From Haloferax litoreum (GTDB taxonomy: Archaea > Halobacteriota > Halobacteria > Halobacteriales > Haloferacaceae), in NCBI RefSeq assembly GCF_009674605.1, contig NZ_WKJO01000003.1, forward strand, positions 62,001 to 126,000: 64,000 nt of DNA, in the 5' to 3' direction. The notes under the pieces were generated by a model. The model saw only the letters and a list, made by a program, of their open reading frames with translations. It was not told the origin of the DNA and ran no database searches. The position numbers were made by a program, and so were the translations under genes. This document shows, piece by piece, positions 1 through 64,000 of this stretch. Each line of letters starts with the position of its first letter. Within the stretch, counting starts at the first letter, position 1.

Positions 1-948
1 CCATTCGAGGTCGTCCCGGAGTCGAACCGAGAGCGTCGACGAGTCGTCGTCGAGCCAGTCCCACGACGCGGCCATCCACGGGTGCATCTCGTCGTCTAGC
101 ACCCTCCCGAGTGAGTCGTAGACGAGTCGAATGAACGTCCCATCGGACCGGAACGGCGTCGAAAGCGGGTTGAGGTTCTCCGTCGGACGGGCGTCGGTCA
201 TCGTCATTCGAAGTCGGTTCGTTGCCTGCGGCGCGTCAGTCGCCGTGTCTGTCGTCGCCGGTGTCGTCTGAGTGGATTCGTTCGTCGTCACGTTGCCCAC
301 GGCCGCAGTAGGTGGGACTCGCGACGGGAATCGTCTGGTCTCGACCGGACGGGCACCGAGGTACGCTGCGACCGAGTGGATTGGTTCGTCTACCGGCCAG
401 TCGACTCTGTCCGGTCTCGTCGCGCGGGCCGTGTGTGGTATCGCGACGGGAGTGAACGGTTGGTTCTCGGCGATTCGGTGTTGGGCGTCAGTGAGCGTCG
501 AGGTTCGGACGACCCCGCGTTCGGTCTGCTGCCGTTCGAGAAGCGAGTCGAGCGACAGGTCGCCGTACCCGAACGGGTTTTGCCACCCGACGTCGGGCGC
601 GTACCGAGAGTGGAGAAGCGGGCGGAGGAAGTCTGGGTCCCACGGGAGTGGGAATCGATAGACGTACACGTCGAAGTCGTGGTTCAAGAGCACAGACCGA
701 AGCAGTTCTTCACGGCTCACCGGAACGACCGACGCCGAGATACCGACCCGTTGGAGTTGCGTGGCGAGGTATCGAGCGACTTTGGTCGCGACAGCGTCCG
801 CGTCGGCGGGGACCGTCTTTATCGAAAACGAAAGTTGTTGCTGGTGGTCGCGGGAGAACGTCGACTCGAGTTGCCTGATGCAACCGCTGGTCAGACCGAC
901 GCCTGTCAGGGCCAGAAGCGACCGTCTACTGAGTCGTGAAGTTGACAT
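1..948 (-). CDS. Peptide-type ABC substrate-binding lipoprotein, partial, with unusual lobe order
   Basis: Open from the ATG at 946-948 to the window edge (316 codons, no stop); the C-terminus lies outside. The N-terminus has a twin-arginine/lipobox signal (arginines near residue 8, LTSGC with Cys about 23), so it should be a lipid-anchored exported protein. Residues about 35-175 resemble the C-terminal lobe of family 5 (SBP_5) binding proteins (VARYLATQLQRVGI, FDVYVYRFPLPWDPDF, then an ENQPFTPVAIPH segment). A Thr/Pro linker follows, and then from about residue 235 comes what is normally the N-terminal start of SBP_5 (LNPLSTPF, IRLVYDSLGRVLDDE, LSVRLRDDLEW). The probable role is solute capture for an importer whose other subunits are not visible here. 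Family is clear, substrate unknown. Confidence 0.8.
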   Translation of the reverse strand, partial: MSTSRLSRRSLLALTGVGLTSGCIRQLESTFSRDHQQQLSFSIKTVPADADAVATKVARYLATQLQRVGISASVVPVSREELLRSVLLNHDFDVYVYRFPLPWDPDFLRPLLHSRYAPDVGWQNPFGYGDLSLDSLLERQQTERGVVRTSTLTDAQHRIAENQPFTPVAIPHTARATRPDRVDWPVDEPIHSVAAYLGARPVETRRFPSRVPPTAAVGNVTTNESTQTTPATTDTATDAPQATNRLRMTMTDARPTENLNPLSTPFRSDGTFIRLVYDSLGRVLDDEMHPWMAASWDWLDDDSSTLSVRLRDDLEW

Positions 949-1024
949 CGTCACGTGGAGGGCTGCTCGTCTCTATGTGCCTCTGAAGAGGGTTGGAGAC
1001 CTTATTACACGGTGCCTAACTATA

Positions 1025-2458
1025 TTAGACGCCCAGAAGGAGCGGCCACAGGAGGAGGGCCACCCAGAGACCGACGGCCGCCGGAAGTGCCACTCGCGTA
1101 CTCTCGTCTGTCGCAGCACGGCGTGCCCCGACCACCGCCAACAGACCGAGCGAGACGAGGAGCACGAAGCGGTGCAAGACGAGGTCAATTGGGACGACAC
1201 TGACGCCGACGAGGGCGAAATCGGCAACCAATCCGATGCCGTAGCCGAGGAATGCGAGACTGAACCAGCGTTCTGTCGCGGCATCTTTCGGGATACGAAG
1301 CGCGAGGTACGGCGGCGCAAACACGAACACAGGGTACAGAAGCCCTGCGATGACCTTCGGTTGATTCGGGGCGATGCCTTCGAGCGCGAGCGCTGCCGCT
1401 CTGACGACCAACGGGAGAGCAATCAGTGCCAAAAAGAGGGCGACGCTCCGCTGGAACCGGTCATCTGCGATGGGTGAGCGTTCGAGACGGTCGGTTGCAG
1501 TGTCGATATCGTCGGCGTCGATAGTCGTCGCGAGGAGGCCACCAACGCTTGCCACCACGAAGGCGAGCAGGGCGATGCTCGTCAGTCGGTGTGTCGACTC
1601 GGTTCCCAGTGAGAAGACGCCTGCGTCGAGAGCCTCGTCACGTTCCGCGTCGGCGTCGACTTCGCTCTCGACCGCCGTGTCCTCGACCGACGTATCGGAC
1701 GCAAGTTGTGGTGGTGCGAGTTCGGTGACCGTCACCCACCCATCGGCGTCGAAGACGCCGCCATTCCCGTACCGCTCTCGTCGGACGTCGACGACGGCCG
1801 GTTGGTCCATCAGGTCACGCTCGACGGTGTGTTGCGGGCCGGCCAGACTCGTCACCGTGTGTCTGAGGCGGAACCAATCCCAGTAGTCTCGATGGGCCTG
1901 AATCGCGGTCCACGAGGTATTTCGACTCCCGACACCGTAGAGGCGGAGGTGGACGCGACTGCCGAAGTACGTCCCGTCGTGAAGTTGCATGGACTCGTCG
2001 ACCCACCGTCCACCGGGGCCTTCGGTGTCGACGTACGTGTATCGGTCTGCACCCGTCGCCGGTCCCCAGACAGACTCACCCGTCTCCGGCGAGGCCTGCT
2101 CGCCAGCGGCCTCCTTCCACGACTCGGTCGTCTCGTCCCACCGCGCGTCCTGCGAGTAGACGAGGAGCGAGCGAACGCGCGCGGGGTCGCCCTTGACCAC
2201 GAGGTTGATAGGCAACGTCAGCGTGTCGAACGACTTCGCTCGACTGGTGAACGGCCACAGGCGGTCTTCTTCGATGCCGACTGACACGAGGCTCACGTCT
2301 CGGGCTTCTTCGACACCGTCCGGTACGGCCGGCCCGCTGTCGAAGAGGTTCCCCGGCGTCACGTCGACGACGCTCACCGACGAAACGGCAGACGTCGACA
2401 GGACGACGAAGACCACGAGGACGACGAGGCCCCCGGAGCGCCGCGCGCGAGGTCGCAT
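1025..2458 (-). CDS. Exported/membrane protein with four C-terminal membrane segments
   Basis: Start taken at the ATG 2456-2458 (MRPRARRS, then a hydrophobic signal or anchor); an upstream in-frame ATG would add 22 residues with no signal character. A large extracellular domain of about 260 residues follows, with LTLPINLVVKGD and YFGSRVHLRLYG segments that weakly recall LssY-C-type domains. Then comes an acidic linker and four or five hydrophobic helices at the C-terminus. It is divergent from the arylsulfotransferase-like gene at 2597, with 138 bp between them. No catalytic motif is recognised. The function is unknown; a role in cell-envelope chemistry is only inferred from the neighbour. 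Confidence 0.75.
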   Translation of the reverse strand: MRPRARRSGGLVVLVVFVVLSTSAVSSVSVVDVTPGNLFDSGPAVPDGVEEARDVSLVSVGIEEDRLWPFTSRAKSFDTLTLPINLVVKGDPARVRSLLVYSQDARWDETTESWKEAAGEQASPETGESVWGPATGADRYTYVDTEGPGGRWVDESMQLHDGTYFGSRVHLRLYGVGSRNTSWTAIQAHRDYWDWFRLRHTVTSLAGPQHTVERDLMDQPAVVDVRRERYGNGGVFDADGWVTVTELAPPQLASDTSVEDTAVESEVDADAERDEALDAGVFSLGTESTHRLTSIALLAFVVASVGGLLATTIDADDIDTATDRLERSPIADDRFQRSVALFLALIALPLVVRAAALALEGIAPNQPKVIAGLLYPVFVFAPPYLALRIPKDAATERWFSLAFLGYGIGLVADFALVGVSVVPIDLVLHRFVLLVSLGLLAVVGARRAATDESTRVALPAAVGLWVALLLWPLLLGV

Positions 2459-2596
2459 CCTTACACCCTTCAGCCGGTCAGAGACCCTAATTATTCCGTT
2501 GTTAAGTTGACGACGAAGTGGCATCGATGTCGCGTCTCGCCCACGGGAGGTTAGCGTCCAGATAGTTAGAACAGCCGCCGTCTACCATGAGGACAG

Positions 2597-3949
2597 ATGG
2601 TCGAGCGCGCTCACGTACGGGCCGCTGCGGCGGTTGCCCTCCTCGTCTGCCTCGGCGTCGTTAGCGTCGCGGCCGCCACACAATCGGCACCCACGGTGAC
2701 CGACGCGACGGCCGACGACATCCGTGTCGCGCCCGCCGACGGGATGACTGTGGTGGCTACCGACTCGAACACGTGGCTCGGACGCGAGCGCGACGGACCG
2801 CGAGCGAGCGCCGAACTCGTCGCCTTCGCCGCGGACGGGACCGTTGCCTACTACAACGGGTCGCACACTCGCTACTGGGACGTAGACCCCGTCGAAGGAA
2901 CCACCGCGACTGTCGAATACCTCTATTCCGACCACCTCACCCCCGAGGCCTGCGGTGGCGACGAAGTGTGTACGCGGAACGGTATCGAACGCGTGAACCT
3001 GACCACCGGCGAGGTGGAGGTTATCTACAGTCGAGTGACACCCGGAAAGCACTCCACTCGCTGGCACGACGGTGACAGAATCGACGACGATTCGTACGTC
3101 GTCGCCGACATCGCACAGGACCGTGTCTTCGTGGTGAACACGACTTCTGGACTCGTCGAGTGGGCGTGGGACGCACAGGAGGACTTCGACACGGCGACGA
3201 CCGGAGGCCCGTACCCCGAAGACTGGACGCACCTCAACGACGTCGAAGTCCTCCCGAACGGCCACATTCAGGTCAGCCTTCGCAACCACGACAGAGTGGT
3301 GTATCTCGACCGTGAGACCGGTCTCGTCGAAGAGCGAACCCTCGGAGACGGGTCTCACGATATCATCTACGAGCAGCACAATCCCGACTACCTCGTCAAC
3401 GACGACGGGGACGACGCCGTCCTCGTCTCCGACTCGGAGAACAACCGACTCGTCGAGTATCGCTGGACCGACGGCCGGTGGGTTCGCTCGTGGGTCTGGC
3501 AAGACGACCGACTCCAGTGGCCCCGCGACGCAGACAGACTCCCGAACGGCCACACGCTCGTGACCGACTCGAACGGAAATCGGGTCTTCGAACTGGACGA
3601 GACGGGCGAAGTCGTCTGGAGCATCCCCGTCGCGTTCCCGTACGAAGCAGAGCGACTGGGAACCGGAGACGAGAGCGAAGGCGGGCCACCGGCCCACGAA
3701 CTCGGCCTCGAAAACCGGACGGCAAGCGGCCTCACCGTCGGGGGCGACGGCAGAGCGCAAGTGTCGATACTTCCCGGTCCAGTCGTCAACGCACTGTACT
3801 ACATCCTCCCACAGTGGATGGGTCCCGCGGCACTCATCGCGTCCAGTCTCGCGGGCGTCGTCGCACTCGGGTGGGCCGCCCTCGAACTTCGATGGTTCCC
3901 GTACCGCGTCGAACTGAACAACCCGTTTTCGATTCGGAGACGACCATGA
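2597..3949 (+). CDS. Arylsulfotransferase-like beta-propeller membrane protein
   Basis: 450 residues. An N-terminal signal/anchor helix (about residues 10-27) is followed by repeated blades with the pattern DVEVLPNGHIQVS, DADRLPNGHTLVTDSNGNR, LVEYRWTDGRW and VFELDETGEVVW, and one C-terminal membrane helix (about 405-430). The repeats and the HLNDVEVLPNGH / YEQHNPDYL segments match the arylsulfotransferase (ASST, Arylsulfotransf_2-type) propeller family common in haloarchaea. Real sulfotransferase activity is not shown for these archaeal members; they may instead be scaffold propellers. A purine-rich ribosome-binding site (gagga, about 2589) precedes the ATG. The stop overlaps the next start by 4 bp (ATGA), so the two genes are translationally coupled. 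Confidence 0.8.
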   Translation: MVERAHVRAAAAVALLVCLGVVSVAAATQSAPTVTDATADDIRVAPADGMTVVATDSNTWLGRERDGPRASAELVAFAADGTVAYYNGSHTRYWDVDPVEGTTATVEYLYSDHLTPEACGGDEVCTRNGIERVNLTTGEVEVIYSRVTPGKHSTRWHDGDRIDDDSYVVADIAQDRVFVVNTTSGLVEWAWDAQEDFDTATTGGPYPEDWTHLNDVEVLPNGHIQVSLRNHDRVVYLDRETGLVEERTLGDGSHDIIYEQHNPDYLVNDDGDDAVLVSDSENNRLVEYRWTDGRWVRSWVWQDDRLQWPRDADRLPNGHTLVTDSNGNRVFELDETGEVVWSIPVAFPYEAERLGTGDESEGGPPAHELGLENRTASGLTVGGDGRAQVSILPGPVVNALYYILPQWMGPAALIASSLAGVVALGWAALELRWFPYRVELNNPFSIRRRP

Positions 3950-5655
3950 GAGACGGTTCGCCGAACACGAGTCGACCAGAGCGAACGGAGCACGTGGGTT
4001 CAGTCCCCACCGCGTCGGCGGGGACAGACAGACAAGTATCAGCAGGGCTCGGCCCCGCGCCGACCGACCACAACAGGAGCGTCGCCGCCGAGGTCCGCGG
4101 ACTCGGCCGAGATAGCCACGCCTGGTTCGGTCTCGCCCTCCTCGCCGGCCTCGTCGTCTCCGTGACGTACGTGTCGACCCACCCGTACCCGGCGTACGGC
4201 GCGGGCTTGTACCTCGAAATCGCGGAACAGATTCGTACCGATGGATACGCGCTCCCGACGACGATTCCGTACTACGCCGGGGGAATCCCGTTCGCGTACC
4301 CGCCGCTTCAGTTCTACGTCGTCGCACTGCTCACCGACCTTGGCGTGTCGGGACTGACCGTCAGTCGGATGCTCCCCGCCGTCGTGACGATTCTCTACCT
4401 CGTCCCCTACTACGGAATCGCCACTCGACTCCTCCCGACGAGACGGCAGGCAGGGTTCGCGACGCTCGTCCTCGCGGTCACCCCGCCGGTCCTCCAGTGG
4501 CACCTCTCGGCAGGCGGTATCGTCCGCGCGTCGGCGTTCTTCTTGGCCCTCTGCGGCATCTACGCCGGGACGAGAGTCTTCATCGATAGCGAGTGGCGGT
4601 GGGTCGGGTTCGGAACCATCTGTTTCGCACTCACCATCCTCTCGCATCCGGTCTACACCGTCTTCTTCGGCCTCAGTTGGCTGATTCTGTACGCGGCGTT
4701 CGACCGCTCGGTTCGTGGACTCGTGGGCGGGGCGGTAGTCGCCGTCGGTGGTCTCGTCGTCGCCTCACCGTGGTGGATGCAGGTCGTCTCACACCACGGC
4801 GTCCAGGTGTTTACAGGTGCCGCGGGGAGTCACAGCGGCATCGCGGGCGGCCTCGGGCGACTCCTCGACCAGTTCGTCTACCCGTTCGACCCGACTGTCG
4901 TCACAGTGTTCTTCGTCGCGAGTTTCGTCTCCGCACTCGTCCTCGTCCACCGCGAGAAGTACGTCCTTCCAACGTGGCTCTTCCTCTCGGCGTACGTCCT
5001 CGGAAAAGAGCGATTCCAGTTCGTCGCGGGCGCGATGATGATATCGACGGTGTTCTTCGCCATCGCAGTCCCCCGACTGGCCGAGACGCTACGAGGGACG
5101 TTCGATACACGGCAGACGATGGCCGCCACGTTCGCCCTCGTCCTCGTCTGTGCGTTCAGCCTCGGAGGGTTCTACGCGGGGAGCGAACTCGGCTCAGCAC
5201 ACCACGGGAGTCCGAGTCTCCCACCGTTCTTCGACGACGACGACAGACGAGCGATGGAGTGGGCCGCAAACCACACCGACGGGAACGCCACGTTCGTCGT
5301 CTTGTCGGACGCCGCAGAGTGGTTTCCACACTACACCAAGCGACAGATACTGGTCGGTCCGTGGGGCGTCGAGTGGGTAAGTCCCGAACGGTACTACGAC
5401 CAACTCGCGGCCTTCAAAGACGGGAGTACGTGCGAAAACGAGAGTTGTCTCACCGACTCCATGGCCTCGGTCGGCGCGTCGCCCGAGTACCTCTACGTCC
5501 CAGTGGGGACGTACACCGTCCGTGGCCTCGAAGCAGACGGAACCCGCGAACTGCGTGCCTCACTGGCCGAGAGTAACCGATATCGACGCGTCTACGGGAA
5601 CCGTGGCGTCGTCATCTACCGCATCGTCCACTCCGAGAATTCGACCGCCGACTAG
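3946..5655 (+). CDS. Multi-spanning GT-C-like membrane protein (PMT/ArnT superfamily type)
   Basis: Start chosen at the ATG 3946, which overlaps the preceding stop; the same frame is open much further upstream, but that part is a shadow of the previous gene. Of 569 residues, the first 60 are polar and probably disordered. About ten membrane helices follow, then a soluble exterior C-terminal domain of about 140 residues. An early exterior loop after the first helix with acidic residues (YLEIAEQI) and an FAYPPLQFY segment before the second helix are typical of GT-C enzymes that use polyprenyl-phosphate sugars. The acceptor and donor are unknown. Co-translation with the propeller protein suggests a shared envelope task. 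Confidence 0.7.
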   Translation: MRDGSPNTSRPERTEHVGSVPTASAGTDRQVSAGLGPAPTDHNRSVAAEVRGLGRDSHAWFGLALLAGLVVSVTYVSTHPYPAYGAGLYLEIAEQIRTDGYALPTTIPYYAGGIPFAYPPLQFYVVALLTDLGVSGLTVSRMLPAVVTILYLVPYYGIATRLLPTRRQAGFATLVLAVTPPVLQWHLSAGGIVRASAFFLALCGIYAGTRVFIDSEWRWVGFGTICFALTILSHPVYTVFFGLSWLILYAAFDRSVRGLVGGAVVAVGGLVVASPWWMQVVSHHGVQVFTGAAGSHSGIAGGLGRLLDQFVYPFDPTVVTVFFVASFVSALVLVHREKYVLPTWLFLSAYVLGKERFQFVAGAMMISTVFFAIAVPRLAETLRGTFDTRQTMAATFALVLVCAFSLGGFYAGSELGSAHHGSPSLPPFFDDDDRRAMEWAANHTDGNATFVVLSDAAEWFPHYTKRQILVGPWGVEWVSPERYYDQLAAFKDGSTCENESCLTDSMASVGASPEYLYVPVGTYTVRGLEADGTRELRASLAESNRYRRVYGNRGVVIYRIVHSENSTAD

Positions 5656-5738
5656 TCGGACGGATTTTCGAGAGTACCGGACAGCGACTCCGGCGAACAC
5701 AACACCCATCACACCCACCGCCGAATCGAGGACCAACC

Positions 5739-6332
5739 GTGGCACTCGACGACACCGACGTACCTGTCGCCTACGACACCGTCGAGACACACGACGAGTT
5801 GATACGCTGGTCTCGGGCGTACTGCGCTCGGGCGGCCGAACAGCACGATTTCGCCGTCGACTTGGAACCGGTCGAGTGGGAAGTCTCCACCCGAGCGAAG
5901 CGGCGTGCTGCGGCGGTTAAGACGCCGCAGTTCGACGAGACAACAGTTGGAGAGACGGTCGACTGGGCCTCCCGTTCGACGTCCGGACAGGTGCCGACCT
6001 GTACGATGTCGCTGTCGTGGCGGGCCTTCGAATCGTTCGAGCGAGACGAGTGGGCCGCGACGCTCAGACACGAACTCGTCCACGTCGAGCAGTTTCAGGC
6101 GTACGGCGCGACCGACCACGGTCCAGCGTTCAAGCGCCGAGCAGACGCAGTCGACGCACCCTTCCGCGTCCGTCGATTCACCGACCCGAAGTACGTGCTC
6201 ACCTGCACCGACTGTGGCGACGACGTCGCCTACAGATATCGCGAGTGTAAACTCGTTCGACACCCGTCGGCCTATCGCTCGTCTTGCTGTGAGGCGACGC
6301 TCTCGTGTATCCAACCCGCCGACGAGACGTGA
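5739..6332 (+). CDS. SprT-like zinc metalloprotein with C-terminal zinc ribbon
   Basis: The GTG start at 5739 gives 197 residues. HELVH (residues 111-115) and DHGPAF (126-131) form the SprT/WSS1-type zinc-binding pattern H-E-x-x-H...H. A C-terminal treble of cysteines (156, 159, 170, 183/184, 190) makes a zinc ribbon. Bacterial SprT and eukaryotic Spartan proteins share this fold, and Spartan cuts DNA-protein crosslinks; whether the archaeal members do so is inference. It probably stands alone: 83 bp separate it from the upstream gene, and a 381-bp AT-rich gap follows. Confidence 0.85.
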   Translation: MALDDTDVPVAYDTVETHDELIRWSRAYCARAAEQHDFAVDLEPVEWEVSTRAKRRAAAVKTPQFDETTVGETVDWASRSTSGQVPTCTMSLSWRAFESFERDEWAATLRHELVHVEQFQAYGATDHGPAFKRRADAVDAPFRVRRFTDPKYVLTCTDCGDDVAYRYRECKLVRHPSAYRSSCCEATLSCIQPADET

Positions 6333-6713
6333 CTCGCGGGTGGGTATCGACGGTTCTGACACGCAGTTTTCTGTTCGAAAATCTCACGCAGCATTGAACG
6401 TTCGAAACGAGTGACAGTGTCGAGTCGATAACTATCTCGTAAGGTACCGTTTGTAGAACAGTTACGAAGGATGAACAGACACGATGATAGTATAGATTTC
6501 CTGTACTCTGTGATTCGATGGCCCTCAGTGTTTGTACAATTTCAAAATACACGAAATGTGGTGGATTCGAAATTACCTATAAATCCACTGACTACAACAG
6601 ATAAGAGACAATTTTTTCGAAGCGTCAGTTCACGACGAACGACTCTGTCGCCGACGACGGTGAGCGAGCCTATTTTATCCTCCCCAGATGACCGAGGAGG
6701 TGAGTAGAGCAGC
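6333..6713. other. Intergenic region with AT-rich block
   Basis: No credible gene. From about 6450 to 6680 the DNA is much more AT-rich than its surroundings and contains several candidate promoter boxes, including TATTTTAT at 6671-6678. Confidence 0.6.
6696..6703 (+). promoter_or_regulatory. Strong Shine-Dalgarno for the DUF1028 gene
   Basis: GGAGGTGA, a full complement to the 16S 3' end, lies 10 nt before the ATG at 6714. A CCTCC at 6679-6683 could pair with its GGAGG (5-bp stem, 12-nt loop), which would hide the site if the transcript starts far enough upstream; that is speculative. Such a full-length site is rare among the starts in this window. Confidence 0.6.
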
Positions 6714-7403
6714 ATGCGACACGTTCCAGGAACCTTCTCGATAGCGGCACGTGACCCGGCGACGAGCACCTTCGGCGCGGCAGTAACCACCGGAACCGTC
6801 TCCGTGGGCGCAACCTGCCCGTACGTGAGCGCCAACGGCGCAGCAGTGACACAATCGTACACCAAGACGGAGCACGGACGCGACGCCGTCGCGCGCGCAG
6901 ACGACGGTGAGCACATCGACGATGCCTTCGCCGACTTGCTCGCCGGCGACGACTACGCCGCTTATCGGCAGGTCCACGGCGTCGGAACGGAGAACGAGTA
7001 CACCTTCACGGGTGAGGAGTGTGTCGACTGGGCGGGCCACCGCGTCGGCGACGACTACACCGTCGCGGGCAACATGCTCGCCGGGAGCGACGTGGTCGAC
7101 GCAACCGCCGAGGCGTACGAGTCCACCGACGGCGACATGGCCGGACGCCTCGTCTCGGCGCTCGAAGCGGGCGAGGCCGCGGGCGGTGACGACCGAGGCG
7201 AGATGAGCGCCGCGATTCTCGTCCACGCGCCCGAACCCGAATTCTACCACAACCTTCGCGTCGACCTCTCGGCCGACCCGGTCGGCGACCTTCGAGAGTT
7301 ACTCGCCGAAGCACGACGGGCAAAAGAACAGATACGGTCGGAGACGGACCACCTCTTCGGTGACTATCCCGACGAGATACTGGACTTCGGTGTGAAGTAC
7401 TGA
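6714..7403 (+). CDS. DUF1028 family protein (Ntn-hydrolase-like)
   Basis: 229 residues. The opening TFSIAARDPATSTFGAAVTT and the segments VGATCPYVSANGAAVTQSY and DDYTVAGNML are the hallmark of DUF1028 proteins, thought to have an N-terminal-nucleophile hydrolase fold. Members are often encoded beside peptide ABC importers and amidohydrolases. Here it lies tail to tail with the ATPase end of the importer operon (60 bp apart) and is likely part of the same catabolic unit. The substrate is unknown. Confidence 0.85.
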   Translation: MRHVPGTFSIAARDPATSTFGAAVTTGTVSVGATCPYVSANGAAVTQSYTKTEHGRDAVARADDGEHIDDAFADLLAGDDYAAYRQVHGVGTENEYTFTGEECVDWAGHRVGDDYTVAGNMLAGSDVVDATAEAYESTDGDMAGRLVSALEAGEAAGGDDRGEMSAAILVHAPEPEFYHNLRVDLSADPVGDLRELLAEARRAKEQIRSETDHLFGDYPDEILDFGVKY

Positions 7404-7463
7404 AACGGGCGTCGCCGTCTCCAAAAAGGGCGTTCGTGGGGTGCCCCTGAAGGCGTGAGTGCC

Positions 7464-9617
7464 TCAGTCCGAGTCTGCCGTGTTAGTCTCGGCCCGTTTC
7501 AACGGGGTGATGAACGAGTCGCGTTCGCTCATCTCCGCTTCCGAGAGGTGACACGAGATGTAGTGGTCCGTGTCTTCCATCGCTTCCAGTTCGGGTCGTT
7601 CCTGCTCGCAGACGTCGCCAATCTTCTTCGGACAGCGTGTCTGGAACGGACATCCCGACGGCGGGTTGATGGGACTCGGAACACTCCCTTCGAGGAGGAT
7701 GCGATCGGTCTGGCGGTTCGGGTTCGCGTGTGGAACCGCCGACAGCAGACTCTCGGTGTAGGGGTGGAACGGCGGTGAGAACACCTCGTCGATGCCTCCG
7801 AACTCCGCAATCTTCCCGAGGTACATCACCGCCACGCGGTCACAGATGTGCCGGATAACGCCGATGTTGTGCGAGATGAACAGGTACGAGATGTTCTCTT
7901 CGGCCTGAATCTCGTTGAGCAGGTTGAGAATCTGCGCTTGGACACTCACGTCGAGTGCCGAGACCGGTTCGTCACACACGATGAGTTTCGGTTCGACGGC
8001 GAGGGCGTGCGCGATAGCGACGCGTTGTTGCTGCCCGCCGGAGAACTCGTGTGGGTACTTACTCGCCGCCCCCCGCGAGAGACCGACGCGGACCAGCAGG
8101 TCGCCCACCCGTTCGCGCTTCTCTTCGCCCGTCGCGATGCCGTGTTTCTCCATCGCGCGACCGATGATTTGGCCGACCGTCTTCCGCGGATTGAGCGAAC
8201 TCTGCGGGTCCTGGAAAATCATCTGCATCTCGCGGCGCAGACTCCGAACCTCCGAGGAACCGAGTTCGTGCAGCGGTTGTCCCTCGAAGTAGACTTCACC
8301 CTCGGTGGGTTCGAGGAGACGAAGTGCGGTGCGGGCCACGGTGGACTTTCCACACCCGGACTCACCGACGAGTCCGACGGTCTCTCCGGGGTACACGTCG
8401 AAACTCACGTCGTCGACAGCCTTGACGTACCGGCGTTCTATCGTCGGCAGGCCACCACCGTCGAACGACAGGTGGACGTTTCCGAAGATGCCCTCGCCCG
8501 CGCTGAAGTACTTCTTCAGGTTGCGGACCTCGAACAGTGGGTCGCCGCTGCGGTCTATCTCCCTCCGTCCGGCCCCCGCTTCGGGGACCGTACTCTCCGA
8601 GAGGTCGAGGTCGTCGGCGTGGATACACGCCGCGCGCGACGAGGAATCGCCCACGCTTTCGAGCGCTGGGTCGCCGCCAGACCGACACGCCTCGGTGGCG
8701 TTCGGACAGCGGGGTGCGAAGTTACACCCACTCGGGAGGTTCCCGAGGTCAGGCATCGCGCCGTCGAGCGTCGGCAGTTCGTCGTAGTCGGTGTCGACCT
8801 CCGGGATGGAGTCGATGAGCGCACGCGTGTAGGGGTGTCGCGGACGCTCGAACAGGTCATCGAGTTCGGCCGTCTCGACGAGGTTCCCGGCGTACATCAC
8901 GCCGACGTGGTCACACGTCTGTGCGACGACGCCGAGGTTGTGCGTAATCATCAGGACTGCCGTTCCTTCGCGCTCTTGCATCTCGTTGAGCAGGTCGAGA
9001 ATTTTCGCCTGCGTCGTCACGTCGAGCGCGGTGGTCGGTTCGTCCGCGATGATGAGGTCCGGTTCGCACGAGAACCCGATGGCGACGAGCACGCGTTGGC
9101 GCATGCCACCGGAGAACTCGTGCGGGTAGTCGTCGATGCGTTCGGCGGCGTCCGGGATGCCGACTTCGTCCATCGACTCGATGGCGAGTTCGCGCGCCCG
9201 GTCTTTCGAGACATCCTGGTGGCGACGAATCGTCTCGGTGATTTGCTGGCCGACGGTCATCACCGGGTTGAGCGACGACATCGGGTCCTGCGGAATCATC
9301 GCGATGCGGTTGCCGCGGATGTCGCGCATCTCGGCGTCCGTCTTCTGAAGCAGGTCTTCGCCGTCGAAGACGACCTGTCCACCGGTGATTTCGCCCGGCG
9401 AGTCGATGAGACGCATGACGGAACGCGCCGTGACGGACTTCCCTGCGCCAGACTCACCGACGAGACCCATGGTCTCACCGCGGTCGAGCGAGAACGATAC
9501 CTCGTTGGAGGCGACGATTGGCCCCTCGTCGGTGCGGAACTCGGTTCTGAGTCCGCGCACGTCGAGGAGTGGGCCGTCGTCGGCCTCGCGGTCTGTCGTC
9601 GTTGCGTGCGTGCTCAT
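7464..9617 (-). CDS. Fused dipeptide/oligopeptide ABC transporter ATPase (DppD-DppF type)
   Basis: 717 residues with two complete ATP-binding cassettes. The first (about 15-340) has Walker A GESGAGKS, signature FSGGMRQRV and Walker B LIIADEPTTALD. The second (about 365-700) has GESGCGKS, FSGGQQQRV and LIVCDEPVSALD. Each is followed by the cysteine-containing oligopeptide-type tail (CNFAPRCPN and GCPFQTRCPKK). In most bacteria these are two proteins; the fusion is common in haloarchaea. It drives import through the two permeases encoded upstream. The ATG overlaps the preceding stop by 4 bp. Confidence 0.95.
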   Translation of the reverse strand: MSTHATTTDREADDGPLLDVRGLRTEFRTDEGPIVASNEVSFSLDRGETMGLVGESGAGKSVTARSVMRLIDSPGEITGGQVVFDGEDLLQKTDAEMRDIRGNRIAMIPQDPMSSLNPVMTVGQQITETIRRHQDVSKDRARELAIESMDEVGIPDAAERIDDYPHEFSGGMRQRVLVAIGFSCEPDLIIADEPTTALDVTTQAKILDLLNEMQEREGTAVLMITHNLGVVAQTCDHVGVMYAGNLVETAELDDLFERPRHPYTRALIDSIPEVDTDYDELPTLDGAMPDLGNLPSGCNFAPRCPNATEACRSGGDPALESVGDSSSRAACIHADDLDLSESTVPEAGAGRREIDRSGDPLFEVRNLKKYFSAGEGIFGNVHLSFDGGGLPTIERRYVKAVDDVSFDVYPGETVGLVGESGCGKSTVARTALRLLEPTEGEVYFEGQPLHELGSSEVRSLRREMQMIFQDPQSSLNPRKTVGQIIGRAMEKHGIATGEEKRERVGDLLVRVGLSRGAASKYPHEFSGGQQQRVAIAHALAVEPKLIVCDEPVSALDVSVQAQILNLLNEIQAEENISYLFISHNIGVIRHICDRVAVMYLGKIAEFGGIDEVFSPPFHPYTESLLSAVPHANPNRQTDRILLEGSVPSPINPPSGCPFQTRCPKKIGDVCEQERPELEAMEDTDHYISCHLSEAEMSERDSFITPLKRAETNTADSD

Positions 9618-10513
9618 TCTATCGCCTCCACCTTCGGGTCGAGGACGTCGCGCAGACCGTCACCGAGCATGTTGAACCCGACGACGGCGATACCGATAGC
9701 CAGCGCGGGGAACAGGAGCATCCACGGCGCAGTCTCCATGAACCCGCGACCGGTGTTTATCATCAGCCCCCACGATGGCTTCGGCGGTTGGGCACCGAGG
9801 CCGAGGAACGAGAGACTCGCCTCCGCGAGGATGGCGAAGGAGATGTTCAGCGACCCCTGCACAAGCATGGGTGCCGTACAGTTCGGGAATACCTCGCTGA
9901 AGATGATACGCGAGTCGCTCTCGCCGCGGGCGACTGCGGCCTCGACGTACGCCTCGTTACGCTCGGCTAACGCCGCACTCCGCGACACGCGGGCGATGTA
10001 GGGCGTATAGACGAACGCCAAGGCGATGATGACGTTACTCAACTCCGGACCGAGCACGACGAGGAGCGTCAGTGCGAGCAGGACCGGCGGGAACGCCATC
10101 GCGGCGTCCATGATACGCATCAGTATCTCGTCCGTCAACCCGCCAGCGTATCCGGCGACGACGCCGATGACGGCTCCGACGACGAGTGCGCCGGAGATAG
10201 CACCGAACCCGACGTACAGCGAGATTCGACTGCCCATGACGACGCGACTGAAGATGTCACGACCCAGGTCGTCGGTGCCGAACGGGTGTTCGACCGACGG
10301 GGCCTGCGAGCGGTCTTCGATGTTCGTCTGGTCGATGGGGTACGGTGCGATGATGGGTGCGAAGATAGCGGTGAGCACGAGTAGCACCACGATGGTGAAC
10401 CCGAGCATCGCCTTGGTGTTGCTCCGGAACTTCCGGACGAACCGGGCGATACGCTCGCGTTGCGACTGCGAGATGAGGGGGCGACTCTCGTCGGACCCTT
10501 GCTCGGTCGCCAT
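9614..10513 (-). CDS. Peptide-type ABC transporter permease, DppC-like
   Basis: 299 residues with an N-terminal cytoplasmic stretch, a first helix (about 35-55) and five further helices. The coupling EAA-type loop is visible as VEAAVARGESDSRIIFSEVFPN, which contacts the ATPase. The length and the DPFGTDDLGRDIFSRV-like segment (here HPFGTDDLGRDIFSRV) are typical of DppC/OppC. Its start and the stop of the upstream permease share one base (TGATG), and its stop overlaps the ATPase start, so all three are coupled. Confidence 0.95.
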   Translation of the reverse strand: MATEQGSDESRPLISQSQRERIARFVRKFRSNTKAMLGFTIVVLLVLTAIFAPIIAPYPIDQTNIEDRSQAPSVEHPFGTDDLGRDIFSRVVMGSRISLYVGFGAISGALVVGAVIGVVAGYAGGLTDEILMRIMDAAMAFPPVLLALTLLVVLGPELSNVIIALAFVYTPYIARVSRSAALAERNEAYVEAAVARGESDSRIIFSEVFPNCTAPMLVQGSLNISFAILAEASLSFLGLGAQPPKPSWGLMINTGRGFMETAPWMLLFPALAIGIAVVGFNMLGDGLRDVLDPKVEAIE

Positions 10514-11472
10514 CAGTCGTCACCTCCGTAGCGGATACGGGGGTCGAAGTACGCGTACAGCAGGTCTGCGGCGAAGTTCGAGAACATGTAGATGAGTGCG
10601 ACCACGACGATGCACCCCTGAATGAGGGGGATGTCGCGGCTCTGAATCGCGGTCAGGGTCAACCGGCCGATACCGGGCCAGAAGAACACCTCTTCGAGGA
10701 CGACAACCCCGCCGAACGCGTAACTGAACTGGAACGCGATGACCGTGATGACGGGGATGACGGCGTTCTTGAGTGCGTGCCGAAGGACGATGACGCGTTG
10801 GCTCATCCCCTTCGCACGCGCGAGGTTGATGTACTCCTCGCTCAGGACTTCGAGCATCGACGACCGGGTCATCCGCATGATGTAGGCGGTGAGTGCGAAT
10901 CCCATCGCCCCCGCGGGCAAGACGAGTCGCGTGAGCGACCCGACGAGGTCCTCACTCGGCGAGACGTACCCGCCGGTCGGAAAGAGGTTCAGCCAGACGG
11001 CGAACACCAAGATGAACACCAACCCCCAGAGGAAGATTGGCATCGAGATACCGACGAACGCGAACATCGACGCGGTGACGTCGGGTGCTTCGTTCTGGTT
11101 GATTGCGGCGTAGACGCCGAGCGGAATCGACAGCACGACGGCCACGAACGTCGCGGCGAACGCGAGCATCAGCGAACGAGGCAGACGCTCGGCGATGAGC
11201 GCCGAAACCGGCTCACCGAATCGCAGTGATTCGCCCATGTTCCCCTGGAGAAGTCCGATGACCCAGTCGATGTACTGCACGTACAGCGGTCGGTTGAGTC
11301 CCAGTTGGGTTTGGAGCGCTTCGAGCGACTGTTCGGTCGCGTTGGGGCCCAAGATGAGGAGGGCCACGTCACCGGGGAGGATGTTGGTGACGGCGAAGGC
11401 GATGAGCGTGACGAAGAACAGCGTCACCGCCATGAAGCCAACGCGCCGAAAGACGTAGTTGTACATCGACAT
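10513..11472 (-). CDS. Peptide-type ABC transporter permease, DppB-like
   Basis: 319 residues and six predicted helices. The N-terminal RRVGFMAVTLFFVTLIAF helix and the EAA-type loop EYINLARAKGMSQRVIVLRH place it as the DppB/OppB partner of the DppC-like subunit. It is read 27 bp after the binding-protein gene in the same operon. Substrate specificity cannot be read from the permease. Confidence 0.95.
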   Translation of the reverse strand: MSMYNYVFRRVGFMAVTLFFVTLIAFAVTNILPGDVALLILGPNATEQSLEALQTQLGLNRPLYVQYIDWVIGLLQGNMGESLRFGEPVSALIAERLPRSLMLAFAATFVAVVLSIPLGVYAAINQNEAPDVTASMFAFVGISMPIFLWGLVFILVFAVWLNLFPTGGYVSPSEDLVGSLTRLVLPAGAMGFALTAYIMRMTRSSMLEVLSEEYINLARAKGMSQRVIVLRHALKNAVIPVITVIAFQFSYAFGGVVVLEEVFFWPGIGRLTLTAIQSRDIPLIQGCIVVVALIYMFSNFAADLLYAYFDPRIRYGGDD

Positions 11473-11499
11473 TGTGTGAAAGTGTGAGTGAAGTCGGTG

Positions 11500-13182
11500 T
11501 TAGCGGTCGAGCCAGTTGTCGGAGAACTGCAACGTCGACCCGTCGGGCGCACCGATGTCACCCTTGTACTGCGAGGCAGCACCGTACAGGCTCGGTTGCC
11601 ACCACAGGAACATGTGGCCGGCGCGTTCGTCGTGGAGAATCTGCGTCGCTTCGTGGTAGAGTTCTGCACGCTCGTCTTCGTCGTAGATGGTGCGCGCTTC
11701 CTCGACGAGGGAGTTGTACTCGTCGTTCGTCCAGTTCGTGAAGAAGAACGCCCCGTCGGGGTGCAGGAACTTGTAGAACGACACGTCGGGGTACCACAGT
11801 GCGAGGTAGGAACTCGTCGTCGCCTGGAAGTCGCGCTTCGAGTAGACGTCCGAGAGCCACGTACTCCACGTAATCTGCTGGATTTCGAGGTTGATGCCCA
11901 CTTCGGCGGCGTCTGCGGCGATGACCTCTGCGGCCTGCACCTGCGTCGGGTAGGACTGCGGAATCTTGAACGTCGCCGTGTAGCCGTCGGACATGCCGGC
12001 GGCGTCGAGGTGTTCCTGCGCCTTTTCGAGGTCACGCGGACGCGGTTCGACGTCTGGGTTGACCCACGGACTGCCGGGTGCTGCCGGGGACGCCGTCGTC
12101 TGGCCGGTGCCGTAGAGGGCCGCTTCTGCGACCTTCTCCTTGTCGATGGCGTAGTCGAGTGCGAGGCGGGCGTCCTTGTTGTCGAACGGTGCCACGTCGC
12201 AGTTCATGCCGAGGTAGACGAGCGACTTGGGGAACTGCTTCTCGAAGCGCACGTCGGGAGCCTGTTCGACGCGAGAGACGTCCTTCGGCGCGATGCCGTT
12301 GATGAAGTCGTACTCGCCGGCGAGGAACGACTGGAGACGGACGCTCGGGTCGGGAATCTCGCTCTTGACGATTTTGTCGATGAACGGACCGTCTTCGTCG
12401 GACGCGCCCCAGTAGTCCTCGTTGCGGACCATCGTGAACGACGTCTCGATTTCACGGCTCTCGAACTTGTACGGGCCAGTCCCGATGGGTTCTTCGACCA
12501 TGTCCTTCGCGGCGTTCTCCGCTGGCATGACCGAGAGTTCCGCCGTCGCCATCTTCGCGAGGAAGGGCGCGAACGGCTGGTTGAGTTTAATCTCGAAGGT
12601 GTAGTCGTCGGGGGCACGGAGTTCGTCGACGAACTCGAAGAAGCCAGTCGCGAGGTAGTCTCCGTTCTGGACGCGCTCGTAACTCGCGAGCACGTCTTCG
12701 GAGGTCATCTCCTTGCCGTTGTGGAACATGACGCCCTCGCGGAGTTCGAACGTCAGGAGCGTGTTGTCGTCGGACTGGTCGAACGACTTCGCGAGGTGCG
12801 GCTCGATGGAGTAGTCGTCCTGCAGTGCGACGACTTCCTCGTACACGTTCTCTAAGACGCGCTTCGACGCCGCCGAGGTGTCGATGTGTGGGTCGAGGCC
12901 CTGCACCGGGACTGCGCCGCCCCACTGGAGCGTGCCACCCTGCTTACCGCCGCTCGCTTCGGTCGTGTCGGTGTCGTCGCCGGACTCACTGTCGGTGTCG
13001 CCACCTTCGTCGCCACCGCTGCCGCCGGACTCTCCGCCATCGCCGCCACCCGTACAGCCTGCGAGTGCGGCAGCACCCGTCGTCGCTGCTGCACCGAGGA
13101 AGGTACGGCGGTCGAACCGTCCACGGAGCGAACCATCGCCGCTGCTATCGGGAGATTCGGTCCCCTTGTCATTCTCTTGCAT
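11500..13182 (-). CDS. Tat-exported peptide-type substrate-binding lipoprotein
   Basis: Start at the ATG 13180-13182 (MQENDKGTES); longer readings would put untypical sequence before the signal. Residues about 25-45 hold the twin-arginine signal (DRRTFLGAAATTGAAALAGC) with the lipobox cysteine, then a Gly/Asp-rich linker and a full SBP_5 domain (GLDPHIDTS, LTFELREGVMFHNGKEMTSEDV, LGMNCDVAPFDN). At 560 residues it has family length. First gene of the importer operon and divergent from the amidotransferase-like gene. Given the neighbours, the cargo may be a cyclic or carbamoylated amino-acid derivative or a small peptide; this is inference. Confidence 0.93.
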   Translation of the reverse strand: MQENDKGTESPDSSGDGSLRGRFDRRTFLGAAATTGAAALAGCTGGGDGGESGGSGGDEGGDTDSESGDDTDTTEASGGKQGGTLQWGGAVPVQGLDPHIDTSAASKRVLENVYEEVVALQDDYSIEPHLAKSFDQSDDNTLLTFELREGVMFHNGKEMTSEDVLASYERVQNGDYLATGFFEFVDELRAPDDYTFEIKLNQPFAPFLAKMATAELSVMPAENAAKDMVEEPIGTGPYKFESREIETSFTMVRNEDYWGASDEDGPFIDKIVKSEIPDPSVRLQSFLAGEYDFINGIAPKDVSRVEQAPDVRFEKQFPKSLVYLGMNCDVAPFDNKDARLALDYAIDKEKVAEAALYGTGQTTASPAAPGSPWVNPDVEPRPRDLEKAQEHLDAAGMSDGYTATFKIPQSYPTQVQAAEVIAADAAEVGINLEIQQITWSTWLSDVYSKRDFQATTSSYLALWYPDVSFYKFLHPDGAFFFTNWTNDEYNSLVEEARTIYDEDERAELYHEATQILHDERAGHMFLWWQPSLYGAASQYKGDIGAPDGSTLQFSDNWLDR

Positions 13183-13277
13183 ATAGAGCCTCAAATCCGC
13201 TAATGTGTGATAAAAATTGTGGTTGTACGGGATTAAATGTGCTACTGTCGACCATAAATAACAGTTAAGTAACATTA

Positions 13278-13296
13278 TGCCGACCAGAGGTCGGCA
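13278..13296. promoter_or_regulatory. 19-bp perfect palindrome, candidate operator
   Basis: TGCCGACC-AGA-GGTCGGCA, eight paired bases each side of a 3-nt centre, lies in the 167-bp divergent gap between the importer operon (start 13182) and the amidotransferase-like gene (start 13350). It is GC-rich inside an otherwise AT-rich promoter region. The IclR-family protein encoded at 15779 is the obvious candidate binder, but nothing in the sequence proves it. A second, weaker repeat (TCTATA-TCG-TATAGA, 13319-13333) is just upstream of the amidotransferase start. Confidence 0.5.
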
Positions 13297-13349
13297 GAGA
13301 AATTGACAATACAAAGTTCTATATCGTATAGAGCACCAGTTTTAGACAT

Positions 13350-14108
13350 ATGTCCACAACAACTCAGCGTCCCCGAGAGGCCAGTGTCGCGTTCGTCTCC
13401 CCGCCGAGTCGTGTCGACTACGCCGCCGGAATCGACGCCGTGTTGTCGGCAGTCCTGCCAAATACGCGACTTCGCACCCACCACTTCGACGCACGAGGAA
13501 CCCTCCCCGACCCAAACCAGTTCGACGTCGTCGTCGTCACGGGGTCGTACGTACGAGTCGCAGACAGAGACCCGTGGGCGGTGCACCTCCAGCAGTACGT
13601 CCGGAAGCGTGTCGATTCCGACCGTCCACTTCTCGGCGTCTGTTTCGGGCACCAATTCCTCGCCGACTCACTCGGTGGAGAAGTCGAACGACTCCCGACC
13701 GGTGCGGCAGGATACCGGACAGTCTCGCTCACCGACGGTGGACGTGCGCACCCAGCCTTCGTCGACGTTCCCGACACCTTCGACACGTTCCTGTGGCACG
13801 TGGACCACGTCACTCGCCTCCCAGACGAGGCGATTGTGTTGGCCCGCGCCGACGACACTATCCAAGCGTTCGCACTGGCGGACCACCCAGTGATGGGAAT
13901 CCAATTCCACCCCGAAGTGACACCAGTGATAGCCCGAAAACTCGTCGAGGGTGCCGACGAGGCGTCCCCGCCGTCCGACGATGTGTGCGAGACGCTGACA
14001 GACGAACGTGCTACGTCTGTTCGTACATCCCGACGAGTCTACCGTGACTTCCTCCGCGACGCACTCGACGCGAGTGCAGATATCACCCATTCCCAAACAC
14101 GTAAATAG
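13350..14108 (+). CDS. Class I glutamine amidotransferase-like hydrolase
   Basis: 252 residues. The nucleophile elbow GVCFGHQ (Cys98) and the second part of the triad in GIQFHPEVT (His187, Glu189) are intact, so it should be an active triad hydrolase of the GATase1 fold. It stands alone, not fused to a synthetase, as in gamma-glutamyl hydrolases or GMP-synthase-like stand-alone proteins. It lies 22 bp before the M20 amidohydrolase gene and probably shares its transcript. The substrate is unknown; cleavage of a gamma-glutamyl or similar amide intermediate fits the neighbourhood. Confidence 0.85.
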   Translation: MSTTTQRPREASVAFVSPPSRVDYAAGIDAVLSAVLPNTRLRTHHFDARGTLPDPNQFDVVVVTGSYVRVADRDPWAVHLQQYVRKRVDSDRPLLGVCFGHQFLADSLGGEVERLPTGAAGYRTVSLTDGGRAHPAFVDVPDTFDTFLWHVDHVTRLPDEAIVLARADDTIQAFALADHPVMGIQFHPEVTPVIARKLVEGADEASPPSDDVCETLTDERATSVRTSRRVYRDFLRDALDASADITHSQTRK

Positions 14109-14130
14109 AGTTAGTTACGACTCGGCCAGT

Positions 14131-15378
14131 ATGCGAGTCAACCAGCAGCGACTCCGCAGTGACATCGAGTCGAACGCGGAGTTCGGTGCCGTCCCCACGG
14201 ACGAGGGTCGAGGGCGGACGGTACTCACCGGGAGCGAAGCGGACCGTCGGGCGAGAGAGTTCTTCTGCGAACGACTTCGAGACGCCGGTCTCTCTATCTC
14301 TATCGATGAGGTCGGAAACATCGTCGGCCGCTGGGTCCCCGAGAGTGCAGACCCCGACGCCGCACCGGTTGCGACGGGGAGTCACCTCGATTCCGTCCCC
14401 GAAGGCGGTATCTTCGACGGTCCACTCGGTGTCTACGCGGGTCTGGAGAGTATTCGGGCGATGCAGGACGCCGGCGTCGAACCCGTTCGCCCCGTGGAAG
14501 TCGTCAACTTCACCGAAGAAGAGGGCCAGCGATTCGACGGTGGACTCATCGGGTCCGCCGTGGCAGTCGGCGAGATGACGAGCGACGAAGCACTGGAGAT
14601 AGAAGACGAAGACGGCATTCCTCTCGGAGACGCCCTCGCCGACATCGGCTATCGGGGCGAAGACCGAATCGACGCCTCCGAGTGGGACTCGTGGATAGAA
14701 CTCCACATCGAGCAGTCGGAACGACTCGAAGACGCCGACGTTCCCGCCGGTGTCGTGACGAGTATCGTCGGTCTCTCTCGCTGTTCTGTCGAGATTACCG
14801 GTGAGGCAGACCACGCCGGGTCGACACTCATGGACGACCGGTCCGACGCACTCGCTGCCGCTAGCGAATTCGTCCTCGATATCGAAGAGGCGACGAACGA
14901 GCGAACCGAGGTTTCGGAGACGGCAGTCGGGACCGTCGGGAAACTGGACGTGTCCCCAAACGCCCCGAACGTCATCTCGGGGAAGGTGTCGCTGACCGTC
15001 GACGTTCGGGACGTGGAGTACGACTCCATCGAGTACATCATCGACGAGGCACAGGCGAGTCTCGACCGCATCGAAGACGAACGCCCAGTCGAGACGACGC
15101 TTACCCACCCGTGGGACCGACACCCAGTCGAGATGAGTGACCGCTGTTGCGACGCGCTTCACGAGGCCGGGTCCGACGCAGACCTCGAGACGCTCGACCT
15201 CCACTCGGGTGCTGGTCACGATACGATGCACGTGGCAGAAGTCACGGACGCCGCACTCCTCTTCGCCCCGTCACGCGACGGAATCTCGCACAACCCCCGA
15301 GAGTGGACCGACTGGGAGGACTGTGCCGACGCGACGCGAGTCCTCGCCGGTGCACTCACCAAACTCGCGACTGAGTAG
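14131..15378 (+). CDS. M20 family Zn-dependent amidohydrolase (N-carbamoyl-amino acid/allantoate type)
   Basis: Start at the ATG 14131 (MRVNQQRL), 415 residues, the usual length. Metal ligands are visible in GSHLDSVPEGG, GIFDGPLGV, FTEEEGQRF and LHSGAGHDTM, and a dimerisation insert (SIVGLSRCSVEITGEADHAG) follows the first half. This is the pattern of the hydantoinase/carbamoylase branch (N-carbamoyl-L-amino-acid hydrolase, allantoate amidohydrolase, beta-ureidopropionase), which releases ammonia and CO2 or a free amino acid. With HyuA/HyuB encoded at 23.5-27.2 kb, a hydantoin or carbamoyl-amino-acid pathway is plausible. The exact substrate cannot be assigned. Confidence 0.88.
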   Translation: MRVNQQRLRSDIESNAEFGAVPTDEGRGRTVLTGSEADRRAREFFCERLRDAGLSISIDEVGNIVGRWVPESADPDAAPVATGSHLDSVPEGGIFDGPLGVYAGLESIRAMQDAGVEPVRPVEVVNFTEEEGQRFDGGLIGSAVAVGEMTSDEALEIEDEDGIPLGDALADIGYRGEDRIDASEWDSWIELHIEQSERLEDADVPAGVVTSIVGLSRCSVEITGEADHAGSTLMDDRSDALAAASEFVLDIEEATNERTEVSETAVGTVGKLDVSPNAPNVISGKVSLTVDVRDVEYDSIEYIIDEAQASLDRIEDERPVETTLTHPWDRHPVEMSDRCCDALHEAGSDADLETLDLHSGAGHDTMHVAEVTDAALLFAPSRDGISHNPREWTDWEDCADATRVLAGALTKLATE

Positions 15379-15778
15379 ACCGCCACGGTACCAGAACACA
15401 CCCTCGAACCACTCGCTGCTGTCGATATCTCTGGACCCTCCCACCATCTTCTGACACGCGCCGCTATTTTTCGCCCCGTCAGACACCATCGATTCGACTA
15501 TCTACATCGAGTACGGCCGGGAACCGGCCAGAGCGTGCCGCACAGTCACCGCACCACCAGACAGGGTCGTCTCGTAAGCGAACTGGGTTTACACTATGGA
15601 AACACACAGTCTTATTTGGCAATATCGGCCCCGATAAGGCCCCAATCGACAGTTCACGATTCAACACGATTGAACACCGCTCTGGGAGACTGCGATTCGA
15701 CAGGATACAGCCAGTATCAGTACAGTTGGAAGTTCTCGAAATACAAACAGCTATGGTTCCGGGGCGAAGACGTGGACT
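15379..15778. other. Intergenic region upstream of the IclR gene
   Basis: No gene seen. A T-rich run (about 15463) after the amidohydrolase may end its transcript. A short inverted repeat TATCGG-CC-CCGATA lies at 15623-15636, and AATACAAACA at 15740-15749 is a candidate promoter box about 30 nt before the IclR ATG. Confidence 0.5.
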
Positions 15779-16594
15779 ATGGCAGACGAACACACGAACG
15801 GTTCGCCGCGGACCCTCAAGACGGTGTCTCGTGCGTTCGACGTGGTTCGGGCGTTAGAGGAGTTAGACGGGGCGGGAGTGACGGAGTTGGCAGACCACCT
15901 CGACCTCTCGAAGAGCGTCGTCTACAACTACCTGAGCACACTCCGCGAGGAGAAGTTCGTGGTGAAGGAGGGTGACACCTACCAACTTTCCCTGCAGTTC
16001 CTCCTCGTGGGCGAGTACGTGCGCTACCAGAACATCCTCTACCGAATCGGAAAGCCAGAGATAGAAGAACTCGCCGAGAAGACGGGCGAGTACGCCCACT
16101 TGGCCACAGAGCAACACGGACTCGGCGTCAACCTGTACAAGGTGAGTGGAGAGACTGCCGTCGGGAGCGACTATCAGGTGAACAAACTCCAGCGAGCAGA
16201 CTACCTGCACTTCTCTGCGACTGGCAAAGCCATTCTGGCGCACCTCCCACGTGAGCGTGTCGACTGGATTATCGACCAGTACGGACTCCCGGCGAAGACA
16301 GCACAGACGATTACCGACCGCGAGGAACTCTTCGACGAGTTAGAGACGGTCCGCGAACGCGGGTACTCGCTCAACGACGAAGAGGAGATAAAGGGTCTCC
16401 AAGCAATCGGCGCCCCCGTGACGAATCGACACGGCCGCGTCCTCGGTTCCATCAGCGTCTCTGGGCCCGTTCGGCGGATGAAGCAACCCGAGTACCACCA
16501 GAACCTCATCGAGAGCGTCGTCAACACCGCGAACGTCATCGAAGTGAACGTCAACATGGAAGAGTCGGACGACGAGTTTCCGACGTTCAGCTAA
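15779..16594 (+). CDS. IclR family transcriptional regulator
   Basis: 271 residues. An N-terminal winged helix (about 10-75: TVSRAFDVVRALEELDG, VTELADHLDLSKSVVYNYL) and a C-terminal ligand-binding domain (about 90-255: LHFSATGKAILAHLPRERV, GLQAIGAPVTNRHGRVLGSISVSGP) are intact. IclR proteins sense small metabolites and regulate neighbouring catabolic operons, so this is the probable local regulator of the importer, amidotransferase and amidohydrolase genes. No binding site can be assigned with certainty; the 13278-13296 palindrome is the best candidate. Confidence 0.93.
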   Translation: MADEHTNGSPRTLKTVSRAFDVVRALEELDGAGVTELADHLDLSKSVVYNYLSTLREEKFVVKEGDTYQLSLQFLLVGEYVRYQNILYRIGKPEIEELAEKTGEYAHLATEQHGLGVNLYKVSGETAVGSDYQVNKLQRADYLHFSATGKAILAHLPRERVDWIIDQYGLPAKTAQTITDREELFDELETVRERGYSLNDEEEIKGLQAIGAPVTNRHGRVLGSISVSGPVRRMKQPEYHQNLIESVVNTANVIEVNVNMEESDDEFPTFS

Positions 16595-16967
16595 CGACGC
16601 AACCCCGTTACACGAGTATTCTTGTAAAGCCTCGAGCGGGTCACCGACAGTCCGTCGGAGTTCACAAACTGCGAACCACGCAGTGGGAGTTTGGTCGATG
16701 GCGACACGACCACTCAGCGCCGCTTCACGGCCACGCCGACTCTTCTCGCGTTTCTCTGCCCAGAAAGGAGAGTTTCGGTCTGGTACTGCCGACAACGACT
16801 CCGAGAGGACAAATCTACACGACTGAACGATTCTCTCGGGTCGGCGACAACGAGACTGAGTCGTTCGACCAAAAGTCACCAATCGAACTGTGTTTCGCGC
16901 TTTTTCGGCAAGATATTTTCGATATCAGAACAGAATATAGACAAACAAGAGGCACAGTCTCGAAGAG
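16595..16967. other. Convergent intergenic gap between IclR and sph
   Basis: No gene supported. A short GC stem (CCGAC...GTCGG, about 16646-16661) lies just beyond the IclR stop. The last 70 bp before the sph stop are AT-rich. Confidence 0.5.
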
Positions 16968-18887
16968 TTATATTTCAGTGACTCTCGTATGACTCTCGTC
17001 GAGTGCTGCTGCGTCTTCGGGGAGGAGGGCGACGACGACGTACTCGGCGTGTTCGTGCACGTATTCGACCAGTGCAGCGATTCGCTCGGAGTCGATAGCT
17101 TCGAGTGAGTCGAGAAGCATGAACGGAAGTCGTTCAGCGACGTCGTGGACGAGGTATCCGGCGAGGCCGAAGACGAGACCGATGACTTCACGCTCGCTTT
17201 CACTCAGGTGGTCGACCGTGTCCTCGTAGACGGACCCAGACTCGGTCTGCCGGACGATGTGGAGGTTGAACTGGCTTTGTTCCTGTGTGCGTCCACGCCC
17301 AGAGCGTTCCCGACGGACTCGCTCGATCCAGACGCGTTCGATGTTTTCGTACTGGAGAATGTCCAGTACGCGTTCCATGTGGTCGTTGAACGATTCGACT
17401 GCGTCGGCCTCGATACGGTCGATTCGGCCGCGGAGTTCCTGAATCTCGTCGTCGATTTCTGCTCGCCGCGCTTCGTGTTCGGCGAGTTCGTCTCGTTTCA
17501 TTCGCGCTTCGTCGAGTTTCTCACGGACGCGTTCTCGTTCGGTTTCGAGTCGCTCACGTTCGAGTTCGGCGCGGTTCGCTTTGGAGTGGAGTTCGACCAA
17601 CTCGTCCGTCTCGTCGTCTACGTCCTCGGCTTTCGCTTCGACGGTCGTAATCTCCTCGCGGAGTTCGTCTTGCCGTGCTTCGAGGTTCTCGATTCGGTCG
17701 AGTGTCTCTTCGCGTTCGGCGACGGTCTGTTCTAACCGAGACGAGAGTTCTCGGCGACGATTTCGGCGTTCTTCGATGGTGTCCAGTCGAGCGGAGAGGT
17801 CGTCGATTTCTTCGCGGGCCGTCCGTCGGTCCGCGGCCAGTGACGCACGGTACTTTTCGAGGTGTTCGACGGTCGCTTCGATGGTCTCCGAGGAGACTTC
17901 GGACCCACAGGTCCAACAGACGACCTGGTCGCCACCGAGGAGTTGGTCGGTGACACTGCCGCCGTCGTCCTCACCACGAAGCGCGTCCGCAACGTCACTG
18001 CTCCCGCCCGAGAGCATCGACTCGTTCACGCGAACGATGTTCTGAATCTCGTTCATCTGCGATTCGAGTTCGCGGACACGTTCACGTCGATTCGACAGTT
18101 TCGATTCGAGTTCAGAGGGCGAATCGGACGACTCGTCGGGAAGTTCGTCCAGTGCCTCGCGGATGTCTTCCTCGTCGTCTCGGAGGGCTTCGAGACTCTG
18201 GCGCTCGGTTTCGAGGCGGAATCGGACGTTTTCGAGCGTCGAACGCAAGTCGTTGAGTCGGTCGAGCAGTTCGTTGTCGCCAGTGTCCGAACGCTCGGCC
18301 GCCTCGATTTCGCCTTCCAGTGCTTCGAGTCGCTCGCGAGCGTCTTCGATTTTGGCGTCGAGTTCTGCCTCGCGTTGCTCCAGGTTCCCAATCGACCGTT
18401 CCAGCGAGTCTGCTTCGTTCAGTCGCTCGTCGAGGTTTCGACGCTCTGCTTCCAACTGCGTAATCTGGGCTTCGATGGCCGTGGTGTCGACCGGACGCAT
18501 GATGAGTTCGCGCAAGTCGTCGCCACGTTCGACGGCCCGACGGGCCTCGTTCGACTCCAACAAGAACGCGAAGAGGTCAGCGAGTTCGGGGTCAGACAGA
18601 TACGGGTCGCCCTTCGTGACCGTGTTCGACCCCTTTCGACGGAGGACACGCGTAAACGTCTCGTCGCCGACTGTGAGGCTCACCTCACCTTCGTCCGCGT
18701 CGGCCTTCAGCGACGCCCGATTGCTTCCGAGGGCAGCCATCAACGCCTGCAGGAACGAGGTTCGGTTGGTAGCGTTACGCCCGACGAGAATCGTAATCCC
18801 GGGCTCGAATTCGACGTGAGTTCGTTCGATTCCTCCGATATTCCGCGCCTCGACGGTGACGCCGGCAGCGCGACTCGTGACAGTCAT
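16968..18887 (-). CDS. sph: Archaea-specific SMC-related protein (Sph), Rad50-like coiled-coil ATPase
   Basis: 639 residues. The N-terminal head has an atypical P-loop GRNATNRTS (36-44) in place of GxxGxGKS. Two long coiled-coil arms (about 135-310 and 335-530) flank a CWTC motif at 324-327, almost exactly in the middle, like the zinc hook of Rad50. The C-terminal head has a signature-like LSESEREVIGLVFGLAGYL and a Walker B LPFMLLDSLEAID. This is the archaeal Sph family. In Haloferax volcanii an sph gene lies next to rdfA, the same arrangement as here, so this is probably the Sph3 type. Divergent from rdfA with 102 bp between. The role may be in chromosome organisation or shape signalling; the biochemistry is unknown. 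Confidence 0.88.
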   Translation of the reverse strand: MTVTSRAAGVTVEARNIGGIERTHVEFEPGITILVGRNATNRTSFLQALMAALGSNRASLKADADEGEVSLTVGDETFTRVLRRKGSNTVTKGDPYLSDPELADLFAFLLESNEARRAVERGDDLRELIMRPVDTTAIEAQITQLEAERRNLDERLNEADSLERSIGNLEQREAELDAKIEDARERLEALEGEIEAAERSDTGDNELLDRLNDLRSTLENVRFRLETERQSLEALRDDEEDIREALDELPDESSDSPSELESKLSNRRERVRELESQMNEIQNIVRVNESMLSGGSSDVADALRGEDDGGSVTDQLLGGDQVVCWTCGSEVSSETIEATVEHLEKYRASLAADRRTAREEIDDLSARLDTIEERRNRRRELSSRLEQTVAEREETLDRIENLEARQDELREEITTVEAKAEDVDDETDELVELHSKANRAELERERLETERERVREKLDEARMKRDELAEHEARRAEIDDEIQELRGRIDRIEADAVESFNDHMERVLDILQYENIERVWIERVRRERSGRGRTQEQSQFNLHIVRQTESGSVYEDTVDHLSESEREVIGLVFGLAGYLVHDVAERLPFMLLDSLEAIDSERIAALVEYVHEHAEYVVVALLPEDAAALDESHTRVTEI

Positions 18888-18929
18888 GCATGTTACCAGT
18901 GAGTATCCATAGATAATAGTTCGTATTTG

Positions 18930-18951
18930 ATTACACCCGTATCGGTGTAAT
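18930..18951. promoter_or_regulatory. Perfect 8-6-8 inverted repeat centred between sph and rdfA
   Basis: ATTACACC-cgtatc-GGTGTAAT. Its centre (18940-18941) is within 2 bp of the midpoint of the divergent sph-rdfA gap. This geometry, one turn between half-site centres, fits a dimeric regulator controlling both promoters. Neither neighbouring protein has an obvious DNA-binding domain apart from RdfA's cysteine cluster. Confidence 0.6.
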
Positions 18952-18989
18952 GGAAACGGTTATGCTCGTCGGTCGATTCGGTTGGATAC

Positions 18990-19583
18990 ATGGCAGACGA
19001 GCGACCGAACCCAACGAACTCGAAAGTCGGGCGACTCATCGAGTCCCACGGATTGAACGGACTCGGTGAGGAGTTGGAGAATCGGTGGACCGCCGACGAA
19101 GACGCAGACAGTCTCCGGACCCTCGCCGACGTGTTTAACCACGAGTTGTTGAAAGCCGAAGCGACAGACGCCGGTCTCGACCTGCTCGACGGTGAGGTTG
19201 CGACGTTCTACGACGCACTCGTCGACGACGAGGCGACGGGTGCAGAGCGGACTCGTGTCCGTGGCCGACTCGAACGGGCCGGTATCGACGTCGACAAACT
19301 TCAGACCGACTTCGTCTCGCATCAGGCGATACACACGTACTTGACTTCGTACCGGGGGGCATCCAAAGAACGCAAACGGAGCGACCCGAAAGAGCGTGTC
19401 CAGCGACTTCGTGGGCGACTCGTCGCAGTCACCGAGAGCGCGCTGGAATCGGCGGTGAATCGAGACGACATCGTGGTCGGGTCCCCCGACGTTCTCGTCG
19501 ACGTGCAAGTGTTCTGTGCCGACTGCGGAAGCCAGTACGGGTTCGACGAACTGGTCGAACGCGGTGGGTGCGACTGCCAGTAA
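18990..19583 (+). CDS. rdfA: Rod-determining factor RdfA family protein
   Basis: 197 residues starting MADERPNPTN...KVGRLIESHGL, the start shared by haloarchaeal RdfA proteins. The N-terminal half is acidic and helical (LADVFNHELLKAEATDAG, a central VDKLQTDFVSHQAIHTYL segment), and the C-terminus has a small cysteine cluster (CADCG and CDC) likely to bind zinc. RdfA is needed for rod-shaped cells in Haloferax volcanii, and its gene neighbours an sph gene there. The molecular activity is unknown; a regulatory role is suggested by the lack of membrane segments. An AT-rich palindrome (19712-19727) follows the gene. Confidence 0.85.
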   Translation: MADERPNPTNSKVGRLIESHGLNGLGEELENRWTADEDADSLRTLADVFNHELLKAEATDAGLDLLDGEVATFYDALVDDEATGAERTRVRGRLERAGIDVDKLQTDFVSHQAIHTYLTSYRGASKERKRSDPKERVQRLRGRLVAVTESALESAVNRDDIVVGSPDVLVDVQVFCADCGSQYGFDELVERGGCDCQ

Positions 19584-19711
19584 TATATTGATATATACGC
19601 AATACTGATTCGGGCTACGTCGTGTGTACGAGTTCGTTGCTAGAGAACAGAACGCAGAACAGATACTTCTCGACAAGGGCTAGTCGAGAGACATCGAACC
19701 ATCATCAGCTG

Positions 19712-19727
19712 CAATTTTTAAAAATTG
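19712..19727. terminator. AT-rich palindrome, possible bidirectional terminator
   Basis: CAATTTTTAAAAATTG, a perfect 16-bp palindrome giving a T5 run on either strand, lies between the convergent ends of rdfA and the universal stress protein gene. Archaeal termination depends on U-tracts, so a T5 run on both strands could serve both genes. No experimental signal is available. Confidence 0.45.
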
Positions 19728-19841
19728 TACAAATTGTGAACACTATTTCACTATTCGCATATCGAAATATTCGATAAATAAATCCGGTTGTATTGCAATT
19801 CGTTCAATATACTACTTTCTCGACAGTTGGGCGAGGACGCC

Positions 19842-20594
19842 CTATTCGTCTGTCTCGTCTCCGTCTTCGGCGGGGTCCAGTGGTCGCCGAACGACCAGAA
19901 CCGGACCGACCGTCTGCTCGGCCACACGGTCCGACGTCTCACCGAACAGACGACCACGGATGGTGGGTTCTTCTTCACCCATGACGACCACGTCGTGGTC
20001 GTGTGACGCCTCGATGAGCGCTTGGAGCGGGTTTTCTGCGACGGCGACGACCCGTGAGAGTTGGTCGCTACGGATACCGAGGACGGTGAGTTCGTCCGAC
20101 ACCTCACTGAGGAGTAACTCACCGTCTGGGACGTCCGACTCGTCGTCGACGGCGTGGAAGAGCGTGATTTCGACTTCCTGTTCGCGACTCACACCCGCGA
20201 CGACTTGGGCAATCGACTCGAGGTTTATCTTCTCTTTTATCGGGACGATGATTCGGTCGATAGTCGGAGCAGGGTTCGAGAGTAACACAGCGTCACAGCC
20301 TGCTTCGGTGGCGATTCGTTCGATAGTTTGGCTCTCGTCGTGTGTGAAGACGAGGCGCGTTTCGACCGTCGTCCCACGCGATTCGAAGGCGTCGACGAGT
20401 TCTTGGAGTTCCTCCCGCGCTTTCGCTTCGAACTGTTCACGCGCCTGTTCGGGTGCCGTCTGCTCGGGTATCTCGTGGTAGCCAAGGAGGACGACAGCGG
20501 ACCGAGACAACAGGCGAACTACCTGGTCGGGAATCACCTGTCCTTTCAGGATGGCGACGGGGACGAGAACTCGAATTTGGGCCGTGTTACGCAT
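19842..20594 (-). CDS. Universal stress protein with two Usp-like halves
   Basis: Start at the ATG 20592-20594 ([13 protein letters not shown]), giving 250 residues, about twice a single Usp domain. The C-terminal half carries the nucleotide-binding pattern [19 protein letters not shown] followed by GPVLVVR; the N-terminal half lacks it. It overlaps the end of the permease gene by 8 bp, so it is translationally coupled. Usp domains often accompany cationic amino-acid transporters in haloarchaea and are thought to tune them by nucleotide state; that is inferred here. Confidence 0.85.
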
Positions 20595-22053
20595 CTGCTT
20601 GCACCCCCTTGAGTGAGACATCGCGTGCATAGGCTAAATACCACACCAGTGCAGCGACGCTGACGACGACACCGATGGCCTGTGAGAGCGGTTGCATGAA
20701 TGCGATGAGACTAAAACTTGCAACCGCCCCGACGAGCGGAACCGCGGGGTAGCCGGGAACCTCAAACGTCGGGTCGTACCACTCTGGATCCGACCGGCGA
20801 ATGACGATGAGGGCGACACACATGAGGCCATAAGAGACGAGGTGGAGGAACGAAGCGACCTCTGCCAGCACTTCGGTTCGCCCCACTGCGACGAGGACGA
20901 CAGTGGGTCCGCCGACGAGGGTGAGCGCGATGTGCGGCGTGCCGTATCGCAGGTTGACACGGCCGAGGCGCGGAGGGACGAGTGCGTCACGACTCAGTGC
21001 GTACAGCGCACGTGAAGAACTCAAAATCGACGCGTTCGCACTCGAAACTGTTGCGAGAAGCCCTGCAAAGAGGATAGCAATCGCCCCGGGCAGACCGAGG
21101 TACGACCGGGCGACTTCGACGATGGCCGTCTCACCGAACGTTGCGAGTCGCTCGCTGCCGAACGCACCCGTCGAGACGAGTATCGTCACTACGTAGAGCG
21201 TCCCGACGATGACCACAGAACCAATCATGGCGAGTGGGAGGTTCCGCCCCGGTTTCGTAATCTCGCCGGCGACAGTCGCAACTTGCGCAAATCCGAGGTA
21301 GGAGGTGAAGACCAGTGCAGCAGTCGTGAAGATACTGAACACGCCGTAGGGGGCGAACTGTTCTGGGACTGTCTCGCGACCAAAGAGGCCGAGCGCGTCG
21401 AGTGACCCGTACAGGAGGAAGACGAAGAGGATACCGAGGAGCAGACTGACGATAGCGTTCTGGAGTTTCGTCGTGTTCTCTGTCCCGAACATACTGAGGG
21501 CGGTCAAGATAATCCCAAACCCAACACCCAGGACGGCGAGGAACGGTACCGACTCGACGATGATGGCCGACGCGCCAACCTCTTCGAGGACGGCAACCGC
21601 ATACTGCGCAAAGCCGACGAGGTAGAACGCCGACGCGAAGACGAGACCAAGCCACAGGCCGATTCCCACGACGGCACCGAACGGGGCGCCCATCCCGCGC
21701 GAGATGAAGTAGTACGCACCACCGCTCTTCGGCATCGCCGTCGCCAACTCGGACGTCGGAAGCGCCACGAGGAGGGCGATAACTGCCCCAATTGCGAACG
21801 AGAGTGCCGCGGCAGGGCCTGCGTTCCCGGCTGCGAGACCGGGGAAGACGAAGATTCCTGCTCCGACCATCGTCCCCACACCGATTGCGAGGCCACCACG
21901 AAGGTCGATAGTACGTTCGAGTTCTGTCCCACTTTCGAGGACTGTCACTTCGTCGGCCGTCTCACCGACGTCGACAGCAGGGTCTGACGAGACGAGTGAC
22001 TCGTCACTCGGAGCCTCTCGACCAGGAGGACCATCTCCTTCTTGTTCCGTCAT
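20587..22053 (-). CDS. APC family amino-acid permease
   Basis: Start at the ATG 22051-22053, with GGTGAT just upstream; an earlier TTG is in frame but lies inside a TATA-like stretch. 488 residues and twelve helices. The first helix has the APC signature [22 protein letters not shown]. The N-terminal about 45 residues are acidic and cytoplasmic. Other APC features ([38 protein letters not shown]) are present. It should exchange or import amino acids by proton or sodium coupling; the substrate is not readable. Cotranscribed with the Usp gene. Confidence 0.9.
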
Positions 22054-22232
22054 ATCATCACCTGTCTCCACGTTGGCGGGTCCGCCCAATATATCCTTGT
22101 CCCGTCATATTGTGGGAAGGCGTCGACGGTCGGACCGAGAGAAAGTGTTAATTCCCTTCCGCCGCGCCGTGAAGACAGAGTGATGGTTCCCGGAACGCGA
22201 CACGACGGCCACGTCGACAGAGGTGAGAACGC

Positions 22233-23477
22233 GTGAACTGGTCTCGGAAGTCTCTGGACGACCTCGAATCGTTCTACTGGGATACCATCGCCCCCGCGAT
22301 GGACAGAGACGGGATGAACCCGACGCGAGACGTCCCCACCTACGAGTGGTTGACCGACCACGGATGGTCGGGAATCGCTTACGCGTTGCGCGAAAAACAC
22401 GACCTCACGCCGCGACAGTTCTTCGTCGACGTGGTCGGCCTCGGCGACGACGAGACAGACGACGGGTACGAGTGGCACATCGAAGACGACGCGACCATCG
22501 AGGCGTTCGAATCGTACCTCGACATGCTCGAATCCCGTCGTGGGCTGGCGGAATCGACGCTTCCGACTCGACGCACGCACCTCGCGCGGTTCGCCCGCGT
22601 CTACCGTGACCTGCACGGCAGTGCCGACCTCCTCGCTGAACTCGACGATAGAGACACCGAACCCGACGAGATTGCGCGGTGTCTCGACGTCTTAGACGAG
22701 TTCGACGCCGACCTCTCGACTGACGGGACGAAACTCAAGTACCTCCAGACGGTCCGGGCGTTCTACGAGTACCTCGTCGACTTCCGGCGGGCACGCTACA
22801 ATCCCGTCGAGAACGCCGCGAAGCAGTTTCGCTGGGAACAGGGTCAACCGGACAACAGAACGATGACCGCCACACAGGTCCGGGCGGTGTACGCCGCCGC
22901 GACGGACCTCGAAGACCGGTTGCTCGTTCTCGGACTCGCCGGGTGGGGCCTTCGCCCGAACGAACTCGCGTCACTCGACGCCTCACAACTCAGTCTCACG
23001 GGCGACGACCCTCACATCACGTTCGAGGCGCGGAAGAACGGCCCCGGTACCGTCGCACTCCTCTACGGTGTCGACGCCGTGGCCGACCGAATCGACGCAC
23101 TCTCGGACGACGACTGGAACGGCTTCCTCTTCCCGTCGTCGCGGTCGGAAACGGGGCACATCGCTCGCGAGACGGTCAACCGGCGGTTCAAACGACTCGC
23201 CGACGATGCGAACGTGACGGTCGATGGCGAGACGCCGACTGCGAAACTCTGTCGTCGGTTCTGGTACACTGCGTATCAAGAGGCGGTCGACGACATGCTC
23301 TCGCAGTTAGAGGGCGTCGCCGCAGACCAGGGGTCGAAGAGTACCGAAGTCGTCATGTCGAACTACCTCTCCGAGGAGCGTCGACGCTCGTTCCGCCGAC
23401 AGGCGATGCGCGAGAAGTTGGCTGCGGTGTTCGAGTCCGATACCGACGACGCCGCCGAACAGGCCATGATAAACTGA
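22233..23477 (+). CDS. Tyrosine recombinase/integrase-like protein
   Basis: GTG start at 22233, 414 residues. A SAM-like core-binding domain (about 85-200) precedes the catalytic domain (about 210-395). Catalytic candidates: Arg241 in GWGLRPNELASL, Lys268 in ARKNG, the box normally HxxR as KLCR (338-341), and Tyr378 in VMSNYLSEERR. The His-to-Lys change in box II is non-standard. The first 80 residues (SLDDLESFYWDTIAPAM, SGIAYALREKHDLTPRQFF) look like a haloarchaeal DNA-binding extension. No attachment repeats, tRNA or phage genes are nearby, so it may be a resident Xer-like enzyme or a solitary relic. Confidence 0.8.
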   Translation: MNWSRKSLDDLESFYWDTIAPAMDRDGMNPTRDVPTYEWLTDHGWSGIAYALREKHDLTPRQFFVDVVGLGDDETDDGYEWHIEDDATIEAFESYLDMLESRRGLAESTLPTRRTHLARFARVYRDLHGSADLLAELDDRDTEPDEIARCLDVLDEFDADLSTDGTKLKYLQTVRAFYEYLVDFRRARYNPVENAAKQFRWEQGQPDNRTMTATQVRAVYAAATDLEDRLLVLGLAGWGLRPNELASLDASQLSLTGDDPHITFEARKNGPGTVALLYGVDAVADRIDALSDDDWNGFLFPSSRSETGHIARETVNRRFKRLADDANVTVDGETPTAKLCRRFWYTAYQEAVDDMLSQLEGVAADQGSKSTEVVMSNYLSEERRRSFRRQAMREKLAAVFESDTDDAAEQAMIN

Positions 23478-23538
23478 ATTTCGGTATATCCAATCAGACC
23501 AGACCGTCGGCGACAGCGTCTCCTCAGGGAGTCGGCAT

Positions 23539-25188
23539 TCAGTCCATCTTCTCGTCGGCGACGTCCCGTTCGATAGCTTCTGGAGTGCGGTCGGACGGGT
23601 CGCCGTACCCGCCGCCGCCGGGCGTGTAGACGGTGACAGTCGTCCCGGCGGGGACGTCACGGGTGACTTTCGCAGGGACGATACCGCCACCCCCGGCCAC
23701 GTCTGAATCACCCTGTTCGCTGTCATCCGAGTCGGGCGTCTCGATGACGTTCTTCCCAACCAACCCGTCCTCGCCGCCCGCGATGCCTTTCGGGGCGACG
23801 CGACGGCGTTCGGTCAAGAGCGAGACAGTCGCATCCGTCTGGACGGTGAGCGACCGAACGATACCCAGTCCGCCGCGGAACTCCCCACGGCCACCGCTGT
23901 TCTCGCGGAGACTGTACCGTTCGACCACCATCGGGTACTCGGCTTCGAGCGACTCGATGGGTGTGTTGAGCGTGTTCGTCATCCCGACCTGAACACCGTC
24001 CATTCCGTCACCACCCGCACGCCCACCGAATCCGCCGCCGATAGTCTCGTAATACGTGAACCCGTCGTCGCCGGTGCGACTGCCGATGGTGAGATTGTTC
24101 ATCGTTCCCTGTCCTTGCGCAGGAACGCGTTCTGGTGCCGCCTCCGCGAGCGCTGAGAAGACCACGTCGGTCACTCGCTGACTCGTCTCGACGTTTCCAC
24201 CGACGACTGCCGCAGGCGGGTTCGGGTCGAGCAGTGACCCGTCGGGGACGACCACGTCGATGGGGTCGTAACAGCCTTGGTTCGGTGGGATTTCCGGGTC
24301 CGTGACACAGCGGACGACGAAGTACACCGCGCTCTTAGCGACGGCGAGGGGCGCGTTGACGTTACCAGCAACTTGCGGTGCCGTGCCCTCGAAATCGACG
24401 CGAATCGACCCACCGGCGATTGTGACGGTTACCTCGATTGGGATATCGTCGTCGCTGACGCCGTCGCCTTCGAGCACGTCCGTCGCGTGGTACGTCCCGT
24501 CCGGCAGGTCACGAAGTTCCGCTGTGACGCGGTCCCGTGAGTAGGCAATCACCGCGTCGAAGGCGTCGACGACCTGCGCTCGGCCGTGTTCGTCGACGAG
24601 TTCTGCGAGTCGGTCTGCCGCACGTTCGTTCGCGGCAATCTGAGCGCGGACGTCGGCGCGGCGCTCACCCGGATTGCGGACGTTCGCCAAGAACAGAGCC
24701 ATCACGTCGTCGTTCACGTCACCTCCCGAGACGAGGCGAACAGGCGGGATGCGCAGGCCCTCTTGGTAGATTTCACGTGCGCCAGCGGGCATACTCCCGG
24801 GCGTCATCCCGCCCACGTCGGCGTGATGGGCCCGGGAGACGGCGTACCCGAGTACGTCGCCATCGACGACGAGTGGCGAGACCATCGTGACGTCCGGCAG
24901 ATGTGTTCCGCCTTCGAAGGGGTCGTTGAGGACGAACACGTCGCCGGGTTCGGGGTCGTATTCGAGGACCGTCGCCACCGCCTCGGGCATCGCGCCGAGG
25001 TGGACCGGGATGTGTTCGGCCTGTGCGACGAGACGTCCCTCGGCGTCGAAAAGCGCCGTCGAGCAGTCTCGGCGCTCTTTGATGTTCGGAGAGTACGACG
25101 AAGTGACGAGTACCTGTCCCATCTCGTCGGCGACGCTCTCGAACTGATTTCGCATGATTTCGAGCGTGATGGCGTCGATAGCCGTCAT
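23539..25188 (-). CDS. hyuB: Hydantoinase B/oxoprolinase family subunit
   Basis: Start at the ATG 25186-25188, overlapping the HyuA stop (ATGA), 549 residues. Typical HyuB segments are present: ITLEIMRNQFESVADEMGQ, NIKERRDCSTALFD, DVFVLNDPFEGGTHLPDVTM, a QGTMNN motif and a glycine-rich C-terminus (YTPGGGGYGDP). HyuA/HyuB together hydrolyse cyclic amides such as N-methylhydantoin or 5-oxoproline with ATP. Pairs with the gene immediately upstream; the product could feed the M20 amidohydrolase encoded at 14131. Confidence 0.93.
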   Translation of the reverse strand: MTAIDAITLEIMRNQFESVADEMGQVLVTSSYSPNIKERRDCSTALFDAEGRLVAQAEHIPVHLGAMPEAVATVLEYDPEPGDVFVLNDPFEGGTHLPDVTMVSPLVVDGDVLGYAVSRAHHADVGGMTPGSMPAGAREIYQEGLRIPPVRLVSGGDVNDDVMALFLANVRNPGERRADVRAQIAANERAADRLAELVDEHGRAQVVDAFDAVIAYSRDRVTAELRDLPDGTYHATDVLEGDGVSDDDIPIEVTVTIAGGSIRVDFEGTAPQVAGNVNAPLAVAKSAVYFVVRCVTDPEIPPNQGCYDPIDVVVPDGSLLDPNPPAAVVGGNVETSQRVTDVVFSALAEAAPERVPAQGQGTMNNLTIGSRTGDDGFTYYETIGGGFGGRAGGDGMDGVQVGMTNTLNTPIESLEAEYPMVVERYSLRENSGGRGEFRGGLGIVRSLTVQTDATVSLLTERRRVAPKGIAGGEDGLVGKNVIETPDSDDSEQGDSDVAGGGGIVPAKVTRDVPAGTTVTVYTPGGGGYGDPSDRTPEAIERDVADEKMD

Positions 25189-27203
25189 TCCGCGCCACCC
25201 CGCTTCGTCACGACGAGGGTTCCATCCAACCGGACGGTCCCACCCCACGCTGGCGGGACGACCACCGTACTCTCGTCTTGTTCCAGAATCGCTGGCCCCT
25301 CAACGTCGGCACCCTGTGGAAGTCGCTCGCGGTCGTACACGGGTGTCTCGACGGGTTGGCCCTCGAAGAATGCCGTTCGAGTCTCTCGTTGTGCCCCGGT
25401 ACCACCTTCGAACGAGACTGCTGGAGAGTCCCGTTCGACGACTCCCGACGCTCGCACGTTGACGAGTTCGACCGGGTCAGCCATCCGGTATCCGTAGGTT
25501 CGCTCGTGCGCCTCGTGGAACCGACGCGCCACACGCGTGGCGTCGAATCCGCCGTCGACGGGGACGGTCAACTCGAAGCTCTGGCCGGTGTACCTGAGGT
25601 CTGCGGCGCGTCGAATCGTCGCGGCCTGGCGAGACTCGACGTCCCGGAGAACGTCGTTTGCGAGTCGCTGGTACACCTCCTCGATTTCGTCCGATTCGAC
25701 CGAATCGAGTGGGGTCCGGACCGTCCGGACCGAATCGTGTCTCTCGTCCGCCGCGAGCAACCCGTACGCCGAGAGAACCCCGCAGGCGTACGGAACGACG
25801 ACCAGTTCGATACCGAGACTGTCGGCGAGGGCCACGGCGTGCATCGGGCCGGCACCACCGAAGGCGACGAGGCCGTACCCACGTGGGTCGATACCCCGTT
25901 CGACCGTCACCGAGCGAATCGCACGCGCCATCGACGCATTGGCGACGCGAAAGACGCCACGGGCCGCAGTGAGGGCGTCGTCGAGTCCAGCCTCGGCGGC
26001 GAGTGACGCGAGTGCCTCTTCCGCAGCGGAGACGTCTACCGAGAGTTCACCGCCGAGCGCCGACGTCTCGCCGATGTATCCGAGGACGACGTTCGCGTCG
26101 GTCACTGTCGGTGCAGTTCCGCCACGGCCGTAGCACACGGGACCGGGGGTGGCACCGGCGGACCGAGGACCGACGCGGAGTGCACCGCCGGAATCGACCC
26201 AGGCGATGGACCCGCCGCCCGACCCGACCGTCTCGACGTCGACCATCGGCGTCTTGATGGGCAACCCGTCGACTGTGGCGTCGGTCGTCTGTTCGACCGC
26301 ACCGCCGCGGACGAGACTCACGTCCGTCGAGGTACCGCCCATGTCGAACGTCACGAGACCGTCGAATCCGTCGCTCTCGTCGTCGACTGCCGTCTCCGCG
26401 GCCCCGACGACACCCGCGGCGGGGCCGGACATGGTCGTCGTCACAGCGTGCGTTCGGACGGTCGCCACCGGTGCGAGACCCCCGTTTGCCTGCATGATGT
26501 GCGGTGACGGGAGACCGAGTGCCGAGGCACGCGATTCGAGTCGACCCAAGTACGCGTCGATTACGGGAGTGACGTAGGCGTCGACCACAGTCGTGGAGGT
26601 CCGTTCGTACTCGCGAAACTCTGCGAGAACCTCGTGCGATGCCGAGACAGGAACGTCGAGCGAATCACGGAGAACGTCGGCGACGACGCGTTCGTTTTCG
26701 GGGTGTCGATACGCGTGGAGTAGACAGATTGCGACGCTCTCCGCGCCACTTGCACGGATAGCCTCGGCGAGTTCGTGGACTGCTGCTTCGTCGACGGGAC
26801 GGTCGATACCGTGGATAGTCGCTCGCTCGGTAATCTCGAACCGTCGGCGACGCGGAACGAGTGGTTCGGGTTTGTCGACGGTGATGTCGTACAGCGAGGG
26901 CCGTGCTTGTCGGCCGATTTCGAGGACGTCACGGAATCCCTCGGTGGTGACGAGGGCCGTCTTCGCGCCATCTCGTTCGAGCAGTGCGTTGACCGAGACG
27001 GTCATCGCGTGTGTGAACGAATCGACGTCACTCGGGGGGATTCCAGCGGCGGCACAGGCCGTCTCGATACCGTCGACGACGCCGACGCTCTGGTCGTCGG
27101 TACTCGGTACCTTCGCCGTGACGAGTTCGTCGTCGGCCGTGAGCAGGACGACGTCGGTGAACGTCCCGCCCACGTCGACGCCGAGACGTACCTCACCGGG
27201 CAT
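25185..27203 (-). CDS. hyuA: Hydantoinase A/oxoprolinase family ATP-binding subunit
   Basis: 672 residues. The ASKHA-type phosphate loop LGVDVGGTFTDVVLL at the N-terminus, the adenosine-site region TFDMGGTSTDVSLVRGG (about 292-308) and the AFGGAGPMHA segment are intact. It is the ATP-using half of a hydantoinase/5-oxoprolinase complex with HyuB. The 161 bp upstream contain an inverted repeat (27298-27312) but no divergent gene other than the kinase, which faces the same way. Confidence 0.94.
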   Translation of the reverse strand: MPGEVRLGVDVGGTFTDVVLLTADDELVTAKVPSTDDQSVGVVDGIETACAAAGIPPSDVDSFTHAMTVSVNALLERDGAKTALVTTEGFRDVLEIGRQARPSLYDITVDKPEPLVPRRRRFEITERATIHGIDRPVDEAAVHELAEAIRASGAESVAICLLHAYRHPENERVVADVLRDSLDVPVSASHEVLAEFREYERTSTTVVDAYVTPVIDAYLGRLESRASALGLPSPHIMQANGGLAPVATVRTHAVTTTMSGPAAGVVGAAETAVDDESDGFDGLVTFDMGGTSTDVSLVRGGAVEQTTDATVDGLPIKTPMVDVETVGSGGGSIAWVDSGGALRVGPRSAGATPGPVCYGRGGTAPTVTDANVVLGYIGETSALGGELSVDVSAAEEALASLAAEAGLDDALTAARGVFRVANASMARAIRSVTVERGIDPRGYGLVAFGGAGPMHAVALADSLGIELVVVPYACGVLSAYGLLAADERHDSVRTVRTPLDSVESDEIEEVYQRLANDVLRDVESRQAATIRRAADLRYTGQSFELTVPVDGGFDATRVARRFHEAHERTYGYRMADPVELVNVRASGVVERDSPAVSFEGGTGAQRETRTAFFEGQPVETPVYDRERLPQGADVEGPAILEQDESTVVVPPAWGGTVRLDGTLVVTKRGGAE

Positions 27204-27297
27204 CTCAGCGGTGGCCAGCGAGGGTGGAGTCGGCGGACGAACAGAGAGCAGGGATGAGTGGGGAGTTCCGTGAGTGACTGGCGACCATACACACCAT

Positions 27298-27312
27298 TCA
27301 CTCGGAGAGTGA
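27298..27312. promoter_or_regulatory. 15-bp inverted repeat upstream of hyuA
   Basis: TCACTC-GGA-GAGTGA, about 95 bp before the hyuA start. Possible operator or hairpin; its half-sites do not match the 13278-13296 palindrome. Confidence 0.3.
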
Positions 27313-27364
27313 CTTATGCATTCGTCACCAGTTCACACGGGAGGCAAAAATCGGTCAGTGCGCC

Positions 27365-28453
27365 TCACGCGAGAGGGAGCGTGACCTCGAACACGCTCCC
27401 GTCCGGTTCCGCGTCGTGAACCTCGACTGACCCGCCGTACTGGTCGACGAGCATGCCGACGAGGTACAGACCCAATCCCGTTCCGGGGCTTTCCATCCCC
27501 TTTTCGCCTTTCCCGAATATCTCGTCTTTGCGGGCGTCTTGAATCCCCGGCCCGTTGTCACGGACCCGAACGGAGACGGAGTTCTCGTTCGTCGCCGCGG
27601 TGACCGCGACCCGGGGAACGTCTTTGTCGTTGTGTTGGATGGCGTTCTGGAGGAGGTTTCTGAACACTGACGGTAACATGTCGTCCGCTTCGACTGAGAC
27701 ATCCGGAAGCGACCCAGAGACGCCAACTTCGGCCGCCGCGTGGGCAGCGTCGGCGTCCTCGACTTGATTCTCGATAGCCTCGTCGAGCGAGACGGCCGTC
27801 TTGTCTGACTCCGGTTTGAGCATCACGTCGGCGAGTTCGCGCGCAGTCCGGGTGAGTTCCACGGCGTTCGCTGCACTCGTCTCGACGTTGTCCAGGTACG
27901 CACGACCGGTGTCGTCGACGTGGTCTTCGAGCATCTCGGCGTACGCGACGACCAACTGGAGGTCGTTTCGGACGTCGTGGCGAACGACCTGATTGAGTAC
28001 GTCGAGTCTATCGCGCTGTTGTTTCAACTGCTGTTCGAGTTTCGTTCGCTCGGTGATGTCACGGTTGACGGCGACGAGTCGTTCGACGGTGCCCCCGTCG
28101 TCGAGTATCGGTGCAATCGTCTGGTCGACGGTGAACCGTTCGCCCTCTTTTCGCTCGTTCACGAGTTCGGCGTGCCACACGTCGCCGGCGAGGACCGTCT
28201 CCCAGAGGCGTCGGTAGAAGTCGTCGTCGTGTTCGCCCGACTTCAAGATTCGAGGCGTCTTTCCGACGACTTCCTCCTTCGCGTAGCCCGTAATCTCCTC
28301 GAACGCGGGGTTCACGTACTCGATGACTCCGTTCTCGTCGGTGATGACTATCGAGTGACCAGCGTGTTCGACCGCCTGTTTGAAACTTCGGAACTGTAAC
28401 TGGTGTCGCCCATTATCGGTTTTCTCAGCGGTCTCTCCGCCCCTATCGGTCAC
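27365..28453 (-). CDS. PAS-domain sensor histidine kinase
   Basis: 362 residues. One PAS/PAC domain (about 25-140: AVEHAGHSIVITDENGVIEYVNPAFEEITGY, RDITER), then a DHp helix with H-box VVRHDVRNDLQLV (about 160) and an ATPase domain with N-box NLLQNAIQHN, G1 DNGPGI and G2 GTGLGLYLV. There are no membrane helices, so it is cytoplasmic, as many haloarchaeal PAS kinases are. No receiver or output gene is adjacent, so its partner is unknown. TTTATA-like promoter sequence lies about 30 bp upstream. Confidence 0.93.
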   Translation of the reverse strand: MTDRGGETAEKTDNGRHQLQFRSFKQAVEHAGHSIVITDENGVIEYVNPAFEEITGYAKEEVVGKTPRILKSGEHDDDFYRRLWETVLAGDVWHAELVNERKEGERFTVDQTIAPILDDGGTVERLVAVNRDITERTKLEQQLKQQRDRLDVLNQVVRHDVRNDLQLVVAYAEMLEDHVDDTGRAYLDNVETSAANAVELTRTARELADVMLKPESDKTAVSLDEAIENQVEDADAAHAAAEVGVSGSLPDVSVEADDMLPSVFRNLLQNAIQHNDKDVPRVAVTAATNENSVSVRVRDNGPGIQDARKDEIFGKGEKGMESPGTGLGLYLVGMLVDQYGGSVEVHDAEPDGSVFEVTLPLA

Positions 28454-28527
28454 AACTGTTACAAAGTTTTGATACGTCAGTATAAATCACTAGGATTGCT
28501 CTGGACCCGTGAGCGCGGGTGCAGAAC

Positions 28528-29202
28528 CTACTCTAGCGACAGCGAGAACCCCCACGTCGCTGTGGTCCGTCCCTCGTCGCCACCGGTCAGGTCACCGACA
28601 GCGAACGTCGTCTCGAAGTGGTACTCGCCGACTGGCAAACAACTGTCTTCGCCGTCGTCTCTCGCCGCCCCGTAGAGGTCGACCAGTGCAGACCGCGACT
28701 CACCCGGTTCAAACGTCTCGATTCGGTACTCTTCGGTGACGGCGATTGGTTCGTCGAGTCGCCAGCATCCCGGGTCGGCGGGGTACTCCTGTCCTGCCGG
28801 TAGGAGAATCAGGTCGCGTGAGTCGTCGGCGACGTACTGGAAGAAGATAGCACGGCCTTCGCCGACTTCGACACGTTCGTCGCTCGTGTTCGTCAGTGTG
28901 ACACGGAGTTGTGGTGGGTGGTCGTCGGTTGCAACGTCTCTGTGCACTTCGACTGTCGGTTCGATGGGGATGTCCGGGGTAGAATCGACGTCGGTGAGTG
29001 TGATTCCCGGCCCGCCCGTTCCACTCGGGCGGGTCCCGCCGCTGGGGTCAGTTCCAGTATCGGTGGTATCCGGGAGGTCAGTCGTGTCGTCGTCACTGTT
29101 AGTCGGAGTTCCGTTCGACCCGCCACCACCGAGACATCCGGCAACGAAGCCGAGAGACAAGACAGCAGCAGAGCGAACGAACAGTCGACGTGTCGGGGAC
29201 AT
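28528..29202 (-). CDS. Haloarchaeal Tat lipoprotein of unknown function
   Basis: Start at the ATG 29200-29202 (MSPTRRLFVRS), 224 residues. Twin arginines and a lipobox (LGFVAGC) are followed by a Gly/Thr/Asp-rich linker (to about 75) and a beta-rich domain (PPQLRVTLTNTSDERVEVGEG, IETFEPGESRSALVDLYG) that looks like an immunoglobulin-like or BsuPI-like fold. It is probably anchored to the outer face of the membrane. No function recognised. Confidence 0.8.
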   Translation of the reverse strand: MSPTRRLFVRSAAVLSLGFVAGCLGGGGSNGTPTNSDDDTTDLPDTTDTGTDPSGGTRPSGTGGPGITLTDVDSTPDIPIEPTVEVHRDVATDDHPPQLRVTLTNTSDERVEVGEGRAIFFQYVADDSRDLILLPAGQEYPADPGCWRLDEPIAVTEEYRIETFEPGESRSALVDLYGAARDDGEDSCLPVGEYHFETTFAVGDLTGGDEGRTTATWGFSLSLE

Positions 29203-29328
29203 ACCAGTACGTCGTCGCGTGAGGGAATAACCCTGCGTGAGAGACAAATGGTCGTTTGAGTCACACAGAGAAACAGGACGAGAGGGAACCAGTGACCCAC
29301 GTGGTACGGGAGAACTGACGTGTACTGC

Positions 29329-30030
29329 TCACGGTGTCGCGTCGCGGTGGTGTCGCTGGCGGTAGTATTCCCACTCGGCGTCGGTTCCGTAGTGGACCAC
29401 GAGGTCTGTCGCCGTCTGTTCGGCCACACCGGGAACGTCTCGGAGCGCCGCAGTGTCTCGCTCGACGACGACTGCCGCGACAGCGTCTGCGCTGGCGAAG
29501 TGTTGGTAGAGTGCGCCTGCGACCTGTCTTCCCGTATTCGGGACGGGGACGCAGGCAGACTCGACGCGTGCGCGTTCTGCCCTGTCGTGGATACGACGAA
29601 TCCACTGCTGGACCCACGAGGCGACTTCCGCTCTCTCGTCGTCGGTATCGGGCGTCTGGACTTCGCGAACCGACTCGTCGACGATACCGCCGAAGCGGGC
29701 AGAAAGAGAGAGTCCGCCCGGATGCGGGAGGACGTGGACGCTCGGTGGGTCGCCGGACTCGGTGCCGACGAGAACCGACGGGACCGACTTCTCGAAACGA
29801 AGCGCGAAGTTCGCAGGGCGGGGTTCCCCCGGTGGGTAGATGACCCACTCGTCGTTCGGCAGGTCGACTCGCTCGGGGAGCCATCCGAGTTCACCTGCTT
29901 GGAACCGACCTTCGGCGTCTGCGTTCTGGTCTGTCTCACGGGTCACGTCGTGGTCCTCTGATGATGGCGCAGTGCCCGACTCGAAGCGTCGAGACAATCG
30001 CGCACGCTGACAGTCCGGTCGCCAGTCCAT
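29329..30030 (-). CDS. Hypothetical protein with C-terminal helix-hairpin-helix-like segment
   Basis: Start at the ATG 30028-30030 (MDWRPDCQRAR), 233 residues; the frame is open further upstream, but that sequence is arginine-rich and untypical. A soluble protein with a central beta-rich half (WVIYPPGEPRPANFALRFEKS, LSLSARFGG) and a helical C-terminal half ending in AALRDVPGVAEQTATDLVVHYG, which resembles a DNA-binding HhH motif. No membrane segments. A DNA-linked role is only suggested by the motif. Confidence 0.65.
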   Translation of the reverse strand: MDWRPDCQRARLSRRFESGTAPSSEDHDVTRETDQNADAEGRFQAGELGWLPERVDLPNDEWVIYPPGEPRPANFALRFEKSVPSVLVGTESGDPPSVHVLPHPGGLSLSARFGGIVDESVREVQTPDTDDERAEVASWVQQWIRRIHDRAERARVESACVPVPNTGRQVAGALYQHFASADAVAAVVVERDTAALRDVPGVAEQTATDLVVHYGTDAEWEYYRQRHHRDATP

Positions 30031-30220
30031 AATACACGCGGTTATCGGGACGAGCCAGTTGCACCGAAGACACCAGAACACTGCACCCCGCCCGAAGAAC
30101 ACACCCCGAGGTGTCGAACGACACGCCTCTGGCCGACACCGTGTCTTCCGCGAGTGTCTCACAGACACACGGGCACATCACACCCATTTGCTCAAGTACG
30201 TAGAGTACGAACCCCGATGT

Positions 30221-30460
30221 ATGCCCGTCGTTGAGGTCAACCTCCCGGACGAACTGCTCGTCGAATTCGAACAACTCGTGGACGAAGAGTTCATCAGCGA
30301 AGAACAGGCCGTCGAAGAACTCCTCTCGATGGGGATGGACGCCTACGGTGCCCCCGTCGACGACGAGGGCGGTGTCCAGTCGGACTTCGTCCAGAGCGCC
30401 CAGAACAACCTGTTCGACACCGCCGGTGACCCCGGTGGACTCGACGACGACGTACTCTAG
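30221..30460 (+). CDS. Small RHH-like protein (DUF7120-like)
   Basis: 79 residues. MPVVEVNLPDELLVEFEQLV followed by FISEEQAVEELLSMGMDAYG has the strand-helix-helix pattern of ribbon-helix-helix (CopG/ParD-like) regulators; the C-terminal tail QSDFVQSAQNNLFDTAGDPGG is conserved in haloarchaeal small proteins of this kind. Start chosen where the RHH strand begins; the frame upstream has non-coding composition. A decayed second copy of its C-terminal part lies at 57451-57535. Probably a DNA-binding dimer; target unknown. Confidence 0.75.
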   Translation: MPVVEVNLPDELLVEFEQLVDEEFISEEQAVEELLSMGMDAYGAPVDDEGGVQSDFVQSAQNNLFDTAGDPGGLDDDVL

Positions 30461-30728
30461 GCGGAAGACCGTTCGACCGCCGGCACCTGACGAGTGGTTC
30501 GGACGACCACTCGAGTTCTCACCCACCAGAGATTCTTTTCGCCGATACAGCCGACACGCGATTTTAGCGCCGCTCTCGGGCGAGTCCGCGGTTAATCTCA
30601 CATTTACCTGTACGTTCGTCGCGTGACCAAACGCGCAGGGACAATCGCCAGTTCGACCCCGTATCCGGCGTGTCGCGGGCAGTGTTTGTCGGTGTACAAC
30701 TTTCTGGGAGGCACACCAACACCCGACG

Positions 30729-31673
30729 ATGAACGCCCCGATTTCGGACCAGACGGTTCTCGTCACGGGTGGCGCGGGTTTCATCGGGAGCCACCTCGTC
30801 GACGCCCTCCATCGGACCAACGAGGTCCGCGTCCTCGACGACTTCTCCAGTGGCCATCGGGACAACCTCCCGTCTGACGTGACACTTATCGAAGGAAACA
30901 TCCTCAACGACCGCGCGGTCCGGACCGCGACGGACGGTGTGGACGTCATCTTCCACGAAGCGGCAGTCGTAGACGTCGGCGCTTCGGTCGAACGTCCACT
31001 CGAGACACACGACGTGAACTGCACTGGGGGACTCACCATCCTCGACCGGGCGCGAGACGAAGACGCACGCGTGGTCGTCGCGTCGAGTGCGGCAGTGTAC
31101 GGTCAACCGACTCGCATCCCCGTCTCAGAAGACGACCCACTCAGACCGACCTCACCGTACGGCTTACAGAAAGTCGCCTTGGACCGGTACGCGACGATGT
31201 ACCACGACCTGTACGGTCTCGAGACGGTCGCACTTCGGTATTTCAACGTGTACGGCCGACGAGGAGAAGCGAGTCAGTACAGTGGTGTCATCGACGCCTT
31301 CGTGCGACGGTCGCTCGAAGGTGACCCACTCGTCATCTTCGGCGACGGAACCCAAACCCGTGACTTCGTCCACGTCGACGACGTAGTGCAGGCGAACCTT
31401 CTAGCAGCGACGACAGACAACGTTGGGACGGCGTACAACATCGGGACTGGCGACAGCGTCTCGATTCGCGACCTAGCATCGACCATCGTGGAACTCACCG
31501 ACCGCCCCACGCCGGTACAGTTCGAACCTGCTCGACCGGGAGACATCGCGGAGAGCGAAGCCGATATCACTCGCGCACGACGAGACTTGGGGTTCGAACC
31601 CACGGTGTCGCTTCGGAACGGCCTCGGACGAATCGTAAGCGAACGCAAAAAACGCCCGACAGGGTACGAGTGA
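30729..31673 (+). CDS. NAD-dependent nucleotide-sugar epimerase/dehydratase (extended SDR)
   Basis: 314 residues. Rossmann motif GGAGFIG near the N-terminus, and active-site Ser-Tyr-Lys as SSAAVYG and the SPYGLQK Y-x3-K. RYFNVYGRR and the FGDGTQTRDFVHVDDVV segment are typical of UDP-glucose/UDP-GlcNAc 4-epimerase-like enzymes (GalE/WbpP branch) and related dehydratases. It presumably supplies a nucleotide sugar for the surface-glycan locus it opens. A box TACAACTTT (about 30697-30705) with GGGAGG after it precedes the ATG. Confidence 0.88.
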   Translation: MNAPISDQTVLVTGGAGFIGSHLVDALHRTNEVRVLDDFSSGHRDNLPSDVTLIEGNILNDRAVRTATDGVDVIFHEAAVVDVGASVERPLETHDVNCTGGLTILDRARDEDARVVVASSAAVYGQPTRIPVSEDDPLRPTSPYGLQKVALDRYATMYHDLYGLETVALRYFNVYGRRGEASQYSGVIDAFVRRSLEGDPLVIFGDGTQTRDFVHVDDVVQANLLAATTDNVGTAYNIGTGDSVSIRDLASTIVELTDRPTPVQFEPARPGDIAESEADITRARRDLGFEPTVSLRNGLGRIVSERKKRPTGYE

Positions 31674-31889
31674 CTTCGGCTGAAAGTCATCGAATCGTCG
31701 GCTATACGAAGCATAACAATACCCACGCTGGTCCACCTATTTACGAACGGAAATGACACATAGACGGCAGTGGAAGAGTGTCGTCGGGACGTCGATTCAG
31801 ACTCCCACGTGCACCGCTCGCCGTCTTAGTCACGCGCCCCACCGACTGAGCGAATCGAACGCCGAGAGGGCGTGGACGGTGACCACACG

Positions 31890-33404
31890 ATGAGTCGAAA
31901 CCTGATGAAAGGGTTTCTGTCGATATTTAGCGCCAAAGTGATAACGTCAGTCGTCTCTATCGCGACACTCCCACTCATCGTCCGCGTTCTGGGACCGGGC
32001 GGGTACGGTGACTTCGCCTTCCTGTTGTCGGTGTTCTCTGTGCTGATGATTTTCATCAGTTCGGGAGTGACCGGTGGCGTCCAGAAGTTCGTCGCCGAAG
32101 AGCGAGACGAACCGAATTGGAAAGCGAGCGTCATCTGGTTCTACTTCAAACTCGCAGTCGTCCTCGCGGCAATCGGCTTCCTCGGACTCGTCGCCGTGAC
32201 AGGGTCCGGCGCCGTAGAGCGTCTCTTCGGACCGGACTTCGTCTTGTACTTCTACCTGCTGGCTGTCTTCGTCATCGCGGCACAGTTCCGCGAATTCTGT
32301 AATCGGACGCTGTTAGGACTCGGACTCGAACAGTTCTCGGAGCCGATTCGTGTGTTGAACAAACTCCTGTGGATTAGCGTCGGCATCGGACTCGCCGTGT
32401 TCTACGACGGTGGCGTGGCAGGATTCTTGTTCGGAAATATCCTCGGCGATACTGTCGCCGCGATACTTGGACTCTTCGTCATCAACCGATACGTTCCGTT
32501 GAGAACCGTCTTCGGGAGTGTCGCGTCGAAACTCTCCGAGCGTCAGTTGCTCACGTTCAACGTCCTCAACATCGCCCTCGTCCTCTTGGTCATGTCGTTG
32601 TACCACATCGACGTCATCATGATTCGCATGTTCCTCGGCAACGACGAGACAGGGTACTACAAAGCCGCACTCGCGCTCGCAGAGTACATGTGGTTCGTGC
32701 CAATCGTCCTCCAGTCCCTGCTGCTCCACTCGACGTCCAGTCTCTGGTCCAGTGGGGAACACGAGCGAGTCTCCCGTATGTCTGCCCGGATTACGAGGTA
32801 CACCGCACTGCTGACTATCGTGATGGCCATCGGTATCGCCGTCCTCGCAGACCGTTTCGTCCCGTACTACTTCGGTGCCGACTTCCTGCCGGTGGTCGCA
32901 CCCCTCATCTACCTCCTCCCCGGAGCACTCGGGTTCGCAATCGCACGCCCCATCTACGCTATCAGTCAGGGGAACGGGAACCTCAAACCGCTGATTTTCG
33001 CTACTGGTGGGGCCGCACTGTTGAACCTCGTGTTGAATTTCATCCTCATACCAGAGTACGGTATCATCGGTGCGGCGGTGGCGACGAGTATCGGGTACGG
33101 GTCGATGTTCGGCCTGCACGTAGTGAGTGCCAGATACATCGGCTACGACCCACTCGGCGACTTTCGTGCGGTTCGTATCGGGGCGACTGTCCTCGTCTCG
33201 GCACCGGTCATCTACCTCATGGACACGGCGATTTCGAGTGACCTCGTCGCGCTCGTCGTCGTTCCACTCCTCGGTGGGGCCTTCTACTTCGTCGCCGCAC
33301 TCGGAACCGGGGCACTGAGCGTCGACGAGTTGCTCGGGATTCTCGCAGCGCTCCCATCCCCCTTCCGGAAGTGGTCGAAGACCATCGAGGCGTGGATAGA
33401 CTGA
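31890..33404 (+). CDS. Polysaccharide/lipid-linked oligosaccharide flippase (MATE/MVF-type)
   Basis: Start at the ATG 31890, preceded by GGTGA; a GTG six codons earlier is possible. 504 residues and 13-14 helices. The opening NLMKGFLSIFSAKVITSVVS and VLGPGGYGDFAFLLSV are the Polysacc_synt signature of Wzx-type flippases, as in haloarchaeal AglR-like proteins. It should move the lipid-linked glycan from the cytoplasmic to the outer face. TAACAA-type promoter-like box at 31712-31720. Confidence 0.9.
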   Translation: MSRNLMKGFLSIFSAKVITSVVSIATLPLIVRVLGPGGYGDFAFLLSVFSVLMIFISSGVTGGVQKFVAEERDEPNWKASVIWFYFKLAVVLAAIGFLGLVAVTGSGAVERLFGPDFVLYFYLLAVFVIAAQFREFCNRTLLGLGLEQFSEPIRVLNKLLWISVGIGLAVFYDGGVAGFLFGNILGDTVAAILGLFVINRYVPLRTVFGSVASKLSERQLLTFNVLNIALVLLVMSLYHIDVIMIRMFLGNDETGYYKAALALAEYMWFVPIVLQSLLLHSTSSLWSSGEHERVSRMSARITRYTALLTIVMAIGIAVLADRFVPYYFGADFLPVVAPLIYLLPGALGFAIARPIYAISQGNGNLKPLIFATGGAALLNLVLNFILIPEYGIIGAAVATSIGYGSMFGLHVVSARYIGYDPLGDFRAVRIGATVLVSAPVIYLMDTAISSDLVALVVVPLLGGAFYFVAALGTGALSVDELLGILAALPSPFRKWSKTIEAWID

Positions 33405-33692
33405 TGGCTAGCCACCATCTCGTTCGTGTCAGTTTCCTTTTCCATGACGGAGATGGGAGGCCACGCGTCGTGGCCGGCCTCCGACCTCTCCAAAACATCA
33501 ATATACCGACTGTTTCTCCCCGGATTTCGCTGTATAACAATATCAGTCACGGTGTAACCTTAGACTGGTTGTGCCGTGACCGCAGAGACACAGTGGCTGA
33601 GAGAATCTTGAGCGGTCACAGGTCACTCGTTCGGAGGGCGGAAACCACTCCCTGAAGGAGCGACCTGCGGCAGAATTCACAACACGGACACG

Positions 33693-34880
33693 ATGTTCAT
33701 TCCGCTCGACCCCAACTTCAAACTCAGGTGGATTGGAAAACCCGACCCACCGCACCCGTCGTGGGTGGACGACCCCGATTGGGTCCCACGAGGACACAAA
33801 CAGGTGTACGCGCACGCACGGACAGGACTCTACGCAATCCTGGACGCTCTCGGTACAGACGGGGGGACAGTAATGCTCCCGGCGTATCTCCCGGAGAGCG
33901 CCGTCTGGCCGTTCCGGGAACACGGCTACGAAATCGTCTATTATCCGATTTCAGAGCACCTCACGTACCCAGAGCAGGAAATCGAAGCGCTCATCCATCA
34001 GGTAGCACCCGACGTCGTCCTCTTCGTCCACTACCTTGGGTTCGCCGACCCATCTTTCGACTCGCTTGCACAGACTGCCAGTTCGAGTGGTGCCATCGTC
34101 ATCGAAGACTGCGCACGAGGGTTGTTCAGTAGAGACGAAGACGGGAAACTTCTCGGGACCACCGGAGATGCCGCAGTCTTCAGTGCGCACAAGACACTCC
34201 CCGCACCGTTCGGTGGCATCGTCGTCACTCGAACACATAGACTCGAACCGCCTGTGTCGGCAGCGTCCGAAACGAAGGAACTTCTCAGACTGGCCGGGAT
34301 GTGGTCGGTCAACCACCTCAACGTTCGGAGACACCTTCGTCGCTTGAACGGGCGAGCGACTCCGCGACCATTCGAAGAAGACCTCTCCGAAGTCCTACCG
34401 ATGCCAAATACCTCGTGGCCCCCCCTCGCACCGGGAAGACTCTCGCGAATCGGACTCCACCACGCCTACCCACTACGTGTTCGGTCAGAGCGAAGCGGGA
34501 GATACAACACGCTCCGCTTGAGTCTCCTCGACATCGAGGGAATCGAGGTGTTGACACCTGCGGCACACGACACGGCGTGTCCGTACGGGGTCGCAATCCG
34601 CGTGGGAGAGGGGCCGGTGGTACGGAACCAGGTCTACAACGCGATTCGAAGTGCTGGACTCCCCGCAGAGCGGTATATCTGGGGACTCAAGGGCGATGGT
34701 TCGTACATCGAACAGTTCCCGAGAGCGACGCACCTCCGAGAATCGATTATCGTTCTTCCGACACACCAGCAACTTCCGTGGGAGTCGCTCCCGCTCTTCG
34801 GGGAATGTATCGAAGAAGTGCTCGACGAAAAGCCGACTCGGTCGACGACGAGTTCGGAAGAACTGTCGAAGCACGCCTGA
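33693..34880 (+). CDS. DegT/DnrJ/EryC1-like PLP-dependent protein
   Basis: 395 residues, fold type I. VVLFVHYLGFADP and VIEDCARGLFS contain the cofactor-binding aspartate (Asp139), and VFSAHKTLPAPFGG contains the probable Schiff-base lysine (Lys167). Sugar aminotransferases of this class add an amino group to keto-sugars; the spacing is normal, but the sequence diverges strongly from typical DegT proteins, so another PLP reaction is possible. It fits an amino-sugar branch of the glycan locus. Divergent or convergent partners: the flippase lies upstream on the same strand, the beta-helix gene is convergent. Confidence 0.75.
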   Translation: MFIPLDPNFKLRWIGKPDPPHPSWVDDPDWVPRGHKQVYAHARTGLYAILDALGTDGGTVMLPAYLPESAVWPFREHGYEIVYYPISEHLTYPEQEIEALIHQVAPDVVLFVHYLGFADPSFDSLAQTASSSGAIVIEDCARGLFSRDEDGKLLGTTGDAAVFSAHKTLPAPFGGIVVTRTHRLEPPVSAASETKELLRLAGMWSVNHLNVRRHLRRLNGRATPRPFEEDLSEVLPMPNTSWPPLAPGRLSRIGLHHAYPLRVRSERSGRYNTLRLSLLDIEGIEVLTPAAHDTACPYGVAIRVGEGPVVRNQVYNAIRSAGLPAERYIWGLKGDGSYIEQFPRATHLRESIIVLPTHQQLPWESLPLFGECIEEVLDEKPTRSTTSSEELSKHA

Positions 34881-34959
34881 GTGCGGACAGAGTCTCCCGA
34901 ACCGTCAGCCGATGGTGGGTATCGAGGTGGAAGGCGGGTTCAGACGCGTCTGACGTGCG

Positions 34960-36600
34960 TTATCTCGGGCAACCGATGTCCGAGGACGGTTCAGACGACC
35001 CGTAGTGATTGTTGTTGAACGAGACGTTGCGCCATTCGTCCGTGTGGACCTGGATGATGGCCTCGTTCGTCCATCCACTCGGGTTGTCCCGAGGTTCGAC
35101 AGGGTTGTAGAACCAGTTGTCGTGGATGTCCGCGATGTCGTCCGGCACGCCGCGGATGGCGACGGCAGGAACTTTCTCGTCTTCGAGTTCGTCGTAGACG
35201 GCCTCGACCGTGTTGTTGTAAATCTTCATCGTCGTACCACCCGGCCGGTGCTGGTCGAACACGTGCGAGATGGCGTCTGCCTTCACGTGGTTGTAACGGA
35301 TGGTGTAGCCACCGCCGTTACCCTGGACGCTGTGGCGGTTGTGGTCGAAGAGGTTGTACTCGATGATGGGGTTGTCAGATCCTTCCGTTGCGACACCGTA
35401 CCCGTGACCCTCGCGGGGGTTGTGGTGGAGGTGACAGTGGTGGATGTGCGTGTCGTCGTTCGAACGAATCGCAGCGTACCCCCAGCCGAACCCGTTGACG
35501 TTGTCGATTTCGATGTTGGAACCGCGAGCGTCGATGCCGAGTTCGGTGTCGTCTGCTTCGACCCAGTCCCAGCGTGGGCCACCGACCTGCAAGCCGGTGA
35601 TGCGGACGTCGTCCTGGACTTCGAGCATCGCCCACGGACTGTGGTCGGTCTTGATGAGGCCACCCTCGGCACCGTTGATACCACGGTCGGACGCGAGCGT
35701 GATACCGCGTGGGACGGTCAGTTCACGCCGACCGACGTCGATTTCTGCGCCACCTTCGACGTAGACCACGTCGCCGCTCGACGCGTCGTCGAACGCAGAG
35801 ACTAACTCGCGCGTAGAGGAGACGAGGAAGTCGGCCTCGGACGGTGCGACGGTGTTGGGGTAGCCGTCGCCACCACCGATTGCAGGACCGGTCGGGGTCG
35901 AGTCGTCGGTCGGTTCGGACGTCTCGGAACCGAATTCGGACGGGTCGACCTCTTGGCCGTCGACGAGAAGTTTGAACGGGCCGGTGGTGGGGCTGAACTC
36001 GGAGAGTTCGCCCTTGAACTTGAACGAGTCACCGTAGCCGTTGCCGGTGTAGCCCTGTGCGGTCCAAGTACCGTCGGAGTTCTGCGAAATCTGGTCGTTC
36101 TTCGTCTCCGCCGAGTTCCGCGTGTCGTTGAATATCTTCGTAATCTCGTCCGTCGTCGTGAACTCGTAGGTGAGTTCGGAGGGGTCTTCGGTCGAGATAA
36201 TCTCGATGGTGTGCTGGGCGGTCTGCTCGATGCTCTCCCCACACTTCACGACTGCAGGACCGTCGAAACTGAAACTCGTGATGTTGCCGGAGAACTCGTA
36301 GGCGTCGACACCGTCGGTGACCGAGCCTTCGACGCGGCCGTCGGAGACGGTGTCAGAGGACGAATCAGTGCTGCTGGAGGATATCTTCTGAATCGTCTCT
36401 GAAACCTCGAACACGTACTCGGTCGACTCGGAGGTGTCCGTCCCGTCTACGATGAGCGTGTACGGGTGGCTCTCTGCGCTCGCACTGCCCGTACCGAGGG
36501 CGAGTGCCGCCAGGGTTGCGCCGCCAAGCTTCAGGTAGGTTCGTCTTCCGAGGAGGGACTCGTCGTCTTCCTTCTGCACGCCGTTGCTTTCGGGTACCAT
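34960..36600 (-). CDS. Tat-exported protein: two repeat domains plus right-handed beta-helix
   Basis: Start at the ATG 36598-36600, 546 residues. Twin-arginine signal (GRRTYLKLGGATLAALALG) ending in ASAES, without lipobox cysteine, so probably released or S-layer associated. Two about 85-residue beta domains follow (about 45-125 and 130-220; each ends near FSFDG or SPTTGPFKLLVDG). A linker leads to a right-handed parallel beta-helix (about 260-546: LTVPRGITLASDRG, IHHCHLHHNPREGHGYG, IYNNTVEAV) like pectate-lyase-type polysaccharide lyases. The first domain type recurs in the protein at 63296. Likely binds or cuts an extracellular glycan; catalysis is unproven. Confidence 0.8.
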   Translation of the reverse strand: MVPESNGVQKEDDESLLGRRTYLKLGGATLAALALGTGSASAESHPYTLIVDGTDTSESTEYVFEVSETIQKISSSSTDSSSDTVSDGRVEGSVTDGVDAYEFSGNITSFSFDGPAVVKCGESIEQTAQHTIEIISTEDPSELTYEFTTTDEITKIFNDTRNSAETKNDQISQNSDGTWTAQGYTGNGYGDSFKFKGELSEFSPTTGPFKLLVDGQEVDPSEFGSETSEPTDDSTPTGPAIGGGDGYPNTVAPSEADFLVSSTRELVSAFDDASSGDVVYVEGGAEIDVGRRELTVPRGITLASDRGINGAEGGLIKTDHSPWAMLEVQDDVRITGLQVGGPRWDWVEADDTELGIDARGSNIEIDNVNGFGWGYAAIRSNDDTHIHHCHLHHNPREGHGYGVATEGSDNPIIEYNLFDHNRHSVQGNGGGYTIRYNHVKADAISHVFDQHRPGGTTMKIYNNTVEAVYDELEDEKVPAVAIRGVPDDIADIHDNWFYNPVEPRDNPSGWTNEAIIQVHTDEWRNVSFNNNHYGSSEPSSDIGCPR

Positions 36601-36626
36601 ATGTCCGGTTAAGATGAGCATTAAGG

Positions 36627-36632
36627 TATAAA
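36627..36632 (-). promoter_or_regulatory. TATA box of the beta-helix gene
   Basis: TTTATA on the minus strand, 26 nt before the ATG at 36600. The spacing implies a leaderless transcript, common in haloarchaea. It is the canonical haloarchaeal box, unlike the TAACAA boxes of the neighbouring glycan genes. Confidence 0.55.
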
Positions 36633-36809
36633 CTTTCCCCTTATCCCAACGATAGGATTTAGGAACAGTCACAATAACCTGAACAAATTGGATATTATTC
36701 AATTATTGTTTTCGCGGTTTTATGTGTGTTGAATAACCCCGTTAAGCAGGCATTATTGGTGGTAGAAGCTCTAAAACGCCCTAATTCATTCTGGATTTTT
36801 GGTGTTACA

Positions 36810-36827
36810 TCGAATACAGGTATTCGA
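36810..36827. promoter_or_regulatory. 18-bp perfect palindrome in noncoding DNA
   Basis: TCGAATAC-AG-GTATTCGA, eight paired bases each side of a 2-nt centre, about 210 bp upstream of the beta-helix gene and not near another start. Operator-like, but no cognate protein can be named. Confidence 0.4.
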
Positions 36828-37371
36828 CACATGGTCAGATTAATGGGTGTTAACATTCAGCACACCACGAATTGGTAGCGACCGAGGTTCGACACCGAAT
36901 TCGGCGCAGAACGTACAGAGGTCCGAACCGGATTCTGAGCACATTAAGAGGGCGATTATTCGGAGAAACACCAAAAATATTCTTTTAAATTGATATAGTC
37001 GTCGGAACTCGCGCGCGCTCAGCGCCACGGTGTGGCCACCTCTACAGGACGTGTGTCGAGGACGGTCCAAGCCTTAGAATACAGACACGAAGAGGTGACT
37101 CAACCGGGCATCAGAACACCCTCGAAGGCAGTCGACGATTCTCAGCGTCCTGTATGGTTCGACCCCGGATGTACGTACGCACGCGTGCGACTACAGAAGA
37201 TTGTGCATCGGGACACAGTCGTCCGCGACGTGGTAGACGTTCTTCCGGTCGCCTCGGCACCGATGCTGGTACCGACACTCCGATAGTCTCGGTCGACGGA
37301 CGCCTCGTTTCGGTTCAGGGCGAGAGACTAATACGACCGAGTGGGGTCCCCCGCCGGTTGGAGTCGACTGC

Positions 37372-38388
37372 CTACAGAACGTTCCGGTAGAGGTCCACGA
37401 CAGTCTTCATGCCTCGTGACCCCGAGCGCACGCTGAAGAAGAGTTCCAGGTCGGGGTTGTACTTCGTCTTGTACAGATTGAGTCGGGCGTTCCCGGCACC
37501 GACGAGGTCGTAGTGCGTGACACCCCGTGACTTGGCGTCTCGAATGATGTGCCAGTCCAAGAGTTCGTTCACCGAGAGTCCAACGTCGATATCCGGACGA
37601 ACGCCTCCGTGCCACCGGAACACCCGGTCTTTGTACTCGTACGTGAGCATCCCCGAGACGTACGTCCCCTCGTAGCGGAAGACGTATGGTCGAATCTGTC
37701 CCTCGGGAAGCGACTCGTACAGGTCGACGGCGAACTCGGTGGGCATGTTGAATCCCTCTCCTTGTTCTTCGTATCGCTCGGTCACCTGCCGGAGGATTCG
37801 CTTTACCTCTTCGACACCACCTTCCTCGACAGTGAAGTCGTGTTCGTCGGTGTCCACGTTGCGAATGTTCTTTCGCGCATCGCTCGTGAACCGCATGAGC
37901 AGGTCGTCTTCGTCCGGCGTGATGTCGAGGACGTACGTGTACTCCGGCGTCACGTCCCCGCCGTCCCACTTGAACGGCCGAACGTCGGTGAGCGCTGCCT
38001 CCGTTCGGACCTGCATGTAGTTTCGCTGGAGGTTCTCGCGAATCCAGGAGTTACAACCCTCGATGAAGCCATTCGCAGTGCTCTCGAGTTTTCGCTGACG
38101 CAGGTCGTCGACGTTCAGCAGTGCCGGGCCAAGTCGAGGGACCCACAACGGCGGTGGGGGAGAGAACACACCCGAGAACGGGCCCTTTTCCTTCTGGAAC
38201 ACGGGGAAGATTCCGACGACTTCCTGTCCTTTCTTCCCGACGAGTGGGTGTAACGTCGAGTTCGAGTGTCGTTCTTGGATACGGAGTGCGTCGGATTGAT
38301 GGAACACGTTCGCCATCGGCGACCGTTCGACGTAGTCGTCCCACGCATCGAGTTCGTCCCACTCTGCTTCGATGATTTCGATGCTCAT
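37372..38388 (-). CDS. FemAB/GNAT-like acyltransferase
   Basis: Start at the ATG 38386-38388 (MSIEIIEAEWDEL), 338 residues. Typical of the FemAB-related branch of the GNAT superfamily: VFHQSDALRIQERHSN, VVGIFPVFQ, a central DARKNIRNV segment and C-terminal GLSVNELLDWHIIRDAKSRG...YDLVGAG...LNLYKTKYNPDLE. Bacterial FemAB enzymes add amino acids to cell-wall precursors using aminoacyl-tRNA; Archaea lack murein, so here the acceptor is probably a surface glycan or lipid. Starts 4 nt after the neighbouring GNAT gene and is almost surely cotranscribed with it. Confidence 0.8.
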   Translation of the reverse strand: MSIEIIEAEWDELDAWDDYVERSPMANVFHQSDALRIQERHSNSTLHPLVGKKGQEVVGIFPVFQKEKGPFSGVFSPPPPLWVPRLGPALLNVDDLRQRKLESTANGFIEGCNSWIRENLQRNYMQVRTEAALTDVRPFKWDGGDVTPEYTYVLDITPDEDDLLMRFTSDARKNIRNVDTDEHDFTVEEGGVEEVKRILRQVTERYEEQGEGFNMPTEFAVDLYESLPEGQIRPYVFRYEGTYVSGMLTYEYKDRVFRWHGGVRPDIDVGLSVNELLDWHIIRDAKSRGVTHYDLVGAGNARLNLYKTKYNPDLELFFSVRSGSRGMKTVVDLYRNVL

Positions 38389-38392
38389 TGAC

Positions 38393-39511
38393 TCAGTAGG
38401 CCGTCTTTCGGTACGCTGTTCGTGCGAATTTGTACAGGTGCCAGAGGCCCGGAGACTGTCCCTTGTCCCACTGGAGCGTCGGGACCGGCCGACCGCCGTA
38501 CTTCTCTTTCGCCTTGAAGATACCGTCAGTGTAGGTCGAACCGGTACTTCCGAAGTCGTAGTACCGATAGCCGTTCTCTTTGCCCCACTTGATGGCGTGT
38601 TCGTGGAGGAGTTCCGCCGGGTAGTAATCGAAGTTTGACACGTCACCGATAGCCGAGAAGTAGTATATCATCGTCTCCTGTTCGTCGTCGAGGAAGTGCA
38701 CGTACCGGCCGATTTCGTCGCCGTTGGCCTCCGCGACGAATATCTTCATTCGCTCGGGGAGGGCCGACGCGACGGTTTCGAAGAACGAAAGTGGGTAGGT
38801 GTGACCGCGAACACGCTCCATGTTCTCGATGTACGCCTCGTGTGTGGCAGTGATTTCCGCCGCCGTCAGTTCTGCCTCGTGGACGGAGACGTCGTTCTCG
38901 TGTGCCTTCCGAAGCGACTTTCGTCGCTCTTTGTCCATCCGCCGTTCGATGTCCTCCCACTCGTCGGTGAGGTGCAACTCGAACCGGCAGTCGGTCAGTT
39001 TCGGTTCGTACCCGTGCTTCGCGAGGTACTTTCCGTATCGCATGTAACTCGGGTCTTTGGCCTTTATCGTGTGGAAGAGGATGTTGCGGCCGTTCACCCG
39101 CGCGAGTGTATCGAACATCAAGTCGAGCGACTCGGTTTCGTCCGTGGTGACGACGGGGCCACCGTATCCCGGGGTCGCCGATATCAACCGCTTGAGCGGT
39201 TGTTCCTCGAACAATCGTGACGTGGAGGCTGCTTCGCTCAAAAAGTTCGGAACGAATCCGAGGTTTTCGACCAACGCCGCCCCCGTCGGAAGGTCGATGT
39301 CGGTCACGAAGTTGGGGAACACCGCGATTGGGTTTCCACTCTTCGTCACGACGACGTGACGTGGTGTGTACGGGAGTGTGTCTTCGACGGCCCGTAACCA
39401 CTCGTGGCGGTGAAACACACTGCCTTGGTCTGACTGCGTGACAACGTTGTTCCATTGTCCTTCGGATACTGCGTCGATGCTGCTGTATACGTGTACGTCG
39501 AGGGTACTCAT
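38393..39511 (-). CDS. FemAB/GNAT-like acyltransferase
   Basis: 372 residues, same superfamily as the downstream gene but clearly diverged. QGSVFHRHEWLRAVEDTL, VVVTKSGNPIAVFPNF, a basic KERRKSLRKAHENDV segment and a C-terminal YYFSAIGDVSNFDYYPAELL...YDFGSTGS...FKAKEKYGG. The RRKSLRK/FKAKEKYGG pattern is shared with exopolysaccharide-associated acetyltransferases. Middle gene of an apparent three-gene operon; the start lies 6 nt after the phosphatase-like gene ends. Substrate unknown. Confidence 0.8.
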   Translation of the reverse strand: MSTLDVHVYSSIDAVSEGQWNNVVTQSDQGSVFHRHEWLRAVEDTLPYTPRHVVVTKSGNPIAVFPNFVTDIDLPTGAALVENLGFVPNFLSEAASTSRLFEEQPLKRLISATPGYGGPVVTTDETESLDLMFDTLARVNGRNILFHTIKAKDPSYMRYGKYLAKHGYEPKLTDCRFELHLTDEWEDIERRMDKERRKSLRKAHENDVSVHEAELTAAEITATHEAYIENMERVRGHTYPLSFFETVASALPERMKIFVAEANGDEIGRYVHFLDDEQETMIYYFSAIGDVSNFDYYPAELLHEHAIKWGKENGYRYYDFGSTGSTYTDGIFKAKEKYGGRPVPTLQWDKGQSPGLWHLYKFARTAYRKTAY

Positions 39512-39517
39512 TGGGGA

Positions 39518-41143
39518 TTACTCCAGATAGCCAAGGTTCGCGAGGCGGTCTTCCACCTCGGTGTCGTTCGTCTCCACCCGTTCGACCGGTTCGAACGGAG
39601 GATACCTAATCGGTGTCTGCGCGTCGACGATGGGGAGCGGGTTGCCGTCCATCTCTTCGTCGGGTGGGAGGCCGTACGTCGCGAGAATCGTCGGTGTGAC
39701 GTCGAACAGGTGCGCATCACCAAGTGGTGCGTGCGAGTCGATAGCCGGACCAGACGCCGCAACCACTCCCCAGCGCTTGTGATTCCACGACTCTGTCGGG
39801 TCGCCGAACTGCTCGCCGTACAGTTGGGCACTCAGGTAGTGGTCGTAGTTCGACGGGACGAGGACGATATCGACCGCGTTGTGCGCTTCAGGGCCGTGGA
39901 AATACTCCTCCCGGGGGGCGACATCCTCGAAGAGGAGTTCACCGTCCGGCGTCTCGACGGCCTTCAGGGCGGAAATTAACTCGCGGCGAACGTCTTCGTA
40001 CGCGTCCTGTGGAACCCTTCCGTCGGGTTCCCTCCCTTCGAGGTTGATTCGAATCCCGAGTTCGATCAGGTCTCGCATGTACGCGCGCGAAGATGGGAAG
40101 TCCACCTGTGTGGTCCCCGCTCGCTTGACGTCCGTAGGGACGACGCGAGCGACGTACTCGGCGAGTCCGAGTTTCTGAAGGACACTCGTGATTCGCTGGG
40201 TCGTCAGACCAAACCGTGCGGCGACAGTCATCGCCGAGTTCATCACGTCCAGCGACGCGTCGTCGTCTGCTTCGAACTGCCCCTTCTCGAGGCCGCGTTT
40301 TTGTATCGAGACCCACGAAGGCATCCCCGACCCACCGTGTCGGACAGACACGTATCCCTCGTCTCGGAGGAACTCGTTGACGCGGAATTCGTATTTGTCG
40401 TACTGTCCCATTCCGTGGTCGCTCACGACGAAGACGTTCTCGGGCGACGTCGCCTCGAGAATCAAGCCGATTTGCTCGTCCACCGCTTCGTACACGGCGT
40501 GGACGAGTTCGAGGTCACCGGGTCGTTCGTGGAAGACGGTGTCCGTCTGTTGGAACTCGACGAAACCGAAGTCCGGGTCGAACCGGTCGGCGAGGTATCT
40601 GAAGGCGTCCCCGCGCATCCGAATGAGTTCGAGATACGCGTCGTCTCCCCGGCCCTCCGGGTCGTTGGGGTAGACTCTGTACTCGCCGATTTCTGCCCGA
40701 ACGTCGTCGAGGAGTCCAGCAGGATGACAGGGTGGGTCTTCGGGGCCGACGTACCCAGGGATGAGTGCTCCGTCGAACGGCCTCGGGGGAGCAGTCACCG
40801 GGACGTTGACCACGACACTTCGGAGGCCGTGATAGTCGAGGAGTTCCCACAGGGTCCGCTGGCGAACGTCGGTCGCGTTTACCACGTCTGCATCGTAGCC
40901 GTCGAAAGAGAGAAATCCGAATACGCCGTGTTTTCCGGGGTTTACACCGGTATACAGTGACGGCCACGCGCTGGCAGTCCACGGGGGGACCTGCGATTCG
41001 AGCGGTCCGTACACCCCCTCTTCGAAGAGTCGCTGCAAGTTCGGGAGTGAATCGTCCTCGAACAGTGGGTCTAGTACCTCGATGCAGGCCGCGTCGAGAC
41101 CGATAAGAAGGGTCGTGAGCGACGACTGCGTCCGGTCATCCAT
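39518..41143 (-). CDS. Alkaline phosphatase superfamily (type I phosphodiesterase-like) enzyme
   Basis: 541 residues. LIGLDAACIEVLDPLFED with metal-binding Asp at the N-terminus, WTASAWPSLYTGVNPGKHG containing the Ser/Thr nucleophile region, FQQTDTVFH (ligands Asp and His) and VVSDHGMGQ (Asp-His) are the metal sites of the nucleotide pyrophosphatase/phosphodiesterase group. No signal peptide or membrane segment is seen, so it should be cytoplasmic. These proteins are common in archaeal glycan loci and may transfer or release phosphate groups. First gene of the operon with two FemAB-like genes; a TAACAA-type box lies 27 nt upstream. Confidence 0.85.
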   Translation of the reverse strand: MDDRTQSSLTTLLIGLDAACIEVLDPLFEDDSLPNLQRLFEEGVYGPLESQVPPWTASAWPSLYTGVNPGKHGVFGFLSFDGYDADVVNATDVRQRTLWELLDYHGLRSVVVNVPVTAPPRPFDGALIPGYVGPEDPPCHPAGLLDDVRAEIGEYRVYPNDPEGRGDDAYLELIRMRGDAFRYLADRFDPDFGFVEFQQTDTVFHERPGDLELVHAVYEAVDEQIGLILEATSPENVFVVSDHGMGQYDKYEFRVNEFLRDEGYVSVRHGGSGMPSWVSIQKRGLEKGQFEADDDASLDVMNSAMTVAARFGLTTQRITSVLQKLGLAEYVARVVPTDVKRAGTTQVDFPSSRAYMRDLIELGIRINLEGREPDGRVPQDAYEDVRRELISALKAVETPDGELLFEDVAPREEYFHGPEAHNAVDIVLVPSNYDHYLSAQLYGEQFGDPTESWNHKRWGVVAASGPAIDSHAPLGDAHLFDVTPTILATYGLPPDEEMDGNPLPIVDAQTPIRYPPFEPVERVETNDTEVEDRLANLGYLE

Positions 41144-41530
41144 ATGGATACATACAGCACTGAAACGTGCTTTGTTATAGTGAACCTATGAGCCAAAACG
41201 ACCCGACGGCTGTTGGTTCTCTGAACACGTGTCGGTGTTGCGACCAGACTGGAGAGAAGTCGTTCGGAGACCGGAGAGTGTGGTCCCCTGCTGCTTCCCG
41301 ATTCTCTCTGTCGAACGGGTGCGACGGTGTGTCGTGACGAATTACCGATACAACACTCCACAGGAAAGCCATTTCAGGACCCATTTCTCCCAGAATTCGA
41401 CGTGAGTAACGCCGGAAACGCGACCGGTTGGCGCAGAGTAACAATAGTGGAACCGGGGGAATGTACTACCAGAACCAATGACGCCACTCGGTCTTCTTCC
41501 CCTCTTTCGACCGCACCACGTACACAACCC
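41144..41530. other. Divergent intergenic region, phosphatase versus GT2
   Basis: No gene. Contains a TAACAA box on each strand (41171-41180 minus, 41437-41446 plus) and a weak imperfect stem (about 41261-41316). Confidence 0.55.
41171..41180 (-). promoter_or_regulatory. TATAACAA promoter-like box of the phosphatase-FemAB operon
   Basis: CTATAACAAA on the minus strand ends 27 nt before the ATG at 41143, the spacing expected of a TATA element for a leaderless mRNA. Confidence 0.55.
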
Positions 41531-42547
41531 ATGGCCCCAATAGTCACCCTCCAAACAAACGATTCAGACGACCGAGGCGATAGCGGTCCGTCCGAGAAAC
41601 CGGACCTCTCTGTCGTCGTCGTCACGTTCAACGAAGAGGCACGAATCGAGCGGTGCCTCGAATCAGTGTTCGAATCGTGTCGCGACGTGGGCACCTTCGA
41701 GGTAATCCTCGTCGACTCGAATTCGACCGACCGTACGGTCGATATCGCTAAATCGTTCCCCATAACCATCCTCACGTTGCCAGACGAAGTCGACAGGACG
41801 CCGTCGGCAGGTCGCTACGTCGGGACACAGTGGGCAAACGGAGACACGATTCTGTACGTCGACGGCGACATGTACCTCGAACCCGAGTGGCTATCAGACG
41901 CCTACGACTTCCTCCACACGAACGACGGCGTCGTCGGCGTCGACGGCCACCTCAACGTTCGTGGAGACACGTCCACACCACAACGCGTCAACGCGATACG
42001 AGGCGTCGCACTCTACGACACGTCCGCGGTGACCGCTGTCGGTGGGTTCGACCCGTTCCAAAAGTCGCTCGAAGACATCGACCTCGGCTTCCGACTCGTC
42101 CTCGACAGCGGGGAACTCTACCGACTCCCGAGCGTCGCTGCGTCGCACCCGGTTGCGAAGGGAACGCGGGAGATTAGACGCCGATGGCGGAGCGGATACG
42201 TCGAAGGCGTCGGTCAGACGCTCCGAAAGTCGGCGTCACGCCCTCGGTTGTTGGCAATGCACCTCCTGCGACTGAGATACAAAGTGCTGATTGGAAGTTG
42301 GTTCGCAGCGGGGGGCGTGAGTGTTGCGCTCTCACCACTCGCGACGGGTGGGTGGCTACTCGCGACGGGACTCTTCTTCGCGTTCTTGACCAGGGAACGC
42401 GGGAGCAGCGAAGCGTTTCGGTTGACGTTCGGATACGCACTGCTCTGGATTGGGTTCATCTACGGGATGCGAATTCCACCACGGCCACGTGACGAGTACC
42501 CACTCTCACGGGTCGACGTCGTCAAGCGAATCAGCGTCTTTCAGTGA
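41531..42547 (+). CDS. GT2 glycosyltransferase with C-terminal membrane helices
   Basis: Start at the ATG 41531 (MAPIVTLQTN); upstream in-frame codons have no family character. 338 residues. GT-A fold: LSVVVVTFNEEARIERCLES, VILVDSNSTDRT, and the nucleotide/metal motif YVDGDMYLEPEWL. After about residue 250 come three hydrophobic helices that hold it at the membrane. It should add a sugar to a lipid-linked intermediate. TAACAA box at 41437-41446. Confidence 0.88.
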   Translation: MAPIVTLQTNDSDDRGDSGPSEKPDLSVVVVTFNEEARIERCLESVFESCRDVGTFEVILVDSNSTDRTVDIAKSFPITILTLPDEVDRTPSAGRYVGTQWANGDTILYVDGDMYLEPEWLSDAYDFLHTNDGVVGVDGHLNVRGDTSTPQRVNAIRGVALYDTSAVTAVGGFDPFQKSLEDIDLGFRLVLDSGELYRLPSVAASHPVAKGTREIRRRWRSGYVEGVGQTLRKSASRPRLLAMHLLRLRYKVLIGSWFAAGGVSVALSPLATGGWLLATGLFFAFLTRERGSSEAFRLTFGYALLWIGFIYGMRIPPRPRDEYPLSRVDVVKRISVFQ

Positions 42548-42591
42548 CGGCCTGAGGCAGCATCAGTCGCCACGGTCACGTCCGAAACGAG

Positions 42592-43518
42592 TCAAGTAGG
42601 ACGAACAGGAGACTGGGCGAGCGTCCTGCGAGCAACCTCGCCCATCGTCTCGACGACGAGGTCCGTCTCGGCTCTGACGTCGGCTAGGTACGCCAAGATG
42701 CGTCGGATGCGTTCTACGCTGTAGTCAGTGTGGAGGTTGTTCGGGTGGAGCCACATGTGGAAGACACCGCCCTCTCTCGCGGCCTGGTCGATGCCGCGTT
42801 TGGCCTGCCGTACCACCGGGTCGCCGACGAGTCGGTTCGCAATTTCGAGTGCTACGCCCTCGAAACTGAAGAGGTACAGTGACGCCGGGATATCGACTAA
42901 CCCGTATTCGTCGATAGAGGGAGTGACGAGCAACGACTGGCCGGGAGCATAGACGCCATCGACGAGTGTGTGCACGCCCTTCGGGAGCGGCGTATCGCGA
43001 AACACGGGTGATGGACCACGGTAACACGAGAACCCGTACTTCGCGAGGACGTCTCGGTGACCGACGTCGTTGCGGGGGTAGACGAACGAGTCGAGTTCGA
43101 GACCGTAGTCGCTCGCGATATCGACACACGCGCGAATCTCCGCGTCGGCAAACGCGTGGTCGATGCGGCCGAACTGTGGATGCGAGTACGAGTGGCATCC
43201 AATCTCGTGGTTGGCGTTCGACGTCCGAACGGCGTCGACGAGGTCACGCCCGAAGCGAAGGTCTGGACGAGACCGCCAGATTCCGGTCTCTTTCTCGAAC
43301 CATCCATCAGGGGCGGGGTGTGCACTGTGGCGTCCGTCGCAGTCGTCCAAGAAGAGGTGTCCAACGATTGCCCAGGTGGCGGGCACGTCGAACTCGTCGA
43401 AGAGGTCGACGAGTGCCGTCCACCCGGACCGCGCGTACTCGACACGGTCGGGTGGGTCCTCGAAGTCGAGATATCCCCATCCGAGTTCCGCGTCGAGCGA
43501 GATAACCACAGAGCCCAT
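42592..43518 (-). CDS. NodB-type polysaccharide deacetylase
   Basis: 308 residues. SLDAELGWG (catalytic/metal Asp-Glu), GCHSYSHPQFG (metal His pair) and YPRNDVGH are the canonical deacetylase motifs; FHMWLHPNNLH near the C-terminus supplies the late catalytic histidine. No signal peptide, so it likely acts on cytoplasmic, lipid-linked sugars, making a free amine. A TAACAA box (43545-43553, minus) ends 26 nt before the ATG. Confidence 0.9.
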   Translation of the reverse strand: MGSVVISLDAELGWGYLDFEDPPDRVEYARSGWTALVDLFDEFDVPATWAIVGHLFLDDCDGRHSAHPAPDGWFEKETGIWRSRPDLRFGRDLVDAVRTSNANHEIGCHSYSHPQFGRIDHAFADAEIRACVDIASDYGLELDSFVYPRNDVGHRDVLAKYGFSCYRGPSPVFRDTPLPKGVHTLVDGVYAPGQSLLVTPSIDEYGLVDIPASLYLFSFEGVALEIANRLVGDPVVRQAKRGIDQAAREGGVFHMWLHPNNLHTDYSVERIRRILAYLADVRAETDLVVETMGEVARRTLAQSPVRPT

Positions 43519-43544
43519 CGGTGAACACGTCGGCGAGTGAGCGG

Positions 43545-43553
43545 TTTGTTATA
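43545..43553 (-). promoter_or_regulatory. TATAACAA promoter-like box of the deacetylase gene
   Basis: TATAACAAA on the minus strand ends 26 nt before the start at 43518. Confidence 0.55.
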
Positions 43554-43760
43554 CGGCCGATACCGCCCGAGACGCGTCACTGCGTGAGAAATTCTCCAGC
43601 GTGACGAGCGGTGTCGTTCCGGTCGCTGGAGTCAAAATCCCCGAATCCGAGCCGGTACACGATTCATAACAAAAACTGGGTAGAGACACCCTAGATAGTA
43701 GATGACGCGTGGAAGTACAGTCTGTGACGGTTACGCACACGCTCCACCCACAGGAAGGAC

Positions 43761-44876
43761 ATGAGAGTTCTATTCGACATCAACCACCCAGCACAGGTAC
43801 ACCTGTTCAAGAACGCGATTCGAGAACTGAAAGAACGAGGCCACACCGTCCACGTCACGTCACGAGAAAAAGAGATGACGACGACGTTACTCGACGAGTA
43901 CGGTATCGACCACACACCGCTGTCGTCCGAGTGGAATCGGTTTGGTCCCGCTTCGCTCGTCGGGGAGTGGGGCATTCGGGAAGTTCGAATGCTCCAGTAC
44001 GCCCGTCGATTCGACCCCGACGTCATCGTGAGTCGTCTCAACCCGTCGGTCGTCCACGTATCGACGCTCCTCGGGTGCCGAAATCTCATCTATCAAGATA
44101 CGAAGCTCAAGCCCGAGACCTTAGAACGGGTGTATCACGCAGTCACGTGCCCGTTCGTCGACAAAATCTGTGTGCCCCCGGACTTCTCGATTCCCGTTCC
44201 CGAAGAGAAGCAAGTTTCCGTCGGGTTCCAGGAGTTGTCGTACCTGCACCCGAATTGGTTCACCCCCGACCCTGAATCGCTCCGTGAGTACGGTGTCGAC
44301 CCAGAGAACCCGTACTTCGTCCTCCGGTTCGCCGGGTGGCAAGCGTTCCACGACGTCGGAAACACCGGCCTGTCAGTCGAGGGGAAACGCGAACTTGTCT
44401 CGTATCTCGCCGAGCACGGTGACGTGTACATCACCAGCGAAGCCCCACTTCCCCCGGAGTTCGAGCAGTACAAGCTAACGGTTCCGCCACACATGATTCA
44501 CGACCTGTTGTACTACGCCACCCTCTACGTCGGCGACTCCGAGACGATGCCCACGGAAGCGGCCCTCCTCGGAACACCCGCGATACGAGTGAACTCGATG
44601 GTCGGAAAGGGTGACATCAGCAACTTCCTCACGCTCGAAGACTACGGACTCATGTTCTCGTTCGCCGACGAGGACAGCGTCTTCGAGAAAGTCGAAGAAC
44701 TACTGACCGAGTCGAATGCGAGCGATTGGGAGGAGAAGCGAGACACTCTCCTGTCCGAGCAGGGAGACGTGACGGCGTCGATGCTCGAACTGGTCGAAGA
44801 ACAGGCCGCGATTCACCAGTCGAAACGGCGTCCTCTCGTCTCGCGAATCTACGACGAAATTATCACGAGACTCTGA
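43761..44876 (+). CDS. DUF354-family GT-B glycosyltransferase
   Basis: 371 residues beginning MRVLFDINHPAQVHLFKNAI, the signature of DUF354 proteins, which have a GT-B fold related to UDP-GlcNAc 2-epimerase and MurG. The donor-site region is YVGDSETMPTEAALLGTPAIR (about 255-275). No membrane segment. It should be a cytoplasmic transferase in the glycan pathway; the sugar is unknown. A CATAACAAAA box at 43665-43674 lies about 87 nt upstream. Confidence 0.85.
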   Translation: MRVLFDINHPAQVHLFKNAIRELKERGHTVHVTSREKEMTTTLLDEYGIDHTPLSSEWNRFGPASLVGEWGIREVRMLQYARRFDPDVIVSRLNPSVVHVSTLLGCRNLIYQDTKLKPETLERVYHAVTCPFVDKICVPPDFSIPVPEEKQVSVGFQELSYLHPNWFTPDPESLREYGVDPENPYFVLRFAGWQAFHDVGNTGLSVEGKRELVSYLAEHGDVYITSEAPLPPEFEQYKLTVPPHMIHDLLYYATLYVGDSETMPTEAALLGTPAIRVNSMVGKGDISNFLTLEDYGLMFSFADEDSVFEKVEELLTESNASDWEEKRDTLLSEQGDVTASMLELVEEQAAIHQSKRRPLVSRIYDEIITRL

Positions 44877-45109
44877 CGAGGAGAGTTGCCAGAAGCGGAC
44901 GCCTGTGGTTCTCGTTAGACGCACATTCTCAGAAATAGCCTGAGATTAACAATAGTCCCAGAGCACCGTCACTCTACCAACGCTCCCCACAGTCACGAGA
45001 CGTGGAAGATTCACTCACTACAGGGGTCACTGGCAGATATTTCGTGGCCACTGTGGTCCGTGACTGTCGTCGCGAGCACCCCGTTTGCCACCGTATGCGG
45101 CACAACATC

Positions 45110-46051
45110 ATGATTCGAACTCTGCAATTGGTGACCACTCGACGACCTTTCTTCGAACAGCAGGTCGCTGCGCTCGAACGACACGGCGTCGATTGTCACG
45201 TAGTGACTGTCCCAAAACCGCCGTCCGGAGCGAGGTCGCTTCGCGATTACGTCCGGTTTTACGGGCGTGTCCTTCGTGAATCCCTCGACGGACCGTACGA
45301 CCTCGTGCACGCGAACTACGGCCTCACCGCCCCGGCGGCCATCGCCCAACCGACCCGACCAATCGTCCTCTCTCTGTGGGGGTCAGACGTGTGGGGGAAG
45401 TATGGCTCCGTCAGTGACTGGTGTAGCCGCGAGTTCGATGCGGTAATCGTCATGTCCGAGCAGATGGCCGACGCACTCGATACCAAGTCCGTGGTCATCC
45501 CGCACGGCATCGACATGGACCTGTTCGAACCACTCCCCCAGACCGAGGCGCGAGCAGAGTTGGGGTGGGACGACCAGCACCATCACGTGTTGTTCCCCTA
45601 CGCACCATCGCGGGAGGTGAAAGATTACCCGCGGGCAGTTCGCATCGTCGAGACCGTCCAAGAGCGACTCGGAAACCCGGTGACGCTCCAGACAGTTTCT
45701 GGAGAGCCACACGAACGAATCCCGGTGTACATGAGTGCGGCAGACGCGATGTTGCTCACGTCCCGTTGGGAGGGGTCCCCGAACGCAGTGAAAGAAGCGT
45801 TAGCCTGCAACCTCCCGGTGGTGAGTACCGACGTCGGCGACGTGCGGTCGTATCTCAGTGAGCGGACGGGGTCGTACGTTGCCACGTCGGACGACGAACT
45901 CGTTATGGCCCTCTGCGACATCTTAGAACGAGACGGGCGGCCGAATAGTCGAGAGGCGATGGTCGAGTTCGGTCTCGACCAGATGGCCGAAAATATCGTC
46001 TCGGTGTACGAGCACGTTCTCGAACCGAAACAAGAGGTGACAGTGTCGTGA
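45110..46051 (+). CDS. GT4-type glycosyltransferase
   Basis: 313 residues from the ATG 45110 (MIRTLQLVTTRRPFF); an ATG five codons earlier (45095) is equally possible, and a GTG at 45002 would agree better with the TAACAA box at 44945-44954. GT-B fold with DLVHANYGLTAPAAIAQ, LSLWGSDVWG and the donor-site E-x7-E region LTSRWEGSPNAVKEALACNLPVV. Its last four bases overlap the GTG of the next gene, coupling it to the large membrane protein. Confidence 0.88.
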   Translation: MIRTLQLVTTRRPFFEQQVAALERHGVDCHVVTVPKPPSGARSLRDYVRFYGRVLRESLDGPYDLVHANYGLTAPAAIAQPTRPIVLSLWGSDVWGKYGSVSDWCSREFDAVIVMSEQMADALDTKSVVIPHGIDMDLFEPLPQTEARAELGWDDQHHHVLFPYAPSREVKDYPRAVRIVETVQERLGNPVTLQTVSGEPHERIPVYMSAADAMLLTSRWEGSPNAVKEALACNLPVVSTDVGDVRSYLSERTGSYVATSDDELVMALCDILERDGRPNSREAMVEFGLDQMAENIVSVYEHVLEPKQEVTVS

Positions 46052-48012
46052 GAGTGTTAAACGCATCAGTATTCAAGAAGAACAGCGTCGACGTCAACGC
46101 CGCAATCGTCGGTCTCGTACTGGCGATTATCCTCCTCCCGCTTCGGACGCTCTCGTCAGAACCGTTCATCACCGCGATTCCCGTTTCACTGGGGTTAGCC
46201 TGCCTCTCGTACCTCGTCGTCAGGTGGCAGTACGATTCTGCGACTGAACTGCCGTCTATCTCGGCCTCGCTCTCGAAGGCCTCGACCGTCGCCTTCGTCT
46301 TCGGTCTCGGGACGCTCGTGCTCATCGCCCAGCAAGCACACGCCCGCACGGTCCCGTTCTTGCTCCTCGCGTCGGCACTGGCCGCGGTGATTCTCGTCCA
46401 ACTCTTCTTCGTCACAGACGAAGCGTTCAGCCCGGGTATCGTCCTCGCACAGATACTCGCCCTCTCGGTGGTCGTCCGATTCGCGTCGCTCTACACGACA
46501 CCGGGGTTCGTCGGCGTCGATAGCTGGACCCACATCACGCTGTACACCCAGCCGATTTTCGAGAGTCAGTCGCTCGACCCGTTGGCGGAGGTGAAGTACT
46601 ACTCCGCACCGCTGTACCACATCCTCGTGGCCACGACTGCACAGTGGCTCGGTGTCTCACTCCGCGATGCCCTGTTCCTCTCTGTCGGTGTCGTCATGAC
46701 GCTGTTCACGGTCACGATATTCGGCGCAAGTCGATTTTTCGTCGGTGAACGGTGGGCCGTCGTCGCAGTGGCCCTGTACGCCGTCGCCGACCACGTCGTT
46801 CGGTGGGGCATCAATATCATCCCGACGAGTCTCGGTCTCGTGTTCTTCGTCGCCATCGTGTACTACACGATTCGAATGCTGTCGGTCCCGGCCCGCCTGA
46901 GAGACTACGGGATGATGCTCTTTTTCAGCGTCGCGATTATCTTCACCCATCAGGTGTCGGCGTTCATCGCACTCGTCCTCCTCGGCGTCGCCACGACCGT
47001 CCAACTGCTGTTCAAGTTCGGTCACGGCCAGACAATCTTCGGAGAACAGAATCGCCCAGTCAGCGAGGAAGCAGTCGACTCGTGGAGTCTCACCGCTGTG
47101 ACGACCCTCTACGCGGGTATCCTCGTCGTCAACTGGAGTGTCACGCCGTTCGCCGACTCGACGTTCATCGAGTTCATGCCGCGACTGCTCGAATTCACCG
47201 TCTCACAGTCGGCAGGGTTCTTGAACCTCATCGACTCGTCTTCGCCCCCATCGGTGGCGACGCCCAGTGCCACCGGTTCAATGGCCCAGTACGTCGCGTA
47301 TTTCGACGGGATGGGCTACTTCATCCTGTTCTTCTTGACCATCGTGGGGTCGCTCGTGGTCCTCCACCTGCGGAGTCGCCGAGAAGCGGGACTCGTGCTC
47401 GTCGCCGTGACGGCAATCATGATGGTGTTCACGTTCCTCCTCCCGTTGTTCGGGATTCGGACGTTCATCCCGAGTCGCTGGTATGCGTTCATGTACGCGC
47501 CGATGGCCATCGTCGGGACGTTGGGCCTCTCGTACCTCGCTCACCGCGTGACTGGGCGGCGAATCGTCGTCGGACTCGTGATATTCGCCCTCGTCTTCCC
47601 GGGCACGATGCTGATGGCTCAGGGTGCGACAGAGGATAACCCCGTCTTCCCGGACCACAACATCCGCTACGCGTACACCGAATCAGAACTCGCTGCGGTC
47701 TATACCGCAGGCGAAATCGACCCCGCGGCAGGCGGTCTGGTCTACACCGACCACCCGTACAAGACGGTGTTCCCGCGGTCTGGGAGTTACGAGGCCGAGA
47801 CGATTCGGTTTGCCGAGGATGGGTCACTCGCGACGACAGGCGTCATCGTCTATCGACCGTTGCAGTCTGACGGGGCGACGTTGTTCGAGACGGGCCCCGA
47901 CAGTTCGGGGACGTACGACGTGCCGCAGTCACTGCTGTGCCCAGAAGACGGCGAGAAGTTCTACGACAACGGCGACGTACACATGTGTCGAACGCCGACG
48001 ACCGACGGCTGA
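46048..48012 (+). CDS. Large GT-C-like membrane protein
   Basis: GTG start at 46048 overlapping the GT4 stop (GTGA), 654 residues. About thirteen hydrophobic helices, then a C-terminal exterior domain (about 535-654) ending in a short cysteine pair (LLCPEDGEKFYD...CRTP). The first large loop contains GVDSWTHITLYTQPI, with an aspartate where GT-C enzymes keep their catalytic or metal residue. This suggests a polyprenyl-phosphate-sugar-using transferase or a polymerase-like role. No closer family is recognised. Confidence 0.7.
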   Translation: MRVLNASVFKKNSVDVNAAIVGLVLAIILLPLRTLSSEPFITAIPVSLGLACLSYLVVRWQYDSATELPSISASLSKASTVAFVFGLGTLVLIAQQAHARTVPFLLLASALAAVILVQLFFVTDEAFSPGIVLAQILALSVVVRFASLYTTPGFVGVDSWTHITLYTQPIFESQSLDPLAEVKYYSAPLYHILVATTAQWLGVSLRDALFLSVGVVMTLFTVTIFGASRFFVGERWAVVAVALYAVADHVVRWGINIIPTSLGLVFFVAIVYYTIRMLSVPARLRDYGMMLFFSVAIIFTHQVSAFIALVLLGVATTVQLLFKFGHGQTIFGEQNRPVSEEAVDSWSLTAVTTLYAGILVVNWSVTPFADSTFIEFMPRLLEFTVSQSAGFLNLIDSSSPPSVATPSATGSMAQYVAYFDGMGYFILFFLTIVGSLVVLHLRSRREAGLVLVAVTAIMMVFTFLLPLFGIRTFIPSRWYAFMYAPMAIVGTLGLSYLAHRVTGRRIVVGLVIFALVFPGTMLMAQGATEDNPVFPDHNIRYAYTESELAAVYTAGEIDPAAGGLVYTDHPYKTVFPRSGSYEAETIRFAEDGSLATTGVIVYRPLQSDGATLFETGPDSSGTYDVPQSLLCPEDGEKFYDNGDVHMCRTPTTDG

Positions 48013-48228
48013 GTGAGACCCACCGGGGAATCGACCGAGTGCGTTTCGATTCGCTGCCAGAAACAAGGCCGGAGGACGGTCGCTACCGAGCAGATTCTTG
48101 TCGAGCGTCGGAGGCAGAGCACGAGGCGGGAATGGTTCGTGCGTTCAAGGCGGTTTTCTCGAACGGCAGGAACGACAGAAAGTCACGGAGAGAGGCGGTT
48201 ATGCGACCTCGTGACGGGATACCCGCTG

Positions 48229-48237
48229 AATAACAAT
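48229..48237 (+). promoter_or_regulatory. AATAACAAT promoter-like box upstream of DUF1616 gene
   Basis: Ends 30 nt before the proposed GTG start at 48268. It supports that start choice over longer readings. Confidence 0.5.
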
Positions 48238-48267
48238 GTCCTCACCACGGGTAGAGATAGTAAGACC

Positions 48268-49251
48268 GTGATTGGAGATTCGCCCACCGCGTCCCAAGAG
48301 AGAATCCCGAGAGACCTTGCAGGGGTGATGTTGCTGACGGCCGTGGCCGTGGCCGTGTTGTCACTTCCGACGACGAGCGGAACGGTTCCACGCCTGCTCT
48401 TCGGGATTCCGTTGCTCGTCTTTCTCCCTGGTTATGCGTTGGTTTCGGCCGTCTACACGAAGTCTGACGTCCCACCCACGGTGACAGATGGAACTCAGGC
48501 GTCGGCAAGCAGGTGGGCGGGGCGAAGTATCGACGTGTACACGCGACTCGGACTGTCGGTCGCATCGAGCGTGGCCATCGTGGCGATGGTCGCGTACGTT
48601 CTGAACTTCACGGCGTTCGGCATCAGCCCGGTCCCGACGCTCGTCACCGTGAGTGCCTTGACTATTGTCTTCTCGCTCGTTGCGCTCTGGCGGCGGCGTG
48701 CAGTTACGCCGACAGAACGGTTTTCTGTGACCCTTCCGTCGGTCCACATTCGTGGGGCGACGCGAGGCCAAACGCTCCTGAACGTCGCAATCGTCGTGGG
48801 GGTCGTCTTCGCGCTCTCGGCGACGGGGTACGCGCTGACCGCTGCTGAACCGACCGCTGGCGAACCATTCACCGAGTTCTATCTCCTCACCGAGAGCGAG
48901 ACTGGTGAGTTCGTCGCCAACGACTATCCCGAGGCACTCACCGCCGGAGAGCCAACTGAACTCGCCGTCGGCATCGAGAACCACGAAGACGGTTCTCGTG
49001 ATTACACAGTCGTCGTCCTCCTCCAGCGAGTGGACGCGTCCGGAACGCTAATCGAACGCGAGCAGATTTCTCAGTTCCAATCGAGCGTCGCGGCAGGTGA
49101 GACGGACGTCGTCGAACACACGGTTACCCCAGACGGAATCACCGGTGAAAACCTCGAACTCGTCTACCTCCTGTACGTCGACGAACCACCGGCAGAACCG
49201 ACTCGAGAGAACGCGTATCGTGACCTCCGACTCCGTGTATCAGTGTCGTAA
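48268..49251 (+). CDS. DUF1616 family membrane protein
   Basis: Start at the GTG 48268 (VIGDSPTASQ), 327 residues. Two N-terminal helices (about 17-55; FGIPLLVFLPGYALVSAVY is the family hallmark), two more near 100-145, a fifth near 190, then a beta-rich exterior domain (about 210-327: PTELAVGIENHEDGSRDYTVVV) with an Ig-like look. DUF1616 proteins occur in archaeal glycosylation loci; function unknown. Read 29 bp before a GT2 gene; a paralogous pair in reverse order lies at 54924-57070. Confidence 0.82.
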   Translation: MIGDSPTASQERIPRDLAGVMLLTAVAVAVLSLPTTSGTVPRLLFGIPLLVFLPGYALVSAVYTKSDVPPTVTDGTQASASRWAGRSIDVYTRLGLSVASSVAIVAMVAYVLNFTAFGISPVPTLVTVSALTIVFSLVALWRRRAVTPTERFSVTLPSVHIRGATRGQTLLNVAIVVGVVFALSATGYALTAAEPTAGEPFTEFYLLTESETGEFVANDYPEALTAGEPTELAVGIENHEDGSRDYTVVVLLQRVDASGTLIEREQISQFQSSVAAGETDVVEHTVTPDGITGENLELVYLLYVDEPPAEPTRENAYRDLRLRVSVS

Positions 49252-49280
49252 CATACGCACGTCATACATCCAAGAAATCC

Positions 49281-50303
49281 ATGTACAAAGAGAACACAAT
49301 CAGCGTCGTCATTCCGGCATACAACGAAGCAGGCTTCATCGGCGAAGTCTTGGAAAGCGTCCCGTCGTACGTCGACCGAGTGTACGTCGTCGACGATGGG
49401 TCTACAGACAGTACCTGGGAAGAGATACAGGCACACGCGACGACAGTCACCGAGTCAGCAGACGGGAGCGTCGTCCAGTTCGACCAACGTATCGTCCCCA
49501 TCCGTCACGTCGAGAACCGTGGTGTCGGCGGTGCCATCAAGACTGGGTACCTCCGTGCGCGTGACGACGAGATAGACATCACCGCCGTGATGGGAGGTGA
49601 CGGCCAGATGGACCCAGACCGCTTACCGAACCTCCTCGACCCGATAGTCGATGGGCGTGCAGACTACGTGAAAGCCAATCGTCTCAGCAGGCCCGAGAAC
49701 CGGCGTTCCATGCCACCGTTCCGATACGTCGGTAACGTCATCCTCACGTTCCTGACCAAAATCGCGAGTGGGTACTGGGGTATCAGTGACCCACAAAACG
49801 GGTATACCGCCATCTCACTCGACGCACTCGAACGAGCGCCAATCGAGGACATGTACGAGTTCTACGGGTACTGTAACGACCTATTGGCGAAACTCAACGT
49901 CGAGCGTCTTCGTGTCGCCGACGTTCCGGTTCGGAGCGTCTACGGCGACGAAAAGAGCCACATTCGGTATCAAACCTACATCCCGCGCGTCTCTGCGATG
50001 CTGCTCCGGACCTTCCTCTGGCGACTCTCTGCGACGGTCCGTCGCGACAGGAGCAATCCAGTACCACTCTTCTATCTCACCGGTGCAGCAGGAGTGCTCG
50101 GCGGTGTCTCACAATTCGTGCGAAATCTGCTCGTCTCGAGAGACGACGATTCAGATAGTGGCCGTGCTCTTACCGGCGTACTCGCCGGGAGTGTGTCACT
50201 CCTCGTCGCCATGTTATGGGAGACGCGCCTCAACCGTGACCTGAGTGTCACCGAAGACACTCGGTGGAACGAGCGAGAAGACCAAGACCGAAGTGGCGAC
50301 TGA
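49281..50303 (+). CDS. GT2 glycosyltransferase (dolichol-phosphate-mannose-synthase-like)
   Basis: 340 residues. ISVVIPAYNEAGFIGEVLES, VYVVDDGSTDST, VMGGDGQMDPD and SDPQNGYTAIS are the DPM1-like GT2 signature; the first aspartate of the usual DGDGQ box is glycine here. A basic KSHIRYQTYIP region and two C-terminal helices follow. It probably charges a polyprenyl phosphate or extends a lipid-linked sugar. Paralogue of the gene at 54924. CGTAACATA (49247-49255) is a candidate promoter box 25 nt upstream, overlapping the previous stop. Confidence 0.9.
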   Translation: MYKENTISVVIPAYNEAGFIGEVLESVPSYVDRVYVVDDGSTDSTWEEIQAHATTVTESADGSVVQFDQRIVPIRHVENRGVGGAIKTGYLRARDDEIDITAVMGGDGQMDPDRLPNLLDPIVDGRADYVKANRLSRPENRRSMPPFRYVGNVILTFLTKIASGYWGISDPQNGYTAISLDALERAPIEDMYEFYGYCNDLLAKLNVERLRVADVPVRSVYGDEKSHIRYQTYIPRVSAMLLRTFLWRLSATVRRDRSNPVPLFYLTGAAGVLGGVSQFVRNLLVSRDDDSDSGRALTGVLAGSVSLLVAMLWETRLNRDLSVTEDTRWNEREDQDRSGD

Positions 50304-50475
50304 ACTCGGTCCAGTCGCGAGTCGTCTGAGTCCCTCTCGTCGTCCTTTTCGTCTGTTCCCTGCTACCGAAGCGTTCGCCGAGCATCTGGTGCGATTTTAC
50401 GTTTGGTATCAACTAAGTCTACAATTAACCATCACTATCTCGGCAGTGAGGGTGAGTGGACCCGATTCGCAGGAG

Positions 50476-50484
50476 TATAACAAT
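50476..50484 (+). promoter_or_regulatory. TATAACAAT promoter-like box of the ParB-like gene
   Basis: Ends 26 nt before the ATG at 50511, again a leaderless-type spacing. Confidence 0.55.
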
Positions 50485-50510
50485 CAATATATAGAGGTAT
50501 ATTGTGAACC

Positions 50511-51362
50511 ATGCTTCGGTCAGCGGGAACCATCTATCGTGAGTGGGGGCTTAGATACCTCATCGCGATAGGGACAGAGCACTTCCTCATCCGCGCCCTC
50601 GCTGATTCTCGCTCGCCGTCGTACTGGCGACGGACCGAATCGTTCCACGACCGAATCTTAGACACCGACGTAAGCCACTACGAACACCCGACGAATCCGT
50701 TCGCACTTCGGTACGTCGACCCTGCGAAGATATCCCGATTCAGTGGGCGAGGGAGTGCTCTCTGGGAGAACGCGATGTACGAAATCGGCACGGTTCAGGA
50801 CGGTGACTGGGACATCGAGCCATATCGAGGCCCACTCGAAGACAAGGAACTGGAGATCACGTTTGCAAACGCCCTCGAAGAGACAGTCCTCTACCGCTCG
50901 ATGAAAGAACACTTCACGAACGGAGTCGCGTGGGAAGACACCCAGTTCGTTCAGCGTATGTGCGAACTCATCGAGGAGTCCGATACGCGTGCGTGGCACG
51001 GGTCACTGACCTGTGAAGACGTTCGAGAGCGATGTGCGTACCTCGATTCACTGTACGAACGTATCCAGACGGACGGGTTCCTCTCACAACGGGAACTGCA
51101 ACAGCGTGGTGAAGAACCGCCGAAAGATTACCTCGATACCCTTCGAAGCGAGATTCTCGTCGACATCGGTCGCGACGGTGAGTTTTTGATGGTCGACGGT
51201 CGCCACCGGTTGTCTATCGCCAAAATACTGGGAGTCGAATCCATCCCAGTCGTGGTCGTCGTTCGTCACACACAGTGGATGGATAAAATCAACAGCGACC
51301 CAGAAGTGTTCGGGTCGCACCCGGATTTATCTGCCGAGAAAGACACGCCAACTCGGTACTGA
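50511..51362 (+). CDS. Protein with C-terminal ParB-like fold motif
   Basis: 283 residues. The N-terminal 200 residues are helical and match nothing I recognise. The C-terminal part (about 215-260) reads ILVDIGRDGEFLMVDGRHRLSIAKILG followed by the strand ESIPVVVVVRH, which is the DGxHR box and following strand of ParB/Srx-type domains. That fold includes CTP-dependent DNA clamps and small-molecule kinases (SerK), and the box binds nucleotide. In a glycan locus with no partition genes, a kinase or nucleotide-dependent modifying role is more likely than DNA segregation. Function unassigned. Confidence 0.7.
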   Translation: MLRSAGTIYREWGLRYLIAIGTEHFLIRALADSRSPSYWRRTESFHDRILDTDVSHYEHPTNPFALRYVDPAKISRFSGRGSALWENAMYEIGTVQDGDWDIEPYRGPLEDKELEITFANALEETVLYRSMKEHFTNGVAWEDTQFVQRMCELIEESDTRAWHGSLTCEDVRERCAYLDSLYERIQTDGFLSQRELQQRGEEPPKDYLDTLRSEILVDIGRDGEFLMVDGRHRLSIAKILGVESIPVVVVVRHTQWMDKINSDPEVFGSHPDLSAEKDTPTRY

Positions 51363-51435
51363 ACGACCCACATCCAGAGCGTCTGTCGTCGGTTTCGGTG
51401 AGCACTGTGGGCTCCCGTACTACGTCTTCCGACCC

Positions 51436-52830
51436 CTACGGTAACTCGATTGTGAGGTTCACCGTCGAGAGCGACGAATTGACTGTTTCGACTGCTTCGC
51501 CGGTTACTTTGATGACCGAGTCAGTGAGTTTGCACCCGTTCGAATTCTCGAACCTAAACCCGTTCCGTTCGCGTCCCGTCTGGTTCACCTCGCATCCTTT
51601 GAACGTCGTCCCGTCTCGGCCGTTTATCGAGACGGCGTGTCCAAACCCGGCACTCCCGACGATTCGGACGTTCTCGAACGTCGAGCCAAACGGGCCAGCG
51701 GAAGAATCTGGGTCGAGTGCGTGAATCGCGTACGTGTCGTCCCTGTCGACCCTGATAGTCGTGTTTCGGATGGTCGCACGACCGGTGTCGGAGTGGAGCA
51801 CCAGCGCCCCAAATCCTTCGCCCGCCTCTTTCCCGATGTAGATGAGGCAGTCCTCGACGAGTTGGTCGGACTTGCCGCGAAGTCTGAGTCCTCTCGCGTT
51901 GAGTGCACCCGGTGGACTCGGTGGTACCTCATTGACAACGATGGTCGCACCTCGAACAGTCGAACCTGTCGTCCCGATACGGACGTTCGCGATGTTGTTG
52001 TTCTTGAACAGACCGCCCTCCACGTGGACGATACCATCCGCACCGTTTATCGACTCTTCGGGCCGTCCGGGCGATGACGCGTACAGTCCGTTGTTCGGGA
52101 AGTTCTCGATGACGCAGTCTCGGAACGTCATCGACCCGGCGTGGGCACTTCCGACGTACACACCGACGGCGTTTCCACCCTCGTGGCCGCCATCGCGGGC
52201 GATGAGTCTCTCGACGAGTGCACTCGACTGTCTGTCGAGTACCTCGAACCTGAACATCGCGGGATTGTTCGGTCTCTCCTCGTCGGGCATCTTCCCTCGA
52301 ACGCGGATATCTCGAACGGTGAAGTCCCCGTCGGCGATGATGTGAATCGACCCACCGAATCCATCGGCCGTGTAATCGAATTCGAACCCCTCGAAGAGAA
52401 AGTCGCTGATACCTTCGAGTCGAATGAACAGGTTGTCTTCCAACTCGTGTGCAGGGTGGTTGGGGACGAATGTCGGTGTCGCTCCGTCCGCTGCCACGAA
52501 CGCGAAGTTCGAGACCGATTCGAGTTCGAACTGGTCGAGTTTGTATCGTCCGTCGGGGAACACGACAGCAGTGTCGTCCTCGACGACGCGTTGGAGGACG
52601 TCGTTTATCGTCTCTCTGCCGGATGGGTCACCACCGGCGTCGACCAGATTGACGACGTTTCCGTATCGGTCCAGGGGAGACGACTCCAATTCGGGAGGCG
52701 TATACTCGTCAGTCGTCCTGTCGTCGTCCTCGGGAGGCCCTTCGAAGAAGGGCAACCGATTCAGACACCCAGCCAGCCCCGCAGCGAGGCCAACCGCGCC
52801 ACCGTACTTGAGATAGTCCCGTCGTTGCAT
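51436..52830 (-). CDS. Tat lipoprotein with right-handed beta-helix
   Basis: 464 residues. Twin arginines (MQRRDYLKYGG) and lipobox LAAGLAGC, an acidic linker, then from about residue 60 a pectate-lyase-like parallel beta-helix that begins with a GDPSGRETINDVLQRVVED entry segment and continues through rungs such as VHVEGGLFKNNNIANVRIG and GLRLRGKSDQLVEDCLIYIG. It should be lipid-anchored outside the cell. Shares rung sequence and layout with the protein at 61141 and is its paralogue. Lyase, epimerase or glycan-binding role possible; no catalytic residues can be named. Confidence 0.82.
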   Translation of the reverse strand: MQRRDYLKYGGAVGLAAGLAGCLNRLPFFEGPPEDDDRTTDEYTPPELESSPLDRYGNVVNLVDAGGDPSGRETINDVLQRVVEDDTAVVFPDGRYKLDQFELESVSNFAFVAADGATPTFVPNHPAHELEDNLFIRLEGISDFLFEGFEFDYTADGFGGSIHIIADGDFTVRDIRVRGKMPDEERPNNPAMFRFEVLDRQSSALVERLIARDGGHEGGNAVGVYVGSAHAGSMTFRDCVIENFPNNGLYASSPGRPEESINGADGIVHVEGGLFKNNNIANVRIGTTGSTVRGATIVVNEVPPSPPGALNARGLRLRGKSDQLVEDCLIYIGKEAGEGFGALVLHSDTGRATIRNTTIRVDRDDTYAIHALDPDSSAGPFGSTFENVRIVGSAGFGHAVSINGRDGTTFKGCEVNQTGRERNGFRFENSNGCKLTDSVIKVTGEAVETVNSSLSTVNLTIELP

Positions 52831-53215
52831 CTTGCACTAGAACGTACGTGAGACACGCTCGGTCACGAGTCTGGTCTCACTACGTCAACCGTCCCAACCT
52901 AAGAGTCCTGAGCGGTTCGTTATGATTGATATATCCTCGATAACCGCTTTCTAAATATCATATTTTTTATACTCGCGTCGACAGGCATTACACACCCCAG
53001 AACCCGATTCTAAAGTGCTCAAACCGGTATTTTGAAAAGACGAGGTCGTGGCGGTGCAGTGGAACAGTTTTCCTCGAAGAGTATCCGTCCTCCGTGACGA
53101 TGGAAGTCGAAATCGGGTTCCAGTACCGTTCTGAGGGCCGTACAAGCTCAGATAAGCGTCACTTATCTACGACACACAGGTTAGCAGACCTATACTAAAT
53201 CACGTTCACATCGTC
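52831..53215. other. Divergent intergenic region, beta-helix lipoprotein versus ATP-grasp gene
   Basis: No gene supported. Holds a variant promoter-like box for the lipoprotein (CATAACGAA, 52916-52924 minus), an inverted repeat (53150-53168) and CTATACTAAAT just before the ATP-grasp start. Confidence 0.5.
53150..53168. promoter_or_regulatory. 7-5-7 inverted repeat before the ATP-grasp gene
   Basis: AGATAAG-cgtca-CTTATCT, about 55 bp upstream of the start and just upstream of the likely TATA box, a typical place for an archaeal activator or repressor. Confidence 0.35.
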
Positions 53216-54472
53216 GTGTCATTCATGGCGACACGAAGGAAAAGCGATGGGTCTGTCCTCATTACGACGGGAAATTACGCGACGACACGGTCGTTGGGTG
53301 AGAAAGGCATCTACACGATTCTCGCATCAGAATACGACGATGCACCCGTCGGGTCGTCACGGTATTGTGACGAGGTCGTTCGAGTCCCAGCACCAAGAGA
53401 CGACCTAGTCGCCTACAAAGACGCACTCGTGGAGATTGCCGCCCGACCAGACGTGAAGACGATCGTCCCAACCCGTGTCGAAGATGGGTACGTCCTTTCG
53501 AAGTACTACGACGAGTTCGACGAGTACGTCGACTTGGTCGTCCAACCGTTCGAGACGCTGCACGAGGCACACGATAGAATCCGACTCTTCGATGCCGCAC
53601 AGGCGGCGGGCGTTCCGATGCCGCGCACACGACTGCTCAGTGACGTGGAGGAGTTCGACACACCGGCAATCATCAAGGCGCGGTTCAACGTACTCGTCGG
53701 TGAGTACGTCGAAGGATACGGCCCGGGTGAGTACGACATCATCAAGGGACTCCACCACGTCAAACCCGGAGATGTCCTGGACCGCGACGAAATTACTCGC
53801 GAGATGAAACACGACCCAATCGTCCAAGAGTACGTCCCGTCCGCGGGAAAGTACATGTTTGCCGCACTCTACGACCACGGCGTACCGGTCGCAACCTTCC
53901 AACACCGACAGATTCGCGGGAACTCGTACACCGGTGGCGGCGGCGTCTACCGCTCGTCCGTCTATATTCCAGAGCTCGAAGCAGTCGGACGGAAACTCCT
54001 CGAACACATGAACTGGCACGGCCTCGCGTGCATCGAGTACGTCAAAGACGCAGAGACGGGAGAGTTCAAACCGATTGAACTCAATCCACGAATCTGGCAG
54101 TCGATGCCGTCGACGGTTCGCGCCGGTGCCGACTTCCCGTACTACTACTGGTTACAGGCGACGGGGCAGAAAGAGCGCGTCGAACCCAAATACGAACTCG
54201 GTGTGGGAAGTCACTTCCTCTGGGGAGAACTTGGCTACTTGGCGAGTGTCGTCAAAGACGAGTCCCCGTTCGTTCCGCGTCCATCACTCGCGTCGGCCGT
54301 GAAAGAAGTCGTTTCGTCGATGATCTCCGAACCACGGTTCGATTTCGTCCGCCTCGACGACCCGTTGCCGTTCGTCCATTTCGTCTACCACATCTTCGTC
54401 TCGAAAGTGGTCACACTCCGGTTGCTGAGTACTGCGAAGGGAGCGTTCGTACGGAGTCGAAAGACCAACTGA
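53216..54472 (+). CDS. ATP-grasp carboxylate-amine ligase-like protein
   Basis: GTG at 53216 or ATG at 53225 are both possible starts; the former gives 418 residues. Pre-ATP-grasp domain (LITTGNYATTRSLGEKGIYTI), then a central ATP-grasp region with DTPAIIKARFNVLVGEYVEG, IVQEYVPSAGKYMFAALYDHG and the metal-site segment GLACIEYVKD...FKPIELNPRIW. Such ligases join a carboxylate and an amine using ATP; in polysaccharide loci they are candidates for amidating uronic acids or adding amino acids. C-terminal about 80 residues are membrane-proximal and hydrophobic in part. An 8-bp tandem repeat runs across the stop codon. Confidence 0.85.
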   Translation: MSFMATRRKSDGSVLITTGNYATTRSLGEKGIYTILASEYDDAPVGSSRYCDEVVRVPAPRDDLVAYKDALVEIAARPDVKTIVPTRVEDGYVLSKYYDEFDEYVDLVVQPFETLHEAHDRIRLFDAAQAAGVPMPRTRLLSDVEEFDTPAIIKARFNVLVGEYVEGYGPGEYDIIKGLHHVKPGDVLDRDEITREMKHDPIVQEYVPSAGKYMFAALYDHGVPVATFQHRQIRGNSYTGGGGVYRSSVYIPELEAVGRKLLEHMNWHGLACIEYVKDAETGEFKPIELNPRIWQSMPSTVRAGADFPYYYWLQATGQKERVEPKYELGVGSHFLWGELGYLASVVKDESPFVPRPSLASAVKEVVSSMISEPRFDFVRLDDPLPFVHFVYHIFVSKVVTLRLLSTAKGAFVRSRKTN

Positions 54473-54502
54473 CCAACTGACCAACTGACCAACTGACCAA
54501 CT
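54463..54502. repeat. Five tandem copies of an 8-bp unit
   Basis: GACCAACT x5 without error, starting in the last three codons of the ATP-grasp gene; TGA at the first junction is its stop codon. Copy-number change would not alter the protein, because the stop is in the first unit. Confidence 0.9.
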
Positions 54503-54923
54503 GGCCAACGCTGTTACGAACGCCGTTCTACATCGTTACGTGTCGACATCTGGTTTCGAAACTGTCATAGTTACTACTCTATTTTGGAATTTTCAAGATT
54601 TTCGCGGGTTGTGACCACTCAGGAATCGTGTAGGAAATGTCGTGATAGTTCAGAAATAATATGTATCAGAGTTAAGTACATTCTGAATTAACTGATTGGT
54701 TTACTATACAATCAACTAATTGAGAACGTAGTATACAGACATTTATATATAAATATTCCAGATAGTAGAAATTCATTTGCTGTTTGTCGTGATTAACAAA
54801 GCATCCGACAGTCCAATAGAGAGGCGGAAGTATCGATGTCACTACGAACACAGCCCCTCGAGTCAGCGAGTCCCTCGCTGACTGATATTCGACGTACCTA
54901 CCCACGATTACAGGAGGGCCACG
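54473..54923. other. 451-bp AT-rich intergenic region
   Basis: Very AT-rich from about 54540 to 54800, with a 14-bp palindrome ATTTATATATAAAT (54741-54754), a TAACAA box (54792-54801) and a strong hairpin (54861-54883) before the GT2 gene. No convincing gene in either strand. Confidence 0.6.
54861..54883 (+). promoter_or_regulatory. 10-bp perfect hairpin in the GT2 leader
   Basis: AGTCAGCGAG-tcc-CTCGCTGACT. It lies 40 nt before the ATG at 54924 and downstream of the TAACAA box at 54792-54801, so it would be inside a 5' leader. Could regulate translation or be an operator. Confidence 0.5.
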
Positions 54924-55988
54924 ATGTATCACGGTAAGACCGTCGGAGTCGTCGTCCCCGCCTACAACGAAGAGCGATTAGTTGGAGCAGTCATCGACAC
55001 GATTCCAGCACTAGTCGATCGGACTTACGTCGTCGACGACCATTCGAGCGACGGGACGTGGGAGGAAATCAAGACCCACGCAGCACGAGCAAACAACCGA
55101 GCAGCAAACGCATACACAGAAGACGGTGTCAAGTTAATCTCCGCAGACGGTGGCGTTTCGCCGGAAATGCGGGTCGTCCCGATTCGTCACCCGGCTAATC
55201 GCGGCCGTGGCGCTGCGGTCAAAACCGGCTATCGGCACGCGCTCGAAGACGATATCGACATCATCGTCGTGATGGACGGAGATGGCCAGATGGACCCCGA
55301 TATCCTCACACACATCATCGACCCAGTCGTCTACGGAACCGCAGATTACGCAGTCGGTGACCGATTGGCCGGGCCGTTGTACTGGCGTGGGATGCCCCCG
55401 TGGCGGTTGTTCGGAAACGGTCTCCTGTCGGGACTGACACGCATCGCCAGTGGCTACTGGCACATCCGCGACCCACAGAACGGGTACACGGCAATCTCGG
55501 CAGAGACCCTCGAAGACCTCGACTTCGACCGTCTGTACGACCAGTACGGGTTCCTGAACGACCTCCTCGTGAAGTTGAACGTCGCGGGGAAACGAGTCGC
55601 GACAGTGCCGATGTACGCCCGGTACGGTGACGAAGAAAGCGGCATCAGGTACTCGAGTTTCGTCCCGGGCCTCTCGTACCTCCTCCTGAAGAACTTCTTG
55701 TGGCGCCTGCGCGCCAAGTACCTCTCGGGACGTGCCCACCCCGCAGCGATCCTCTACATTCTCGGCGCTGTGAGCGTCTTTCTCAGTGTATTCCGTCCCG
55801 ACCGGAAACAGACCTCACAGGCGCCGTACGGTCCGATATCGAAAATTGCCGTCGGTGTCGCTTCGCTCGTCGGTGCGATGCTCCTTGACAAGCGTTCGAA
55901 CGAACACTTGCGGATAGAACTCGACGTCCCCGACTCATTCAAAACTGAACGGGACAACGCAGAAGCAGACGCACAGGAACAGGGTTAG
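54924..55988 (+). CDS. GT2 glycosyltransferase (dolichol-phosphate-mannose-synthase-like)
   Basis: 354 residues. VGVVVPAYNEERLVGAVIDT, VVMDGDGQMDPD with the full DxD and RDPQNGYTAIS; a basic ESGIRYSSFVPGL segment and a pair of C-terminal helices (AAILYILGAVSVFLSV and GVASLVGAMLL). Clearly paralogous to the gene at 49281. Followed, after 74 bp with its own promoter-like box, by a DUF1616 gene, so the module order is GT2-DUF1616 here and DUF1616-GT2 there. Confidence 0.92.
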   Translation: MYHGKTVGVVVPAYNEERLVGAVIDTIPALVDRTYVVDDHSSDGTWEEIKTHAARANNRAANAYTEDGVKLISADGGVSPEMRVVPIRHPANRGRGAAVKTGYRHALEDDIDIIVVMDGDGQMDPDILTHIIDPVVYGTADYAVGDRLAGPLYWRGMPPWRLFGNGLLSGLTRIASGYWHIRDPQNGYTAISAETLEDLDFDRLYDQYGFLNDLLVKLNVAGKRVATVPMYARYGDEESGIRYSSFVPGLSYLLLKNFLWRLRAKYLSGRAHPAAILYILGAVSVFLSVFRPDRKQTSQAPYGPISKIAVGVASLVGAMLLDKRSNEHLRIELDVPDSFKTERDNAEADAQEQG

Positions 55989-56026
55989 TACGTATGTACC
56001 GCTCGAAAGCTGTGAGTGAGGAGCTC

Positions 56027-56035
56027 AATAACAAC
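56027..56035 (+). promoter_or_regulatory. AATAACAAC promoter-like box of the second DUF1616 gene
   Basis: Ends 27 nt before the ATG at 56063. Confidence 0.5.
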
Positions 56036-56062
56036 ACCCCTAGCCAACACATGTAGCTACTG

Positions 56063-57070
56063 ATGGGTTCCACTTCACACAATAAAAGTCTGTTAAACCG
56101 TACTCTCGGGGAACTTTCACTCGACGTCCCCATCGTGATGACAGTTGTCATTATGAGTTACGTGTTTGCGTACTTACAACCCGGCACCCTCGTCCGGACA
56201 ATGGTTGGCGTTCCGATTCTCCTGTTCCTCCCGGGGTACTCGCTACTGCTCGCACTGTACCCAGGAAAAGAGGAAAAACATGAGAGAACCAGTCCCGACT
56301 TCCGACCTACCAGGAGGGGGTCTGGCGTCAGCGTCCTTGAACGTCTCGCACTCGCGTTCGGTATGAGCATCGCACTTCTCCCAATTGCGGGGCTTGTCCT
56401 CCTTTGGAGTGGGTTCGAGTTGAACCTCACAACTGTTCTCAGTTCCCTTTCAGCGATTATCGTCGTCGGAATCGCGGTTGGAGAGTTTAGGCGACTTCGA
56501 CTAGATCCAAACGACAGATTCCACATCCCGCTTCGGTACTGGTACAATGAGGTCACCGAGTCGTTCAATCGCCCCTCGAAATTCGACTCGGTATTGAACG
56601 TCGCCCTTGCAATCGCGGTCGTCTTTGCAGTCGCGAGTGTGGGGTACACGGTCTTCACCCCGAGCGGGGGCGAAGCGTACTCAAGCATCACTCTGCTCAC
56701 ACAGGACGCGTCCGGCGAGTACGTTGCGTCCGGGTATCCCTCCTCGCTGTCGACAGACGAGTCGACAGAACTCTACGTGAGTGTCAGCAACTACGAGGGA
56801 GAAGAGACCACATACACCTTGGTCGCAGAGTTACAGCGCCTCAATTTAGATGGAGAGATGGCTGTTGTTGAGCGCCAACAGCTCGGTCAGCGCTCCGAGA
56901 CCATCGGTGACGGTGAGACCTGGCAAACGCGGCATTCGTTCACACCACAACTAACCGGTGAGAACTTCCGTCTCACGTACTTCCTGTACAAAGGAGACGC
57001 ACCAGAAGACCCGAGTGTCGAGACAGCATACCGTTCGACCTACATCTGGCTTTCCGTCTCAGACGCCTGA
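56063..57070 (+). CDS. DUF1616 family membrane protein
   Basis: 335 residues with the same layout as the copy at 48268: helices near 22-60 (GVPILLFLPGYSLLLALYPG), 95-140 and 185-205, then an exterior beta domain (ELYVSVSNYEGEETTYTLVAELQRL). Sequence similarity with the other copy is clearest in the exterior domain (LTGENFRLTYFLYKGDAPEDP versus ITGENLELVYLLYVDEPP). AT content of the first third is higher than in the neighbours. Function unknown. Confidence 0.82.
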   Translation: MGSTSHNKSLLNRTLGELSLDVPIVMTVVIMSYVFAYLQPGTLVRTMVGVPILLFLPGYSLLLALYPGKEEKHERTSPDFRPTRRGSGVSVLERLALAFGMSIALLPIAGLVLLWSGFELNLTTVLSSLSAIIVVGIAVGEFRRLRLDPNDRFHIPLRYWYNEVTESFNRPSKFDSVLNVALAIAVVFAVASVGYTVFTPSGGEAYSSITLLTQDASGEYVASGYPSSLSTDESTELYVSVSNYEGEETTYTLVAELQRLNLDGEMAVVERQQLGQRSETIGDGETWQTRHSFTPQLTGENFRLTYFLYKGDAPEDPSVETAYRSTYIWLSVSDA

Positions 57071-57124
57071 TATTTACCCCACGCTAAAGCGCGAGGATTC
57101 CCGATTGAGTTGAGATATTGTGGT
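57071..57124 (-). mobile_element. Right-end remnant of an IS200/IS605-family element
   Basis: Directly after the tnpB stop (minus strand) lies a sequence with the hairpin-like CCTCGCGCTTTAGCGTGGGG, as found at the right ends of haloarchaeal IS200/IS605 elements, where the TnpB guide-RNA scaffold is encoded. The left end and tnpA are absent. Confidence 0.55.
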
Positions 57125-57450
57125 TTACGACGTTACTTGTTCTTGAGGTGCGAACGCACCGGTTCCCTTGTCAAACGAGAACGATGATGGGTGGGCCAAC
57201 CAGCCGTTACTCCTATCCTCGAAAGGATTCGGAGATACTTTCTGCCGAAGGTTCTCAGCACCGTTCGCCACCGCTCCACACTCATCACACACATACAGCC
57301 CGCGTTCAACACGGTTCGCGTCACGCTTGCGCCACAACACGAACACGACTTCGACGTATCACGCTCGGACACCTGCTTGACCGTGATACCTTCCATCTCC
57401 GGTTTGTACTCAAGCAGCAAGGTGAACGGTCGAACACCCATCGATCAGTA
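57125..57450 (-). pseudogene. tnpB: TnpB (IS605 OrfB) C-terminal fragment, frameshifted
   Basis: Only the last third is left. Two minus-strand frames must be joined: LLEYKPEMEGITVKQVSERDTSKSCSCCG in one, then VERGLYVCDECGAVANGAEN and NGWLAHPSSFSFDKGTGAFAP in the other, with a frameshift near 57320. These are the zinc-ribbon and RuvC-III parts of TnpB. The usual ADVNGAEN is shortened to ANGAEN, removing the catalytic aspartate, and the N-terminal two thirds are missing. It cannot be active. Confidence 0.8.
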
Positions 57451-57535
57451 GACGGGAGCCAGTCCGACTTCGCCCAAGGCGCCTAGAACAACCATTTCGG
57501 ACACTGTGGTCAATTTCGGTGGCCGATACGACGAC
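57451..57535 (+). pseudogene. Decayed C-terminal fragment of a small RHH-like (DUF7120-like) gene
   Basis: The nucleotides align well with the last about 95 bp of the gene at 30221: both contain the QSDF codons, the AGAACAACC run and the final ACGACGACGT block. A CAG has become TAG and at least one base is inserted. Only the C-terminal third is present; it abuts the tnpB fragment. Confidence 0.6.
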
Positions 57536-57948
57536 GTCCCCCGAGATGCACGCCATGGCCATACCGTTCGGATAGCACACAACTATCCGGTGGATTTGAT
57601 CCGCTGGACGCGAGTCTCCGAACTCAATCAGCCAAGGGAACCCACCGAGGGACCTGCTCCGGGCATTAGGGGTTCTGGGTACTTCAAAGCCTTCACGCCT
57701 CGAAAGCTGACTCACCCAGATGCTACCATCGCCGCCTTTCGCCTCCAGAGAATTGCAGGATAGACGAGCAGCAAGACAGCGTGGTATACGTCTCTTATCA
57801 GCCAACCACCCAACTCGTGTGACCACCCTCTAGCAGTGATTTGTCAGTCCGTCGATTAGCGGCCTGTCGTGCAATCGGATATGTAGCAGTTAACAAAGTA
57901 TTTGTCACCGGATAGTTCACTCGATGAAGAATCACAGGAGTCGAACAG
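57536..57948. other. Intergenic stretch of unknown origin
   Basis: Coding-like composition to about 57770 but interrupted frames; I recognise nothing. Then AT-rich with a TAACAA box (GTTAACAAAG, 57889-57898) before the oxidoreductase gene. Confidence 0.5.
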
Positions 57949-59076
57949 ATGGAAGAACGTTTGAAATGGAGGATTACTAACGTGTCAAAAGTAGGTAAGA
58001 ACCGCCGACAGCGCCCACTTTCGGTGGGCATCCTCGGTATCGGGAACATTGGGATGGTTCACCTTCAGTCTGCGCTCGCAATGAGCGACGTCGAGGTCAG
58101 TGCCGTTGCTGATGCAGTCCCCGAGAATAGGGAACTGGCCCATCAGTGGGGAGTACCCACCAGTTACGATGACTACGGTGAGTTGCTGGAATCGGAGTCG
58201 CTCGACGCCGTCATCGTTGCCCTCCCGCCGTCTCTCCACCGCGATGCCGTCGAACAGGCCGCAGCGAACGGTTGCGACGTCTTCGTCGAAAAACCATTCG
58301 CACGCTCAGTCTCGGAAGCAGACGCCATGATCGCCGCCGCTGAGGCTGGGAATATCACACTGGGCGTCGACCACACCATCCGCTACATGCCGGACGTAAA
58401 GCAACTAAAAGACAGGTACGACAGCGGGAGGATCGGACACGTCCCATACGCTACGATTTCACGGGTCAACAGCGGTCCGTTCGACCGAGTACCAGTAGAA
58501 AATTCCCCGCCGTCGTGGCCACTCAACCCCGAAATCGCCGGGGGAGGCGTTCTGCTCGAACTTGGCGTCCACCTCTTCGACGTCCTCGAGTGGTTCTTCG
58601 GTGATTTGGAAGTCATAACGGCAGATATCGGGTCACAACTGTCAATTCCAGTCGAAGATGCCGCGACCGTTCTCCTTCGCTCTCAAGAGACAGGGACAGT
58701 CGTGACCATGCACTGTGGGTCGTATCAATGGGAAGAACTCCCGGAAATCAACATGTCGTTCCGACTCGATGGCGTCGCTGGCGTCCTCGATAACCGGGAC
58801 TATGTTCCGAAGAACTTCTACGCGAATGCCGCGCGTTCAGCCACAGAAAACGTGTTCAAACGACTCCGTGGTGAACATCCGAACCACTACGGTCCAACGT
58901 ACTATCTTCAGGCACACTACGAAGCGCTCGATGATTTCTTCGGCGCAATCCGTGCCGGTGAAAAACCGCCAGTCGATGGTGAGGTTGGTCGGCGTACCAT
59001 CGAGTTAGCAGAGTCAGCGTACGAGGCGGCGAGCGCGGCGAGTACCGAACAGCCACTCTGGAGGGTTCGGCAGTGA
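57949..59076 (+). CDS. Gfo/Idh/MocA family NAD(P)-dependent oxidoreductase
   Basis: 375 residues. Rossmann loop GILGIGNIGMVHLQSAL (about 27-43) and the conserved EKPFARSVSEAD motif, then a C-terminal domain with GGGVLLELGVHLFDVLEWFFGD supplying the catalytic-region histidine. The first 20 residues are basic and may not be translated; a later start is possible. Such enzymes oxidise or reduce sugars and their nucleotide forms. First gene of a tight three-gene operon: its stop overlaps the next GTG. Confidence 0.9.
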   Translation: MEERLKWRITNVSKVGKNRRQRPLSVGILGIGNIGMVHLQSALAMSDVEVSAVADAVPENRELAHQWGVPTSYDDYGELLESESLDAVIVALPPSLHRDAVEQAAANGCDVFVEKPFARSVSEADAMIAAAEAGNITLGVDHTIRYMPDVKQLKDRYDSGRIGHVPYATISRVNSGPFDRVPVENSPPSWPLNPEIAGGGVLLELGVHLFDVLEWFFGDLEVITADIGSQLSIPVEDAATVLLRSQETGTVVTMHCGSYQWEELPEINMSFRLDGVAGVLDNRDYVPKNFYANAARSATENVFKRLRGEHPNHYGPTYYLQAHYEALDDFFGAIRAGEKPPVDGEVGRRTIELAESAYEAASAASTEQPLWRVRQ

Positions 59077-59975
59077 CGGATCGACGCCCCATCAGGGGTA
59101 CCCGACCACCGTCCCTCAGCCACGACGATGTCCGCGAGACGGTTCGAGACCGAATCACGACTTACCGCGCTCAGCTCTCCGGGAGAGAGTCAATCATGGT
59201 TCTCCCCGACTCACACTATCCGCACCACCCGACAACCGGCATGGTGACACACCCGGCAGTGGTCGCAGGAGTGGTCGACGGACTCCGTGAGATTGGCATC
59301 GAATCCATCACAATCGCCATCGCGAGTGGGCGGCACGCGACTGGAACGCAGTGTGCCAACTACCTTGGATACGAATCCCTGGCCGAGGAGTTGGACGTTG
59401 AGACGCTAGTACTCGACGAGGCAGAGCAGGTCGATATCACGGCGACAGTCAACGGACAGCGTGTCCCGGGGTTGATGCCGAAAGCACTGCGGGACCATCC
59501 AATTGTGAACGTACCGACCGCACGATACGGGTTGAAGACGCCGTTTGCTGCAGCGGTGGCGAACCTCGCGAGGCCATGTTCGGTCGCAGAAAGACCCGCC
59601 ATCGAACTCGCTGTCGCGGCGAAAGCAACCGACGTTCCAGTGACAGTCGTCGACGCCATATACACGTACACCGGAGTTCCAAACGCGACGGGTCTGCTAC
59701 TAGACGGAGAGGGCGTCGTTGACGTCGATATCGCAGTAGCCACGTTATTCGGCGTCAATCCAGAAAGCGAAGAGTATCTCCGGATTCTGAGTCAAGGGGC
59801 ACCGGCCGAGTGTCTGGTCGAAGGAGTCTCCCTCGCGGACGTCAGAGCGGAACTTCCGTTTAGACCGAGGCCAAAGTCGGACAAACCGCACCACCTCGTG
59901 ACAGAGGCGTACAAGTTGTACACGCGTGTGAGCGGCGACGCGTTCCCCCCACAGCTGCTCGGGAATCAGACCTAA
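59073..59975 (+). CDS. DUF362-family protein
   Basis: GTG start overlapping the previous stop (GTGA), 300 residues. AIASGRHATGTQCANYLGYE, IVNVPTARYGLKTPFAAAVANL and TVVDAIYTYTGVPNATGLLLDG...VDVDIAVATLFG correspond to the conserved DUF362 core. No ferredoxin-type cysteine clusters, which many DUF362 proteins carry. No membrane segment. Activity unknown. Its position between two sugar-type dehydrogenases suggests a step in an unusual sugar pathway. Confidence 0.75.
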   Translation: MTDRRPIRGTRPPSLSHDDVRETVRDRITTYRAQLSGRESIMVLPDSHYPHHPTTGMVTHPAVVAGVVDGLREIGIESITIAIASGRHATGTQCANYLGYESLAEELDVETLVLDEAEQVDITATVNGQRVPGLMPKALRDHPIVNVPTARYGLKTPFAAAVANLARPCSVAERPAIELAVAAKATDVPVTVVDAIYTYTGVPNATGLLLDGEGVVDVDIAVATLFGVNPESEEYLRILSQGAPAECLVEGVSLADVRAELPFRPRPKSDKPHHLVTEAYKLYTRVSGDAFPPQLLGNQT

Positions 59976-59976
59976 A

Positions 59977-61044
59977 ATGAAAGATAATAACCAATACATC
60001 GAGGGGAAAACAGCGTTCGTTACGGGGGCGACAGGCTTCCTTGGCCAGCACCTCTGTACGATGTTATGCGAGCGAAACTGGACAGTTCACGCGCTCAGGC
60101 GCCAAAATTCTGACCTCGGTCGCCTCGAGACGCTCGATATCAGCTGGCACACCGGTGACGTCCTCGACGATTCGTCAGTTCGAGCGGCTATCTCCGATTC
60201 AGACCCTGACGTGGTGTTTCACCTCGCCGGTATCGGCCTCGCCTCTGCCGACCCAGAGACGGTCCACGAGGTGAACGTGGAAGGTACTCGAACGGTACTG
60301 AACGCCAGCCTCGACGCCGACGTCGACCGCGTCGTCTTCACGAGTACCGCCGGAAACCGACGCGCCCGAGGAGTCGCTGTCGAGCGTGACCTCGCGCCGG
60401 CGGTCGGTGCGTACCAGCAGTCGAAGACTGAAGCCGAACGCATTGTACACCAGTACGTCGATCGAGGCCTCGATGTCGTAACGGTTCACCCCACGTCTGT
60501 GTTCGGGCCCGGCGACACGACGTTCACCGCCCGTCTCATCAAACTCGCCACCGATCCGAAGTTGGTTGCGTACCTTCCGGGTGGTGCGAGCATCGTCAGC
60601 GTCGACGACTGCGTGAACGGAATTTGTCTCGCTGCAGAGCGGGGAAAGGCCGGCGAACACTACATACTCGGCGGGCAGAACCTCACGTATCGCGAGGTAG
60701 TGGCAATCATCGCCGAGGAAGCAAACGGCTACCGCCCCGTAGTTCCCCTCCCTCGTCCGGTCGTCCTCGCGATGGGTGTGGTCAGCAAAGGTATCGGAGA
60801 ACTGCTCGGGATGCGTGTGTTCCCGTTCAGTCCAGAGATGGCGCGTCTCGCGACGAGTGAACTGTTCTACAGTTCGGCGAAAGCACAGACAGAACTAGGG
60901 TACACGTATCGTGGACTCCGAGAACATGTCGGAACTTCGATTTCCTGGTACGAACGAACCGGCACACCGGACGAAGACGTTATCCATGCCGATAGCACAG
61001 TGGGTGCAGAGCGTCGTGAAAAACAAACACAGAGGCTGCAGTAA
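59977..61044 (+). CDS. Extended SDR NAD(P)-dependent sugar epimerase/reductase
   Basis: 355 residues, starting one base after the DUF362 stop. VTGATGFLGQHLC is the nucleotide loop; the active-site part is FTSTAGN and AYQQSKTEAERIV (Y-x3-K); HPTSVFGPGD follows. It resembles dihydroflavonol-reductase-like and HpnA-like SDRs more than GalE. Completes the coupled operon with the Gfo/Idh/MocA and DUF362 genes. Probably reduces or epimerises a sugar intermediate. Confidence 0.87.
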   Translation: MKDNNQYIEGKTAFVTGATGFLGQHLCTMLCERNWTVHALRRQNSDLGRLETLDISWHTGDVLDDSSVRAAISDSDPDVVFHLAGIGLASADPETVHEVNVEGTRTVLNASLDADVDRVVFTSTAGNRRARGVAVERDLAPAVGAYQQSKTEAERIVHQYVDRGLDVVTVHPTSVFGPGDTTFTARLIKLATDPKLVAYLPGGASIVSVDDCVNGICLAAERGKAGEHYILGGQNLTYREVVAIIAEEANGYRPVVPLPRPVVLAMGVVSKGIGELLGMRVFPFSPEMARLATSELFYSSAKAQTELGYTYRGLREHVGTSISWYERTGTPDEDVIHADSTVGAERREKQTQRLQ

Positions 61045-61140
61045 GTCTCGTAATCGCCTTCTCGGTTTCTGTTCAGTCAATCTCCCTGGCATCGAGGGAG
61101 CCACCCAAACCGAGATGCGTAGGAACCGATGATACTTTCC

Positions 61141-62592
61141 TCAGAGTGCGTCCCTAAACGCACACCCCTCCGTGTATGACACGTTTTGAAGTGAAAGACT
61201 CCCTCCCCGTGTTCGCGTCGGAGTACCGCTCACGTTGATAGTAGAGTTGGCTATCGAGCACTCTTCGGCCCCCTCGACGAGGACACCGTCGACGTTTCCA
61301 TTCGGAAGGTAAATGCAGCTGTCGACGATTTTCGACCCGTTACGATTTTCGCCGATGACAACTGCTGAGCCGAATGGTTGTTCGGAGCACTGGCCTGTGA
61401 TAGTGACGTTCTCGAGGGTCATCCCCCACGGCGTGTCAGTTTCGCTTGTGTCGACGGAGTCGGCATGAATCGTCTGAATCGACGTATCGTTCTGGATGCG
61501 ACAGTTGCGGAGCGTGAAGCTACCGTGGCCACCCCACGAGGGGGGTGACGTCGAGATGACGCCACGCCCCGCAGGACTCGACTTGTAGATGAAGTCACAG
61601 TCCTCGATGAGTAGTCCAGAGTATCCGTTGCCCGTCGAGTCGACCAGGAGACCCGAGGGACTGTGAAGTCTATCACCCGGTTGGGCGTGTTCGTTGAGGT
61701 TGTCGGCGTCGACGACCATCGTCGCACCCTTAATCCACGACTGCTTCGACGGGTGGTCACCGCCGGAGATTCGCATGTTGGTGTTGTCGTTGTTTTTGAA
61801 CAACCCGCCCTCGACGCGGAGCACACCCCGCGTGTGCGTCGCGCGGAACGACGACGACCCACGCTGTTCGATGTGACAGTCGATCATCTTGACCTCGCCG
61901 ATGGAACGTCCTGTGATGCGGATACCCGCGACACCGTCGGGGTACCCCGGTATTACTGCACCTTCACGCATGTACACGCGGCGAGCAATGTTGACGCCGT
62001 CGACTGAGGTACAATCGAACAACAACAGTTGGTCGCGCGCATTATCATCAGAGGGGGTTCGGCCGAGCCACTCGACGTCCTCGATGAGTGCCCCATCGTC
62101 GTTCGCGAGCCAAATGTCGGCACTCGTGGTGTCGTCGTCGGTCTGCTGGATGGAGAAGTTCTTCAGGACGTGGTGGTCCCCACTCGTGATTCGAAGCATC
62201 CGGAACTCCTCTCCGGGCCCATTGGGCGGGAAGACAAACTGCACATCCTTGTGAGAGTCGCCGAGCCCCACCAATTGGAAGTTCGAGACGCCACGGTCCC
62301 AATCGTGTTTGCGGGTGATGAGGTACTCACCTGGCGGAAACTGGACAATCGTGTCGTCCCCGTAGACGTCGTCCAATAGATCGTCGATGGGGTCTTGCCC
62401 GGTTGGGTCCATTCCGATGTCCTCGACCGCATCGTACACCGTTTCCCGCGGTTTTGGTTCGGGAGTTGTCGTCGTTTCTTGGGGTGTCGAGAGTGTCGAC
62501 GTCTCTTCTTCCCTCGGTTGTCCACAGCCCGCGAGGGAGGCACCAACACCAACCGAACCAAGTGTTTTGAGGTAGGTTCGTCGATTCACCAC
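61141..62592 (-). CDS. Tat lipoprotein with right-handed beta-helix
   Basis: Tandem GTG codons (62590-62592 and 62587-62589) allow either start; 483 residues. Twin arginines (NRRTYLKTLGS) and lipobox GASLAGC, a Thr/Pro linker, an entry segment DAVEDIGMDPTGQDPIDDLLDD, then parallel beta-helix rungs (LRVEGGLFKNNDNTNMRISGG, GLLIEDCDFIY). Rung order and wording match the protein at 51436, so the two are paralogues. Lipid-anchored and extracellular; glycan-active or glycan-binding by inference. Confidence 0.82.
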   Translation of the reverse strand: MVNRRTYLKTLGSVGVGASLAGCGQPREEETSTLSTPQETTTTPEPKPRETVYDAVEDIGMDPTGQDPIDDLLDDVYGDDTIVQFPPGEYLITRKHDWDRGVSNFQLVGLGDSHKDVQFVFPPNGPGEEFRMLRITSGDHHVLKNFSIQQTDDDTTSADIWLANDDGALIEDVEWLGRTPSDDNARDQLLLFDCTSVDGVNIARRVYMREGAVIPGYPDGVAGIRITGRSIGEVKMIDCHIEQRGSSSFRATHTRGVLRVEGGLFKNNDNTNMRISGGDHPSKQSWIKGATMVVDADNLNEHAQPGDRLHSPSGLLVDSTGNGYSGLLIEDCDFIYKSSPAGRGVISTSPPSWGGHGSFTLRNCRIQNDTSIQTIHADSVDTSETDTPWGMTLENVTITGQCSEQPFGSAVVIGENRNGSKIVDSCIYLPNGNVDGVLVEGAEECSIANSTINVSGTPTRTRGGSLSLQNVSYTEGCAFRDAL

Positions 62593-63295
62593 TCGGTACC
62601 TCGTTTGGTGTGGGCCGAGGATATCGTTTGCCCCTGAATGCGTCGTCGTTCGCGTGAGCAGAACACGTCGCCGTGAGTTCGACTCCGGAACTCACGGGCA
62701 CACCGGTCGTCACTACCGCCGGCGTTCACGGCGAGGAGACGACGGCATCGGAGGGGCGATAGACAAGGCCGCATAGACATTTACTCGTGAGATTGTACTC
62801 GCGTGGAGTTTAGTAAGTGGTGTGTAACCGTGGAAAGAGCGTTGTAACATCGTGTACAAACGTACAGGGGCCACCCGAGTCACCGGATGGGAAGCCAGTA
62901 TGAACCACCACGAGGGACGTTCCCGCGACTATCTTCTCGTGAGTACCGAGAACTCGTACTGGGCACGCAGTCGATGAAACGTGGAGTGAAATCAAACACA
63001 TCGCACGGGGACGAGAGCAATCTGTCGCCGCTCGAATCCCACAGAAGGGCGGTCTACGTGTCGGTCGCTCTCGTTGTTGTAGAATGAGTTCAGATTGATA
63101 CGTCTTGAGTAGTCTATGCTGCCGTCGGTACGTAAGACGTGCTCGACACCAAACTGCCGAAAACCCGTCGAGCAAAGGAGAATCAGCCAGCACAGGTGTG
63201 CGACACCCCCGCTCAACGTGGTGAATTCAAGAATGGTGCTACGAGACTACTTGACGACCGGAGTCGTCACAGTAGCGGTCGAACGGGAATCGATG
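62593..63295. other. 703-bp gap without a supported gene
   Basis: Contains a 10-bp perfect stem (62671-62697) near the beta-helix promoter. Short open frames exist between 62800 and 63290 on both strands, but none has recognisable features or consistent codon bias; an eroded mobile element is possible. Confidence 0.5.
62671..62697. promoter_or_regulatory. 10-bp hairpin upstream of the beta-helix lipoprotein
   Basis: CCGTGAGTTC-gactccg-GAACTCACGG, about 80 bp before the start at 62592. Leader hairpin or operator. Confidence 0.4.
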
Positions 63296-64000
63296 TTACC
63301 CGTCGTTGTCTTCGAACACGAGCGATGCGTCGCCAGCTAGAGTCAGTTGCGAGATGTCACCCGAGAAGCGGAATGCGTCGCTGTCTTCCGTGACAGTACC
63401 TCTGACTCTGTCGTCGGACACGGTGTCCGCACTCTCGATTGCGCCGACGAGGGGGTCGTTCATGATTTGACCCGACACCTTGAGGTTGTACTTCGTCTCT
63501 GTGCCATCTCCATTGACGACGAGGCGGTTCGGCAGGGAGAAAACTTCGGGGTCCACCTGCGTCCCGTTGACGTAGACATCAGCCTGACCTTCCAGGAACG
63601 AGAACGAGGTGACGTCGCCAGTGAAGTTGTAGACGTCGGCGACGCCGTCGGTGGTGACCCACCCCGTCGCCGAGGTGCTGGAGACGTCGTCCCACGACTC
63701 GATCGTGCTGTCGACCGCCTGCAGCGAATCACTGACCGCAAACTCGTACTGCGCCTGCGTCCCCGTTCCGACGATGCGAAGCTCGTTCGGAAGAGGTTCG
63801 TCAGTCGACGAGTCCGTCGATGAGTCCGTCGCGGAGTCGGTGCTCGAGTCCGTCGATGAGTCCGTCGCGGAGTCGGTGCTCGAGTCCGTCGACGAACTAC
63901 CACTCGTCGCATCCGTGATGGTACTCACCGTGACCTGCTGCCCGTCGACGTAGAGGTCGGCCTCACCACCAAGCCACGAGAACGAGGTGACGTCGCCAGT
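63296..64000 (-). CDS. Exported-type repeat protein, partial
   Basis: The C-terminal 234 codons of a gene that begins beyond the window. It holds the end of one domain (GDVTSFSWLGGEADLYVDG), a Ser/Thr/Asp linker made of a 12-residue repeat (STDSSTDSATDS), and then two complete about 85-residue domains (LPNELRIVGTGTQAQYEFAVS...FTGDVTSFSFLEGQADVYVNG; LPNRLVVNGDGTETKYNLKVS...FSGDISQLTLAGDASLVF). The same domain occurs twice in the protein at 34960. The acidic, low-complexity linker is typical of haloarchaeal surface proteins and a likely glycosylation zone. Function unknown. Confidence 0.8.
   Translation of the reverse strand, partial: TGDVTSFSWLGGEADLYVDGQQVTVSTITDATSGSSSTDSSTDSATDSSTDSSTDSATDSSTDSSTDEPLPNELRIVGTGTQAQYEFAVSDSLQAVDSTIESWDDVSSTSATGWVTTDGVADVYNFTGDVTSFSFLEGQADVYVNGTQVDPEVFSLPNRLVVNGDGTETKYNLKVSGQIMNDPLVGAIESADTVSDDRVRGTVTEDSDAFRFSGDISQLTLAGDASLVFEDNDG
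63810..63896. repeat. 36-bp tandem repeat encoding the Ser/Thr/Asp linker
   Basis: Two identical 36-bp units (63810-63845 and 63846-63881) and a partial third encode a 12-residue repeat. The lack of silent differences points to recent slippage or recombination. Confidence 0.85.

Follow-up and report, generated by a model that had tools for sequence, protein, structure and literature searches.

RdfA is required for rod formation in Haloferax volcanii, and its biochemical function is unknown (PMC10869688). The experimentally studied locus of this species, HVO_2174-2176, consists of rdfA, followed by sph3 and the HalOD1 gene ddfA (PMC10869688). Sph is one of the archaea-specific SMC-related proteins (ASRPs), as is the chromosome organiser ClsN (PMC9389158), and no DNA sequence directing an ASRP is described in the literature examined. 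A further sequence, TATCA(N4)TGATA, has been reported as the CsmR motif (PMC13286277). In the literature searched, neither DNA binding nor an operator was reported for the RdfA family, and an operator motif of XacR, which was sought for comparison, was not found in the literature examined. Among the autoregulatory helix-turn-helix proteins, LacI-type regulators carry the recognition helix VSYQTVSRV.

The rdfA gene in the window (the whole stretch of 64,000 nucleotides analysed here) codes for a clear member of the RdfA family (PF21811, with HVO_2174), matching the profile with 231.6 bits over residues 11-197 at a cut-off of 27. As in most known loci of the family (PMC10869688), it is accompanied by a gene for an SMC-like partner: its divergent neighbour, sph, matches the curated NCBIfam equivalog model NF045487 of the ASRP (Sph/ClsN) family. 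In the literature, the family figures as a rod-determining factor; the window protein is a plasmid paralog. The host, a Haloferax close to H. profundi, has the replicons C1 (2.98 Mb), C2 (322 kb) and C3 (257 kb, carrying the window), each with exactly one rdfA homolog, and the C3 paralog shares only 32% identity with the chromosomal RdfA of the same genome. The features referred to below are as follows.

15779..16594, + strand: gene of an IclR-family regulator; linkage to sph/rdfA also seen in about half of the rdfA loci
16607..16628, no strand: weaker second motif copy GTTACACGAGTATTCTTGTAAA (one mismatch), flanked by the 3' ends of iclR and sph
16968..18887, - strand: sph, coding for an ASRP (NF045487, 665 bits, above cut-off)
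18910..18924, - strand: BRE/TATA-like element ACGAACTATTATCTA preceding the sph ATG by about 28 bp (sequence inspection)
18930..18951, no strand: 22-bp palindrome ATTACACCCGTATCGGTGTAAT with the core ATTACA-N3-GTAN-N3-TGTAAT, proposed as RdfA operator
18952..18965, + strand: BRE/TATA-like element GGAAACGGTTATGC preceding the rdfA ATG by about 28 bp (sequence inspection)
18990..19583, + strand: rdfA paralog (PF21811, 197 aa) with a predicted helix-turn-helix at 101-107/111-121 containing FVSHQAIHTYL
Loci L049, L186, L187 and L188: CsmR motif, about 113-115 bp upstream of the start of the RdfA profile match

The plasmid rdfA-sph pair and its chromosomal counterpart

The AlphaFold2 model of the window RdfA (mean pLDDT 94.6) predicts a helix-turn-helix with pLDDT values of about 97 for the helices 101-107 and 111-121, the second of which starts exactly at residue 111. 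Four cysteines (176, 179, 194 and 196) are invariant and may form a zinc site. We found neither a fold match nor a sequence relative of RdfA in the PDB, no further Pfam domain above cut-off, no Pfam match to LacI or any other helix-turn-helix family, and no RdfA in phages.

The IclR and rdfA-sph genes sit inside a catabolic region of the window (6714-27203), which contains genes for a peptide ABC transporter, a GATase, an M20 amidohydrolase and an amino acid permease as well as hydantoinase A/B-like genes. Orthologs of the window iclR gene are in place in H. profundi (99%) and H. marinum (95%), and across 79 genomes IclR genes near rdfA-sph pairs occur on either side and in varied orientations. 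A gene for a XerC/D-like tyrosine recombinase (22233-23477 in the window) is located a few kb from rdfA in the window, H. mucosum and H. mediterranei (L113, L344).

The chromosomal rdfA-sph pair is arranged head-to-tail and matches HVO_2174-2176 in its gene order, with a HalOD1 gene next in line as seen at the chromosomal-type pairs L186 and L187 from two other Haloferax. The window pair differs from this type in being divergent, in its location on a 257-kb secondary replicon and in having no HalOD1 gene among the neighbours examined. At the chromosomal rdfA locus no palindrome of the window family was found, and an exact CsmR motif is present upstream of chromosomal rdfA in 4/4 Haloferax; this motif is likewise a promoter-proximal palindrome but differs in sequence and spacing, and it is absent from the plasmid sph/rdfA gap. 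The window site would therefore control the plasmid paralog, and there is no support here for the previous suggestion from the sequence-only reading that it belongs to the rod/disk switch.

The palindrome in the divergent gap

The gap between sph (start at 18887, - strand) and rdfA (start at 18990, + strand) spans 102 bp (18888-18989). The inverted repeat ATTACACC-CGTATC-GGTGTAAT that the sequence-only reading had noticed there is exact at 18930-18951, and its centre at 18940.5 is indeed located within 2 bp of the gap midpoint at 18938.5. Because 91 of 5000 dinucleotide shuffles of the gap (1.8%) also gave a perfect 8-bp inverted repeat with a spacer of up to 12, the repeat alone is mildly unusual and represents weak evidence. 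By inspection, BRE/TATA-like elements flank the palindrome directly on both sides, and that of rdfA is partially conserved in the ortholog alignment. Their distance of about 28 bp to the respective start codons suggests two leaderless promoters back to back, and the rdfA and sph promoters are thus probably leaderless and divergent.

The decisive evidence for the site is its conservation rather than the repeat itself. We compared the orthologous gaps of the window, H. profundi, H. marinum, H. mucosum, H. elongans, H. larsenii and plasmid pHME505 of H. mediterranei, and the palindrome is kept in 7/7 of these Haloferax orthologs at a constant place, 60 bp before the rdfA ATG, whereas its absence from them would have spoken against the earlier proposal. 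H. mediterranei, a species in culture whose plasmid sequence is published, shows the same site and gene pair; its RdfA is WP_004060965.1. In an alignment of six orthologous gaps from six species, all 12 columns of the ATTACA/TGTAAT arms and three of the four central columns are invariant, compared to none of the six remaining columns of the site and 22 of the 80 columns of the gap outside it. The inner CC/GG bases vary, reading TA..GT in H. marinum and CC..GA in H. mediterranei. With invariant arms and centre and variable columns elsewhere in the site, the true motif is ATTACA-N3-GTAN-N3-TGTAAT, as read from the alignment; the arms first described were accordingly two bases too long on the inside, and the conserved GTA of the centre had been missed. 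Further copies of the motif occur in the convergent iclR/sph gap of H. profundi and H. marinum and just 3' of sph in H. mucosum and H. mediterranei, which are without the window-type iclR.

A dispersed family of sites and the predicted RdfA recognition helix

The search for further copies in the genome, which had been recommended with the first description of the repeat, returned nine exact matches to the family pattern RTTAC-N5-TA-N5-GTAAY (i.e., RTTAC-N12-GTAAY). All nine are located on the megaplasmids C2 and C3, which represent 16% of the DNA, and none on the chromosome C1; they are scattered across both megaplasmids and show no cluster at rdfA. Hundreds more copies were found in other haloarchaea, nearly all of them intergenic and concentrated at rdfA, sph and IclR-type genes. 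The palindrome with a central GTAC is frequent across 79 genomes of the family, with control counts for the reversed pattern of about zero in most of them, and 83 rdfA loci (1.03 Mb) contained 59 sites versus 2 control matches. A search with all 5-bp arm words picked out the spacer of 12 with central TA for ATTAC, GTTAC and ATAAC (56, 27 and 22 counts, respectively, versus 0-0.3 at control spacings). This family and the likely binder encoded beside the site had both escaped the sequence-only reading.

Among 200 classifiable sites, 199 lie outside called genes. Upstream of rdfA they are found at a distance of 32-34 or 49-57 bp, and upstream of sph at 64-66 bp; in genera other than Haloferax, the site covers the TATA region of rdfA with its centre 32-34 bp before the ATG. 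No orientation bias was seen, and the shares of sites in tandem, divergent and convergent gaps correspond approximately to the shares of intergenic DNA. About a quarter of the sites fall into convergent gaps, in which promoters would not be expected, and these are not explained by a plain operator. Sites are also present at IclR genes, often 3' of them: copies in convergent gaps just downstream of iclR genes were seen at C3:18111/18170, C3:217668/217718 and C3:78607 and at many other IclR loci, sometimes in pairs 50-60 bp apart.

Across haloarchaea, the half-site type follows two residues of RdfA, 111 and 115, which are contained in the motif FV[ST]xQA[IV]xTYL and mark the start of the predicted recognition helix. 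Proteins with H111 and H or Y at 115 occur with RTTAC, those with R115 with RTAAC, and those with R111 with RTGAC half-sites. R115 was paired with RTAAC in 23/24 loci, and any other residue at 115 with RTTAC in 73/74. The R111 class, which has neither RTTAC nor RTAAC nearby, showed ATGAC..GTCAT in 3/5 loci; strict sites of this kind were found in the genomes G021, G059 and G027 and once in G058, while a loose RTGAC pattern searched genome-wide remained at control level. At the level of whole genomes, 38 with only H111-type RdfA contained 262 TT and 19 AA sites, 14 with only R115-type RdfA contained 5 TT and 25 AA sites, and those with neither H- nor R115-type RdfA contained 14 TT sites, 11 of them in G027. 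A partly blind check was provided by G027, where two ATGAC palindromes were found before the helix of the adjacent RdfA was read as SRQAIH. Twelve annotated plasmid records new to the analysis yielded ten loci with sites, and the rule held in nine of them, in one case via a weak and distant site.

There are exceptions and limits to this rule. It is broken in the loci L224, L158 and L347, many RdfA loci show no site, and G027 contains 11 RTTAC sites, yet its sole rdfA is of the R111 type and broken. This gene spans the ends of contig C5 (L303, L304), and its frame is interrupted at the contig end. On the RdfA tree, parsimony requires only two to three changes of specificity, one of which is forced by well-supported branches. 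The counts therefore overstate the independence of the co-variation, and a formal independent-contrast test had too few independent pairs for significance. Moreover, equally strong co-variation is seen for other RdfA columns beyond the helix (e.g., match column 159), and Sph probably co-evolves as well.

Candidate binders of the palindrome and meaning for the RdfA family

The strong linkage of the sites to IclR genes at first favoured an IclR-family regulator as the binder, such as the product of the gene at 15779-16594, with rdfA and sph as its targets. The four IclR genes of the genome are all located on the two megaplasmids with motif copies near each of them; a site was present within 1.5 kb in 23/34 IclR loci, compared to one match of the reversed pattern, and still in 17 of the 26 IclR loci without rdfA or sph nearby. 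The number of sites tracks that of the IclR genes (rho 0.83), an IclR gene lies within 6 kb of 39/83 rdfA loci, and G027 has both IclR genes and RTTAC sites but no RdfA of the matching type. Nevertheless, the site is retained without the window-type IclR in the loci of H. mucosum, H. elongans, H. larsenii and H. mediterranei, one half-site type dominates each genome despite many diverse IclR paralogs, and IclR relatives with near-identical recognition helices (SKAT[IV]HSHL) occur with RTAAC in some genomes and with RTTAC in another. No IclR column predicted the half-site type. We therefore discarded IclR as the binder on the ortholog and co-variation tests and now regard it as unlikely, although RdfA as the binder does not account for the linkage unless the IclR clusters constitute an RdfA regulon.

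The palindromes might alternatively serve a DNA-organising complex of RdfA and Sph as loading or centromere-like sites, functionally similar to ParB-parS-SMC, with promoter control as a side effect. This is consistent with the family relationship of Sph to ClsN, with one rdfA homolog on each of the three replicons, with the confinement of the exact copies to the megaplasmids and with the sites in convergent gaps. We nevertheless consider it quite unlikely: the copies are dispersed instead of clustered at rdfA, their constant distances from the rdfA and sph starts indicate promoters, and neither RdfA nor the scanned window neighbours match a ParB-like profile. The ParB-type CTPase and the parS sites clustered at its locus that mark a ParB-parS partition system were thus not seen among the genes scanned. 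The low number of independent specificity changes and the situation in G027 would be compatible with a third DNA-binding protein common to these plasmids, with RdfA co-varying by shared ancestry only, but this is very unlikely given that the co-varying residues start the predicted recognition helix and that genomes without H- or R115-type RdfA are nearly siteless apart from G027. Finally, a chance repeat or an RNA hairpin or terminator is hardly credible, even if shuffled gaps occasionally yield an equally good repeat. As far as sequence data allow, the footprint refutes such readings: the site is conserved in all seven orthologs, the inner bases, which would lengthen the stem, are variable and do not pair in H. 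mediterranei, whereas the outer arms and the centre are kept, and the site is located upstream of both presumed start points.

The palindrome is real and conserved, and based on the fixed distance to rdfA, the palindrome family and the half-site following two residues of the predicted recognition helix, we consider it likely that it serves as an RdfA operator common to the divergent rdfA and sph promoters. An RdfA dimer would bind it with one half-site per subunit via the helix 111-121. In Haloferax, the bound site would abut the BRE/TATA elements of both promoters, and we propose that one operator may thereby set rdfA and sph expression together. The site over the rdfA TATA region in other genera favours autorepression, suggesting that RdfA may be a gene regulator which also controls its own gene. 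Of the coordinated control originally postulated for this gap, a putative symmetric regulatory site for both genes is thus retained without the rod/disk part. The megaplasmid copies, mostly beside IclR-type genes, may represent a wider RdfA regulon or further loading sites for RdfA and Sph. In functional terms, the proposed system resembles the autoregulatory LacI-type operators in having a dimeric-looking palindrome at the regulator's own promoter, a residue governing specificity where the recognition helix begins and a potential arginine-guanine pairing in the RTGAC class. The likeness is limited to function, as RdfA has neither a Pfam match to LacI nor any fold match in the PDB.

As a more tentative possibility, RdfA may act as a sequence-specific partner of Sph, reading the 22-bp palindromes by residues 111 and 115 versus half-site base 3 and guiding Sph to megaplasmid loci. 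The rdfA-sph pairs would then be replicon-specific modules for DNA organisation and gene control, and the chromosomal rod-shape pair would be one specialised copy. What is new here is that DNA binding with a readable specificity code is predicted for the RdfA family. If this is true, the RdfA regulon would be predictable in any haloarchaeal genome, and RdfA autoregulation could be tested with a 22-bp probe. The shape phenotype would become approachable as a matter of gene regulation or DNA organisation, beyond the cytoskeleton, and the palindrome would represent the first candidate sequence directing an archaea-specific SMC-related protein to DNA.
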